The notes under the pieces: generated by a model
Told to the model about the DNA's origin: nothing
The model's input: the letters and a program-made list of their open reading frames with translations, nothing else
Database searches by the model: none
Translations under genes and position numbers: made by a program
Shown: in pieces, positions 1 to 39,036 of the stretch
Position numbering within the stretch: the first letter of the stretch is position 1
How the letters are laid out: the number at the start of each line of letters is the position of its first letter
From: a virus
IMG/VR virus record: IMGVR_UViG_3300031277_000011
Span: 1-39,036 of that record
Direction: 5' to 3' (one strand)
Length of the DNA: 39,036 bases

Positions 1-134
1 AGACCTTTAAGAGTTAACGTCTTTGTAATTTCCAAAGGTGCCGTTAATGTGTAAGTCCCCGGTTCGATAAAGATACAATCGTTGTTCTGTGCTGCTGCTA
101 CTGCATCTGCCAAAGATGTGTAATTGTAAGATGA
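1..134. repeat. Left copy of terminal overlap (circular junction)
   Basis: These bases repeat at 38903-39036 with a single difference: T at 20 against G at 38922. The repeat lies inside a coding sequence, and the minus-strand frame continues across the junction (212 down to 1, then 38902 down to 38311; 804 bases, 268 codons including the stop). I read it as the overlap of a circular or circularly permuted contig rather than a genuine T7-like terminal repeat. The removed-overlap length is 38902 bases. The mismatch changes one codon (Thr ACG against Pro CCG). Confidence 0.9.
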
Positions 135-212
135 ACCGTCTGAACCGACATAAATTTGTTTTGTTCCAGCCAAACCTGCGTAATGCCTGAAACCTCCTGC
201 TGCGTTTGCCAT
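1..212 (-). CDS. Beta-helix (pectate-lyase-like fold) virion surface protein, N-terminal part
   Basis: This is the 5' part of a gene that continues at 38902-38311; the joined protein is 267 residues. The start is ATG at 212, preceded by a strong ribosome site AAAGGAGG. The N-terminus MANAAGGFRHYAGLAG leads into YTSLADAVAAAQNNDCIFIE, then a PGTYTL segment and a TLTLKGL turn. That succession of a SLADAVAAA helix, an IxPGTY strand and a LTLKG rung is typical of right-handed parallel beta-helix proteins of phage heads or tails. It lies in the late operon, downstream of two small decoration-like proteins and upstream of the lysis genes. Substrate or receptor is not visible. No catalytic motif is obvious, so a structural role is more likely than an enzymatic one. 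Confidence 0.8.
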   Translation of the reverse strand, partial: MANAAGGFRHYAGLAGTKQIYVGSDGSSYNYTSLADAVAAAQNNDCIFIEPGTYTLTAPLEITKTLTLKG

Positions 213-249
213 AATAATGACCTCCTTTTAGTTTTTCACCGTTAGGAGA

Positions 250-279
250 GGACAGGTAAAACTTTCGCCCTACCTGCCC
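250..279. other. Intergenic hairpin between two structural genes
   Basis: GGACAGGTA (250-258) pairs with TACCTGCCC (271-279), nine pairs with one G-U, loop 12. It sits in the gap between the 143-residue gene and the beta-helix gene. No T-run follows on either strand, so it is more likely an mRNA-processing or stability hairpin, or a weak attenuator, than a classical terminator. Confidence 0.5.
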
Positions 280-308
280 TGACTTTTACGATAATATGTA
301 CTCAGCCT

Positions 309-740
309 TTAAGCTGCTGATACACTTGCACTTGCGTTTACAGGACTCCAAACTAGTGTCCATGTAACTTTACCGTCTTTAGAGGCGGCACAATGCATGT
401 CAATAGTTCCAGGTGCTACTACTATCGGAGCGACTTGCGCTATCATTGCTCCACTGGTAGTTGCAATCATTGCATCTGCCAATGTACCTGTAATGTTATA
501 CATAGTACCAACTACATCAGCATCAATGTCCAAAACTGCGCACATATCGACATCTGCACCTGTTGTAGGATTTGCTACAATTTTAGCGTTGTTAGCCCCT
601 GCTCCTATTGCTTCATTTTCTACTACCCCTGTGATTGAATGAACCCTTATGTAGTCAGTAACAGTAAACAAAGACAACAACCCTGTCTGAGCTATATCTC
701 CATTTGCCCTTTCGCATGTATACGTTTTAACTTCACTCAT
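309..740 (-). CDS. Small decoration-like virion protein, paralogue A (143 aa)
   Basis: A 143-residue protein rich in Ala, Thr and Val with alternating hydrophobic strands, so probably an all-beta virion surface protein. It shares a core with the next gene upstream (803-1231): SLFTVT near the N-terminus, a GTL/DG-rich middle, a W-x-P segment near the C-terminus and an Ala-Ala end, which suggests an old tandem duplication. The start is ATG at 740 behind GGGAGG, and a promoter-like sequence lies at 770-797. The late-operon position next to a beta-helix protein supports a structural role. The exact family is not recognised. Confidence 0.65.
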   Translation of the reverse strand: MSEVKTYTCERANGDIAQTGLLSLFTVTDYIRVHSITGVVENEAIGAGANNAKIVANPTTGADVDMCAVLDIDADVVGTMYNITGTLADAMIATTSGAMIAQVAPIVVAPGTIDMHCAASKDGKVTWTLVWSPVNASASVSAA

Positions 741-769
741 TTTTAAATTCCTCCCTTTTATGTGTGTAT

Positions 770-797
770 ATTATGACACACTGTTGTATTTTTGCAA
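770..797 (-). promoter_or_regulatory. Late promoter of the TTGCAA-N7-ACAGTGTG type, with inverted repeat
   Basis: On the minus strand, TTGCAA (797-792), 16 bases, then CATAAT (775-770), or TAATAT with spacing 18. Seven bases after TTGCAA comes ACAGTGTG, the same word at the same offset as in the promoter before the portal gene (19329-19356). The inverted repeat GTGTGT (762-767) / ACACAC (776-781) brackets the -10 and could be an operator. It would drive paralogue A and the genes beyond it. Confidence 0.6.
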
Positions 798-802
798 CAC
801 AT

Positions 803-1231
803 TTAAGCTGCTACCACTGCACCGTTAGTTGACAAAGGTGTCCAGTCGCAATAAAGCACCAACACACCGGAATCTATCTGTGCAGAAGGTGTCAGTATAA
901 TATCGTTCCCATCTGTTATTATGTATTCCCTTACTGTGCTATATGCTTCTATTTCTGCATCAGGACTGTTATCATGCCATATCTCCCTTGCGTCTAATGC
1001 TGTTGCCACTGTTGTTGCTATAATAGCATCTGGATCGGCTGCTATTCCTACCTCTACATTGCCTGCTGCGCCACTGGCTACATTGGTAGTACATACCGCT
1101 ATAATCTTTACAATAACGTCACCCGTTACTGTAAAAAGACTTATAGGATTAGCGTCATTATCAAAAGTAACTGTCTTTGTTGCTTTTACACTAAAAAAAT
1201 TATTTTCTCCCCATACTGCATCACCACTCAT
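803..1231 (-). CDS. Small decoration-like virion protein, paralogue B (142 aa)
   Basis: A 142-residue protein of the same general design as the gene at 309-740: SLFTVTGDV near residue 30, a VGIAADPDAI segment, an EIWHDNSPD segment, a DIILTPSAQID strand, and LYCDWTPLS near the C-terminus. The pattern resembles small beta-rich proteins often found among podovirus structural genes, and I infer a capsid-decoration or tail-associated role. It follows the 116-residue gene after nine bases and shares the late operon. No catalytic residues or membrane segment are seen. Confidence 0.65.
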   Translation of the reverse strand: MSGDAVWGENNFFSVKATKTVTFDNDANPISLFTVTGDVIVKIIAVCTTNVASGAAGNVEVGIAADPDAIIATTVATALDAREIWHDNSPDAEIEAYSTVREYIITDGNDIILTPSAQIDSGVLVLYCDWTPLSTNGAVVAA

Positions 1232-1240
1232 AGTATCCCC

Positions 1241-1591
1241 CTATTTTGCGTAAAATACTGTAACTTGCATATTGTTAGTTACGCTTACAGCACCCGTTGC
1301 TGTTGTTGTTGCTGCTACACTTAGATATTCACCATTATAGAAAACACCTGAGTCTTTACCTAGTATCACAGTCCCATTAGCAGGAACCTTAAACCACACC
1401 CCTACTGTTGTCCCTAACACAACTGTTGCTGCTGCTGTGTTGAAAAACTGGACATATCTTGCAGCATTATCGTTATTGTTAAGTATTACTTTCTGCACAT
1501 GATAAGGTGTTCTAAAAATGTCCTGTACTGTGCTGTTTACATCTTCTGCCTGCCATATCAATGTACTGGCAGTGTTAGGATTTATAGCCAT
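1241..1591 (-). CDS. Small structural protein, beta-rich (116 aa)
   Basis: The 116-residue product begins MAINPNTASTLIWQAEDVN and contains a strand-turn-strand pattern, YVQFFNTAAATVVLGTTVG then WFKVPANGTVILGKD, and ends in a VFYAK strand. The PANGTVIL type of turn is common in small phage virion proteins that coat the particle. The start is ATG at 1591 behind a run of six G (GGGGGGAATT). It sits between the ejection-protein genes and two decoration-like paralogues. No enzyme motif is visible; function is inferred from size, fold and position. Confidence 0.65.
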   Translation of the reverse strand: MAINPNTASTLIWQAEDVNSTVQDIFRTPYHVQKVILNNNDNAARYVQFFNTAAATVVLGTTVGVWFKVPANGTVILGKDSGVFYNGEYLSVAATTTATGAVSVTNNMQVTVFYAK

Positions 1592-1604
1592 TATAATTCC
1601 CCCC

Positions 1605-1632
1605 TTGACTTTTTAGTTATTCCGTGTAAAAT
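1605..1632 (+). promoter_or_regulatory. Antisense promoter for the small membrane-protein gene
   Basis: TTGACT (1605-1610), 16 bases, TAAAAT (1627-1632), then seven bases to ATG at 1640. The distance from -35 to start codon (29 bases) equals that of the three other leaderless-type promoters in the window, so transcription would begin at or within a base or so of the start codon. It points against the surrounding late operon. Confidence 0.6.
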
Positions 1633-1639
1633 TACATCT

Positions 1640-1867
1640 ATGAAATTAATATATATATCAGTCTTGTTAGTAGGATTATCCACATTAACGTACGTAGATA
1701 ACATATTCATATATCCGTTATGCCTTGTGATCTCCGGATTATTCGGTGAATTCTTCTCAGAATTAATAAAACCCAAACCGAAAGACGACTTTGAAAAAAG
1801 ACTTAACGACCTTACAAATAAGGTCAATACTATCCGTTTTGTAGAAGAAAATAGGACAAGAAAATAA
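1640..1867 (+). CDS. Small membrane protein with C-terminal coiled coil, antisense in the late operon (75 aa)
   Basis: The 75-residue product begins MKLIYISVLLVGLSTLTYVD, which has one or two hydrophobic segments (about 3-17 and 24-40), followed by SELIKPKPKDD and a charged helix with heptad character, FEKRLNDLTNKVNTIRFVEE. Protein-like composition and a plausible promoter ending just before the ATG argue that it is real; no Shine-Dalgarno site is present. It is transcribed against the late operon, like a moron gene. The opposite strand also has an open frame (1591-1872) with good translational signals, so one of the two, or both, may be expressed. Function unknown; a superinfection or membrane role is only a guess. 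Confidence 0.6.
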   Translation: MKLIYISVLLVGLSTLTYVDNIFIYPLCLVISGLFGEFFSELIKPKPKDDFEKRLNDLTNKVNTIRFVEENRTRK

Positions 1868-1868
1868 A

Positions 1869-4022
1869 TCATTCTTTATCCCTCCCTACCATATAAGGTA
1901 GTACGCTTTTCTGTCCTTTACCTGTTATACCTGGTGTTGATTTAGATATATTTTTATACTGTCTTAATGCCTTTGCGTATTTAAGCTCATCACCTAAAAC
2001 ATAATTAACAATGCTTTTCACGGGTTGACTCGCAACACGTTCTACAAAGCCTATAACGCCCGTTCTGGAAGGGTTTACCGCCCCGGTAGTAGTAGAGGTA
2101 TACTTGTTATAATAATCCGCTAGAAGGTCTATCTTTTTAATGTCTTCTTTGTTTAATAAATTCTGTGCTATACCCTCTTTTTTGTACTTGGCCCATTTAG
2201 TTATCCATTTACCAGGATTTCTCTCTGTAGCCTCATTAAATAACTCACTTAACCAGTTTTCTTTTACTGTGGTCATTAATTCAGGTGTATTAAGCTTTTT
2301 GACAGTATCTTTAAACTGTTTTATATTCTCTCCGCTTGATGTTATCTTTTTAATAACATTCCTAGAAGCTCCGGTTTTTGTAGTTCCGCTTAATGTTTCA
2401 TTGTATAACTTATTAACTGCTGTATATGCTTCGTATGCTTCTTTAGGTTTTGTAATTCCAGCACCTTCTATTGACTGAGCTACCCTGTCTTCAAGAAAAG
2501 TCTTTATCTCTTTAAGCTTTCTTGCATAATTGTTGTTACCAGCCCTTGATGCCTCGCTTATCTGACTGCCTATGTTGCTTGATAGCGCATCTAACTGCTC
2601 TACGGTTCCGGCTTGACGATACATATCCTCTATGTTTAAAAGCTTGTTGTAGTTGCTTCCAAGCGTAAATTTGTCTATGTCTTCAATAGGTAAATTATCA
2701 GCTGTTTTTATGTTTTTTAATATTTCTTTTTCTATTTTTTTAAACTTTTGTATATGATGACCACTTGGGATCACTATGTTATATGGATCTGTTATTTCTG
2801 TATAATAAACAACACCGTTTTTTTCGTGTTTAATATAATTATTTTCTAAGATTTCAGATCTATCAAATCCTTTTCCTTCTGTTAAATACCCTTCATGTCC
2901 GGATGGATGATTAGATACTCTTATTTTTTTCCCTCCATAATCTGCATAATAAGTTCCTGTCCTGTCATACTTTTTTAGTATATTTGACAATGGAAACTCA
3001 GAATTTTCTATTTTATCTGCAAATTTTATAGCATCTTCTTTTGTTTTGAATATCTTTTCTTTGCCAGTTTTTATATTATAAACTGAAAATTGTTTTGTTT
3101 TTTCGTCTGGTATTAACATCTTGTTTTCGTCCAACCCTTTGTATTTACCATAACCTTCTTCTATGTACGTTATTTTATCTTTTTTGCCTAAAGGTATATC
3201 TTTACCAGCTTGTTTGAATTCGCCTATCACTTCACCTGTTGCTTTCTTTCCTGCTTTTAATCCTTCCTTAACCTTCTGCCCTGCTATCTCAGGATTTGCA
3301 GATCCCTTGTTCTGATACTGTTCTAAAATATCACGATACTTTTGTAATTGTCTTTGTTGCTGATCGTATAGTCCTTTATCTCTTGATTTAAGTAATGTTT
3401 CTGTATATTGTGCCGGTGTTGGTTCTCCCCCTGCTTTGGGCTGCATCTGAGTAGGTGTCAAAGGTTCCAGCCCTTCTTCTGTATACTTTAAGTTTTCAAG
3501 CTCTGTTCCCATAGTTGGCTTAAATGCGTCTTTTTCAGACTTTAAAACATTTAATATATCCCCGGCATCTTTTACCTGACTACCTACTACTCTTGGTTTA
3601 GATAATACTTTCTTAATACCGGATTTTGCAAGTCCAGGTACTTTTCTTGCCGCACTTAAAGCGACCGGTAACGCCTGTCCCCCTGCTTCCATTGCTGCAC
3701 CTGTTGCAACATTTTTACCTGCCTTTACAAGCTCTTCCCCCAGGGTTCCGCTTTCACGACCACCTAGCATTTTATATAATTCTTCTGCTGCTGCATATCC
3801 CAAACCACCGCCGGCTACTGCACCAACTGGCCCTAACGAAGCGCCAGCAACACCACCACCTATTGCGCCTGCCCCTTGTAATACAGGTCTAACAAGGTTC
3901 TCCCCTACTTTGCCACCGACAATAGGTATATCAGCTTCAAGCCAAGACTTTTCTTTCTGAGAATACTTTTCCCACGGTTTACCAGTTGTAGTTGTTTGGT
4001 ATTTTTCCCAAGGTTTAGGCAT
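1869..4022 (-). CDS. Large internal virion / DNA-ejection protein (717 aa)
   Basis: The largest of four proteins placed like podovirus ejection proteins. Two KPWEKY motifs (residues 3-8 and 15-20) open the protein; PWEKY repeats recur in phage virion proteins. Residues about 45-80 form a Gly/Ala-rich segment (GAIGGGVAGASLGPVGAVAG) that could insert into a membrane. Residues about 275-430 look like an inserted globular domain (GKYKGLD, YYADYGGKKIRVSNHPSG, FDRSEILENN). The C-terminal half is helical and charged. It probably enters the cell with the DNA and helps form a channel. The start is ATG at 4022, directly after the next ejection gene. Family assignment is inferred from size, order and composition. 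Confidence 0.65.
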   Translation of the reverse strand: MPKPWEKYQTTTTGKPWEKYSQKEKSWLEADIPIVGGKVGENLVRPVLQGAGAIGGGVAGASLGPVGAVAGGGLGYAAAEELYKMLGGRESGTLGEELVKAGKNVATGAAMEAGGQALPVALSAARKVPGLAKSGIKKVLSKPRVVGSQVKDAGDILNVLKSEKDAFKPTMGTELENLKYTEEGLEPLTPTQMQPKAGGEPTPAQYTETLLKSRDKGLYDQQQRQLQKYRDILEQYQNKGSANPEIAGQKVKEGLKAGKKATGEVIGEFKQAGKDIPLGKKDKITYIEEGYGKYKGLDENKMLIPDEKTKQFSVYNIKTGKEKIFKTKEDAIKFADKIENSEFPLSNILKKYDRTGTYYADYGGKKIRVSNHPSGHEGYLTEGKGFDRSEILENNYIKHEKNGVVYYTEITDPYNIVIPSGHHIQKFKKIEKEILKNIKTADNLPIEDIDKFTLGSNYNKLLNIEDMYRQAGTVEQLDALSSNIGSQISEASRAGNNNYARKLKEIKTFLEDRVAQSIEGAGITKPKEAYEAYTAVNKLYNETLSGTTKTGASRNVIKKITSSGENIKQFKDTVKKLNTPELMTTVKENWLSELFNEATERNPGKWITKWAKYKKEGIAQNLLNKEDIKKIDLLADYYNKYTSTTTGAVNPSRTGVIGFVERVASQPVKSIVNYVLGDELKYAKALRQYKNISKSTPGITGKGQKSVLPYMVGRDKE

Positions 4023-5075
4023 TTATATTTTCTCCCAATTCTCTTGTTTGGAAGGATCACCACCTTTAAACCTGTAACCATCCTCTACCATTCCTGGTTG
4101 TGGCCCTTCTGCTGCTTCTGCACTAGGCAAAAGTGCTTCACCTACTGCGCCAGCACCCTTGTCAATAGCACCTGCGATACCTGGTTCATCTGTCATATTT
4201 TTTGACCCTGGAACTTTTGATTTTACTTCGTTAATAATATCATCAGCGCTTTTTCTATAATTAGAACTAACAAAACCAGAAAGAGTCCCGCCAGCACTGT
4301 TCCAGTATTTGATCGCCTCATCTTTTGCTTTTAACTGATCTAACAATACATCTTTTAATGCTATCGCTCTTTCTTTGTTTACTTCTATTGGAAGACTAAA
4401 ATCAAATGTCTGTTGTACAATTGTTTGTCCTTCTTTTTCTGTGAACTGAGCGCCCAATATAGGTCTTAGAGTTTCTACTACGGTTCTAGCTATATTTTGA
4501 CCTGCTGCTCTTGTCTTAGGCGTAAATAATGCACTTGTTGTATCAAATGTTTGAGCCATACCTGTAAATGGGCCAGTCACAACATCACCTTTATCCATCT
4601 TGCCAATTACTTTGTCTAAAGAGTTAATTTTAGACTTAATGCCTGAGAATCCACCAGCAGCATTATATAGCGATACGTCTTTGCCAAAAGTAACATCAAT
4701 AGCCTCTTGCCCCTTTGTCAGCTTGGGCGGTTTTCTCATTTCTTTTGCTTTATCATATTGTGCTTTCAGTCCTATTAATTTCTTTTGTTTTTCAAAATCC
4801 CTATCCTCTTTGTTTTGTCCTAACTGTAAACCCTGAACTGTCTTGTATTTGTTAAGTAATTCTTTTCTTCTATCTGCAATATTCTGCATCTCCATAGTTG
4901 ATGGTGTTGTAAAAGCTTTTTCTATCCCCTTTCTACCCTCTTTTCCGGTTATCAAAGGGGAAATTATACCAGAAATGGTTTGACCGGTATAATATTTGTC
5001 CTGGGCTGCCATCTTTTTGGCTTCGTCTTGTTCTTTTAGCTTCTCTAGTGCTTTCATCTCTGTTTTATAGTCCAT
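4023..5075 (-). CDS. Internal virion / ejection protein (350 aa)
   Basis: A 350-residue, mostly helical protein. It begins with a Lys/Glu-rich coiled coil (MDYKTEMKALEKLKEQDEAK) and has a central conserved-looking block (ARTVVETLRPILGAQFTEKE, then QQTFDFSLP). The C-terminus has an Ala/Gly linker and ends in DGYRFKGGDPSKQENWEKI-like residues, a tail I associate with podovirus ejection proteins. It abuts the 717-residue gene and follows two Gln-rich genes, the usual order of internal proteins that travel with DNA through a short tail. No enzyme motif is seen. Confidence 0.65.
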   Translation of the reverse strand: MDYKTEMKALEKLKEQDEAKKMAAQDKYYTGQTISGIISPLITGKEGRKGIEKAFTTPSTMEMQNIADRRKELLNKYKTVQGLQLGQNKEDRDFEKQKKLIGLKAQYDKAKEMRKPPKLTKGQEAIDVTFGKDVSLYNAAGGFSGIKSKINSLDKVIGKMDKGDVVTGPFTGMAQTFDTTSALFTPKTRAAGQNIARTVVETLRPILGAQFTEKEGQTIVQQTFDFSLPIEVNKERAIALKDVLLDQLKAKDEAIKYWNSAGGTLSGFVSSNYRKSADDIINEVKSKVPGSKNMTDEPGIAGAIDKGAGAVGEALLPSAEAAEGPQPGMVEDGYRFKGGDPSKQENWEKI

Positions 5076-5084
5076 AACAACCCC

Positions 5085-5903
5085 TTAAAATACTTTGTTC
5101 CAAACATAACCGCCGAGTTTCCCTGCTGCTTCCCCTATATCGTTATATAAACCGGCTTTATTCTCCCCTTGTGCCAAGTCATAAGCTGCCTGACCTGTCT
5201 TTGTATTGGCTTTACTCTGTGCTATCTGTTTAGCAAGATTTACATTACCACTTTGTACGTTTCTTCGTTCTGCTGTCTCACCCTGGTTGTATAAATTCTG
5301 TCTGTCTATATTTCGTTGCATTGTATCCTGTCTATTTCTTGCATTATCCTGTGCAAACTGGTTTAAAATATTAGCATTTGTACTGTTTACGGTATAATCT
5401 TGTCCTCTTAAATTACCGGCCATTTCCCCCTGTTGCAAATTAGCTAGTGCCCTCATCTCTGCGTTCTTAGCTGCTTGTGCGGCCTGTTCCTGAGAAAACC
5501 TATCTACTGCATTTTGCGCCGCTTGAGTTCTTAAAGCATACTCTATACCACTACCACCCATGCCCTTTCGTAACATTTCATTAATGATAGCCTCTTGCTG
5601 ACCTCTGGACTCCTGCCCTGTTCTTTGCTGGCTCTGCATATAATTATAGGCATCTTGTGCAGACATCCCCTTATCTGCCAACTCTTGCATATTCTGTAAG
5701 GCTGCCATTTCCGTACTTCTAAGAGTAGGATCCTCTTTTATTATCTGTGCCTGTAATTCCGGCGGTAATCCCTCAAGTATAGCTTCCGGAGCTTGGATAT
5801 ACTCATACTCAGGCAAATCATTATAATATTTCATTGCCTCATCGGACCGTCTGTTTGCATCTTCTAAGGCTCTTTTTTTTGCATAATAATCAAATATACC
5901 CAT
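5085..5903 (-). CDS. Gln/Asn-rich internal virion protein (272 aa)
   Basis: A 272-residue protein starting MGIFDYYAKKRALEDANRRS. It has long helical stretches rich in Gln, Ala and Asn (QEQAAQAAKNAEMRALANLQ; NILNQFAQDNARNRQ) and a C-terminal GEAAGKLGGYVWNKVF motif that is amphipathic and might touch membrane. The start is ATG at 5903 with GGAG upstream. Composition and place, second of four consecutive genes, match podovirus internal-core proteins. It lacks any recognisable catalytic motif. Confidence 0.6.
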   Translation of the reverse strand: MGIFDYYAKKRALEDANRRSDEAMKYYNDLPEYEYIQAPEAILEGLPPELQAQIIKEDPTLRSTEMAALQNMQELADKGMSAQDAYNYMQSQQRTGQESRGQQEAIINEMLRKGMGGSGIEYALRTQAAQNAVDRFSQEQAAQAAKNAEMRALANLQQGEMAGNLRGQDYTVNSTNANILNQFAQDNARNRQDTMQRNIDRQNLYNQGETAERRNVQSGNVNLAKQIAQSKANTKTGQAAYDLAQGENKAGLYNDIGEAAGKLGGYVWNKVF

Positions 5904-5915
5904 GTCCTAACTCCT

Positions 5916-7004
5916 TTATACAAAATTAGTATAATTATATACATCTTCTGGATTAGGCATTGTGTACGTAGCATCTTTCCCTAAAAGCCCATATAATGCC
6001 ATTAAGTCTTGCATAGCTGTCTGGTCTTGGTTTTGCTGCATCCACTGATTAGTGGCAGTTGCACTACTAGGGGCCAACTGTGTGTTAATAAAATTCTGTG
6101 CCTGCATTTTTGCATTAGTCCACATATTTACCAATTCAGGAGGGGCAGAATTACCTGTTGAAGCTAAATACTGAGATTTCCTTTGTTCAATATCCATGTT
6201 AGCGTCATTTTGCATATTAGACCAATGCTGCTGTTGATCCGATAGATTATTCTTTATTTGTCCCTCTTGGCCAGTAATATAATCTCCAAGTCCCTGTTGC
6301 CATGCTTGCTTTGCCTGTTCTATTTGTGGTAATACAGCTTCCCTCTGCGCTGTTCTGTCCTGTCTTGCTTGCTCTAACGGTTGAAGGTATTGATTTTGAT
6401 ACTGCTCTTTAACCTGTGGTATAAATTCATTCCTGAACTCAGGGCTTCCCTGTAATAACATGGTATCAAAAGCTTTCATGCCCGTACTATAATTAGGCTG
6501 GTTAGGAGCTAAACTTCCGGTAAATTCCATAGTTTTGTAAAAATTATTAGGCTCTAAATTAGCCACCGTGTTATATTGCTGCTCTAACGGCGCATACCCG
6601 GAAATCTCCTGACTAACGTCTGGTAACATCTGGTATTGGTTCATGGCATTACTCTGACTCAAATTTTGAGATAAGGATCCGTAGTCATCAGAAGCTAAAG
6701 ATTTACTCAAACTATCCTCACTATAAGGAACCGCAGAAGGTAACTCCGATAAATTCTGCTGTTGCTTAGATACTTCTCCTGCTCCTGTTTGCATCTTTTC
6801 CTGCGTTTGCTGTTTAGCTGTATTTATATTGGTATTATCCCCCTGGTTGGCATTAAGGTAATCTTGTATATTAGTCCATCCACCTGGTTTGCCTGCGTCT
6901 GTAGGTTGAGCTATTCCTGTCTGTTGCCCTGTCCCTAATAAAGCCGATCCAGTATTATATCCTGGTATTTCCATACCCTGACTGTACTTTCTTAGATATG
7001 CCAT
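5916..7004 (-). CDS. Gln-rich internal virion protein (362 aa)
   Basis: A 362-residue protein with very high Gln and Asn content and low-complexity helices (QQQNLSELPSAVPY; SQNLSQSNAMNQYQMLPD; EQARQDRTAQREAVLPQIEQ). The start is ATG at 7004 behind AAGGAG. It stands just after the tail-fibre and chaperone genes and before the other internal proteins. I infer a core or ejection protein; a tail-assembly scaffold is the alternative. No membrane segment or enzyme site was found. Confidence 0.55.
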   Translation of the reverse strand: MAYLRKYSQGMEIPGYNTGSALLGTGQQTGIAQPTDAGKPGGWTNIQDYLNANQGDNTNINTAKQQTQEKMQTGAGEVSKQQQNLSELPSAVPYSEDSLSKSLASDDYGSLSQNLSQSNAMNQYQMLPDVSQEISGYAPLEQQYNTVANLEPNNFYKTMEFTGSLAPNQPNYSTGMKAFDTMLLQGSPEFRNEFIPQVKEQYQNQYLQPLEQARQDRTAQREAVLPQIEQAKQAWQQGLGDYITGQEGQIKNNLSDQQQHWSNMQNDANMDIEQRKSQYLASTGNSAPPELVNMWTNAKMQAQNFINTQLAPSSATATNQWMQQNQDQTAMQDLMALYGLLGKDATYTMPNPEDVYNYTNFV

Positions 7005-7008
7005 ATGA

Positions 7009-7347
7009 TTACTCCTTAATTATGCTTAGTTTGTCACCTAAACTATCTATAGCAAGTCTACGCATTTCTTTATATATCATCTGTTCTTCTTTCATCATTA
7101 CTGTGCTCTCTGGCGTTTCTTCAATTTTTTCTTTTTCTTCTTTCTCTGCTTTAGGCATGATGATCCATTCTTCGCCGTTAAAAATAAGCTTTTCGTCTTT
7201 CTCAAAAGGCAACGGTTCTTTTAATGTGCAATTATTAGGCATCATATAAACATCTTTGCCTAATATTTTAGACTCTAATTTATCTTTTTGCAGAGTATAT
7301 TCTGTTAAATATTCTTTTGTTATTTCGCTGTATAAATACCCTTTCAT
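7009..7347 (-). CDS. Tail-fibre assembly chaperone-like protein (112 aa)
   Basis: The first 65 residues follow the pattern of small tail-fibre chaperones: GYLYSEITKEYLTEYTLQKD, then DVYMMPNNCTLKEPLPFEKD, then LIFNGEEWIIMPK (a YLxPxxxTxxxPP then W-x-V-P logic). A Lys/Glu-rich linker and a short C-terminal helix follow. It starts at 7347, overlapping by one base the end of the collar-domain fibre gene, its expected client. It likely helps fold or trimerise that fibre and may not be retained in the virion. Confidence 0.6.
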   Translation of the reverse strand: MKGYLYSEITKEYLTEYTLQKDKLESKILGKDVYMMPNNCTLKEPLPFEKDEKLIFNGEEWIIMPKAEKEEKEKIEETPESTVMMKEEQMIYKEMRRLAIDSLGDKLSIIKE

Positions 7348-8228
7348 TAATATAACCTCATAAAAATATGTATGCCCCTTGCTTTTCCAGTTGTCTCTGT
7401 ACCGGTTCGCGGAACTCCGTTTACTCCGTCTGTAACTGGATTTTTAACATCGATCACATTATCAGTATTATTGTTAAAAATATCTCTATTAACACCTGAG
7501 TTACCTACCGTCGTAATAGATCTATTAAAAGTATGCCAGTGACCTTGTAACTGATCATCTATTAACTGAGCCAAAGCAACAGCATCATTACTTGTGTAAA
7601 TAGTAGGAGTTCCAACACATCTTAATGTTGCTGATCTTAAATCAAGAATATTAAATGTTGTAGTACCGTCACCTGCTCCCCATGTAACGCCATATTTTGC
7701 AAATAAAGCCGCATAAGTAGTACGGGAGATAGCAGACCCGTCAGGATATGCTTCATTCTCACATATATCATCACAGCCGCTTATTCTTAATCCACCGATA
7801 GGATAGCTTTTTCCTATATTATATAATGGTGTATCAGATACTGATGCAAAAGCAGTATCTACACTAGCATCTGCAATTATAGAAAATAAAACCTCCTGGC
7901 TGCCACTATTACGAAATAGAAAAGTAATTCCAATAGAATCATTATTTACCTGTCTTGTCTTGATTGTAAAAAAATCTTCACAGTACAAAACATGGACACC
8001 TACACGACCGTTAAACTTATGCCTTATTATCAATTCCTCACCGTCATTAAATACGAATTTTTTTAAACTCGATTTAATATTATCCTGGTAATTAATGCCG
8101 TTTCTTAACGCAGTAATTGTTGTATCCATAAAACTATTTAATGGCTCTAAGATATAATTAATCCAATCCGGTACGTCACCGGGTATGTCTTCTCTTTTTA
8201 TAGCTCTAGCACCCTTAATTATACTCAT
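7347..8228 (-). CDS. Tail fibre with phage collar domain (293 aa)
   Basis: A short tail fibre likely to contact the host surface. Residues 1-130 look like an N-terminal attachment and shaft region. Residues about 141-290 match a phage tail-collar domain: SYPIGGLRIS, a YPDGS turn, TYAALFAKYG, then FNILDLRSATLR, and the metal-type GHWHTF motif (229-234). The terminal GIHIFMRLY resembles the usual collar-domain end. It overlaps the 924-residue tail gene upstream by four bases (ATGA) and is followed directly by a chaperone-like gene. The LFAKYGxTWGxGDGTTTFxxxDLR string is the strongest evidence. Confidence 0.85.
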   Translation of the reverse strand: MSIIKGARAIKREDIPGDVPDWINYILEPLNSFMDTTITALRNGINYQDNIKSSLKKFVFNDGEELIIRHKFNGRVGVHVLYCEDFFTIKTRQVNNDSIGITFLFRNSGSQEVLFSIIADASVDTAFASVSDTPLYNIGKSYPIGGLRISGCDDICENEAYPDGSAISRTTYAALFAKYGVTWGAGDGTTTFNILDLRSATLRCVGTPTIYTSNDAVALAQLIDDQLQGHWHTFNRSITTVGNSGVNRDIFNNNTDNVIDVKNPVTDGVNGVPRTGTETTGKARGIHIFMRLY

Positions 8229-10999
8229 CTGTCCTTATTTCTCCCTTCACTTATACTCTCAAAATCTATTCCCAAACCCGATAAAGCCACTTGCCTACGT
8301 GATGACAAATGCCGTACCTTTACATAAATAATAGTAGCTTGTGAATGCTCTTTAGTAGACCATGTTAAAAACTTGTCATTCTGGTTAAAAGCTCCCCATA
8401 TCTCGCCCCATACCAAACCCCAGTAATTAGTAGGTAATTCAGTCATGGCTATTTCTAAAGGAGTTGGAGACTTATCTGTTCTTACATCTATATTAATATT
8501 TTCAATACTTGTCTCTTCGCCGTCAAATTGTAAAATAATCTGCTTAATAAACTTCTCAACAAAAGGACTACCGCAATGTATCGGATTATATTCTAATTCA
8601 GATACGATCCCGGGTATAATCGTACAAGCTGCAATAGCCAAGTTATTAACATTATTTAAAACATAGTGAGTTGTATCAACTACTTCTATGATTATTTTAT
8701 TATATATGTTAGGGCCTACTATCTGAGATAAGATACTCTCTGCTGGTATTGTAATTGCCGTATTTAACGTAACAGTATTTGTTATTGCGTCAATAGCCGT
8801 TATATTATTAGTTATATCCGGAGTACAATGATCATTTGCCGTAAAAGATTTTCTCTCCTGGTATACAGTACGTCCTACAACCCCGAATGTATATTCCCTG
8901 CTACCAACGATAATACCACAACCAATGTTACCATCATTTGTATATATTCCATGCTCGCTGTCTCTCCAACTTTGATTGAATGTATTATATACTTTTACAA
9001 TATCTTTTGCAGCGGAATTTTCATCAAGCATAGTCGCGTGTTTATAACTCTTTTCATCCTCATAAAACCACCCAAACCCATTAGTCTCATAATCGACATT
9101 CAATATCGGTTTTAAATCTTGATATTCGTTGTCTCTTCCTATAACCTCAACGCCTGAGTTTGAAATCTTTACATATCCTAAATTACTCATCATAAATATG
9201 GCATTTTGCCCTTTGTCAATACTGTCTGCTTGTAAACATCTAACCGTTCCGTCAAATTCATCAACATTCCATGGCGGTGCATCGCCTGTCAACTGATAAA
9301 CACCCTCTGTCTCCTTTATGAAAAATACAGAGTCTCTCAACCCTATAACCCTTAATATCCTGTCATTACTTGACCCTACATAACCTATATTAACAAGCGG
9401 TACTGCTTCTTGTTCATTAGATTTACTCCACATATAGGCATTAACAAGCCTATCATTCGTTGAAATATACGTTGTTCCTGCCGTTGGTATTATCGGGCTG
9501 AAATTACTACCGGTTGCATCTGAGTTTACCGTAACACTAAAAGCAACATCTCTTAATGTCCTATTTGTAAACATCATCTTACCCGGAGGGTCATCAACAT
9601 TACTTACAATATATCCGTATAAATAAGTATTTGCCGTCGTCTGGTTTAAACATCTTACAATACTCCTTGCAGTGGCATCTATATTTAAAGCTGTTGTTGC
9701 AAGTGCTGTATATAATATAAACCTCGGTGTTGCTCCTATGTCCTCATATCTATCGACATTTCCCCCGCCTGTCCAAGCATTAGCGTAGGCAGACCCTACA
9801 AGATCAATATCATTCGGGTTGATAACTGTAACTTCCCATACTCCGTTAGCTTCAACCGTACCGGTTACATCTGTAATTCTGCAATAGTCTCCTGTGGTTA
9901 AACCATGACCTGCACCTACTGAAACACGAATTAAACCTGCTGCATTTGCTGTTCCTGTGACGGCCCCCCCGGTTACAGGAGCATAACACCCCATAGTAAA
10001 CGGACTTACTCCGTCTGTAATAGTCAAACTTGACACACCCGCTGTCAAGTTAGTTACACTTATTAAAGCAGTATATAACCTATGTAAGTTGTTAATATTT
10101 GCATAAAAATTAAACGTCTTATATTTATCAATAGATCTAGCAAGAGGCGGTACATCGTTTGATTGGTTAATTCCCTCTCGCGTTGTATTAGTATATAAAT
10201 ACGCATCCCTGAAATCTGTAGGAGTAATGTCATCAATTAACATATATCCATTAACAATGTCTGCAGCAGTAGGATTTATCTGATAAACTAATTGCTCGTT
10301 TTCCGGTTGTGATACTGCTCCGTTTGTCGTCCTGTATAATTCTAATAAATGGTCTGTCGTAATGCCATCCGGAATATATATCCTTAATTCAACCGCAGCT
10401 ACACCTACCGCACCATTTTGTATCTCTTGCCTTTCACTTGGTGCACCTACGTTCTTCTTATTATTCGCATCTGTATATGACCACACATGACGGTATGCGA
10501 CATATTCGTTAATAGGTAACCATGTTCCTGCTACCGGAAACGTCACCCTTATGTCACAACCTAAACCTTTAGGAATGCCTGCAGCATAAAAATCCCCTGC
10601 ATAGGCGTCTAGTTTTAATATGCCATCATCTGTAGTAATATATAAATTATTGTTATTCTCTAACCACCCCATACTATATCCTGCAGGAGGTGTAAAAGCT
10701 GTACCGGCTGCTATGTCTGTCGCTTGAATGAAATCCCCAGGAGTACCCGTATCATCGTAATATATGGTATTATTAGCATAGTGAAGATATAAAACATCCT
10801 GATACTTCATTGGCATATCTACTGTTGAATTAGGCAATGTCGTATCGTTACTATAAGTATCTCTTCCCCTGGGTTTTCTATAGGTATTATCCCGTACGGT
10901 CTCCCAGTTTTTGACAATCCTGCATGACCCTTTAGGTTGACTCATAGGGTTTGCATGTGTCTTTTTGCCTATAACTTCATTAAAGATAGGATAGATCAT
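8225..10999 (-). CDS. Tail tubular B-like / nozzle protein (924 aa)
   Basis: A 924-residue beta-rich protein. The N-terminus (IGKKTHANPMSQPKGSCRIV, NWETVRDNTYRKPRG) reads like podovirus tail-nozzle proteins, which begin by covering a list of coordinates and parameters, though I assign this by context more than motif. Residues about 360-415 hold a GHGLTTGDYCRITDVTG ... NGVWEVTVINPNDIDLVGSA module, a beta fold widespread in phage tail proteins. The gene lies between the adaptor and the collar fibre with four-base overlaps on both sides. It probably forms the distal tube of a short tail. Confidence 0.7.
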   Translation of the reverse strand: MIYPIFNEVIGKKTHANPMSQPKGSCRIVKNWETVRDNTYRKPRGRDTYSNDTTLPNSTVDMPMKYQDVLYLHYANNTIYYDDTGTPGDFIQATDIAAGTAFTPPAGYSMGWLENNNNLYITTDDGILKLDAYAGDFYAAGIPKGLGCDIRVTFPVAGTWLPINEYVAYRHVWSYTDANNKKNVGAPSERQEIQNGAVGVAAVELRIYIPDGITTDHLLELYRTTNGAVSQPENEQLVYQINPTAADIVNGYMLIDDITPTDFRDAYLYTNTTREGINQSNDVPPLARSIDKYKTFNFYANINNLHRLYTALISVTNLTAGVSSLTITDGVSPFTMGCYAPVTGGAVTGTANAAGLIRVSVGAGHGLTTGDYCRITDVTGTVEANGVWEVTVINPNDIDLVGSAYANAWTGGGNVDRYEDIGATPRFILYTALATTALNIDATARSIVRCLNQTTANTYLYGYIVSNVDDPPGKMMFTNRTLRDVAFSVTVNSDATGSNFSPIIPTAGTTYISTNDRLVNAYMWSKSNEQEAVPLVNIGYVGSSNDRILRVIGLRDSVFFIKETEGVYQLTGDAPPWNVDEFDGTVRCLQADSIDKGQNAIFMMSNLGYVKISNSGVEVIGRDNEYQDLKPILNVDYETNGFGWFYEDEKSYKHATMLDENSAAKDIVKVYNTFNQSWRDSEHGIYTNDGNIGCGIIVGSREYTFGVVGRTVYQERKSFTANDHCTPDITNNITAIDAITNTVTLNTAITIPAESILSQIVGPNIYNKIIIEVVDTTHYVLNNVNNLAIAACTIIPGIVSELEYNPIHCGSPFVEKFIKQIILQFDGEETSIENINIDVRTDKSPTPLEIAMTELPTNYWGLVWGEIWGAFNQNDKFLTWSTKEHSQATIIYVKVRHLSSRRQVALSGLGIDFESISEGRNKDR

Positions 11000-11892
11000 C
11001 TATGCGCCGCCCTTATTGGATTACGAGCAACCCTTTTGCGTGGACTTCCTTTTGTTCTTGTTTGTGAAACCCTTTTAATTCCCTCTAAATCGTCCGATAT
11101 GTCCGAATCTAGCAGTTGCAATGTTCTCTGGTCTGTGTTGCCTATCAAGCACTTCCTGGCTGCTAAATCAGCTAAAATATAGTGCCACGCATCAGGTAAA
11201 TGCGGCACAGGAGTATATCCTGTCTGGCATACCCAATCACCAACGACAGGTGTTGTGTTAAATTCACTCTGCGCTATTGTTACGTTTAATCCAACAACTA
11301 CGGCCGTTGCCTCCGTAGCTATCAGTTCATAAGGAGAATTACCGTTAATAACTGCTGCCCCTGCTGCTAAACCAACCGGCGCATTATCTACTGTTAGCTG
11401 ATAATTAATTCCAACAGGTGTCACAACCGTTACACGTCCGCAATTAGTAACCAAAGTAAGATCATTTAACGTCCGGTAGAAATATACTCTTAGACTCCCC
11501 GTTACGGTAGTACCCATCGGGGGAGCGGTTACAATATAACCGTCTTCTATATAAAACCCGTAAGGCATGTTATTGGTATCTCCGACCATTTCCGTGCCTC
11601 TTGTCATCTTAGGCAACACACCGTAATTACCGTTAGCATCAAGATAACCTACTTCCTGCATAGACCAACATACCGCTAATTTTGGAATTCTATACCGTGT
11701 CTTACTTGCTACAAGAGGTATATCTTCATAATGCACAAAAAACTTCTCATCAACGTCAATTAGTTTAGGTACTATCTTTGACGATTGTGCATTATTTATA
11801 AAAGCAATAAAATCCGTATTGCCGTATTTAATCTGCGATGCCGGAACGCTTATCCTTCTTTTTATGTGATCTATAATTTGGTCTGTTGTCAT
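10996..11892 (-). CDS. Head-tail adaptor / tail tubular A-like protein (298 aa)
   Basis: A 298-residue protein beginning MTTDQIIDHIKRRISVPASQ and ending with a helical, basic segment (WHYILADLAARKCLIGNTD; then RKRVARNPIRAAHR). The helical ends around a beta-rich middle (PVGLAAGAAVINGNSPYELI) fit podovirus adaptor/tail-tube A proteins, which dock under the portal. It immediately precedes the large nozzle gene, the usual A-B order. A small Ig-like insertion may occupy about residues 150-215. The family is inferred from arrangement. Confidence 0.6.
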   Translation of the reverse strand: MTTDQIIDHIKRRISVPASQIKYGNTDFIAFINNAQSSKIVPKLIDVDEKFFVHYEDIPLVASKTRYRIPKLAVCWSMQEVGYLDANGNYGVLPKMTRGTEMVGDTNNMPYGFYIEDGYIVTAPPMGTTVTGSLRVYFYRTLNDLTLVTNCGRVTVVTPVGINYQLTVDNAPVGLAAGAAVINGNSPYELIATEATAVVVGLNVTIAQSEFNTTPVVGDWVCQTGYTPVPHLPDAWHYILADLAARKCLIGNTDQRTLQLLDSDISDDLEGIKRVSQTRTKGSPRKRVARNPIRAAHR

Positions 11893-12179
11893 TTCTTATA
11901 CCATTTTTTATTTATTCTTTTTTTATTGTGTAATCTTTCTTCTTCTTCTTTATTTTCCTCTCTTATTGGTTTCTTGGATTTTGCAGATAAAGCACTTAAA
12001 CTCATCATTATCGCTTTTGGACTTTCTTTATCTTCCAATATATCTGATTTAATGATATCAGGCTCTTTCTTCTCTACCTTCTTGTCCTCTTTTTTTTCTG
12101 TTTTCTTCTTCTTGTTTTCGATAGAACCCTTTACCAAAAAATTAATTAAACCCTTTAATGCCTGTGCATCTGTATTCAT
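11889..12179 (-). CDS. Charged small protein in tail operon (96 aa)
   Basis: A 96-residue protein, Lys/Glu-rich from about residue 20 (NKKKKTEKKEDKKVEKKEPD) and very likely unstructured in part, with a short helical start (MNTDAQALKGLINFLVKGSI). It sits four bases overlapped with the adaptor gene and after the two paralogous coat-surface genes. I do not recognise it. A disordered virion or assembly protein is possible. Confidence 0.55.
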   Translation of the reverse strand: MNTDAQALKGLINFLVKGSIENKKKKTEKKEDKKVEKKEPDIIKSDILEDKESPKAIMMSLSALSAKSKKPIREENKEEEERLHNKKRINKKWYKK

Positions 12180-12188
12180 AAACTCCCC

Positions 12189-12578
12189 TTATGCAGCTTT
12201 CCATGTATGAAAACCGCCTGCCGATGTATCTAATGTCAAAACAACATACTGCGGAATTACTAAGCAGTTATTCGTAATTGTATAAATAATATTACCGTTT
12301 TCATCCTGTATTACTATGTTTCCAAAAAAAGAGGCATCGTGTTCGCATTTAAAGAATATATACGGCTTGTTAGGATATTTAACATAATCCGCAAATAAAC
12401 CACTGTCGTAATTCTCAACAGTAATTGTATACCCTACTTTTGAATGCCCCAATACCCAGATACCATCAATACCTCCGTGTATATGACAATCGCTATCAAC
12501 CTCGTAACTGGCAAATTGCTTTCTATCGTAACTACCCTGATTACGAGTAAATTCTTTTCTTGCATAGTAATCAGCCAT
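12189..12578 (-). CDS. Beta-rich structural paralogue 2 (129 aa)
   Basis: A 129-residue product closely related to the next gene upstream (12589-12975). Both begin with an xYxxKEFTRNQGxYDRKQFA block and share HGGxDGxW, a TVENYDxxxFAxYxKYxNKPYI segment, and end VLTLDTxxxGxHTWKxA. About half of residues appear identical by eye. The start is ATG at 12578. It is a probable virion surface or tail-associated protein. Its specific role is unknown. Confidence 0.65.
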   Translation of the reverse strand: MADYYARKEFTRNQGSYDRKQFASYEVDSDCHIHGGIDGIWVLGHSKVGYTITVENYDSGLFADYVKYPNKPYIFFKCEHDASFFGNIVIQDENGNIIYTITNNCLVIPQYVVLTLDTSAGGFHTWKAA

Positions 12579-12588
12579 TATTTATCCT

Positions 12589-12975
12589 TTATGCTAATTT
12601 CCAAGTATGTATGCCTGTTGTTGCTGTATCAAGTGTTAGGACTATATAAATAGGAGTAACACTATAATTTGCCGCGAATGTATAAAGTCCTGTCCCAGCC
12701 TCGTCTTGTACTGTGATGTTGAAAACAGATGTATCACAAGAACATTTTATAACAATATACGGTTTATTTCTGTACTTTGGATATTCAGCAAACCTACTCT
12801 CGTCATAATTTTCAACAGTCAAAGTCCATGCTGCTGATGCTGTTGCACAATCCCAAACTCCATCTACCCCGCCATGTATGGTAGAAGTAGTTGTTAAATC
12901 ATACGTAGCAAACTGCTTTCGGTCATATGCACCCTGATTCCGTGTAAACTCTTTACTTGCATAATGAGTTGCCAT
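12589..12975 (-). CDS. Beta-rich structural paralogue 1 (128 aa)
   Basis: A tandem paralogue of the 12189-12578 gene, with the same N-terminal KEFTRNQGAYDRKQFATYD block and C-terminal VLTLDTATTGIHTWKLA. The middle differs (CATASAAWTLTVENYD against the VLGHSKVGYTITVENYD of the paralogue), so the two may make different contacts. The start is ATG at 12975 behind AAGGAGG, which overlaps the end of a 49-residue gene. It is likely a virion protein because of its position between capsid and tail genes. Confidence 0.65.
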   Translation of the reverse strand: MATHYASKEFTRNQGAYDRKQFATYDLTTTSTIHGGVDGVWDCATASAAWTLTVENYDESRFAEYPKYRNKPYIVIKCSCDTSVFNITVQDEAGTGLYTFAANYSVTPIYIVLTLDTATTGIHTWKLA

Positions 12976-12976
12976 A

Positions 12977-13126
12977 TTATTCCTCCTTTTTCTTTACAGT
13001 CTTTTTGACTGTTTTTTTCTCTTTTAATCTATCAAGTAAATCTGTTATATACTCAGATACCTTTGCGTAACATACTTTTGTGTTATTTGCGTTATCTGCT
13101 AATATTCTAAATAATTTGTCTTCCAT
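12977..13126 (-). CDS. Short Lys-rich protein (49 aa)
   Basis: A 49-residue product, MEDKLFRILADNANNTKVCY ... ending in TVKKTVKKKEE. It has an N-terminal amphipathic helix, then a basic tail. The start is ATG at 13126 behind GGGAG, just after the upstream stop; its own end supplies the AAGGAGG ribosome site of the next gene. Tight packing and frame support it as real despite its size. The role is unknown. Confidence 0.65.
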   Translation of the reverse strand: MEDKLFRILADNANNTKVCYAKVSEYITDLLDRLKEKKTVKKTVKKKEE

Positions 13127-13128
13127 AA

Positions 13129-13512
13129 CTACTCCCATAGTTCTTTTATCATTATATAAGTTGGCTGTTCTATCTGTACATCACCGCCGTTTTCGTCAGC
13201 CTCTAAAAATAAATTCTCTCCTGCTTTAAGATAAACAATAGTAGAAATACTAAAAGGAACACGAACATTTTGAGTTACCATGTCTATTGTCCTCTTTGAA
13301 TTAGGAACACCTGTTCCAAACCCTCCGCCATAATTCAATCTTAAATCTACGTCTGAGTTTGCTGCGTTTGCAAAAGCCGTACCTTCTGCTTTTACTTCAT
13401 AGAACCCTTCTTTCGGAATACTTAAAGTTAAACTTGTTGTAGTACCCCAACCAGCCGTGACTGACCACGTAGAAGTCAAGTAAGCATATTTATAAAAAGG
13501 TCTTTTCATCAT
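13129..13512 (-). CDS. Jelly-roll-like virion surface protein (127 aa)
   Basis: A 127-residue beta-rich product with strands TTSLTLSIPKEGFYEVKAEG, DVDLRLNYGGGFG, VRVPFSISTIVYLKAGENLF and IEQPTYIMIKEL. The pattern of a YEVxAxGTA strand and an AGENLFLEA strand near the end resembles C1q/TNF-type jelly rolls used as phage head or tail appendages. It overlaps the 512-residue gene (ATGATG at the stop). Start codon is 13512 or 13509. A head-fibre or decoration role is inferred. Confidence 0.55.
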   Translation of the reverse strand: MMKRPFYKYAYLTSTWSVTAGWGTTTSLTLSIPKEGFYEVKAEGTAFANAANSDVDLRLNYGGGFGTGVPNSKRTIDMVTQNVRVPFSISTIVYLKAGENLFLEADENGGDVQIEQPTYIMIKELWE

Positions 13513-15047
13513 CCACCCCTCTTTGCTACAATTTTGATTTCATCGGCCGGATCATAAACAAAACCCTGTCTGTATATATAATTATTATACTTGGCGACTA
13601 TAGGCAATATGTCTTGATGTTCGCAATATGGCAGACCTCCTGGATGTTTTTTCTCAACAGCCAAGTACTCTGTACCTCTGATAGCTAAAGGCTCTAATAT
13701 TAATGTAGAAGCCATAAAGTCAACTTCATCTTGTAACATCATCGCATCTGCTACGATAAACTGAGCTATCAGTCCAGCAAATTCACTACCAGTAGCAGAA
13801 GTATCACCTATAAAAAAATCTGTCCCTGCACCAGCATCGTCAGCAATAAATCCACCGAAAGGATGTGAACCTTCTTGCCCTCCATTTATATATAATGAAT
13901 AGCCGAATAACGAAATAGGTATTGCTACATAATACCAGTCTGTAACTCCGTTAGGTAATACAGAATTGGATATTAAACTAAAACTTGAGCCACCTATCGT
14001 TACCGCAAATTCCATCGTTCCATCAGTATTTATAACAAAGTTCATCAAATCAGTACCTGGTATATTAACTTTTTCAAATATGTACTGTGTAGCTGCCGGA
14101 TGTCCGTCGTCTGCCTTGAACCAAAAAGAGATTACAATACCATTGACTAAGGTACTTGGTGAATCTAATAAACCATCAACATGAAAATAGTCACCTGCTC
14201 CGTCTAAATCTACAGCATATGCCGTACCCATTATTCCGTTAGTATTCACCGGAGCACCTACTTGTGTTAATCCGAAAGCGCCCACATCATCTGTGGTTAA
14301 TGCACCGTTGGCAAAACGATAATAAGCTAACGTAATCCAAGCCACAAACTCACTATCTAAATCTGTATAATCCCATACATGACCCGCCTGTTGCTGCAAT
14401 GCTGTACCTACTGCATCAACCGCTCTGAAATCCTGTACCTCGTAACTTACATCTCCGACTATCACCGGAGGCAATGTATAGTTCCCACCTAAAGACTTTA
14501 CAAATCCACCTAAAGAAGTCGCAACACTTTGATTGTCTATATCTCCTGTTGAAAAAGCTCCGATTATTTCTATATCAATACATATATCCATAACCGCTGC
14601 GTCTACCTGCACAGCATATGTCGGATTATTACCGTTAGCATCTAAGGCGATACCCTGGAACCTACTCCCACTTACTGAAAACTGTATTATAGGATTAGCT
14701 CCTAATCCAGCCCCTGCTTCAAACGTACTATTCCCTAATCCGTATATATATAATTTCTTGCTTATATTCAATGTTGTATTCTGTGTAAATGTAACTCCAT
14801 CTACCAGTACGTTACTACCCGCTGCTACTGCACCGTCTGCAATTACCGCCTCGATATCAGAGTGTGTCCGTCTTGTAGCATCATTACTTACAACAGCGTC
14901 ATATTGCGGAACATTCGTTTGTAATGGAGCATTATTGATAGCGTTTATCATCGCATTAATAAGCGATGTCATATAAGCACCGTAATCCTGATCTCCGTCT
15001 TGAGCTAGTGTGTAAGCTACACCTTTAACTGCTACAGCAACTGTCAT
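13509..15047 (-). CDS. Beta-helix plus LamG/concanavalin-like appendage protein (512 aa)
   Basis: A modular 512-residue virion protein. Residues 1-50 look like an attachment region; about 60-190 are a beta-helix (DIEAVIADGAVAAGSNVLVD, TLNISKKLYIYGLGN, FQGIALDANGN). Residues about 225-435 match a LamG/concanavalin-like lectin fold: DLDGAGDYFHVDG, then ISFWFKADD, FVINTDGTMEFAV, WYYVAIPIS, and SLYINGGQEG. Such domains bind sugars, so it is a candidate head or tail fibre that touches host glycans. It follows the major capsid gene after a hairpin. The C-terminal region (HPGGLPYCEHQD) is unassigned. Confidence 0.7.
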   Translation of the reverse strand: MTVAVAVKGVAYTLAQDGDQDYGAYMTSLINAMINAINNAPLQTNVPQYDAVVSNDATRRTHSDIEAVIADGAVAAGSNVLVDGVTFTQNTTLNISKKLYIYGLGNSTFEAGAGLGANPIIQFSVSGSRFQGIALDANGNNPTYAVQVDAAVMDICIDIEIIGAFSTGDIDNQSVATSLGGFVKSLGGNYTLPPVIVGDVSYEVQDFRAVDAVGTALQQQAGHVWDYTDLDSEFVAWITLAYYRFANGALTTDDVGAFGLTQVGAPVNTNGIMGTAYAVDLDGAGDYFHVDGLLDSPSTLVNGIVISFWFKADDGHPAATQYIFEKVNIPGTDLMNFVINTDGTMEFAVTIGGSSFSLISNSVLPNGVTDWYYVAIPISLFGYSLYINGGQEGSHPFGGFIADDAGAGTDFFIGDTSATGSEFAGLIAQFIVADAMMLQDEVDFMASTLILEPLAIRGTEYLAVEKKHPGGLPYCEHQDILPIVAKYNNYIYRQGFVYDPADEIKIVAKRGG

Positions 15048-15066
15048 TTAAACCCCCTTAAACTGC

Positions 15067-15088
15067 GGGGGATGAATTAACACCCCCC
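15067..15088. other. Hairpin after the major capsid gene
   Basis: GGGGGATG (15067-15074) pairs with CACCCCCC (15081-15088) around a six-base loop; seven Watson-Crick pairs and one G-U/A-C position depending on strand. It lies in the 55-base gap following the capsid gene. No T-run follows on the minus strand, so a partial terminator or a 3' stability element that raises capsid expression is likely. Confidence 0.5.
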
Positions 15089-15102
15089 ACAACATTAAAA
15101 CC

Positions 15103-16359
15103 TTACGGGTTAACGATACCTGTCATTAACTGGAATTGACTTCTCTTTCCTGAGAATAGAGCATTATTCCAAAATAATCTTGTCTCAACACCTGCGTTAT
15201 TAGGCATTGTCTGTAAATACTCTTGTCCTTTGTTTGCTCCTGGTATGTCAAAAGTCGGCTCTGTTCTTGAACCTACTTTGTACATACATTTACTTGCTGG
15301 CGGGTGAATAAAACCGTACCCCTGTTTCATAATTGGATGACTTATAATTCTAACAGGGCCAGCAACACTATAAAATTTAATATCCTCTGCGCCGTTCTCA
15401 TACATTGAAGGTTTAAACGATGCGTCATATTCTCTTAAAGCTGCTTCATCATTAGATAATGTCGTCCAAGTTCTTGGGTTAAGTACAACTTCAACGCCCT
15501 TCTCTTTTATTCCCAAACCTCTTTGATAAGCTGTTGTTATAGCAGTCTGAATAATGTTAAAAGAACATGCTCCAGCTACTGGTGTAGCTGCACCGGCGGC
15601 CCATAACTGATAAGTAGCAGGGTTAATTCCTAAAAATATACCAGCGGCTGTCATGTACTGATGCAATCCGTTCATTTCCGCTACTGCTCCACCATTACCG
15701 AAATAAACAACGTCACCTGCTGCAACTCCTGGTATAGCTGCTGTGGTTGTAAAACTAGGCGCTCCCGGTGTCATTACATAACTTGATATCCAGTCAGTTC
15801 CTCTTAAAACTCCTGCTGCTGAATATATTGTTACCATTCTGTTTTCAGAACCCCACCATAAACCAGGTGCAAACTCTGCTACTGTAATTGTATATGTAGG
15901 CGCTCCACCGGCTGCTAGTATTGTTGCAACTCCTGACTTACCCCACATGATATCCGCTTCCTGATAGAAATAAGCACTATCTATCATATTCTTAACCGGT
16001 TCTGTTGTCTCTGATACGAAAGCATTTTTACCTTCTAGTCTTGTTAATGTCTCATAGTCAAAACCTGACCTTAAGATAAAGTTAGAAGGTGCAAGTATCG
16101 CCTGACGTGTAGCCATAGCAATCGGAGGGTTAAGCGGAAACGTTCCACTACCTGAGGGTGCTTTTGTTATGCCCTGTTCACTTGTTAATGTTACAGGATG
16201 AGAATAATCTCCACCTGTTTTTGCTGATTTAGAAACGGGTTTTGCTTCCCTTGCATAATGTACATTATCAGGGATAAGGTTTAATATTTCATCGGCATAC
16301 GCCGTTTTAAACCAACCCGATAATGTAGTCAAACTATTTGAACTTGTTGGTGCTGGCAT
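15103..16359 (-). CDS. Major capsid protein, HK97-like fold inferred (418 aa)
   Basis: A 418-residue protein directly after portal and scaffold genes. The N-terminus (LTTLSGWFKTAYADEILNLI, PDNVHYAREAKPVSKSAKTGG) is a typical capsid arm; an Ala/Gly-rich middle with TYTITVAEFAPG carries beta turns, and the C-terminal half has VEVVLNPRTWTTLSN, then VRIISHPIMKQGYGF and LFWNNALFSGKRSQ, which resembles A-domain strands. The start is ATG at 16359 behind AAAGGAG. Position, size and absence of an N-terminal delta domain with a separate scaffold gene all fit. It assembles into the procapsid. Confidence 0.85.
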   Translation of the reverse strand: MPAPTSSNSLTTLSGWFKTAYADEILNLIPDNVHYAREAKPVSKSAKTGGDYSHPVTLTSEQGITKAPSGSGTFPLNPPIAMATRQAILAPSNFILRSGFDYETLTRLEGKNAFVSETTEPVKNMIDSAYFYQEADIMWGKSGVATILAAGGAPTYTITVAEFAPGLWWGSENRMVTIYSAAGVLRGTDWISSYVMTPGAPSFTTTAAIPGVAAGDVVYFGNGGAVAEMNGLHQYMTAAGIFLGINPATYQLWAAGAATPVAGACSFNIIQTAITTAYQRGLGIKEKGVEVVLNPRTWTTLSNDEAALREYDASFKPSMYENGAEDIKFYSVAGPVRIISHPIMKQGYGFIHPPASKCMYKVGSRTEPTFDIPGANKGQEYLQTMPNNAGVETRLFWNNALFSGKRSQFQLMTGIVNP

Positions 16360-16371
16360 TTATTTTCTCCT

Positions 16372-17355
16372 TTATAATGTCGGTTTCCATTCGCTAAGTA
16401 ATATCTTTTTAGCTTTGGGTTTCTTCCTTTCTGTGTGTTCTACTTCAACCTTTCCTGGTTGAATAGACCCGCCAACTGGCGGTATGTCTTCATTAAGTGA
16501 TAATTCCATAACGAGCTTTTTAAACCCTTCCGGTAAAGTCCTCTTAAGTTGTTCCTTAGAATACAGCTTACTTAAATTATTAAGCAATAAAACATACTCA
16601 GCTAAAGTATCATCAAGAGCATCTAAAGCACTTATGTCATACTCTACTCGTTTTGCCTCAAACATCTTGTTAAACATACCCTTCATTAAGATAGTCTTAA
16701 CCTCCGGGTCAACATCATCAAGGTTTCTACTCTTCATTGCATTAATACCTTGGGTTGAATAGTCCTGCTGTTTTTGCTGTATTTCTGTTAGCTGTTTCTT
16801 GTCCTCTTCCTCTTCCTCTTTGGCTTTTAATTTAGCTTCTCTTTCCGCTATCTCTCTTTCTCTGGCTACTAGTTTCTTTTCTGCATCGGACATCTGGCTT
16901 TCTTCGATAACTTCATTAAGTAACTCTTCTCCCAAAGAACCATAGTCATAATCTAACTGCTTAAGAAACTTCTTTAAGTTCTTCTTACCGTTAGGATTTC
17001 CAGAGTGTATGTCATCAAGTAAGGCATTGAAACGCTTTTCCATTTCTTTACCTTCTCTTAATTTCATCTCCCCCGCTGTGTTTAAATTAAATCCACTTAA
17101 TAATTGATTAAAATTAACAATATACTTCTGCCCGTTAATAGGCATTACAAACTTTAACTTACCGTTTTCATCCTGGAACGGCTCTACACCTTTTGGGATA
17201 TCTCCGCTCTTCTGTAATGATTCAACTAAGTTAATTTGCGTTGTTTCTTCTGCCGATGCTGGTGTGGCTTCGACAGTCTCTTCTGTCTCTTGTGTTTCTT
17301 CTTGTGTTTCCTGTGTCTCTTGTTCAGGTATGGTTGCCTGTACTTCTTTTGTCAT
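16372..17355 (-). CDS. Scaffolding protein (327 aa)
   Basis: A 327-residue acidic, Glu/Gln-rich helical protein. The first 40 residues are dominated by Glu, Thr and Gln; residues about 155-200 form a long charged coiled coil (VAREREIAEREAKLKAKEE). It overlaps the portal stop by four bases (ATGA) and precedes the major capsid gene, the place where podoviruses encode scaffolds. It guides procapsid assembly and then leaves. A C-terminal basic patch (ERKKPKAKKILLSEWK) could bind the coat protein. No protease motif is seen. Confidence 0.75.
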   Translation of the reverse strand: MTKEVQATIPEQETQETQEETQETEETVEATPASAEETTQINLVESLQKSGDIPKGVEPFQDENGKLKFVMPINGQKYIVNFNQLLSGFNLNTAGEMKLREGKEMEKRFNALLDDIHSGNPNGKKNLKKFLKQLDYDYGSLGEELLNEVIEESQMSDAEKKLVAREREIAEREAKLKAKEEEEEDKKQLTEIQQKQQDYSTQGINAMKSRNLDDVDPEVKTILMKGMFNKMFEAKRVEYDISALDALDDTLAEYVLLLNNLSKLYSKEQLKRTLPEGFKKLVMELSLNEDIPPVGGSIQPGKVEVEHTERKKPKAKKILLSEWKPTL

Positions 17356-19289
17356 TGTTGTGCTCCTTGCGCACCCTGTGGTGGGGGTGCTTGCATTGCT
17401 GGCGGTAACCCGCCGCTATTATTTAGCTGCCCTGGTGGGGGCGGGATTTGACCTGCGTATATATACTCTGCAACCTCATCGCCATTCCTGACAAATTGCA
17501 TCTGTTCATTTAGTAATCTTAATATATTCTGTAATATAGGAGCTTTCTCCGGATTGGTTAGTATATTCATGTCAAATAATAAACTCTGTATCTCCTGCAT
17601 GAATAATCTATGATTAATACCAGGAACCGCAGGAACCTGCACACCTTCTAACAACGCATCTTTATACGCTGTGATTAAGTCCATCATCCTTTCTTTGTTC
17701 TCAGTTGCAAAGTCTATGTTTCCGTTATTAATTAAATCAAAGAACTGATCCGGGGTTATATGCCCTATCTTTAATAACTCCATGCCTATTTCTATACTAC
17801 CGGCATATGATTTGCTGATAGGGTTTACCCTTTCAACTACAACACGGGATATTTGCCTTATGTCATCACGAGTAAAACTTTCGACATCGTTTTCCCTACG
17901 TTTACCTACTATTTCAAGCAACCTTTCACTATCTGCGACTACTTTTAAGACATCAATAATAAAAGTATAAACATCTTCAAACATCTTGTTATAAGACTTG
18001 ACTAGCCCCATAGAATATTGAAACGCCATGTTGATAACTGTTGCAATGGCAACACCTGACTTTAAATTAGGTGCACCGGCTACATCACCCCTTACAACGC
18101 TATTCTGCCCTGTTAAAGTCTCCATGTTAGACTTACAGAATTGTATTAAACTATCAAGGCCGGTATTATCCCTATAGAAATCAATAACCTCCGGCTTTAC
18201 ATCACCGTAAAAGAAGTTAAGGCCATTAACCGTAGACTCTATATCAACATTACTACCGCTAGGCCCTGCATATACATTCTGCGCACCTGCGGCTATTACG
18301 TTACTTGTTATCGTACTCAATACAATATTCATTAACTGCTGTGGCCCACGGATAGAGTTCATGTCAGTAAAACCAAAACATTCCGTCATGTACTCATCTG
18401 GACTTAAATTAAATAAAGGTAGTCTATCTAAATATAAATATTTGTTACTTTCGTATAGATTAACAGACTTACTATTACTATCACCTGCTACAAGAGCATA
18501 CTTACCCTCTGGCATTGCTGGTGTTGGTTTATGATAAAAACTATAAACCCATATGTCGTCACTTTCATCATCCCTGTCTGTTATCTTACCGTTCTTAAAT
18601 TCCCAATACCTGTCACCGTTCCTGTAGTCATTAATCGCTAGTATCTCATCTTTCTTGTTAGGAAACGTGGCAGCTACATCATACCTGTTTTTGCGTGTTC
18701 TAAAGATACACCATAGCCAATCGTCTTTATTTTCTTTGTTATAATCAAAGAACACATCCCATACAGTCCTTATATTAGCTTCAAAATCCCCATTATAAAT
18801 ATACTTATCTTTGTCTTTACCCTTTTTTTCACCTGCGAACGGGTTCCACTCAAGACTTAAATAACCATCACCGTGACATATTCCTTTCTTAGTGGTACCG
18901 TTTATCTTGTCTTCATATCGCTTGACTTTATGGTAATGATCTACAATCCTTTTACCAACCTGCGTGGCACGCTTAGACTCTAAGTCCGTATTGGCACTTG
19001 AACAGGAAAATGCCGGAGTGTTAGCCGTTACCTGATTGTACATATGTGTATAGAAATTTCTGAAATGATTAAAGAAAGTAGCTTTGAATTCTCCCTGCTC
19101 GCCTACATCAAGAATGTCATCCCCTGGATAGACTTCAAAATACTTACCTTCGATATAATCCTGATTTTTAAGCCATGACCGTGCGTAACCTTTGTCAATT
19201 ACATGGTCTTGAAATGATGATACAGCGTCTAATACTTCTTGTGATAGTTCTTCACCCTTTTTGCTAAAACGGTATTCTACAGTTGGCAA
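17352..19289 (-). CDS. Portal protein (645 aa)
   Basis: A 645-residue portal that forms the dodecameric DNA channel at one capsid vertex. Features by eye: charged N-terminal helices (SWLKNQDYIEGKYFEVYPGD), a QVTANTPAFSCSSANTDLES segment of the usual early portal region, a wing with DIWVYSFYHKPTPAMPEGKY, FNLSPDEYMTECFGFTDMNS, a crown-proximal SGVAIATVINMAFQYSMGLV region, and a Pro/Gln-rich C-terminus (PPPPGQ). It starts at TTG (19289) behind GGGGGT; no in-frame ATG is better placed. A promoter-like site lies upstream (19329-19356). It sits downstream of terminase and upstream of scaffold. Confidence 0.85.
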   Translation of the reverse strand: MPTVEYRFSKKGEELSQEVLDAVSSFQDHVIDKGYARSWLKNQDYIEGKYFEVYPGDDILDVGEQGEFKATFFNHFRNFYTHMYNQVTANTPAFSCSSANTDLESKRATQVGKRIVDHYHKVKRYEDKINGTTKKGICHGDGYLSLEWNPFAGEKKGKDKDKYIYNGDFEANIRTVWDVFFDYNKENKDDWLWCIFRTRKNRYDVAATFPNKKDEILAINDYRNGDRYWEFKNGKITDRDDESDDIWVYSFYHKPTPAMPEGKYALVAGDSNSKSVNLYESNKYLYLDRLPLFNLSPDEYMTECFGFTDMNSIRGPQQLMNIVLSTITSNVIAAGAQNVYAGPSGSNVDIESTVNGLNFFYGDVKPEVIDFYRDNTGLDSLIQFCKSNMETLTGQNSVVRGDVAGAPNLKSGVAIATVINMAFQYSMGLVKSYNKMFEDVYTFIIDVLKVVADSERLLEIVGKRRENDVESFTRDDIRQISRVVVERVNPISKSYAGSIEIGMELLKIGHITPDQFFDLINNGNIDFATENKERMMDLITAYKDALLEGVQVPAVPGINHRLFMQEIQSLLFDMNILTNPEKAPILQNILRLLNEQMQFVRNGDEVAEYIYAGQIPPPPGQLNNSGGLPPAMQAPPPQGAQGAQQ

Positions 19290-19299
19290 CTAAGACCCC

Positions 19300-19356
19300 C
19301 ATGTGTATCATCTGTGACACATGTATCAATAATACCACACTGTAACTTAATTGCAA
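19300..19356 (-). promoter_or_regulatory. Late promoter upstream of the portal gene, with downstream inverted repeat
   Basis: On the minus strand TTGCAA (19356-19351), 16 bases, TATTAT (19334-19329). ACAGTGTG follows TTGCAA after seven bases, as at 770-797. Just downstream, CATGTGT (19300-19306) and ACACATG (19317-19323) form an inverted repeat that could be an operator or transcript hairpin. It would boost portal, scaffold and capsid transcription. Confidence 0.6.
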
Positions 19357-19364
19357 CAGTTATT

Positions 19365-19571
19365 TTATTTTTTCTTTAGGATTTCTTTTTTCGTAATACC
19401 ACTTGCGATAGCTAAACCCTCTGTGTACATCGGTAAGTTTTCTCTTATGTGAATCTCTAGTTTATCATATACAGACAAGCCTGCCTCCCACGTCTCGTTA
19501 GATATACCACTATGAACATGCTTTTTGTTATTCATTTTATCATAAAATCTTTTCTTTTTGCTATCGTTCAC
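19365..19571 (-). CDS. Small basic protein between terminase and portal (68 aa)
   Basis: A 68-residue product (MNDSKKKRFYDKMNNKKHVH ... ending ITKKEILKKK), Lys-rich with one predicted helical C-terminal half (YDKLEIHIRENLPMYTEGLA). It starts at GTG 19571, overlapping the stop of the 84-residue gene. Not recognised; a small DNA- or RNA-binding or packaging accessory protein would suit the composition. Confidence 0.5.
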   Translation of the reverse strand: MNDSKKKRFYDKMNNKKHVHSGISNETWEAGLSVYDKLEIHIRENLPMYTEGLAIASGITKKEILKKK

Positions 19572-19815
19572 AAGTCACATCTTCTTTAGCTACCCAACCT
19601 GGTCGATAACCAAAACTCCAAGACAGACACGTTTTGTGATATTTGCATTGCGTACCTTTATCATCCTGAGTCGTCATCCAATTACCGCAATTATCACAAT
19701 TCCTATCCACTGTTATAAAATCTAAATAATCAAAAAAACTAGCGTCTTCAACTGGGTTTCTCTCCTTTTTTATCTGATTTTTTATTAAGTCTGCAAACTC
19801 TTTTGGTATCTTCAT
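19561..19815 (-). CDS. Small zinc-binding-like protein (84 aa)
   Basis: An 84-residue product with a Cys pattern CDNCGNW ... QCKYHKTCLSW in the middle, consistent with one zinc site (two CxxC-like pairs plus His). The N-terminal 25 residues are a charged helix (MKIPKEFADLIKNQIKKERN). It is coded just downstream of the terminase large subunit. Function unknown; packaging accessory or nucleic-acid contact is possible. Confidence 0.55.
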   Translation of the reverse strand: MKIPKEFADLIKNQIKKERNPVEDASFFDYLDFITVDRNCDNCGNWMTTQDDKGTQCKYHKTCLSWSFGYRPGWVAKEDVTCER

Positions 19816-19818
19816 GTC

Positions 19819-21222
19819 TTACCTCTTCTTCAATATCTTAGCTAACTTATCATAACCGCCTGACGGCTTGTTCAATAACTCCGGCTCTATGAAATGCGAC
19901 CAGGGATTGACACCATCTGGCAACAAAGGATATGGGTTCTTTGTCCAGTTGATATTGTCCACTAGGTAACACAACGCCATACCTGCGTCCCAATGACCCA
20001 TTTCATCTGAGCGTTCAAAGTCCGTCCTTCTCTCATTCCATATCCCAAACTTCAACTGACTATATAAATTGGGGCATTTGTCCTTATCTACCAACAACTT
20101 ACCCTGAGACATCTTTACCCTTAAATTATTAATAACACTATCCAGAAAGTTCCTGTCCGTCTGATTGTCCTTACGCTTAACAATAGGACTTACCGCCCAT
20201 TGATGATCTCTATTCATGTCCGCTAACTGCTGCATTTCGTTATCTGCTAACTTCCTAGGATTATTATACTTTATCTCTTTACTCTTGGGTTTCCACTTCT
20301 CTACAACCTGCTTAGTAGATGAGTAATTAAACCATAACTCATCCTCTACTATAACACAGGCTTTCATAAAGTCAAGATATCCAAAGACTACACTTGTATG
20401 ATCCCTAAACCCTAAGTCCGCTACTTCGTAACCATCAAAATGCTCTGGTCTTTCCTGCTTTCCAACCCATAGCTTTTCATCCTGTGCTTCCGGAATAATC
20501 AACCTACCCTTACTTGGTACAAGCTTACACATATACTCACGCAAGAAACTATCACTCTTTGTCCCCCCGCATCTTTTAATAATCCGCTTCATCTGGGACA
20601 TTGTTCTTGTACCAGTCCTGTAACTATCTAACAAGTTCCACTCAAACGCCCTACGTTCTTTTACCGCTTCTTTTAGCTTTGTGATATAAACATGAGTGAT
20701 ATCATCCGGTATAGTACTAACTATTATCAACTGACCTTTAGTTGTATCTAACTGTGGACCTAAGACATCTGTTAATAAATACTCCGGCCTATACTTAAAG
20801 AACCCGAATTCAGATAGTATAATAATATTAGCTTCAACACCACGGCCCTTCTCTACCTCAACCCTATCCTTACCTCCAAACAGGTACATCTTAGAACCGT
20901 TATACCATTCCCAATAACTGCCCTTATCTTTGTACTGTGGTCTTTGTGTAGGATCGTATTTATATATCTTAGTAAATAGAAAGTCCGTTATCTCATAAGC
21001 CTGCTTAACAGTAGGTGCGCCATAACGAATGATAAAGTCCTTATGCTTAACTGCTTCTTCACTTGCGTATGTTAATACAACCGAGTCTTTACCATATCTT
21101 CTATGACAACTGGTAACAACATCTATCTTGTCTGTTAGTAAGTTATATAACCGGAATTGATTGTCTCTTAGATACCAGTCTGCGATCTCACCCTGGGAAT
21201 ATAAGAAATTATAGTCTATCAT
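19819..21222 (-). CDS. terL: Terminase large subunit (467 aa)
   Basis: The motor that pumps DNA into procapsids and cuts it. N-terminal ATPase: a Walker A variant SCHRRYGKDS (38-47) and Walker B IIILSEF (133-139, acidic E138), plus a coupling-like IIVSTIP strand (166-172). C-terminal nuclease: YEVADLGFRDHTSVVFG (Asp269, Asp274) as the first acidic cluster, VIVEDELWF as the second, and GHWDAGMAL near the end as the third. Length fits a podovirus terminase. The start is ATG at 21222, overlapping the upstream gene by 14 bases. It lies below the small subunit with two small genes between. Confidence 0.93.
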   Translation of the reverse strand: MIDYNFLYSQGEIADWYLRDNQFRLYNLLTDKIDVVTSCHRRYGKDSVVLTYASEEAVKHKDFIIRYGAPTVKQAYEITDFLFTKIYKYDPTQRPQYKDKGSYWEWYNGSKMYLFGGKDRVEVEKGRGVEANIIILSEFGFFKYRPEYLLTDVLGPQLDTTKGQLIIVSTIPDDITHVYITKLKEAVKERRAFEWNLLDSYRTGTRTMSQMKRIIKRCGGTKSDSFLREYMCKLVPSKGRLIIPEAQDEKLWVGKQERPEHFDGYEVADLGFRDHTSVVFGYLDFMKACVIVEDELWFNYSSTKQVVEKWKPKSKEIKYNNPRKLADNEMQQLADMNRDHQWAVSPIVKRKDNQTDRNFLDSVINNLRVKMSQGKLLVDKDKCPNLYSQLKFGIWNERRTDFERSDEMGHWDAGMALCYLVDNINWTKNPYPLLPDGVNPWSHFIEPELLNKPSGGYDKLAKILKKR

Positions 21223-21748
21223 TTATATTTTTTATTATTTCGTTTATCTTTTTTAAACCTCTTGTAATCTCATACTCTGGGGTCTTGTCATGTTTTTGAT
21301 CTGGTTCTAGTATGTCTTCCAAAGGCTCTATCTTCTCTGGTTTCTTTTCTGCTATTCTCTCTTTCAAATCTTCCACAACCTCATTTTCCCCTGTTATTTG
21401 TTCTATTGCCTTCTCTGGTTCGGGTTGTTTCTCTTGATAAGTGGCATCTTTGGTAAAAAGTATTTTATTGTTTTCAATATCAACTTCACCTGTCACTTTG
21501 CCCATGTTTTTAAGGATATAAGAATGTTCTTTGTCTTTTCCAACTAAGTAAGCTGCATCTTCCGGCATCCATTCGGCTGTTTTAATATTTATTTTCTCCG
21601 GTTCGGTAATGGAGTTTACTAAATCCATAACACTCCGATAGTAATCAACGTTTGCACACCAACCAGGAGTACCGACCTTGGGAAATGCTATCCCAAATAA
21701 ATAGGATATACAATGCCTTATCTCCCTTGCATCTTCTTTACTTATCAT
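21209..21748 (-). CDS. Hypothetical packaging-region protein (179 aa)
   Basis: A 179-residue protein. Residues 1-50 form a compact start (DAREIRHCISYLFGIAFPKV); a middle part (TAEWMPEDAAYLVGKDKEHS) is mixed; the C-terminal 80 residues are acidic and Lys/Glu-rich (AIEQITGENEVVEDLKERIA), probably helical or disordered. It lies between a zinc-binding gene and the terminase large subunit with short overlaps, so it is co-translated with packaging genes. No family is recognised. Confidence 0.55.
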   Translation of the reverse strand: MISKEDAREIRHCISYLFGIAFPKVGTPGWCANVDYYRSVMDLVNSITEPEKINIKTAEWMPEDAAYLVGKDKEHSYILKNMGKVTGEVDIENNKILFTKDATYQEKQPEPEKAIEQITGENEVVEDLKERIAEKKPEKIEPLEDILEPDQKHDKTPEYEITRGLKKINEIIKNINDRL

Positions 21749-21977
21749 TATACGATAAATCCTTTTTATCCAGCCCGTGAGCGATTGTGACCGTTTTAGT
21801 CGCTATTCCGTTAAGTTGACTTTTCACGTCCTCAACACATTTAACGCATCTTTCATATCCAAGAGGGGTAAAATACTGTGCATTGCCCTGTTTGTCGTAA
21901 CTCTTGATAGTCTTGCACACTTCACACTGGTGTGGTTTCTTCTTAAACATCCTGTTAAGTATATCTAATACACTCAT
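21738..21977 (-). CDS. Zinc-finger-like small protein (79 aa)
   Basis: A 79-residue product with four cysteines in two CxxC pairs: CEVC (18-21) and CVKC (44-47), the pattern of a small zinc ribbon or treble clef. The N-terminus is a short hydrophobic-basic helix (MSVLDILNRMFKKKP). It overlaps the terminase small-subunit stop by four bases (ATGA). It may bind nucleic acid or an assembly partner during packaging. Confidence 0.6.
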   Translation of the reverse strand: MSVLDILNRMFKKKPHQCEVCKTIKSYDKQGNAQYFTPLGYERCVKCVEDVKSQLNGIATKTVTIAHGLDKKDLSYNDK

Positions 21978-22375
21978 ATCTCTTCTTCCTCTGTAGTCTT
22001 AGTTTCCCTGGCTTTCTTCTTCTCTTGTTCTAGTTTATCCCGGTATTCTTCGTATGTCATGTTGATGTTATTGTTTGTCTGGTCTATTTCCTGTTTGTCT
22101 TTCCACCCGAAGTTTTTAAGTGCAAAGATGTCACTTGATTTACCTGTTAGCCTTAGTGATTCCTCATATGAATTCTCTATCATCAACCTGGCTCTTTTTA
22201 TAGTGTAAGCTAGTTCTTTTCTTTTCTCCATGTCGTAGAATGACTGCCTGCTAGAAAAACCCAAATAATAACAAAGACCTGTGATTGTTACCATCGGGTG
22301 CAGTTTAATGTATTCGTCTATCTTTTCTTGTAGTTCTTTGGCTGTTTTATAGATTGGTATCCCACCGGTTGACAT
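21974..22375 (-). CDS. terS: Terminase small subunit / gp3-like DNA packaging protein (133 aa)
   Basis: Recognises viral DNA and delivers it to the large subunit. The 133-residue product has the features of phage DNA-packaging proteins of the gp3 type: TAKELQEKIDEYI, TITGLCYYLGFSSRQSFYD as a helix-turn-helix, then IKRARLMIENSYEESLRLTG, and FALKNFGWKDKQE. The YLGF-SRQSFYD and LKN-GWKDK motifs are diagnostic. The C-terminus is acidic. It begins at 22375, sharing one base with the upstream stop, and precedes two small genes and the large subunit. Confidence 0.88.
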   Translation of the reverse strand: MSTGGIPIYKTAKELQEKIDEYIKLHPMVTITGLCYYLGFSSRQSFYDMEKRKELAYTIKRARLMIENSYEESLRLTGKSSDIFALKNFGWKDKQEIDQTNNNINMTYEEYRDKLEQEKKKARETKTTEEEEI

Positions 22376-22623
22376 TATTTTACTACCTCGATTTCTTTTT
22401 TCTTCCTGAGTTTCTTTATCTCTCTATCTGCGACTAACATATTCTTTTCGTATACCCTTACCTTTTGTGCAAGATGCGTGATGAGTTTATCCGCGGCTTC
22501 TAGCAAGTCTACAACTGACATCTGCTCTTTACCGGCTTTATGATTTACAAGTTTTTGGTGCAAGTTCTTTAAATTATTGTCTATTTTTTCTTTTGCTTCA
22601 TTTAAGTCAGTCATTATTTTCAT
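22375..22623 (-). CDS. Coiled-coil small protein (82 aa)
   Basis: An 82-residue, almost entirely helical product with heptads (LNEAKEKIDNNLKNLHQKLV; VDLLEAADKLITHLAQKVRV; REIKKLRKKKE). It starts at ATG 22623, overlapping the FmdB-like stop by four bases; an in-frame ATG at 22614 is the alternative. It lies between the zinc ribbon and the terminase small subunit. No family recognised; an assembly or regulatory partner is possible. Confidence 0.6.
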   Translation of the reverse strand: MKIMTDLNEAKEKIDNNLKNLHQKLVNHKAGKEQMSVVDLLEAADKLITHLAQKVRVYEKNMLVADREIKKLRKKKEIEVVK

Positions 22624-22868
22624 CCCATGTTTGATGTGTTATCTTCGTCAAAGTATCTGCCTTTATATGGCTTCCCTTCAAGTCCCCTTTGTATATCTCG
22701 GCTGTTATCATACAAACTGTTACCTAGCCGGGATATAGCAGGAATTGCGATGTCTTTTTTCATTACAGAACCACACTTTTTACAGTTGTATTTTTTATCC
22801 TCAATTTTGTAAGTTATTACTTCCTGTTTATAACCGCAATCCTGGCAAGTATAATTGTATATCGGCAT
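22620..22868 (-). CDS. FmdB-like zinc ribbon, first gene of the late operon (82 aa)
   Basis: The 82-residue product begins MPIYNYTCQDCGYKQEVITY and has a second pair CKKCG near residues 33-37, the signature of FmdB/CxxC-CxxC-SSSS zinc ribbons that appear in bacterial and phage genomes, often as regulators or nucleic-acid binders. The C-terminal half is charged and likely flexible (DNSRDIQRGLEGKPYKGRYF). It lacks a Shine-Dalgarno site; ATG 22868 lies six bases after a -10, so the mRNA would be leaderless. As first gene of the late operon, it may act in late gene regulation (inference). Confidence 0.75.
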   Translation of the reverse strand: MPIYNYTCQDCGYKQEVITYKIEDKKYNCKKCGSVMKKDIAIPAISRLGNSLYDNSRDIQRGLEGKPYKGRYFDEDNTSNMG

Positions 22869-22874
22869 GACTAT

Positions 22875-22903
22875 ATATTAATGCTATAATACAATTATGT
22901 CAA
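22875..22903 (-). promoter_or_regulatory. Main late promoter, leaderless type
   Basis: Minus strand TTGACA (22903-22898), 17 bases, TAATAT (22880-22875), then six bases to ATG at 22868. This is a near-consensus sigma-70 promoter with ideal spacing, and the start of transcription would fall at about the A of the start codon. It reads into terminase and the whole structural operon. Confidence 0.75.
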
Positions 22904-23194
22904 GAAAAAATATATACAACTCTATGCCGCATTTTGTCATATTGTTAAGACAAATATTGTCACTTGATGTAATCCTTTATAGTATTGATTAAGCTGTCGA
23001 GTATTAAAATATTGTTAAGAAATCGGTGACATTATGTGTTACTTTGACTAACCAAAATATTATCAGATACTTGTTTGTTTTCCCTTGTAGCCCTTTGCAG
23101 TATTGGTCTTTGACTAATTGTAACAAGTTGTGTTGTAGTTGGCACGCAGATTGCTTATATATTAAGTGTGAAACGAATAAAGGGAGGAAAAGGG
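22904..23194. promoter_or_regulatory. Divergent control region between late and plus-strand operons
   Basis: This stretch (326 bases of gene-free DNA with the late promoter) holds no convincing gene. It has a 12-base direct repeat ATATTGTTAAGA at 22939-22950 and 23009-23020 (70 apart), a related TATTGATTAAG at 22983, an inverted TTGTC/GACAA pair around the first copy, and TTTGACTAA at 23043-23051 and 23109-23117. A possible plus promoter is TTGTAG (23133-23138), 17 bases, TATATA (23156-23161). GGGAGG then precedes ATG 23195. The repeats are plausible operators for a phage regulator that switches late and accessory genes. Confidence 0.55.
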
Positions 23195-23416
23195 ATGGAA
23201 AAAGTAACAAGAAATGGAAAAGAATTTAAAAAAGAACAGAAAGGTTATTTAGTAATTGCTAGGTACTTTGACGGTGAACAAGAAGTCGCAAGATTTTCTG
23301 CTTTGAATCCTGCAAGAAATTATTTGGAATCAATGAAAAGACAAAAAAGAAGAGGTGATAGCTGCTTTGATACAATTGAAATGAAACCAGCTTATGTACT
23401 TACAGAAATTAATTAA
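23195..23416 (+). CDS. Small hypothetical protein (73 aa)
   Basis: I chose ATG at 23195 because GGGAGG stands seven bases upstream; a GTG further upstream (23168) would place the ribosome site inside the gene. The 73-residue product MEKVTRNGKEFKKEQKGYLV ... has a YLVIARYFDGEQEVARFSAL strand-turn pattern followed by basic residues (ESMKRQKRRGDSC). It is the first gene of a short plus-strand operon. Not recognised. Confidence 0.6.
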   Translation: MEKVTRNGKEFKKEQKGYLVIARYFDGEQEVARFSALNPARNYLESMKRQKRRGDSCFDTIEMKPAYVLTEIN

Positions 23417-23435
23417 AAAAAAGGAAGGTGAAGAA

Positions 23436-23663
23436 ATGGAAAAATTAGTAAAACACTTTGACGCAGGTAAGCACGGCAAGGGACACTTAACAAGTACTGG
23501 TAAACTTAATATAGGTGGTTGGTGTATCTTCTTGACAAAAGAACAGCTTAAAAATTTGCAAGAAGAAAAAAATCCGGAAATACTGGCAAAAAAGGCAGTT
23601 GCTTACAAGTTTAAGAATGAATATGGTCACAAGAAATCTTATTGGAAAAATATTGAACTTTAA
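23436..23663 (+). CDS. Small hypothetical protein (75 aa)
   Basis: Starts at ATG 23436 after GGAAGGTG; the 75-residue product is MEKLVKHFDAGKHGKGHLTS ... with a GGWCIFLTKEQLKNLQEEKN middle and a basic C-terminus (KKSYWKNIEL). The GGW-I-LTKEQL pattern suggests a small alpha-beta fold. It is second in the plus operon and followed by a hairpin. Function unknown. Confidence 0.6.
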   Translation: MEKLVKHFDAGKHGKGHLTSTGKLNIGGWCIFLTKEQLKNLQEEKNPEILAKKAVAYKFKNEYGHKKSYWKNIEL

Positions 23664-23665
23664 TT

Positions 23666-23703
23666 ATTACTAGGCAGGCTTCACGGCCTGCTTATGGAGT
23701 AAT
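23666..23703 (+). other. Intergenic hairpin, possible partial terminator
   Basis: GCAGGC (23674-23679) pairs with GCCTGC (23686-23691) around a six-base loop, and ATTACT (23666-23671) with AGTAAT (23698-23703) outside it. No U-run follows, so it may only attenuate, or protect the upstream message, before the lipoprotein gene. Confidence 0.45.
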
Positions 23704-23735
23704 TAAAACTCTAAAAACTTTATGGAGGTAAAAAA

Positions 23736-24398
23736 ATGGAAAATCTAACAATCGCAGGGGTTATTGATGGCATCCCCAAACTTGCAGAAAACATCAAAAA
23801 GAGAGGTAAAATAAGCATTAAAAAACAATTTATAATAATAGCTTGTAGCCTTTCTTTTTTTATCGGTTGTGGTAGCAAAATCGGATTTAACGACAAGACA
23901 CCCGGTGTAGTTGATCCGAAACTTCACATTTACGTTAATAGCGTTGCAAATTTGTCCATGGAATACGGAGCCGAACTATTTTACGAAAGAATGCAGTATG
24001 TTGATGTTACTTGGTCTGATAGCGAACAGGGGCAGGCTTTACTTAACGGTGAGCCTATGGCCGAAGCCGGATTAACTTTTCCGGTAGGTACAGAGCGAGT
24101 GATAGTCATTAACTCTGATAATTTCAACGATTACGCTACAGATACGGAACGACTTATTATTATCCTACATGAGTTCAGGCACGCTGTAGCTGATGAGATC
24201 TCAAACCAACACATCGAAGATGTTGTATATACTGTTGATTCTCCTGAACCGATTACAGAATATACACAACCTCTTATGATGCCTTTATCGCTTATGAGCA
24301 GTAAAAATTGTTTATTAGCTGCTTATTTTTGGGATAAATACCAGGATTTTTATTTAAGAACATTTTTCGGGTTAAGACTTGATAAAACTTGGAAATAA
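23736..24398 (+). CDS. Lipoprotein with HEFRH zinc-metallopeptidase motif (220 aa)
   Basis: A 220-residue product of unusual build. Residues 1-30 are a cytoplasmic-looking helix with basic residues; about 31-44 are hydrophobic, ending in a lipobox FFIGC with Cys45, so the remainder would be tethered outside the cytoplasm. Residues 136-149 (DTERLIIILHEFRHA) carry HExxH (145-149), a zincin active-site motif; His159 is a possible third ligand, and Glu171 or Glu175 are alternatives. Four further segments are not assignable. ATG 23736 has TGGAGG upstream. A perfect terminator follows. It could cleave a cell-envelope target, for example in exclusion or host modification; this is inference. Confidence 0.65.
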   Translation: MENLTIAGVIDGIPKLAENIKKRGKISIKKQFIIIACSLSFFIGCGSKIGFNDKTPGVVDPKLHIYVNSVANLSMEYGAELFYERMQYVDVTWSDSEQGQALLNGEPMAEAGLTFPVGTERVIVINSDNFNDYATDTERLIIILHEFRHAVADEISNQHIEDVVYTVDSPEPITEYTQPLMMPLSLMSSKNCLLAAYFWDKYQDFYLRTFFGLRLDKTWK

Positions 24399-24406
24399 CT
24401 AGACTA

Positions 24407-24437
24407 AGAGACTGGGCTTCGGCTCAGTCTCTTTTTT
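24407..24437 (+). terminator. Rho-independent terminator with UUCG loop
   Basis: AGAGACTGGGC (24407-24417), loop TTCG, GCTCAGTCTCT (24422-24432), eleven pairs with one G-U, followed by TTTTTT (24432-24437). A textbook intrinsic terminator after the lipoprotein gene. Some read-through or a separate start must serve the next two small genes. Confidence 0.92.
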
Positions 24438-24453
24438 AAATGGAGGTATGAAG

Positions 24454-24549
24454 ATGAAAGTATCGGAAATAATAGTTACCTGCTTAGTCGTCTTATTATA
24501 CACTATAAGTATAATAATTATAACTATTTACATAGGAGGTATAAAATGA
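24454..24549 (+). CDS. 31-residue single-pass membrane peptide
   Basis: ATG 24454 lies seven bases after GGAGG. The 31-residue product starts MKVSEIIVTCLVVLLYTISI and is one hydrophobic helix flanked by KVSE and GGIK. Its stop overlaps the start of the next gene (ATGA, 24546-24549), and its own last codons form the AGGAGG of that gene. The phasing supports coding. A membrane-acting peptide next to an envelope lipoprotein gene is notable; its role is unknown. Confidence 0.65.
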   Translation: MKVSEIIVTCLVVLLYTISIIIITIYIGGIK

Positions 24550-24755
24550 ACGAACGTACAAAAGTTGATAAATGGCAAGCGGAAAGGTTAAGAGAGAGCC
24601 TTAATAATTTAGGATTTGAACGATTCGACAATAACGGAATAGAGACTTACATATCTGTCGGCTACATAGCAATCTTAGAACCGGATAACGGTAAATGGTG
24701 GTATACTATCAAGAATAATGACTTAACGAAAGACTCATACAAGCAAATCCTGTAA
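24546..24755 (+). CDS. Small hypothetical protein (69 aa)
   Basis: A 69-residue product (MNERTKVDKWQAERLRESLN ...) with helix-like first 25 residues and a beta-like second half (TYISVGYIAILEPDNGKWWY). ATG 24546 is coupled to the preceding membrane-peptide gene and has AGGAGG. Two hairpins follow. Not recognised. Confidence 0.6.
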   Translation: MNERTKVDKWQAERLRESLNNLGFERFDNNGIETYISVGYIAILEPDNGKWWYTIKNNDLTKDSYKQIL

Positions 24756-24767
24756 AAAGCCTGTAGT

Positions 24768-24817
24768 ACGTTCTGTGAGACGTTTTTTGCTCAAGGTATA
24801 CTAGGATACCATTTTTT
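24768..24817 (+). terminator. Two tandem terminator hairpins after the plus operon
   Basis: The first is ACGTTCT / AGACGT (24768-24783, one bulge) followed by TTTTTT. The second is GGTAT (24795-24799) / ATACC (24806-24810) followed by ATTTTTT to 24817. Together they end the plus operon against the convergent minus gene, whose stop codon shares the last T-run. Confidence 0.7.
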
Positions 24818-25049
24818 AATTAAAACCCCTCAGAATTGAAATCACGGCTTCTGAGCTATGATATAATTCAACCCTTTGCGCTGCAAGTATCGCATCACAC
24901 AATTTGCACTTACAAATAACCATCGTGCCATCAAAGTACGGTTCGTCTGCTTTGCAATGATCGCACCCGTTTTTAGAGAAATCATATTTAATACTTTGTA
25001 TTTCTCTGAGAACCCGGGAGATATTATTTACTTTTTCTAGTGTTTCCAT
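24816..25049 (-). CDS. Zinc-binding small regulator-like protein, leaderless (77 aa)
   Basis: A 77-residue product with four cysteines in two close pairs, CDHC (29-32) and CKLC-like residues at about 48-52, forming a likely treble-clef/zinc ribbon; the flanks are helical (METLEKVNNISRVLREIQSI; EAVISILRGFN). No ribosome site is present; ATG 25049 falls six bases after a -10, as with three other genes. It is the only gene between the plus operon and the origin-like region, downstream of a terminator. A role in regulation or in replication control is inferred. Confidence 0.65.
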   Translation of the reverse strand: METLEKVNNISRVLREIQSIKYDFSKNGCDHCKADEPYFDGTMVICKCKLCDAILAAQRVELYHSSEAVISILRGFN

Positions 25050-25055
25050 GCGTTT

Positions 25056-25084
25056 ATATTATTATAGCGTAACGTAAATGTCAA
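25056..25084 (-). promoter_or_regulatory. Promoter, leaderless type, for the 77-residue zinc protein
   Basis: Minus strand TTGACA (25084-25079), 17 bases, TAATAT (25061-25056), six bases, ATG 25049. Sequence and spacing are the same as for the late promoter at 22875-22903, although the intervening 17 bases differ. Confidence 0.75.
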
Positions 25085-25114
25085 TAAAAAAGCCCCCAGC
25101 TTATCCAGGGGCTT
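25085..25114 (-). terminator. Terminator at the left border of the origin-like region
   Basis: AAGCCCC (25090-25096) pairs with GGGGCTT (25108-25114), loop of 11. On the minus strand a run of T follows (25089-25085 complement), so it stops leftward transcription from the replication module just before the 77-residue gene's promoter. A weaker T-rich tail also exists on the plus strand. Confidence 0.75.
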
Positions 25115-25549
25115 AAACTTTTTGTTTTCTCGATGGGAATGGAGTATCAAAAATGTCTCACTTAAATATTAATATCAAAACTTACTAAACTTGTCAATCC
25201 ATAAAATAAATATTTCAAGCCCAATATTTTTGTATGCAATATTTATGCCAATCAACCCTAAAAATGTCTCATGACGGATATGACGCATTTTAACCGTTTT
25301 CCCTATTCCTTCTATATATTATATTTTTAACGTATTTTTTGTTATTTTTTTTATATTTATATTTTAATTTTATATCCGTCATAAGAGTCAGTATAATATA
25401 AATATATAATATCATTAAAAAAGTTCCTGACTCTTACCTGACGCTTCCTGACGCATTCTGACGGATACTTTTTACATACTATATAAAATTTTACTAAACT
25501 TTTTACAATCATGATTATTAAGGAATTATTAATGCGTCAGGATGTGTCA
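25115..25549. other. Candidate replication origin with TGAC iteron-like repeats
   Basis: Gene-free, AT-rich, 435 bases, next to the primase/helicase gene. TGACGGATA occurs at 25272-25280 and 25459-25467 and inverted at 25373-25381. TGACGCAT occurs at 25281-25288 and 25449-25456 and inverted at 25532-25539. CTGACTCTTA (25427-25436) is inverted at 25382-25391. In 25427-25462, CTGAC starts at 25427, 25438, 25448 and 25458, that is every 10-11 bases, one face of the helix. AAAAATGTCTCA repeats at 25149-25160 and 25260-25271. A very AT-rich block (about 25310-25370) separates the clusters and could unwind. I see no coding frame here. Confidence 0.75.
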
Positions 25550-27877
25550 TTAAAAAATTTCTTTAAGGACATATCCCCTTGTGTTTTCAGTACGTTTAAA
25601 CTCTAATCTATCTCGAAAATATGAATATGCAGTTGATTTAAAATCTCTTGAAAATTTAGTATAACTCTTTTGTTTCCTTCCAACATCTCTACACCAATCT
25701 TTGTATTTATCATACAATACTTTTGTTTCGATAAAATCCTGTTCGGATTCAAAGGCGTTTAACTCTAATTCATTAATAAATACATATATAGGGTTATTAA
25801 GCTCTCTGAACTCCTCTCTTACTTCTTCTTCATCATTAATACTAGTAAACTTTTTTTCTTTTAAAAGCCGTCTGTATCCATCATAGGCCCAATTGAATAT
25901 TGCTGGTAACTCTGGAAGTATCTTTTCTGTAATATATGGATCTGCTTCCTTTTCATTGTCAAAAATAGGTTTCTCGCAAAACTTTACAGGAAATTTAATA
26001 AATATTATTCTCCGGTCAAGTCCATGTGATATATCATTGGACCTTAGATAATTATTTGATGCCATTATCATTTTGGCCCTTGATTTAAAAGTAACAAAGT
26101 CTAATCCCTTATAACAAGCATTAATATAATCACCTGTTACTATTTGCTTAAATATCTGTGATGCTTGATTAACTTCCGTATTAGTTTCAGAACTTATATT
26201 AACCATAGAATTAATTAAACTAATCCTTTGAAATGGTTCAGAAAGACAACTCATTTCAATAGCTGTAATATTTTCAAGTCCGCACATATAACTTAATATA
26301 TCTAATAACTTTGACTTACCGTCTGACCCTTCACCCATTAAGATAAAACATTTTTGCAAACTACAATCATTAAATAATACATACCCGAACATCTCTTGAA
26401 TAAGGTTTATCTTTTGCGTATCGTTCATTGTTATATCTTGTAAAAACTTCTGCCATTTATCAGAATATAAAGAAGGAATGTAATTATAATCTAATTGAAT
26501 TGATGTATTATATGACGGATCGTGTTTGATAAATTCTCCTGTCTCTATTAACAATAAACCGTTTTTAAAATTAATAACAGGCTCTTGATTAAATATCTTA
26601 GTTGTAACAGTTTCTATTGATAATAAATTAGTAATTGCATTAACCTTGTTACTTGTAGAATAATAACCTAATTCCTTTTTAATCTTACTTTTGATTTCTT
26701 CCTTTTCTTTTTTCTGCCAGTAACCATCTTGATACTCATAAAAGCCTAACTGTGGATGATATTTTATATTATATTTATTCTTTATTTCTTCTGTTATATA
26801 ATATTCTGTTGGAGGTGATAAAGCTTGTTTCTTAAGTTCGTTCAACCATGCTTTCGGATATTTCTCTTTTACCTTTTCAAATATCAAGACTAAATCAGTC
26901 TTACTAATGAATCTACCTATCTTTTTGATTACTTTTTTAAATTCTGCCTGGTCTTGGGTTTTCTCACAAATATATTGTATTCCATCTATTTTGTTTTGCA
27001 TAAAGTTTAAATGTGAGTTCTTAATATAATATTCGTTTATATCCTTTGCATGCTCTGGAATTGCTACATTAAACTTGATTCTATTACTTAAAAATATACT
27101 TGCCAGTTTTAAATTAAAAGACTGGCCCGCTTCGTCTGCATCAAAACAGATTATAATATCATCATGGTTTTTACATATCTGTATAAGATTCTTTAATTGA
27201 GCTTTTGAAAAATGACCGCCCATACTAGATAATACAGAATAACCCTCTTGATATGCTGATATTGCATCAAACACCCCTTCGGTAATAACTAAAGGCTTAT
27301 TAATATCTAATGTATTAAGGCCCCAAATTATATTTTCATTTAATCCATCTTTTTTGGGTTTAAAATATTTTGGATCTTGATTATTATAAGCTCTACCAAT
27401 CCAGTAAGCTACATAACTATTTTTAAAATATGGTACGATTATACGACCTTTATTATATCCTATTTTAAGTTTATTAATTGTTTCTTCTGTTATTTTTCTG
27501 TCTTGTAAATATGTATAATGTTCTTGTTCTAACTGTTTATGCCATTTCTGAATAGTATTACAAAGATTTTGTGTATAGTCTTTCCAGATTTCATATTCTT
27601 GCGTATTGGAAGATATATTTAATAAAAACTTTAATTCTTTTAATGCTCCTGCCTTATCGCCACCATGATTAACTTGGGCAGATAAGTCAATCACGTCACC
27701 ACCTTTAAGAGTTTTATAATCATACCAGCAATCATCATTAATAACTAAACAGGTCTTGTTAGAGCCTTTATCTAAAGAATAAGTCCTATCACCTGACTTG
27801 TTAATATCCCAGCCTAATTGCTTTGCGTATTGTATGCATGTAATTTGATTTTTTATTTCTTGAAAAATGTCAGACAT
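25550..27877 (-). CDS. Primase-helicase: TOPRIM plus SF3 (D5-like) helicase (775 aa)
   Basis: The main replication enzyme. Residues 1-90 look like a degenerate CHC2 region (DYKTLKGGDVIDLSAQVNHG) without the full zinc set. About 195-280 is a TOPRIM domain: VITEGVFDAISAYQEG and IIICFDADEAGQS. About 440-670 is an SF3 helicase: a D5-N-like segment ending in CFILMGEGSDGKSKLLDILS (Walker A GEGSDGKS, near 515), an acidic strand with INSMVNISSET, then KMIMASNNYLRSND and GLDRRIIFIKFP, the arginine-finger region. It should prime and unwind phage DNA. No polymerase gene is present, so host polymerase probably extends. A promoter and structured leader precede the gene. Confidence 0.88.
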   Translation of the reverse strand: MSDIFQEIKNQITCIQYAKQLGWDINKSGDRTYSLDKGSNKTCLVINDDCWYDYKTLKGGDVIDLSAQVNHGGDKAGALKELKFLLNISSNTQEYEIWKDYTQNLCNTIQKWHKQLEQEHYTYLQDRKITEETINKLKIGYNKGRIIVPYFKNSYVAYWIGRAYNNQDPKYFKPKKDGLNENIIWGLNTLDINKPLVITEGVFDAISAYQEGYSVLSSMGGHFSKAQLKNLIQICKNHDDIIICFDADEAGQSFNLKLASIFLSNRIKFNVAIPEHAKDINEYYIKNSHLNFMQNKIDGIQYICEKTQDQAEFKKVIKKIGRFISKTDLVLIFEKVKEKYPKAWLNELKKQALSPPTEYYITEEIKNKYNIKYHPQLGFYEYQDGYWQKKEKEEIKSKIKKELGYYSTSNKVNAITNLLSIETVTTKIFNQEPVINFKNGLLLIETGEFIKHDPSYNTSIQLDYNYIPSLYSDKWQKFLQDITMNDTQKINLIQEMFGYVLFNDCSLQKCFILMGEGSDGKSKLLDILSYMCGLENITAIEMSCLSEPFQRISLINSMVNISSETNTEVNQASQIFKQIVTGDYINACYKGLDFVTFKSRAKMIMASNNYLRSNDISHGLDRRIIFIKFPVKFCEKPIFDNEKEADPYITEKILPELPAIFNWAYDGYRRLLKEKKFTSINDEEEVREEFRELNNPIYVFINELELNAFESEQDFIETKVLYDKYKDWCRDVGRKQKSYTKFSRDFKSTAYSYFRDRLEFKRTENTRGYVLKEIF

Positions 27878-27903
27878 AATTCCACCACCAGAATATAGGG
27901 ACA

Positions 27904-27988
27904 GTGATAGCCTATGTGGGATAGGATACTATCACCGCCCCATTAGTGCAACGTTGCTATAATTAATTTATTTTGATTTTCCCACATA
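27904..27988 (-). promoter_or_regulatory. Structured leader of the primase gene with alternative pairings
   Basis: A local hairpin joins GTGATAG (27904-27910) to CTATCAC (27929-27935), and CCTAT (27911-27915) to ATAGG (27921-27925), loop GTGGG. TATGTGGG (27913-27920) also forms an eight-base inverted repeat with CCCACATA (27981-27988). A ten-base palindrome GCAACGTTGC sits at 27948-27957. The local and long pairings exclude each other, as in a leader switch; they could instead be two protein-binding sites. Confidence 0.5.
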
Positions 27989-27995
27989 TATTAAG

Positions 27996-28023
27996 ATAAT
28001 ACCCTTGTTTAATCCAATGTCAA
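27996..28023 (-). promoter_or_regulatory. Promoter for the primase-helicase gene
   Basis: Minus strand TTGACA (28023-28018), 16 bases, TATTAT (28001-27996), inside the last codons of the 62-residue gene. It yields a leader of about 110 bases ahead of ATG 27877, whose GGTGG ribosome site stands close by. It would uncouple primase from the upstream operon. Confidence 0.65.
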
Positions 28024-28197
28024 ACGATATAATTTATACTTCTTTTGTGCTAAGAAATTAAACGCTTGATACTGTTTGTTGAATGTAACTCTGATAGTTT
28101 CCCCTGTATGGTCTTTACGCTCTATAACTGTTTTGTCTTTAATCGGAAACATTACAACATCGTACTTATTATTAGTATAATATCTTGTTATAGACAT
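28009..28197 (-). CDS. Small hypothetical protein (62 aa)
   Basis: A 62-residue product, MSITRYYTNNKYDVVMFPIK ... ending KKYKLYRLTLD. Alternating hydrophobic and charged strands (TVIERKDHTGETIRVTFNKQ) suggest a small beta-barrel or Tudor-like fold. It overlaps the stop of the dimer-glycosylase gene and hosts the next promoter. Not recognised. Confidence 0.55.
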   Translation of the reverse strand: MSITRYYTNNKYDVVMFPIKDKTVIERKDHTGETIRVTFNKQYQAFNFLAQKKYKLYRLTLD

Positions 28198-28492
28198 CTA
28201 AACACTCCTTGCATTTATCAAAACTATTCATTAGTTCTTTTTCTTTTTCTGTAAGATAATTTATATCAGGTTGTTCATAAGAACTATTGTGGTTATATCC
28301 TCTTGAAAGCATTTCTTTTGAAAGTAAATCATGGCGTTGTTTCATTTGTGATGGTTTAATTTGTCCTAACTGTATTCGTTTATTCATGTTATGTTTTTTT
28401 ATAAAATTATGTCTGAATTTATGAATTTCTCCATGTTCGCCTAGTAAGTGTTTTCTACACATAGTTTTTGGATCATTATTAAACATTCTCAC
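28172..28492 (-). CDS. Pyrimidine-dimer DNA glycosylase, DenV-type (106 aa)
   Basis: Repairs UV damage at pyrimidine dimers. The N-terminus MRMFNNDPKTMCRKHLLGEH followed by GEIHKF fits the endonuclease-V/pyrimidine-dimer glycosylase family (T4 DenV type); Glu in GEHGE is the likely catalytic acid, and the N-terminal amine region is the expected nucleophile site. MKQRHDLLSKEMLSRGYNHN continues the family pattern. The start is GTG at 28492, one base shared with the VRR-NUC stop, and the RMF start fits the family better than the ATG two codons later. It is 106 residues, shorter than T4 DenV (138). Its place in the replication operon suits repair of incoming DNA. Confidence 0.75.
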   Translation of the reverse strand: MRMFNNDPKTMCRKHLLGEHGEIHKFRHNFIKKHNMNKRIQLGQIKPSQMKQRHDLLSKEMLSRGYNHNSSYEQPDINYLTEKEKELMNSFDKCKECLDVYNKILY

Positions 28493-28824
28493 TATAGATA
28501 ATCCTTTATTATTTCTATTGCTTGTTCGTGTCCATAAGCAAGTTTATATAAATAACCTTTGCTAGTTGCTATTGCTTCAAAGTCCTTTTGTGCTTTTGAT
28601 TGTTTACCTTTTGTTGTTTTCATCTCAATAAATAAAGCATGATAGTTTTTTCTAGCCTCAAATATCATTAAATCAGGTGTTCCTACTAAATAACCACAAG
28701 CAGTTAGGTTTGCACCTTTATGCTTAGGTAGTTTTAATCCTGCTATAGAAGAAGTAAATAACACATCGGGATATTCTTCTCTTAAGAATGTTGCTGTTTT
28801 AAACTGTTCGTGTTGTTCGCTCAT
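28492..28824 (-). CDS. VRR-NUC nuclease (PD-(D/E)xK type, 110 aa)
   Basis: A 110-residue nuclease. Motifs: KLPKHKGANLTACGYLVGTP then DLMIF (the PD motif) and LFIEMKTTKGKQSKAQKDF (E-x-K with a following helix). This order is that of standalone phage VRR-NUC nucleases, proposed to resolve branched DNA. Its start overlaps the 63-residue gene by four bases. With the RecA-like ATPase and SSB-like protein, it suggests a recombination-dependent replication module. Confidence 0.85.
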   Translation of the reverse strand: MSEQHEQFKTATFLREEYPDVLFTSSIAGLKLPKHKGANLTACGYLVGTPDLMIFEARKNYHALFIEMKTTKGKQSKAQKDFEAIATSKGYLYKLAYGHEQAIEIIKDYL

Positions 28825-29012
28825 CTAAATAATCCCTGATACATTATTGTTTGAATATGTTTTTTTATTTCTGATTTGCTGTAATCGTTGCTGTAGAGTA
28901 TATTTTCAATATACTTATAATCGTCTTTAATAACTTGAGCAAGCTTTTTGCCTTTGTGTTTTCCCTTGGTAAATATATAGTTTTCGGCTTGCTCAAGTTT
29001 ATTAATGTTCAT
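28821..29012 (-). CDS. Small protein with GKHKGKKL motif (DUF3820-like, 63 aa)
   Basis: A 63-residue product, MNINKLEQAENYIFTKGKHK then GKKLAQVIKDDYKYIENILY. The FxxGKHKGKxLxxVxxxDxxYI pattern is that of the small DUF3820/exonuclease-X C-terminal type domain, found in phage and nuclease proteins and thought to bind DNA. It sits between the SSB-like gene and VRR-NUC gene in the replication operon. It may be a DNA-binding adaptor; role inferred. Confidence 0.6.
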   Translation of the reverse strand: MNINKLEQAENYIFTKGKHKGKKLAQVIKDDYKYIENILYSNDYSKSEIKKHIQTIMYQGLFR

Positions 29013-29013
29013 T

Positions 29014-29484
29014 TTAGAACGGTATATCTTCGTTTGTTTTATTATTCATTATCTTTTTTATTTCTGGTTGTTTACCTTCAACCCATTCTGGTAATTCCTT
29101 TGCATCTTCTTTACTAATAAAATATTTAATTTTAGCATTTAGGTTGCCGTTATATTCTTCATGAACAACCATTCCAGCCCCAACTTTACCAAGCCATACT
29201 TCAAGATTTTTAAAGTTATCCTTTGTAATACCGTCAAAGCTCTTAAAGATATAAGACAGCTTAGTATGTGTGTATTTACGTTTTGCAGGGTCTTTAAAGA
29301 ATACTATATAATGGAATAGCTTGCTTTTCTCTCCAGACACATCAAAAACAATCTTATACATTGGATCGTCTGCTTTGCTTTCCTCTAATGTAATGTTATC
29401 AACCCTGATCCTATGTGATCCTGCCGGTATTGGTTTATAGCTAATTTCCTCTACTTGCGTTTCGTCAAATTCAAATTCAATCAT
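29014..29484 (-). CDS. SSB-like protein, DUF669 family-like (156 aa)
   Basis: A 156-residue product that fits phage single-strand-binding-like proteins of the DUF669 type: GSHRIRVDNITLEESK, YKIVFDVSGEKSKLFHYIVF, YTHTKLSYIFKSFDGI, NLEVWLGKVGAGMVVHEEYN. The C-terminus NEDIPF resembles the acidic tip of SSBs that recruits partners. It starts at ATG 29484, four bases overlapping the zinc-ribbon gene, and follows the RecA-like ATPase, the usual gene order. It coats single-stranded DNA in replication/recombination. Confidence 0.8.
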   Translation of the reverse strand: MIEFEFDETQVEEISYKPIPAGSHRIRVDNITLEESKADDPMYKIVFDVSGEKSKLFHYIVFFKDPAKRKYTHTKLSYIFKSFDGITKDNFKNLEVWLGKVGAGMVVHEEYNGNLNAKIKYFISKEDAKELPEWVEGKQPEIKKIMNNKTNEDIPF

Positions 29485-29603
29485 AATTCTTCTCCTTTAT
29501 ATAGTATTAAATCTCCACTGCCACATTGGGGGCAGATTCCATTTTCTGCGTTTTCTGCGTTTTCTCCTTTATAACAACAATCATTGCATTCATAGTATGT
29601 CAT
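29481..29603 (-). CDS. Zinc-ribbon micro-protein (40 aa)
   Basis: A 40-residue product, MTYYECNDCCYKGENAENAE then NGICPQCGSGDLILYKGEEL. Cysteines at CNDC and CPQC form a zinc ribbon. The ENAENAEN string comes from a nine-base tandem repeat. ATG 29603 has GGAGTGGAGG upstream; the TGA stop overlaps the SSB-like start (ATGA). It is likely real by phasing. A nucleic-acid or partner contact is possible. Confidence 0.7.
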   Translation of the reverse strand: MTYYECNDCCYKGENAENAENGICPQCGSGDLILYKGEEL

Positions 29604-29624
29604 AATAAATCCTCCACTCCTTTT

Positions 29625-30293
29625 TTATAAAATTAAATCTTCTACTTTACAATAAATACGCTTATCGTACCTATCTTTTGCGTCAATTTCTTCTGTTTTG
29701 TCAAGCCGGATATATCTTTCTCCTGCTGTTTCTTCTTTTTCTGAAATTTCTACATGACCAACTAAGCCACAAATACCCATAATATATTCTGGGGTTTTTC
29801 CAGAAAGTAAAGGCATAACTCTATTAAATTTAGTTCCGTTCTTTTTAATTATTTCCTCTTTTCTCTCCCATGCTGTAATTATAATATTAGCTGGCAAATC
29901 AATTAGTCTATTAAAATAATCAGCAAGTTTAAAACCAGTTCTACTATAATGTAGCATTTCAGGTGCTCCGTCATTCCTTCCACTTCTACCATACAATGTA
30001 AGCATTTTCTTTTCTAATGTAGAAATACTGTCAAGACAAATGTTATCATAAGGGCATTTTTTTTCTAAATCTTCAAAAACATTCTTTAGGTCACTTAGAT
30101 CTTTTTCAAGTGTCCAGATTTCTATGTTTTTATTTTTTTTATCAAGAACATAAGCCCCTTCGTCAACATCTATAATTAACGTTTTTCCTTTCAGCTTTCC
30201 TATAGCTGTTGTTTTTCCCGTTCCGGGAGAACCGTATAACAAAATAACTTTCTTTTTATCCTTTATATCAGATAAGTTGAATTTTTTAACCAT
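29625..30293 (-). CDS. RecA-like ATPase, AAA_24/Sak4-type (222 aa)
   Basis: A 222-residue ATPase: Walker A GSPGTGKTT (about residues 21-29), Walker B NICLDSIS (about 85-92), and downstream strand IIITAWERKEE with GTKFNRVMPLLSGKTPEYIM, typical of the AAA_24/Sak4 group of phage recombinases that act with SSB. The start is ATG 30293 behind AAAGGAGTTGAGGG. It lies just after the small regulator and before the SSB-like gene. It likely anneals or pairs single strands to restart replication. Confidence 0.85.
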   Translation of the reverse strand: MVKKFNLSDIKDKKKVILLYGSPGTGKTTAIGKLKGKTLIIDVDEGAYVLDKKNKNIEIWTLEKDLSDLKNVFEDLEKKCPYDNICLDSISTLEKKMLTLYGRSGRNDGAPEMLHYSRTGFKLADYFNRLIDLPANIIITAWERKEEIIKKNGTKFNRVMPLLSGKTPEYIMGICGLVGHVEISEKEETAGERYIRLDKTEEIDAKDRYDKRIYCKVEDLIL

Positions 30294-30296
30294 CCC

Positions 30297-30458
30297 TCAA
30301 CTCCTCTTTTCATCATTTAAAAACAAGTCTACAAGATATTCTAAAACATCTTGCTGTTTATGTCCTTGTCTTTTACATTTTTGTTTAAGTAACCTCTTTT
30401 TAGTTTTAGGTAGCCTAAAACTAATACCAACTTTTTTTTCTTTTTTGAGTATCTTCAT
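30297..30458 (-). CDS. Small basic ribbon-helix-helix-like regulator, leaderless (53 aa)
   Basis: MKILKKEKKVGISFRLPKTK ... then QQDVLEYLVDLFLNDEKRS: a basic strand (VGISFRLPKTK) followed by helices fits the ribbon-helix-helix type. The chosen start ATG 30458 lies six bases behind a -10 (TATAAA), like other leaderless genes here; an upstream ATG at 30485 and a TTG at 30497 are less well placed. The gene heads the replication module. An auto-regulatory repressor role is inferred. Confidence 0.65.
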   Translation of the reverse strand: MKILKKEKKVGISFRLPKTKKRLLKQKCKRQGHKQQDVLEYLVDLFLNDEKRS

Positions 30459-30464
30459 ATTTAC

Positions 30465-30493
30465 TTTATATATAGATAAATTCATAAATGCAA
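30465..30493 (-). promoter_or_regulatory. Replication-module promoter, leaderless type
   Basis: Minus strand TTGCAT (30493-30488), 17 bases, TATAAA (30470-30465), six bases to ATG 30458. The -35 is weaker than in the other two minus examples, but the geometry is identical. It would drive the regulator and the genes down to primase. Confidence 0.6.
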
Positions 30494-30527
30494 GCAAAAA
30501 TAATATTTTTTTTTATATAAAAAAAGA

Positions 30528-30556
30528 TTGCAATATATTGTTTTATAATTTAATAT
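30528..30556 (+). promoter_or_regulatory. Promoter for the accessory plus-strand gene run
   Basis: TTGCAA (30528-30533), 17 bases, TAATAT (30551-30556), about 30 bases before ATG 30588. This is the only convincing start signal for the long run of plus genes, and it lies 35 bases from the opposing leftward promoter, in a very AT-rich spot, so the two may be co-regulated. Confidence 0.65.
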
Positions 30557-30587
30557 GTTTTTATAAAATTTAAACATGGGGGTGTTT

Positions 30588-30869
30588 ATGAGTATGATGG
30601 ATTCTATTTACAGGTTACAGGTGGTTGTTACAGATACAACAGTTTACGACACTACATTATATGACACATACGAACAGATGGTTCAGTTATATTGTAGTAA
30701 TTGTTCACACGATACGTTTGAACATATAGGCAAATTGAGAGGTATTAACGTGTATAAATGTAGAAGATGCGGTAAGAACAAAACAACAGATAGTGACGTA
30801 ATGTCTACTAAAATTAAAGATGATTGTTGCGTAGAAGTTGCAAATTACAAGCAGCACGATATTTTATAA
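30588..30869 (+). CDS. Zinc-ribbon protein (93 aa)
   Basis: I chose ATG 30588, three bases after GGGGGTG, in place of an ATG 12 bases upstream that would lack a ribosome site. The product has CSNC (about 36-39) and CRRC (about 58-61), a CxxC...CxxC zinc ribbon, and many Thr/Asp/Tyr residues (TVYDTTLYDTYEQMVQLY). First of the plus run. Nucleic-acid binding is plausible but not shown. Confidence 0.65.
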   Translation: MSMMDSIYRLQVVVTDTTVYDTTLYDTYEQMVQLYCSNCSHDTFEHIGKLRGINVYKCRRCGKNKTTDSDVMSTKIKDDCCVEVANYKQHDIL

Positions 30870-30882
30870 AAGGGGGTGAGCG

Positions 30883-31452
30883 GTGAATAGCAAATGTTTA
30901 GAATGCCAAAAAGAAATTGATTTATCCGGGTGTAAGTTTGAGATGAAAGATTCGGAACCGGTTATTAATAACGGCAAGATAATCGCTGTGTATACAGCTA
31001 ACGGGGTTATCTGCCGTAAGTGCTACAAACATCTATTGCTAGTAAATATTTATAAAGCTATTGATATGTTTACCCATTATAAAACGCTATGGTCTAATGG
31101 TTCGGCAAAGGCGATGGAAAATAGTATCGCTAATATAGTAAATAACGCAATGAACTATTACAGATTAGAAGGCAAAAAGGTTATTAAAGTTAATTCTGCA
31201 ATAGAATTTACTCACGACAAAATAAAACAAGAGTATGTCTACCGTTATTGGTTTTTTGGAAAAGTATTTGTCTCTACAATTTTTCTTGGGATAGATCATA
31301 ATTTTGGAGGTGGGAAACCATTAGTTTTTGAAACTATGATCTTTGGCGGTAAACACGATCTGTATCAAGAAAGATATTCAACTTATGAAGAAGCTATCGA
31401 AGGTCATAAAAGAGCTGTATTATTAGCTAAAGGTAAAATAAAAGGAGAATAA
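30883..31452 (+). CDS. Zinc-finger-like hypothetical (189 aa)
   Basis: Starts at GTG 30883 with GGGGGTG upstream. The 189-residue product has CLEC (5-8) and CRKC (46-49), a split CxxC pair with a loop, then a mostly helical region (IYKAIDMFTHYKTLW; SANIVNNAMNYYRLEG-like) and a beta C-terminal part with FGGGKPLVFETMIFGGKHD. Not recognised. A zinc-dependent nucleic-acid binder is a reasonable guess. Confidence 0.6.
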   Translation: MNSKCLECQKEIDLSGCKFEMKDSEPVINNGKIIAVYTANGVICRKCYKHLLLVNIYKAIDMFTHYKTLWSNGSAKAMENSIANIVNNAMNYYRLEGKKVIKVNSAIEFTHDKIKQEYVYRYWFFGKVFVSTIFLGIDHNFGGGKPLVFETMIFGGKHDLYQERYSTYEEAIEGHKRAVLLAKGKIKGE

Positions 31453-31455
31453 ACA

Positions 31456-32079
31456 ATGAAATTTTTTGTAAGAGTAAATAACGAAGTAGAAAAGTGGGCA
31501 GTATTGGGTAAGTTTGAGTCGTGGGGTGTTCGGTGGAGTACTGGTAAAAAAGCAACTCAGATTTTAGATTTAGAAACTCCTGATAATATATGGTATAATT
31601 ATTTCGACGAGGATAGACATGGAATTCGAGAGAAGGTATTGACTACAGGAACAAAAACCGAAGACGACGAAGGCATACCAGAAGCCAACATTTTAGACTT
31701 TTTGAAAGCTGAAAAGATAGCGGACGTGCTGCCTGTTGAAATTAAGAAAGACTGTACTCATTACAAATTATTAGACAAAAGTTATCTAGCACAGACAGAA
31801 AAAGCTAAAAAGTTATTTAGGTCGATTATGTCTTGCGAAAAGCACGGGCTTAACCATGGTTGTCGTAACTGCCCTGACTACAAGAAGAAAAAGAAGGTTG
31901 TACGCTATTACCAAAGAGCATGCGTTAACAAAGACGGAGAAGGCTATATCTTCTTTAAAAACGACAAAAGGCAAATATTATTTGCAAAGTCGGATTTAGA
32001 TGTTTCTACAGCATATGATACTAAAGTCTGCCCGGACACGCACCGTATTTACATAGATTGTGAGGTGGACAATGACTAG
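31456..32079 (+). CDS. Hypothetical protein with Cys/His-rich middle (207 aa)
   Basis: A 207-residue product that begins with an aromatic beta stretch (KFFVRVNNEVEKWAVLGKFE) and contains CEKHGLNHGCRNCPDY near residues 129-145, a compact Cys-His cluster that could hold zinc. The C-terminal part (YYQRACVNKDGEGYIFFKND; CPDTHRIYIDCEVDN) is strand-rich. It starts four bases after the previous stop, so it is translationally coupled. Not recognised. Confidence 0.6.
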   Translation: MKFFVRVNNEVEKWAVLGKFESWGVRWSTGKKATQILDLETPDNIWYNYFDEDRHGIREKVLTTGTKTEDDEGIPEANILDFLKAEKIADVLPVEIKKDCTHYKLLDKSYLAQTEKAKKLFRSIMSCEKHGLNHGCRNCPDYKKKKKVVRYYQRACVNKDGEGYIFFKNDKRQILFAKSDLDVSTAYDTKVCPDTHRIYIDCEVDND

Positions 32080-32389
32080 ACAAGAGGCTGAGAAGATAAA
32101 GGAAAAGGCGAGAGAGCTTTTAAGCTGGAGATCTTTGTCTAGTATAGATTATAGACCTTCGCCACCCAGTTTATTATTTGATAATTTAGAATTTTCTAAA
32201 TACATAGACTCTTTAGTTGGTGAAGACATTAAGGAACAGCCCAAGAAGATAAAGCCTTTAACTTCTTTTAAACATGACTTTGTTAATATACAGTTACAGA
32301 ATGGCGGTTTATATGCCTGTATAGAAGCAATAGGCGAACTCTACGAAAAACAACACGAGATAATAGACCACTTGAACGGGGAGGCTTAA
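32072..32389 (+). CDS. Small helical protein (105 aa)
   Basis: I chose ATG 32072 (GAGGTGG just upstream) rather than an in-frame GTG four codons earlier. The 105-residue product MTRQEAEKIKEKARELLSWR ... is helical with Pro-rich middle (PSPPSLLF). It overlaps the previous gene by eight bases. Not recognised; it is followed by an acidic micro-protein in the same run. Confidence 0.55.
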   Translation: MTRQEAEKIKEKARELLSWRSLSSIDYRPSPPSLLFDNLEFSKYIDSLVGEDIKEQPKKIKPLTSFKHDFVNIQLQNGGLYACIEAIGELYEKQHEIIDHLNGEA

Positions 32390-32390
32390 A

Positions 32391-32516
32391 ATGATTAGAA
32401 TACCCGACGATTACTATGTGGCTCCGGAATCAGACGACTACGATGAGATGCAAGACGCTATTGATAAAGAGATGGAAGAATATACAGACAGAATAAGGGA
32501 GGAATGGGATGAGTAA
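32391..32516 (+). CDS. Very acidic micro-protein (41 aa)
   Basis: MIRIPDDYYVAPESDDYDEM ... is 41 residues, with 17 Asp/Glu and four Arg/Lys, net charge about -13. ATG 32391 has GGGGAGG upstream; its stop overlaps the next ATG region (32509-32516). Its extreme charge invites comparison with DNA-mimic proteins such as T7 Ocr, but size is much smaller, so this is speculation. Confidence 0.65.
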   Translation: MIRIPDDYYVAPESDDYDEMQDAIDKEMEEYTDRIREEWDE

Positions 32517-33126
32517 GCAAATAAGCGTTGAAAGGGTTAAGGAGATAATTATTGATGAGTTTCAGAAACGTTCAAATATTAGTACCTCATTTAAAGTCAA
32601 AGATTTTTTAGATAGCTCAAGTGAAGCCATAGACAACGAGCCAGCCAGCGAGTGCCAGCGGTGTAAAGAAGCTGAGAAATATAATATGACAACAAGTAAG
32701 TTTCTTCACTTTCTGAAAGAGCTTGAGAAAAACTTTGATAGGACACCCACATACCATGAACTAATTGAAAAAAATAAAGAGCTTGAGGAGAAGTGCCAGA
32801 GCTGTGATCAGCAGTACAATAATGGATTTCAAGATGGACTTACAAAGGCTAGGCAGGACATGGGAGAGTGCCAGCGGTGTAAGGACTTGGACTATGAGCG
32901 TAATCAGTGGAAAGAACTTGCATTGACAAAAGAGGAAGTTCAAAAGGTTCAAGACATAAAATTACAGAAAGCAAAGGACAGAATCAAAGAGCTTGAGGGG
33001 TTGCTGAGGGAAGCTGACAGAGAGGTAGAATACATATCAATAGAAGATGATTTATTTACAGATAACTATAGAAAATCAGCAAAAGAATTACACGACAAAA
33101 TCAAGCAAGCGTTGGGGGATGTATGA
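32509..33126 (+). CDS. Coiled-coil protein with repeated ECQRCK motif (205 aa)
   Basis: A 205-residue, helical product with repeated CxxC pairs: ECQRCKEAEK, KCQSCDQQYN and ECQRCKDLDY. The coding DNA repeats GAGTGCCAGCGGTGTAA at 32650-32666 and 32866-32882. Helices between pairs are charged. Zinc-bridged coiled coils or a metal-linked multimer are possible. Start ATG 32509 follows GGGAGGAATGGG. Not recognised beyond this. Confidence 0.65.
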   Translation: MSKQISVERVKEIIIDEFQKRSNISTSFKVKDFLDSSSEAIDNEPASECQRCKEAEKYNMTTSKFLHFLKELEKNFDRTPTYHELIEKNKELEEKCQSCDQQYNNGFQDGLTKARQDMGECQRCKDLDYERNQWKELALTKEEVQKVQDIKLQKAKDRIKELEGLLREADREVEYISIEDDLFTDNYRKSAKELHDKIKQALGDV

Positions 33127-33476
33127 GTAAAATACAGGTTTCTATTTCTGACAAAGTAAAAAGAAAAGTAAATGCAGAAATAAAAGACGGATTAGCTATC
33201 CACAGAACTGTTCTTTACCATGTTTTAAAGAAACAATTTAGTTTATCTAAATTAAATTACACAATAACGCATGTAGAGTCTGGATGGTGTGTTATGAACA
33301 ATATCGACAATAAAGAAGATGCGATAAAGCTAAGAGAAAAATTTTTAAAGCTAACAGACTGGACAAAACCACTTAAACCCAAAGGTAAAATTATCAAGTC
33401 TATAGCTCATGAAGCACTTAAAATAAGACGTAATTATTTTGAGGCTGACTTCATAAAAGAAATAAGCAGGGGGTGA
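33123..33476 (+). CDS. Small basic hypothetical protein (117 aa)
   Basis: A 117-residue, Lys-rich protein (MSKIQVSISDKVKRKVNAEI; LKPKGKIIKSIAHEALKIRR) with a compact hydrophobic core in LYHVLKKQFSLSKLNYTITH. ATG 33123 has GGGGGATG upstream. A nucleic-acid contact fits the charge; nothing more is visible. Confidence 0.55.
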   Translation: MSKIQVSISDKVKRKVNAEIKDGLAIHRTVLYHVLKKQFSLSKLNYTITHVESGWCVMNNIDNKEDAIKLREKFLKLTDWTKPLKPKGKIIKSIAHEALKIRRNYFEADFIKEISRG

Positions 33477-33480
33477 GAGA

Positions 33481-33810
33481 TTGAGTAAGCTAAATAACCA
33501 CTTAACAGAACTAGAAAAAGCAAAAAAATCAGTTGAACCACAATTTCAAGAATGGCTTAAAAAAACTTATGGGGAAACAGATGGAAAATATAAACCAAAA
33601 TGTGGAAGTCATAAATTTGGACTAAAAGCTTTTATGGCTGGAAGTTTATATGGAGTAAATAAAATTAAAGATATTTGTAACAAACATATTAACGAACCAG
33701 AGAATTGTCCGTTTACAGAATGCAGCACAGCTTTGTGTTCTGGTTGTATTTTTATGGATTCTCCGCTTAATTGGGACACAGACATAATACAGGGAGGACT
33801 AAGTGACTAA
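33481..33810 (+). CDS. Cys-containing small protein (109 aa)
   Basis: A TTG start (33481) with GGGGGTGAGAGA; 109 residues. The helix MSKLNNHLTELEKAKKSVEP precedes a basic middle and a C-terminal Cys group (ENCPFTECSTALCSGCIFMD), four Cys that may bind zinc. Not recognised. It sits in the coupled plus run. Confidence 0.55.
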   Translation: MSKLNNHLTELEKAKKSVEPQFQEWLKKTYGETDGKYKPKCGSHKFGLKAFMAGSLYGVNKIKDICNKHINEPENCPFTECSTALCSGCIFMDSPLNWDTDIIQGGLSD

Positions 33811-34153
33811 ACTTCAATCACTGGCAGACAGGCCAGCTAATAAGGAAGATATTGGAAAGACGGTTTATTCTGTAATTTGTGAAACGTCATCGATAAATGA
33901 AATGAATATATATGAAGTAACTATTACGCAAGAAATGATTGATAATCCTGATTATATGGAGACTAATTATTGGTTATTCTGGAACAAACCTGTAATAATA
34001 TCAAAACCAGAGCTTGCCTCCATGCGTAATTTGCTTGGTAGGGCGAAGGAGATGGCAGAACTTATTAACAGTTTAGATGGAGTTGTTAATGTTCATGCCA
34101 GAGAAAATGCTGAACAGTGGCTCACGGATTTATCAGAGGTCTGCGGTGAGTAA
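33803..34153 (+). CDS. Hypothetical protein (116 aa)
   Basis: A GTG start (33803) overlapping the prior stop, with GGGAGG upstream. The 116-residue product starts MTKLQSLADRPANKEDIGKT, has a beta stretch (VYSVICETSSINEMNIYEVT) and a helical C-terminal half ending in EVCGE. Function unknown. Confidence 0.55.
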   Translation: MTKLQSLADRPANKEDIGKTVYSVICETSSINEMNIYEVTITQEMIDNPDYMETNYWLFWNKPVIISKPELASMRNLLGRAKEMAELINSLDGVVNVHARENAEQWLTDLSEVCGE

Positions 34154-34259
34154 TCTAATCTATAAAAAATTTAAAAAAGATACAAAGTTACTGGTTACAC
34201 AATTAGTAATAGTTATAATTGTTTTTTTAGGTGTTTGTATATTCAACTTATTTAAATAA
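34146..34259 (+). CDS. Short membrane protein (37 aa)
   Basis: GTG 34146 opens a 37-residue product (MSNLIYKKFKKDTKLL then a VTQLVIVIIVFLGVCIF helix and NLFK). Basic N-terminal end plus one hydrophobic helix, so a single-pass membrane protein. It overlaps the previous stop by eight bases. Role unknown. Confidence 0.55.
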   Translation: MSNLIYKKFKKDTKLLVTQLVIVIIVFLGVCIFNLFK

Positions 34260-34278
34260 GAATTTAAGGAGGTGTGCG

Positions 34279-34689
34279 GTGAGTGAATTTAAAATATGGT
34301 GCAATTATCATAAAACTTGGGAAATTCACGAAATGGCATTGTTGCCAAGCGGTGACTTAATTGACTTGAAAACTCATAAAATATCTAACAAAGATCACAT
34401 ATTGGTAAGATACACCGGATTCAAAGACAAGAACGGCAAAAAGATATACCAAGACGATTTATTGGAAGAAACAAATGTTTATGGAAAACTTATAGTAAAA
34501 GTTTTTTGGTCAGAAACAAGAGGAACTTGGTGTGTAACTAATGTTTGGGCTGAACATAAATTTGGGTTAATGAGTGGAGATTTACTTCTATCTTTTGTAC
34601 TACGTCTTAACGAGCAGAAAATAATAGGCAACAAATACGAAAACCCAGAGTTATTAAAGGAGCTACAAGATGAAAAGACTAATGAATAG
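34279..34689 (+). CDS. YopX-like protein (136 aa)
   Basis: Recognisable YopX pattern: HILVRYTGFKDKNGKKIYQD then DLLEETNVYGKLIVKVFW, and near the end GNKYENPELLKEL. The first 45 residues hold WCNYHKTWEIHEM. I chose GTG 34279 because AAGGAGGTG lies just before it and an upstream extension would have no ribosome site. YopX proteins are common in phages but their biochemical role is unknown. Confidence 0.85.
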   Translation: MSEFKIWCNYHKTWEIHEMALLPSGDLIDLKTHKISNKDHILVRYTGFKDKNGKKIYQDDLLEETNVYGKLIVKVFWSETRGTWCVTNVWAEHKFGLMSGDLLLSFVLRLNEQKIIGNKYENPELLKELQDEKTNE

Positions 34690-34882
34690 CACTTGCCCTT
34701 TCAGTTATGAAATACCCAAAATAACTATGCTTGACCATTGTAAGCTAATATTTAAAAGGAGTCTTATAGCATGTGATCCAGCTTCAAAAAACGGTGATTT
34801 TGCTTGCAAGATAACTTACAAGATAATGAACAATAAAATTTATATTTTAAAACACGAGGTATTGAATGAAAAGACTAAGTGA
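34670..34882 (+). CDS. Small Cys-containing protein (70 aa)
   Basis: ATG 34670 overlaps the YopX-like stop region with AAGGAG upstream. The 70-residue product (MKRLMNSTCPFSYEIPKITM ...) has three or four scattered cysteines and a basic C-terminus. It overlaps the next gene by 17 bases. Both begin MKRL, which suggests a shared start cassette. Function unknown. Confidence 0.5.
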   Translation: MKRLMNSTCPFSYEIPKITMLDHCKLIFKRSLIACDPASKNGDFACKITYKIMNNKIYILKHEVLNEKTK

Positions 34883-35201
34883 TAAAGTTGTAATTGATAA
34901 ATGCGGGGATTGTGAACATTGCTTTGATGCGTTTAGTGGTGAATACGATAAACCTTTTGGCATAACACCAGAGGATTATAAATTTCCCGAATGTAGTAAT
35001 TTGCCTATGACTGACAACGGCACGTTCCCAAAAGTAGACATTAACAAAATACACCCCTCCTGCCTATTGAAAGAGGTTGAGGTAATTACAGACAAAGATA
35101 GTATAGATTACATGGTTTGTTGTGTACCAGAAGTTTATATAAAAGATACTGAAAGCATTGAAAAGATATTGATTATAAGAAAGGCAAAGGAGAGTGAGTA
35201 A
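34866..35201 (+). CDS. Cys-rich hypothetical protein (111 aa)
   Basis: The 111-residue product has KCGDCEHCFDAF near the N-terminus, PECSNLP, PSCLLKE and VCCVPE further on, about seven cysteines with likely metal binding. It ends KAKESE, coded by the GGAGAGTGAGTAAG junction shared with two other genes downstream. The next gene starts in the same cassette. Confidence 0.55.
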   Translation: MKRLSDKVVIDKCGDCEHCFDAFSGEYDKPFGITPEDYKFPECSNLPMTDNGTFPKVDINKIHPSCLLKEVEVITDKDSIDYMVCCVPEVYIKDTESIEKILIIRKAKESE

Positions 35202-35513
35202 GTGTATTACATAGAAGATAAATTTACAACCGACAAAAAGAAAGAAATCAAAAACGCTGTGGATAATATGTCTACAGAAGAAAAGGACGAATGGATATGG
35301 TATCTATATGCTGTACAATTAGGTTTATGTAATGGGTATTATATGGGGAACAAATTTGATAAAGTAATTATTGGAAACCAAAATGAATACGGAGAACTTA
35401 GGTGGTGGGTTCCAAAAGGATGTAAAAATAAAATAGAAGCATTAGAGATGCATAATAAAATACTAAAAGATAAAATTTCAAGAATAGAAAAGATTGTTAA
35501 GGAGAGTGAGTAA
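35202..35513 (+). CDS. Hypothetical protein (103 aa)
   Basis: A GTG start (35202) in the repeated GAGAGTGAGTAAGTG junction. The 103-residue product (MYYIEDKFTTDKKKEIKNAV ...) has a Trp/Tyr-rich middle (WIWYLYAVQLGLCNGYYMGN) and a helical end terminating IVKESE. Not recognised. Confidence 0.55.
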   Translation: MYYIEDKFTTDKKKEIKNAVDNMSTEEKDEWIWYLYAVQLGLCNGYYMGNKFDKVIIGNQNEYGELRWWVPKGCKNKIEALEMHNKILKDKISRIEKIVKESE

Positions 35514-35704
35514 TGGAATATACAGAAGATTTTGATTATGTAGGAGACTGTTGTGTTTGTGGCAAACCTTTAGATTGCGGAGATCATGGATTTTGCAAAA
35601 CTTGTAATTCCGTTTTTTGTTGGGGAACATGTGGAGGTTGGGGAGACACAGATCATATTTGTAATAACTGTTGTAACTGTAATAAAGAGAAGGAGAGTGA
35701 GTAA
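35513..35704 (+). CDS. Twelve-cysteine mini zinc protein (63 aa)
   Basis: In 63 residues there are 12 cysteines (13, 14, 16, 22, 28, 31, 36, 40, 50, 53, 54, 56), with pairs such as CVCG, CKTC, CNNC and CNC and a single DHGFC segment. This density suggests two or three zinc sites in a cross-brace (RING- or B-box-like) arrangement. It ends KEKESE at the GGAGAGTGAGTAATGGA junction. A protein-protein or RNA contact is likely; identity is unknown. Confidence 0.65.
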   Translation: MEYTEDFDYVGDCCVCGKPLDCGDHGFCKTCNSVFCWGTCGGWGDTDHICNNCCNCNKEKESE

Positions 35705-36048
35705 TGGAATGGGTAAAAAAGAAAGACGTAAAGCTAGCAATAGAACATAATTCATGGGTTAAAGGTACACAAACAGGTGTCAGATACGAAGTTAGACACG
35801 CAATCAACAACCTCGAAACCAAGACAATAGACGAGGGGTTCTCTGTTGGTGATGAGGTTTGGGTTATATCTGATATAGCAGATTTGTTTGATAGAGAAGA
35901 ACTTATTGTAAGAAAAACAAAAATAGAAAAAAGAATAAATGCATATGTTTTAAGTTTGCCCATTGGGGATATTTCAACAAGACAAGAAAAACATATTTAC
36001 CGTACAAAAGAACTTGCAGAACAGGCACTAATTAAGGGGGACTTATGA
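35704..36048 (+). CDS. Hypothetical protein (114 aa)
   Basis: ATG 35704 follows the GGAGAGTGAGTA junction. The 114-residue product (MEWVKKKDVKLAIEHNSWVK ...) has a small beta core (GFSVGDEVWVISDIADLF) like an SH3/KOW-type turn, and a helical C-terminus. It ends IKGDL at the GGGGGACTTATGA junction. Not recognised. Confidence 0.55.
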   Translation: MEWVKKKDVKLAIEHNSWVKGTQTGVRYEVRHAINNLETKTIDEGFSVGDEVWVISDIADLFDREELIVRKTKIEKRINAYVLSLPIGDISTRQEKHIYRTKELAEQALIKGDL

Positions 36049-36314
36049 AACTGTCAAAAAAATATAAAGATTCTAGTGGACTAGATTATTATATCATTCT
36101 TGATAATGGTAAAGAAATTGGTGAAATAAGTGAATATGATACTATGACACTAAAAACCATGTGGTATTTATCATATTCAAAATATACCAACATAGATGAC
36201 GTAAAAACTTTAAGTAAATGCTATAGGACTCCTGAAGGTGTGCTAAAAGCTTATCTTACACATTTAAAAAGAATTTCAAGGGAAATAGATAGAACACTAA
36301 AGGGGGGCTTATGA
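36045..36314 (+). CDS. Hypothetical protein (89 aa)
   Basis: The 89-residue product (MKLSKKYKDSSGLDYYIILD ...) starts at ATG 36045 within the GGGGGACTTATGA cassette and ends RTLKGGL, the same type of cassette as its neighbours. An alpha-beta pattern is visible (IGEISEYDTMTLKTMWYLSY), no family. Confidence 0.55.
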   Translation: MKLSKKYKDSSGLDYYIILDNGKEIGEISEYDTMTLKTMWYLSYSKYTNIDDVKTLSKCYRTPEGVLKAYLTHLKRISREIDRTLKGGL

Positions 36315-36595
36315 CTGAGTATAAATACGAATATTTCACGGAAAAAGAACCCATATATTTATACAATGGCAAGGTTGTAACTGAATACTATAATTCTGAC
36401 CCTTATTGTAATACATTTAATGAACACGAATTATATGACTTAAAAGGTAATAGAATAGGTATTATATGTTCTTGTGAAATGCCCGAACTACAAGAAATAG
36501 GCACTATCCTAACTCCAAAATATATTGAATATATCAAAGAATGGAAACGTAACGGTATATTTACCAAAAAAGAAATGAAAAAGGGGGACTTATGA
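36311..36595 (+). CDS. Hypothetical protein (94 aa)
   Basis: A 94-residue, Tyr/Glu-rich product (MTEYKYEYFTEKEPIYLYNG ...) with two Cys close together (ICSCEMPE) and a helical end terminating KKGDL. The start ATG 36311 overlaps the preceding stop. Not recognised. Confidence 0.55.
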   Translation: MTEYKYEYFTEKEPIYLYNGKVVTEYYNSDPYCNTFNEHELYDLKGNRIGIICSCEMPELQEIGTILTPKYIEYIKEWKRNGIFTKKEMKKGDL

Positions 36596-37026
36596 GCGTT
36601 AAGGAATATGTGGAAATTAATGATGTAAAAAAATGGATAGAAAAAGAAGTAGCAACGTTCAAAGATAAAGATTGCAAAGTTCCTGAACTAATCGGTAGGC
36701 TTATGTGGAGACTGAGCTACTTAGATATTAAAAAAACTAAGGCTATCGTAAAAGAAAGACAAGCAATCCCTGACGAGGTTACGCTTAGAGAGGTTAAAAT
36801 GAACAATAAAACTGTTGTTGTAAAAAGTATTTGTTGGGTTTCCGATATAGAGGATAAAACAAGTGGCTATGGTGCTTCTTATCTAGGATTCGATGTTAAA
36901 CTGATAACAGGTGATATTATAAGGGTTGGTGGAGATAACTATGTTCAGTCAAGCTTTTCGAAACAAGAAAAAGAAAAAGTACAAGAAAAATATGAAGAAA
37001 TCACAAAGGCTGTAAGAAATAAATAA
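36592..37026 (+). CDS. Hypothetical protein, last of the plus run (144 aa)
   Basis: A 144-residue product (MSVKEYVEINDVKKWIEKEV ...) with helical N-terminus and a beta half (KTVVVKSICWVSDIEDKTSG; GDIIRVGGDNYVQSS). ATG 36592 overlaps the previous stop. It shares a VKxWIEKE start pattern with a 35704-type gene (MEWVKKKDVKLAIE), so a common ancestor is possible. Its stop lies about 33 bases from the convergent lysis operon. Not recognised. Confidence 0.55.
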   Translation: MSVKEYVEINDVKKWIEKEVATFKDKDCKVPELIGRLMWRLSYLDIKKTKAIVKERQAIPDEVTLREVKMNNKTVVVKSICWVSDIEDKTSGYGASYLGFDVKLITGDIIRVGGDNYVQSSFSKQEKEKVQEKYEEITKAVRNK

Positions 37027-37059
37027 AAAAACATTTGACAAACAGTAAAACATAATATT

Positions 37060-37305
37060 TTATTTAAATAACCAATTTCCTAAGTAGGTAATTAAGCCAC
37101 CGATAATAACGTAAAAAACATTATATATTTTCTTTTTCCATCCACTGTCTACTTTGGCTTTAATTTCTATTTTTGTAAAACGATTTTCACAAGATATTTT
37201 TTGGTCTGAAAAATCACTACGAAAATCTTTTATCTCTTTGAATATCTCGCTCTGTGTATCAAGTACCCGCTCTATTTTATTATCAATTATCTGTAGTTCG
37301 CTCAT
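37060..37305 (-). CDS. XhlA-like membrane protein (81 aa)
   Basis: An 81-residue product with a charged coiled coil (ELQIIDNKIERVLDTQSEIF ... ENRFTKIEIKAKVD) followed by one C-terminal hydrophobic helix (IYNVFYVIIGGLITYLGNWL). This is the layout of XhlA-like hemolysin/holin accessory proteins in phage lysis cassettes. It starts inside the o-spanin gene (overlap 37283-37305). It may help disrupt or regulate the inner membrane. Confidence 0.6.
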   Translation of the reverse strand: MSELQIIDNKIERVLDTQSEIFKEIKDFRSDFSDQKISCENRFTKIEIKAKVDSGWKKKIYNVFYVIIGGLITYLGNWLFK

Positions 37306-37525
37306 TACAAATACCCTCTCTTACATCGTTATGGTTAATAACGCCTCTAAATGTGGGTTCTAGCTTAGGATAGCTTTTACATGCCTCCCTGAATAGTTCG
37401 CGATCAAAAGGTATATCTTTACTTACTATGCAAAAACTATCCGATTGAACCTGTGTTGTTGAGCAACTCATCAAAATCAGTGTCATTATTCCTATCACGA
37501 ATATCGTTAGCTTTCTTAACATCAT
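37283..37525 (-). CDS. o-spanin (Rz1-like) lipoprotein (80 aa)
   Basis: MMLRKLTIFVIGIMTLILMSC is a lipoprotein signal with lipobox LMSC; the mature part has SFCIVSKDIPF and a VINHNDVREGIC end, the FCxxxxxIxF...HN...C pattern of Rz1-type o-spanins. The gene begins inside the i-spanin frame (overlap 37437-37525) in another reading frame, the classic Rz/Rz1 nesting. A TTG at 37528 is a better-spaced alternative start. It joins the i-spanin to fuse inner and outer membranes at lysis. Confidence 0.75.
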   Translation of the reverse strand: MMLRKLTIFVIGIMTLILMSCSTTQVQSDSFCIVSKDIPFDRELFREACKSYPKLEPTFRGVINHNDVREGICNERTTDN

Positions 37526-37631
37526 CAAGTATTTTCTCCTGGGCCTTTTGTAATACCTCTGATTTTGTCGCCCTACGGACTAACCACATAGCAACAAGTC
37601 TGTCAATTAACTGTAAAATTTTATCCCACAT
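37437..37631 (-). CDS. i-spanin (Rz-like) partner (64 aa)
   Basis: A 64-residue product: MWDKILQLIDRLVAMWLVRR then a charged helix KSEVLQKAQEKILDDVKKAN with DIRDRNNDTDFDELLNN. The ANDIRDRxxxDxxFDxLL pattern resembles small Rz-like i-spanin regions. The membrane anchor is weak, so assignment rests on its position just before, and nested with, a lipoprotein o-spanin. The start ATG 37631 is one base coupled to the holin stop (TAATG). Confidence 0.65.
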   Translation of the reverse strand: MWDKILQLIDRLVAMWLVRRATKSEVLQKAQEKILDDVKKANDIRDRNNDTDFDELLNNTGSIG

Positions 37632-37798
37632 TACTTTTTTTCGTTCATAAATACTAAGATTAAAGTAATAATACCAACGCCGGCCCCTGCAATAGCCTGG
37701 ATAGTTCCCTCTGTCATTACAACGCCCATTGCCGATAATGCGTTCAAAATACCCAACCATGTTGTTTTCTCTGTTAATTTCTGTAGTAAATACTTCAT
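37631..37798 (-). CDS. Holin (55 aa)
   Basis: The 55-residue product MKYLLQKLTEKTTWLGILNA ... has a KTTWLGIL start and two hydrophobic helices (LGILNALSAMGVVM; IAGAGVGIITLILVFM) around TEGTIQA, ending NEKK. The KTTW-GI pattern matches small phage holins. ATG 37798 has AAAGGAG upstream and overlaps the amidase stop (ATGA). It would open the inner membrane for the amidase. Confidence 0.82.
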   Translation of the reverse strand: MKYLLQKLTEKTTWLGILNALSAMGVVMTEGTIQAIAGAGVGIITLILVFMNEKK

Positions 37799-38214
37799 AA
37801 TAACTCCTTTACGTTAAAATTAGGGCATGTCTTATCAGGATCTAAATCGCAATGCCCCATAAATTCTATATTACCATACTTATACCTTAAATAAGTCTTT
37901 AATCCGCTTAGTGTAATAAATTGCTTGACTGTAAACTCAGTATTTCCACAAACACAAACACCCAAACAATTATCATTAAAACCCCTAACATGCGCACCTT
38001 TTATATTATCCGGTCTGCCCTTATGTAACACACCATCTTTAGTTATTACGTAATGATAACCAATATCGTTAAACTCCTTACCATGAGTCTTATATTCACC
38101 CCATTGTATCTCTTCTGATAAAGGAGCCATATGTAATGACTTAATAGCTTCAAAACTATCATCACGTTCCCTATCACTTGCAGAACAATGTATAATAACC
38201 CTTAATACGTTCAC
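37795..38214 (-). CDS. N-acetylmuramoyl-L-alanine amidase endolysin, T7 lysozyme-like (139 aa)
   Basis: A 139-residue Amidase_2 endolysin. Zinc ligands His9 (VIIHCSAS), His121 (MGHCDLD) and Cys130 (KTCPNF), with Lys128 and Tyr53 (DIGYHYVI) as expected catalytic partners; GRPDNIKGAHVRGFNDNCLG continues the family pattern. T7 lysozyme has a similar set, and in T7 also regulates RNA polymerase; no phage polymerase is encoded here. The start is GTG at 38214 (GTGA overlap with a micro-ORF). It cleaves the peptidoglycan stem peptide. Confidence 0.92.
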   Translation of the reverse strand: MNVLRVIIHCSASDRERDDSFEAIKSLHMAPLSEEIQWGEYKTHGKEFNDIGYHYVITKDGVLHKGRPDNIKGAHVRGFNDNCLGVCVCGNTEFTVKQFITLSGLKTYLRYKYGNIEFMGHCDLDPDKTCPNFNVKELL

Positions 38215-38264
38215 TTACCCATTTTGCCTTTTTTACCCTTTTTCTTCTTTGACCCACAAGACAT
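38211..38264 (-). CDS. Lys-rich 17-residue leader peptide of the lysis genes
   Basis: MSCGSKKKKGKKGKMGK, 17 residues, with GGAGGG before ATG 38264, and a TGA overlapping the amidase GTG (GTGA). The strong ribosome site and coupling suggest it is translated and sets up amidase initiation. Nine of 17 residues are Lys. Whether the peptide itself acts is unknown. Confidence 0.6.
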   Translation of the reverse strand: MSCGSKKKKGKKGKMGK

Positions 38265-38275
38265 ATACCCTCCTT

Positions 38276-38299
38276 TAAAAAGGGCGAGTTTCCCCGCCC
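38276..38299 (-). terminator. Terminator after the beta-helix gene
   Basis: On the minus strand GGGCG...CGCCC with an eight-base loop (38282-38299), followed by TTTTT (complement of 38281-38277). It partly separates structural from lysis transcription; the micro-ORF's ribosome site follows at once, so read-through is probable. Confidence 0.7.
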
Positions 38300-38310
38300 C
38301 TAGTTAACAA

Positions 38311-39036
38311 TTAACTTAGACTTAACAAGGTCTCTGAACCAGCCGTTGCATCGAAGTCCCCTCCAGCGCTGGCTGCTGCAACACCACCCCAAGGTGTCGC
38401 CATAGTAGTACAAGATACATAGTTACAAATCGCACTTGCTGACCCGCCTGTTGTAGAAGCTGCACTAACTACGTTACAATTATCAAGTGTGATAATGTAA
38501 GCTACGTTAGTTGCTGAGTAAACAAGAGCATCACTAATCATCATGTTTTCAATAGCCACTGTAGAATCTGCCTTAGTAAGTCCTAAATTAGACGCTGATA
38601 ATGTATGAAAACATTTCTGTCCTGATACATAAACAAACATATCTTGTGTTGCTGTTGTTTGGTCTAGGTCGATAGCTAACCCACCACCTGAATTAATGAT
38701 AGAGCAATCATCAAACTTAACAACCATGTCGCCTGTTGATCCTGCATCATTGTCCAGTTCAATACAGTCGCCTGTTGAGCTGTTCTGAATAGATAAGTTT
38801 TCAAAGTAGTTGTAAGTTGTTACCGCTCCGGTTGCTGGACAAGTACATAGAATTGTGTAAGTTGCCAAAGCACTTGTGATAACTGCTGTGTTAGGCCCAC
38901 CAAGACCTTTAAGAGTTAACGGCTTTGTAATTTCCAAAGGTGCCGTTAATGTGTAAGTCCCCGGTTCGATAAAGATACAATCGTTGTTCTGTGCTGCTGC
39001 TACTGCATCTGCCAAAGATGTGTAATTGTAAGATGA
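38311..39036 (-). CDS. Beta-helix virion surface protein, C-terminal part
   Basis: The 3' part of the gene whose start is at 212. From the SLADAVAAAQNNDCIF segment on it adds repeated rungs: LTLKGLGGPNTAVITSALAT, YFENLSIQNSSTGDCIELDN, VKFDDCSIINSGGGLAIDLD, IENMMISDALVYSATN and ITLDNCNVVSAASTTGG. Regular DxCxI turns and Asn ladders are typical of right-handed beta-helices. It carries Pro at the residue where the left copy has Thr (EITKPL against EITKTL). The gene ends just before a terminator. A tail-spike or head-fibre use is likely. Confidence 0.82.
   Translation of the reverse strand, partial: SSYNYTSLADAVAAAQNNDCIFIEPGTYTLTAPLEITKPLTLKGLGGPNTAVITSALATYTILCTCPATGAVTTYNYFENLSIQNSSTGDCIELDNDAGSTGDMVVKFDDCSIINSGGGLAIDLDQTTATQDMFVYVSGQKCFHTLSASNLGLTKADSTVAIENMMISDALVYSATNVAYIITLDNCNVVSAASTTGGSASAICNYVSCTTMATPWGGVAAASAGGDFDATAGSETLLSLS
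38903..39036. repeat. Right copy of terminal overlap
   Basis: Same 134 bases as 1-134 with G at 38922 where T stands at 20. See the left copy for interpretation. Coding on the minus strand is uninterrupted, which speaks against a noncoding terminal repeat. Confidence 0.9.

Follow-up and report, generated by a model that had tools for sequence, protein, structure and literature searches.

The window analysed here, an IMG/VR viral record of 39,036 bases, contains an array of TGAC iterons (25272-25549), ten in number and grouped in four clusters, located directly 3' of the stop codon of the gene encoding a primase-helicase (P0001). The array is very probably the phage replication origin, of the P4/SaPI type, with P0001 as a self-loading helicase initiator. 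Since all the features of this type that could be tested are present in the window, the array is read as origin and P0001 as its initiator. The kind of origin is known already, and what appears to be new is a code in related primase-helicases that links one residue of the wing to the iteron sequence. This apparent single-residue iteron code of the wider family is the most interesting result.

Organization of the iteron array

Cluster A (25532..25549, minus strand) follows immediately after the primase-helicase stop codon and contains two TGAC 10 bases apart, read as GTCA at 25536 and 25546. It is separated by an AT-rich spacer (25468..25531, 84% AT) from cluster B (25427..25467, plus strand), which contains four CTGAC words at 25427, 25438, 25448 and 25458, with spacings of 11, 10 and 10 bases. 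A second spacer (25391..25425, 91% AT) leads to cluster C (CTGACTCTTATGACGGATA; 25373..25391, minus strand), with two copies 9 bases apart, and a third one (25291..25372), whose core is about 85% AT, to cluster D (TGACGGATA TGACGCAT; 25272..25290, plus strand), with two direct copies 9 bases apart. The third spacer is a candidate unwinding region. On the primase strand and from the stop codon, the order is two TGAC, 73 bases, four GTCA, 37 bases, two TGAC, a spacer of 93 bases and two GTCA, and the cluster-spacer-cluster unit appears to be present twice. The iteron spacing within clusters is 9-11 bases, and six of the ten sites show the core GTCAG. The word TGACGGATA is found at 25272(+), 25373(-) and 25459(+) and nowhere else in the window, TGACGCAT at 25281(+), 25449(+) and 25532(-), and CTGACTCTTA at 25427(+) and 25382(-). 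All the words and positions of the original prediction were recovered, as was the AT-rich DNA between clusters, with spacers of 81-91% AT in two measurements; from 25313 onwards the array includes the most GC-poor 60 bases found anywhere in the 39 kb (5% GC).

Ten copies of TGAC are present between 25260 and 25549, where 1.1 would be expected from dinucleotide shuffles (maximum of 6 in 2000), and the octamers TGACGGAT and TGACGCAT occur three times each, against 0.006 and 0.002 expected under dinucleotide shuffling. The density of TGAC is the highest of the whole 39 kb, and the array holds 6 of the 11 phased same-strand TGAC pairs of the window. The extent first proposed, 25115-25549, does contain the array, but the iterons are limited to 25272-25549; the fragment 25115-25271 shows one stray GTCA and nothing else of the array. 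The distal boundary is a terminator-like hairpin (25090..25114, minus strand), which in the direction of the primase gene comes after the array and divides the array unit from the gene of a zinc-ribbon-like protein. The array had also been described as abutting the primase/helicase, and it is indeed adjacent, at the 3' end of the gene and not upstream of it. GC skew, one of the checks proposed, follows gene orientation along the window and shifts at the gene-strand switch, not at the array, and is therefore uninformative on the origin here. A second very AT-rich stretch (30235-30570, minimum 24% GC over 435 bases) is located between divergent gene blocks; it lacks a TGAC array and is perhaps a divergent promoter region.

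In phage P4 the alpha protein binds iterons at two sites, ori and crr, whereas one array is found in the window. The array might then bind the helicase as an incompatibility, copy-control or enhancer site similar to crr, without being the initiation point, and its two cluster-spacer-cluster repeats would suit such a role. We consider this improbable: no second TGAC array is present in the window, though the window may be an incomplete genome, and arrays of the SaPI type, when 3' of the initiator gene, act as origins (PMC7581432).

The primase-helicase and its genomic context

P0001 (775 aa; 25550..27877, minus strand), the proposed initiator, contains Toprim, D5_N, DUF5906 and Pox_D5 domains, all above the Pfam cut-offs. 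Its sequence matches the SaPI5 primase-helicase (7ola) with an E value of 3.5e-48, and the SaPI5 primase-helicase also gives the top Foldseek hits of the whole P0001 model. By its domains, sequence and fold, P0001 can be assigned to the hexameric-type D5/P4 helicases with primase. The C-terminal domain (residues 694-775; 25553..25798, minus strand) is the proposed iteron-binding domain, and the AlphaFold2 model of P0001 shows here a winged helix with wing strands at 753-758 and 761-767, the wing having a low pLDDT of about 50-65. The codon of wing residue E764 (25586-25588, minus strand) is homologous to the position that covaries with the iterons in relatives. The C-terminal domain of one of these relatives, L138, modelled in isolation with AlphaFold2, has a mean pLDDT of 83 and superimposes on the P4 origin-binding domain 1ka8 (Z 8.8, 2.0 Å, 74 residues) and on the DNA-bound RFX domain of the co-crystal 1dp7 (Z 11.9, 2.0 Å). 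The human protein hRFX1 reads DNA mainly through the wing; this would account for a wing residue following the iteron sequence. A published comparison likewise puts the domains of P4 and Rfx1 in one group (PMC10516667).

The genes encoding Sak4-like, SSB-like, VRR-NUC and pyrimidine-dimer glycosylase proteins are on the same strand as P0001; the last, a small protein encoded next to the replication genes (28172-28492), matches the pyrimidine dimer DNA glycosylase family (PF03013). Portal protein, major head protein and an amidase are also matched remotely in the record. On the other side of the hairpin, the Cys-rich zinc-ribbon-like protein of 77 aa (24816-25049) has a weak match to PF08274, below the curated cut-off, and a promoter-like match, TTGACA-17-TAATAT, is located immediately upstream of its gene (25084-25056, minus strand). 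No named phage matches the window in a DNA search. Direct searches with the window found a single relative, of 28% identity, among viral contigs and none among genome contigs. The closest relatives are only about 27-30% identical, and an alignment of all distant primases was discarded as a source of search patterns since the sequences are too diverged.

Arrays beside the primases of distant relatives

Related loci were collected in two ways. An array-first search of viral contigs, blind to gene content, used three CTGAC words at 10 and 9 bases, and a second pattern used three CTGAC words at 10 and 10 bases; a gene-first search selected primases by protein pattern alone and included bacterial genomes, whose named hosts include Desulfovibrio, Desulfobacteraceae and other relatives of sulfate reducers. 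The two CTGAC patterns gave 227 array loci. A primase-like ORF is present in 14 of them, 10 of which have the array 20-513 bases 3' of the primase stop. Several of the primase loci found in this way show the same clusters of two to five copies in opposite orientations, and the arrays of L352, L257 and L111 are simpler or arranged otherwise.

The primases of relatives are followed by phased arrays, typically of 9-12 sites, and phased TGAC pairs downstream of their stops number 2.4 on average, against 0.05 expected. The iteron core varies by lineage (GTCAG, GTCAA, GTCCG, GTCCA and others), and most loci without TGAC show another phased core, such as GTCCG, GTCCA, GTCGG, CACAGG or ATCCA. Arrays of the main clade follow a very regular plan, with mirror orientation and about 11 sites in total: three or two sites, a spacer of about 50 or 60 bases, two or three sites, about 78-103 bases, two sites, about 29, 50 or 60 bases, and three or four sites. 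The array of the window is unlike the main clade in both core orientation and layout. L034, L086 and L371 are nearer to its type, having a core orientation opposite to that of the main clade and a short cluster followed by 73-104 bases of AT-rich DNA and then three or four sites; the window array appears to be two units of this type.

Loss of the repeats in relatives that keep the primase had been put forward as a refutation. Most main-clade loci retain the downstream array and a few do not: L136, L127 and L248 show none, the whole loci having been searched. No array was found in L002 within the fetched DNA. L152 shows none at the usual place and a complete GTCA array at 8348-8600, 2.4 kb beyond the primase stop, with the core predicted by the rule given below, so that array and primase gene can be separable. 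The CA-type words that a looser count gives in L127, L188 and L189 form no phased array and were left uncounted.

Among remote primases, no phased array with 9-12 bases of spacing is found in Oceanotoga UFV02, Vibrio 2.096.O or Pseudoalteromonas B8b, and in Oceanotoga UFV02, phiC31 and Rowa a polymerase gene is almost directly downstream of the primase, leaving little space for an array. Other remote homologues are followed by repeats with the cores GTTACC, ACGTAAC, GTAACGGT and TTGCGCA (L183:4063-4306, L377:3314-3677, L379:3617-3982 and L378:3233-3488); these loci belong to Streptococcus phages, a Halorubrum virus and an Alicyclobacillus plasmid.

Covariation of a wing residue with the iteron core

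GTCA and GTCC cores are never found together in one locus. In the main clade, the wing residue at the position of P0001 residue 764 corresponds to the two bases after GTC: Y to CG, R to CA, P or A to AA, and N, Q, E, C, W or T to AG. On a tree of the primase protein minus its C-terminal domain, at least 13 changes separate GTCA from other cores, and in 8 independent, supported tree pairs 7.4 on average agree with the wing residue and 0 oppose it. The column of residue 764 ranks first of 672 with a gain of 0.514, followed by a column with 0.250. By simple mutual information over all sequences the same column is fifth, a measure that is confounded by clades, and for this reason paired-relative and tree-based tests were used.

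The pairs for the column ranking were chosen after the pattern had been noticed, and a held-out test is therefore the stronger evidence. A two-state rule (GTCA or GTCC, with Y for GTCCG and R for GTCCA) was put on record before new loci were fetched, and the four-state code was recognised only afterwards. With near-duplicates excluded, ten independent new loci had an array that could be scored, and the call between GTCA and GTCC was right in every one (L187, L190, L201, L202, L208, L223, L237, L238, L245/L246 and L247/L253); seven of the ten would have been labelled wrongly from their nearest relative. The second base shows one miss, L190, which belongs to a distant clade and has R with GTCCG, and is ambiguous in L245/L246. 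The change can be seen between close proteins: L187 (R, GTCCA) and L137 (P, GTCAA) are 80% identical. In this pair, and in L144/L141, L115/L114 and L138/L139, iteron base and wing residue both differ, which makes the specificity directly testable in vitro.

The rule has exceptions outside the main clade, in distant lineages: R is found with GTCAG in L034 and L086, and R or N with GTCCG in L164-L174. L117 was first classed as GTCA; its near relatives point to CACA in the same register, which fits R with CA, a post hoc assignment. A relative of L086 (L373:5202-5802) has CGTCCC repeats downstream and Y in the wing, fitting Y with GTCC outside the main clade, and L156 shows, 3' of the primase stop at 5068, the core GAGCAA with a wing Q, the first half being changed and CAA retained. 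P0001 (E764, with GTCAG in 6 of 10 sites) and L061 (E, GTCAG) are both consistent with the code; the clade in which covariation was found excludes P0001, so the window fits the code without testing it. It is likely that one wing residue of an RFX-like winged helix is a readable code for origin iterons across a large family of phage primase-helicases, from which the origin can be predicted. Origin specificity has probably been switched repeatedly, a single protein position changing each time together with all of the approximately ten iterons, and such switches would make the origin sequence predictable from the protein sequence.

The covariation also bears on whether the array is an operator, where a phage repressor or regulator on the TGAC repeats would control transcription. 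Short, phased, direct and inverted repeats also suit cooperative repressors and the AT-rich DNA has promoter-like matches, but these are about as many as chance would give (7 against 6.4 expected), the unit is closed by the terminator-like hairpin, and in relatives the array comes after the primase gene and shows a covariation of its bases with the wing residue of the helicase itself, which a separate regulator would not produce; an operator is thus slightly less probable even than a crr-like site. Binding by the 77-residue zinc-ribbon protein, as initiator or accessory factor, was the alternative in the original prediction and is the least probable reading, for although it is Cys-rich and adjoins the array it has no homologue in any related array-bearing locus and the covariation implicates the helicase.

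Proposed mechanism

The proposal that the primase-helicase binds an iteron origin is, as far as computation goes, well supported by the conservation in relatives, by the covariation of protein and iterons and by the fold of the C-terminal domain, and from these we infer binding by P0001, unwinding, loading and origin function. Each TGAC iteron of about 10 bases would be bound by the C-terminal winged helix of P0001. The spacing of one helical turn would place neighbouring subunits on the same DNA face, so that helicase oligomers could assemble next to the AT-rich spacers, open them and load, and theta-type initiation with a host polymerase would follow. A phage without close relatives thus gains a defined candidate origin and initiator, and the comparison suggests how D5/P4-type helicases, common in phages, satellites and plasmids, choose their origins. 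If the code is true, origins and possibly replicon incompatibility would be predictable from sequence, and the joint change of an initiator and a whole array of about ten iterons makes an attractive example of coevolution between molecules.

Comparison with known replication systems

The features shared with the P4/SaPI type are iterons immediately 3' of the initiator gene, a position conserved in relatives; iterons flanking an AT-rich segment (spacers of 84-91% AT); a predicted C-terminal winged-helix DNA-binding domain; and an initiator specificity matched to its own iterons, indicated here by the covariation in relatives rather than in P0001. SaPI origins with Rep or PriRep have, as in the window, the array directly 3' of the initiator gene, and the helicases of SaPI and SCC elements bind, through their C-terminal domain, iterons immediately 3' of their own genes (PMC7581432). 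The SaPI initiator is homologous to P0001 in sequence and fold (7ola/7om0), and the comparison covers gene layout and initiator. In contrast, SaPI primases belong to the AEP family and that of P0001 is a Toprim, and SaPI elements are satellites whereas the window, a viral contig of 39 kb, carries genes for capsid and portal. The SCCmec helicase Cch2 is also of the D5 type, with its C-terminal domain on direct repeats directly 3' of the gene, but has only three AAGTG iterons and a separate primase (PMC7581432).

P4 alpha combines primase and helicase in a single chain and binds the origin through a C-terminal winged-helix domain, an organization that the model of P0001 appears to share; here the comparison covers protein architecture and fold. 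The Sfi21-like Streptococcus phages (YMC-2011, L183) encode a remote primase homologue (22.6% identity). Beyond its gene, AT-rich DNA is surrounded by GTTACC repeats, both inverted and direct, with a different core and tighter spacing that failed the phase test of 9-12 bases. The Sfi21 origin was reportedly located by Foley in 1998 at the corresponding position after the primase. The primase-helicase ORF904 of pRN1 also has an essential origin 3' of its gene, but this is a stem-loop of 100 nt with no iterons (PMC4234260). Finally, classical iteron-plasmid origins of the RepA/RepE type have a separate Rep and a DnaA box, whereas in the window the proposed initiator, encoded next to the iterons, is the primase-helicase itself.
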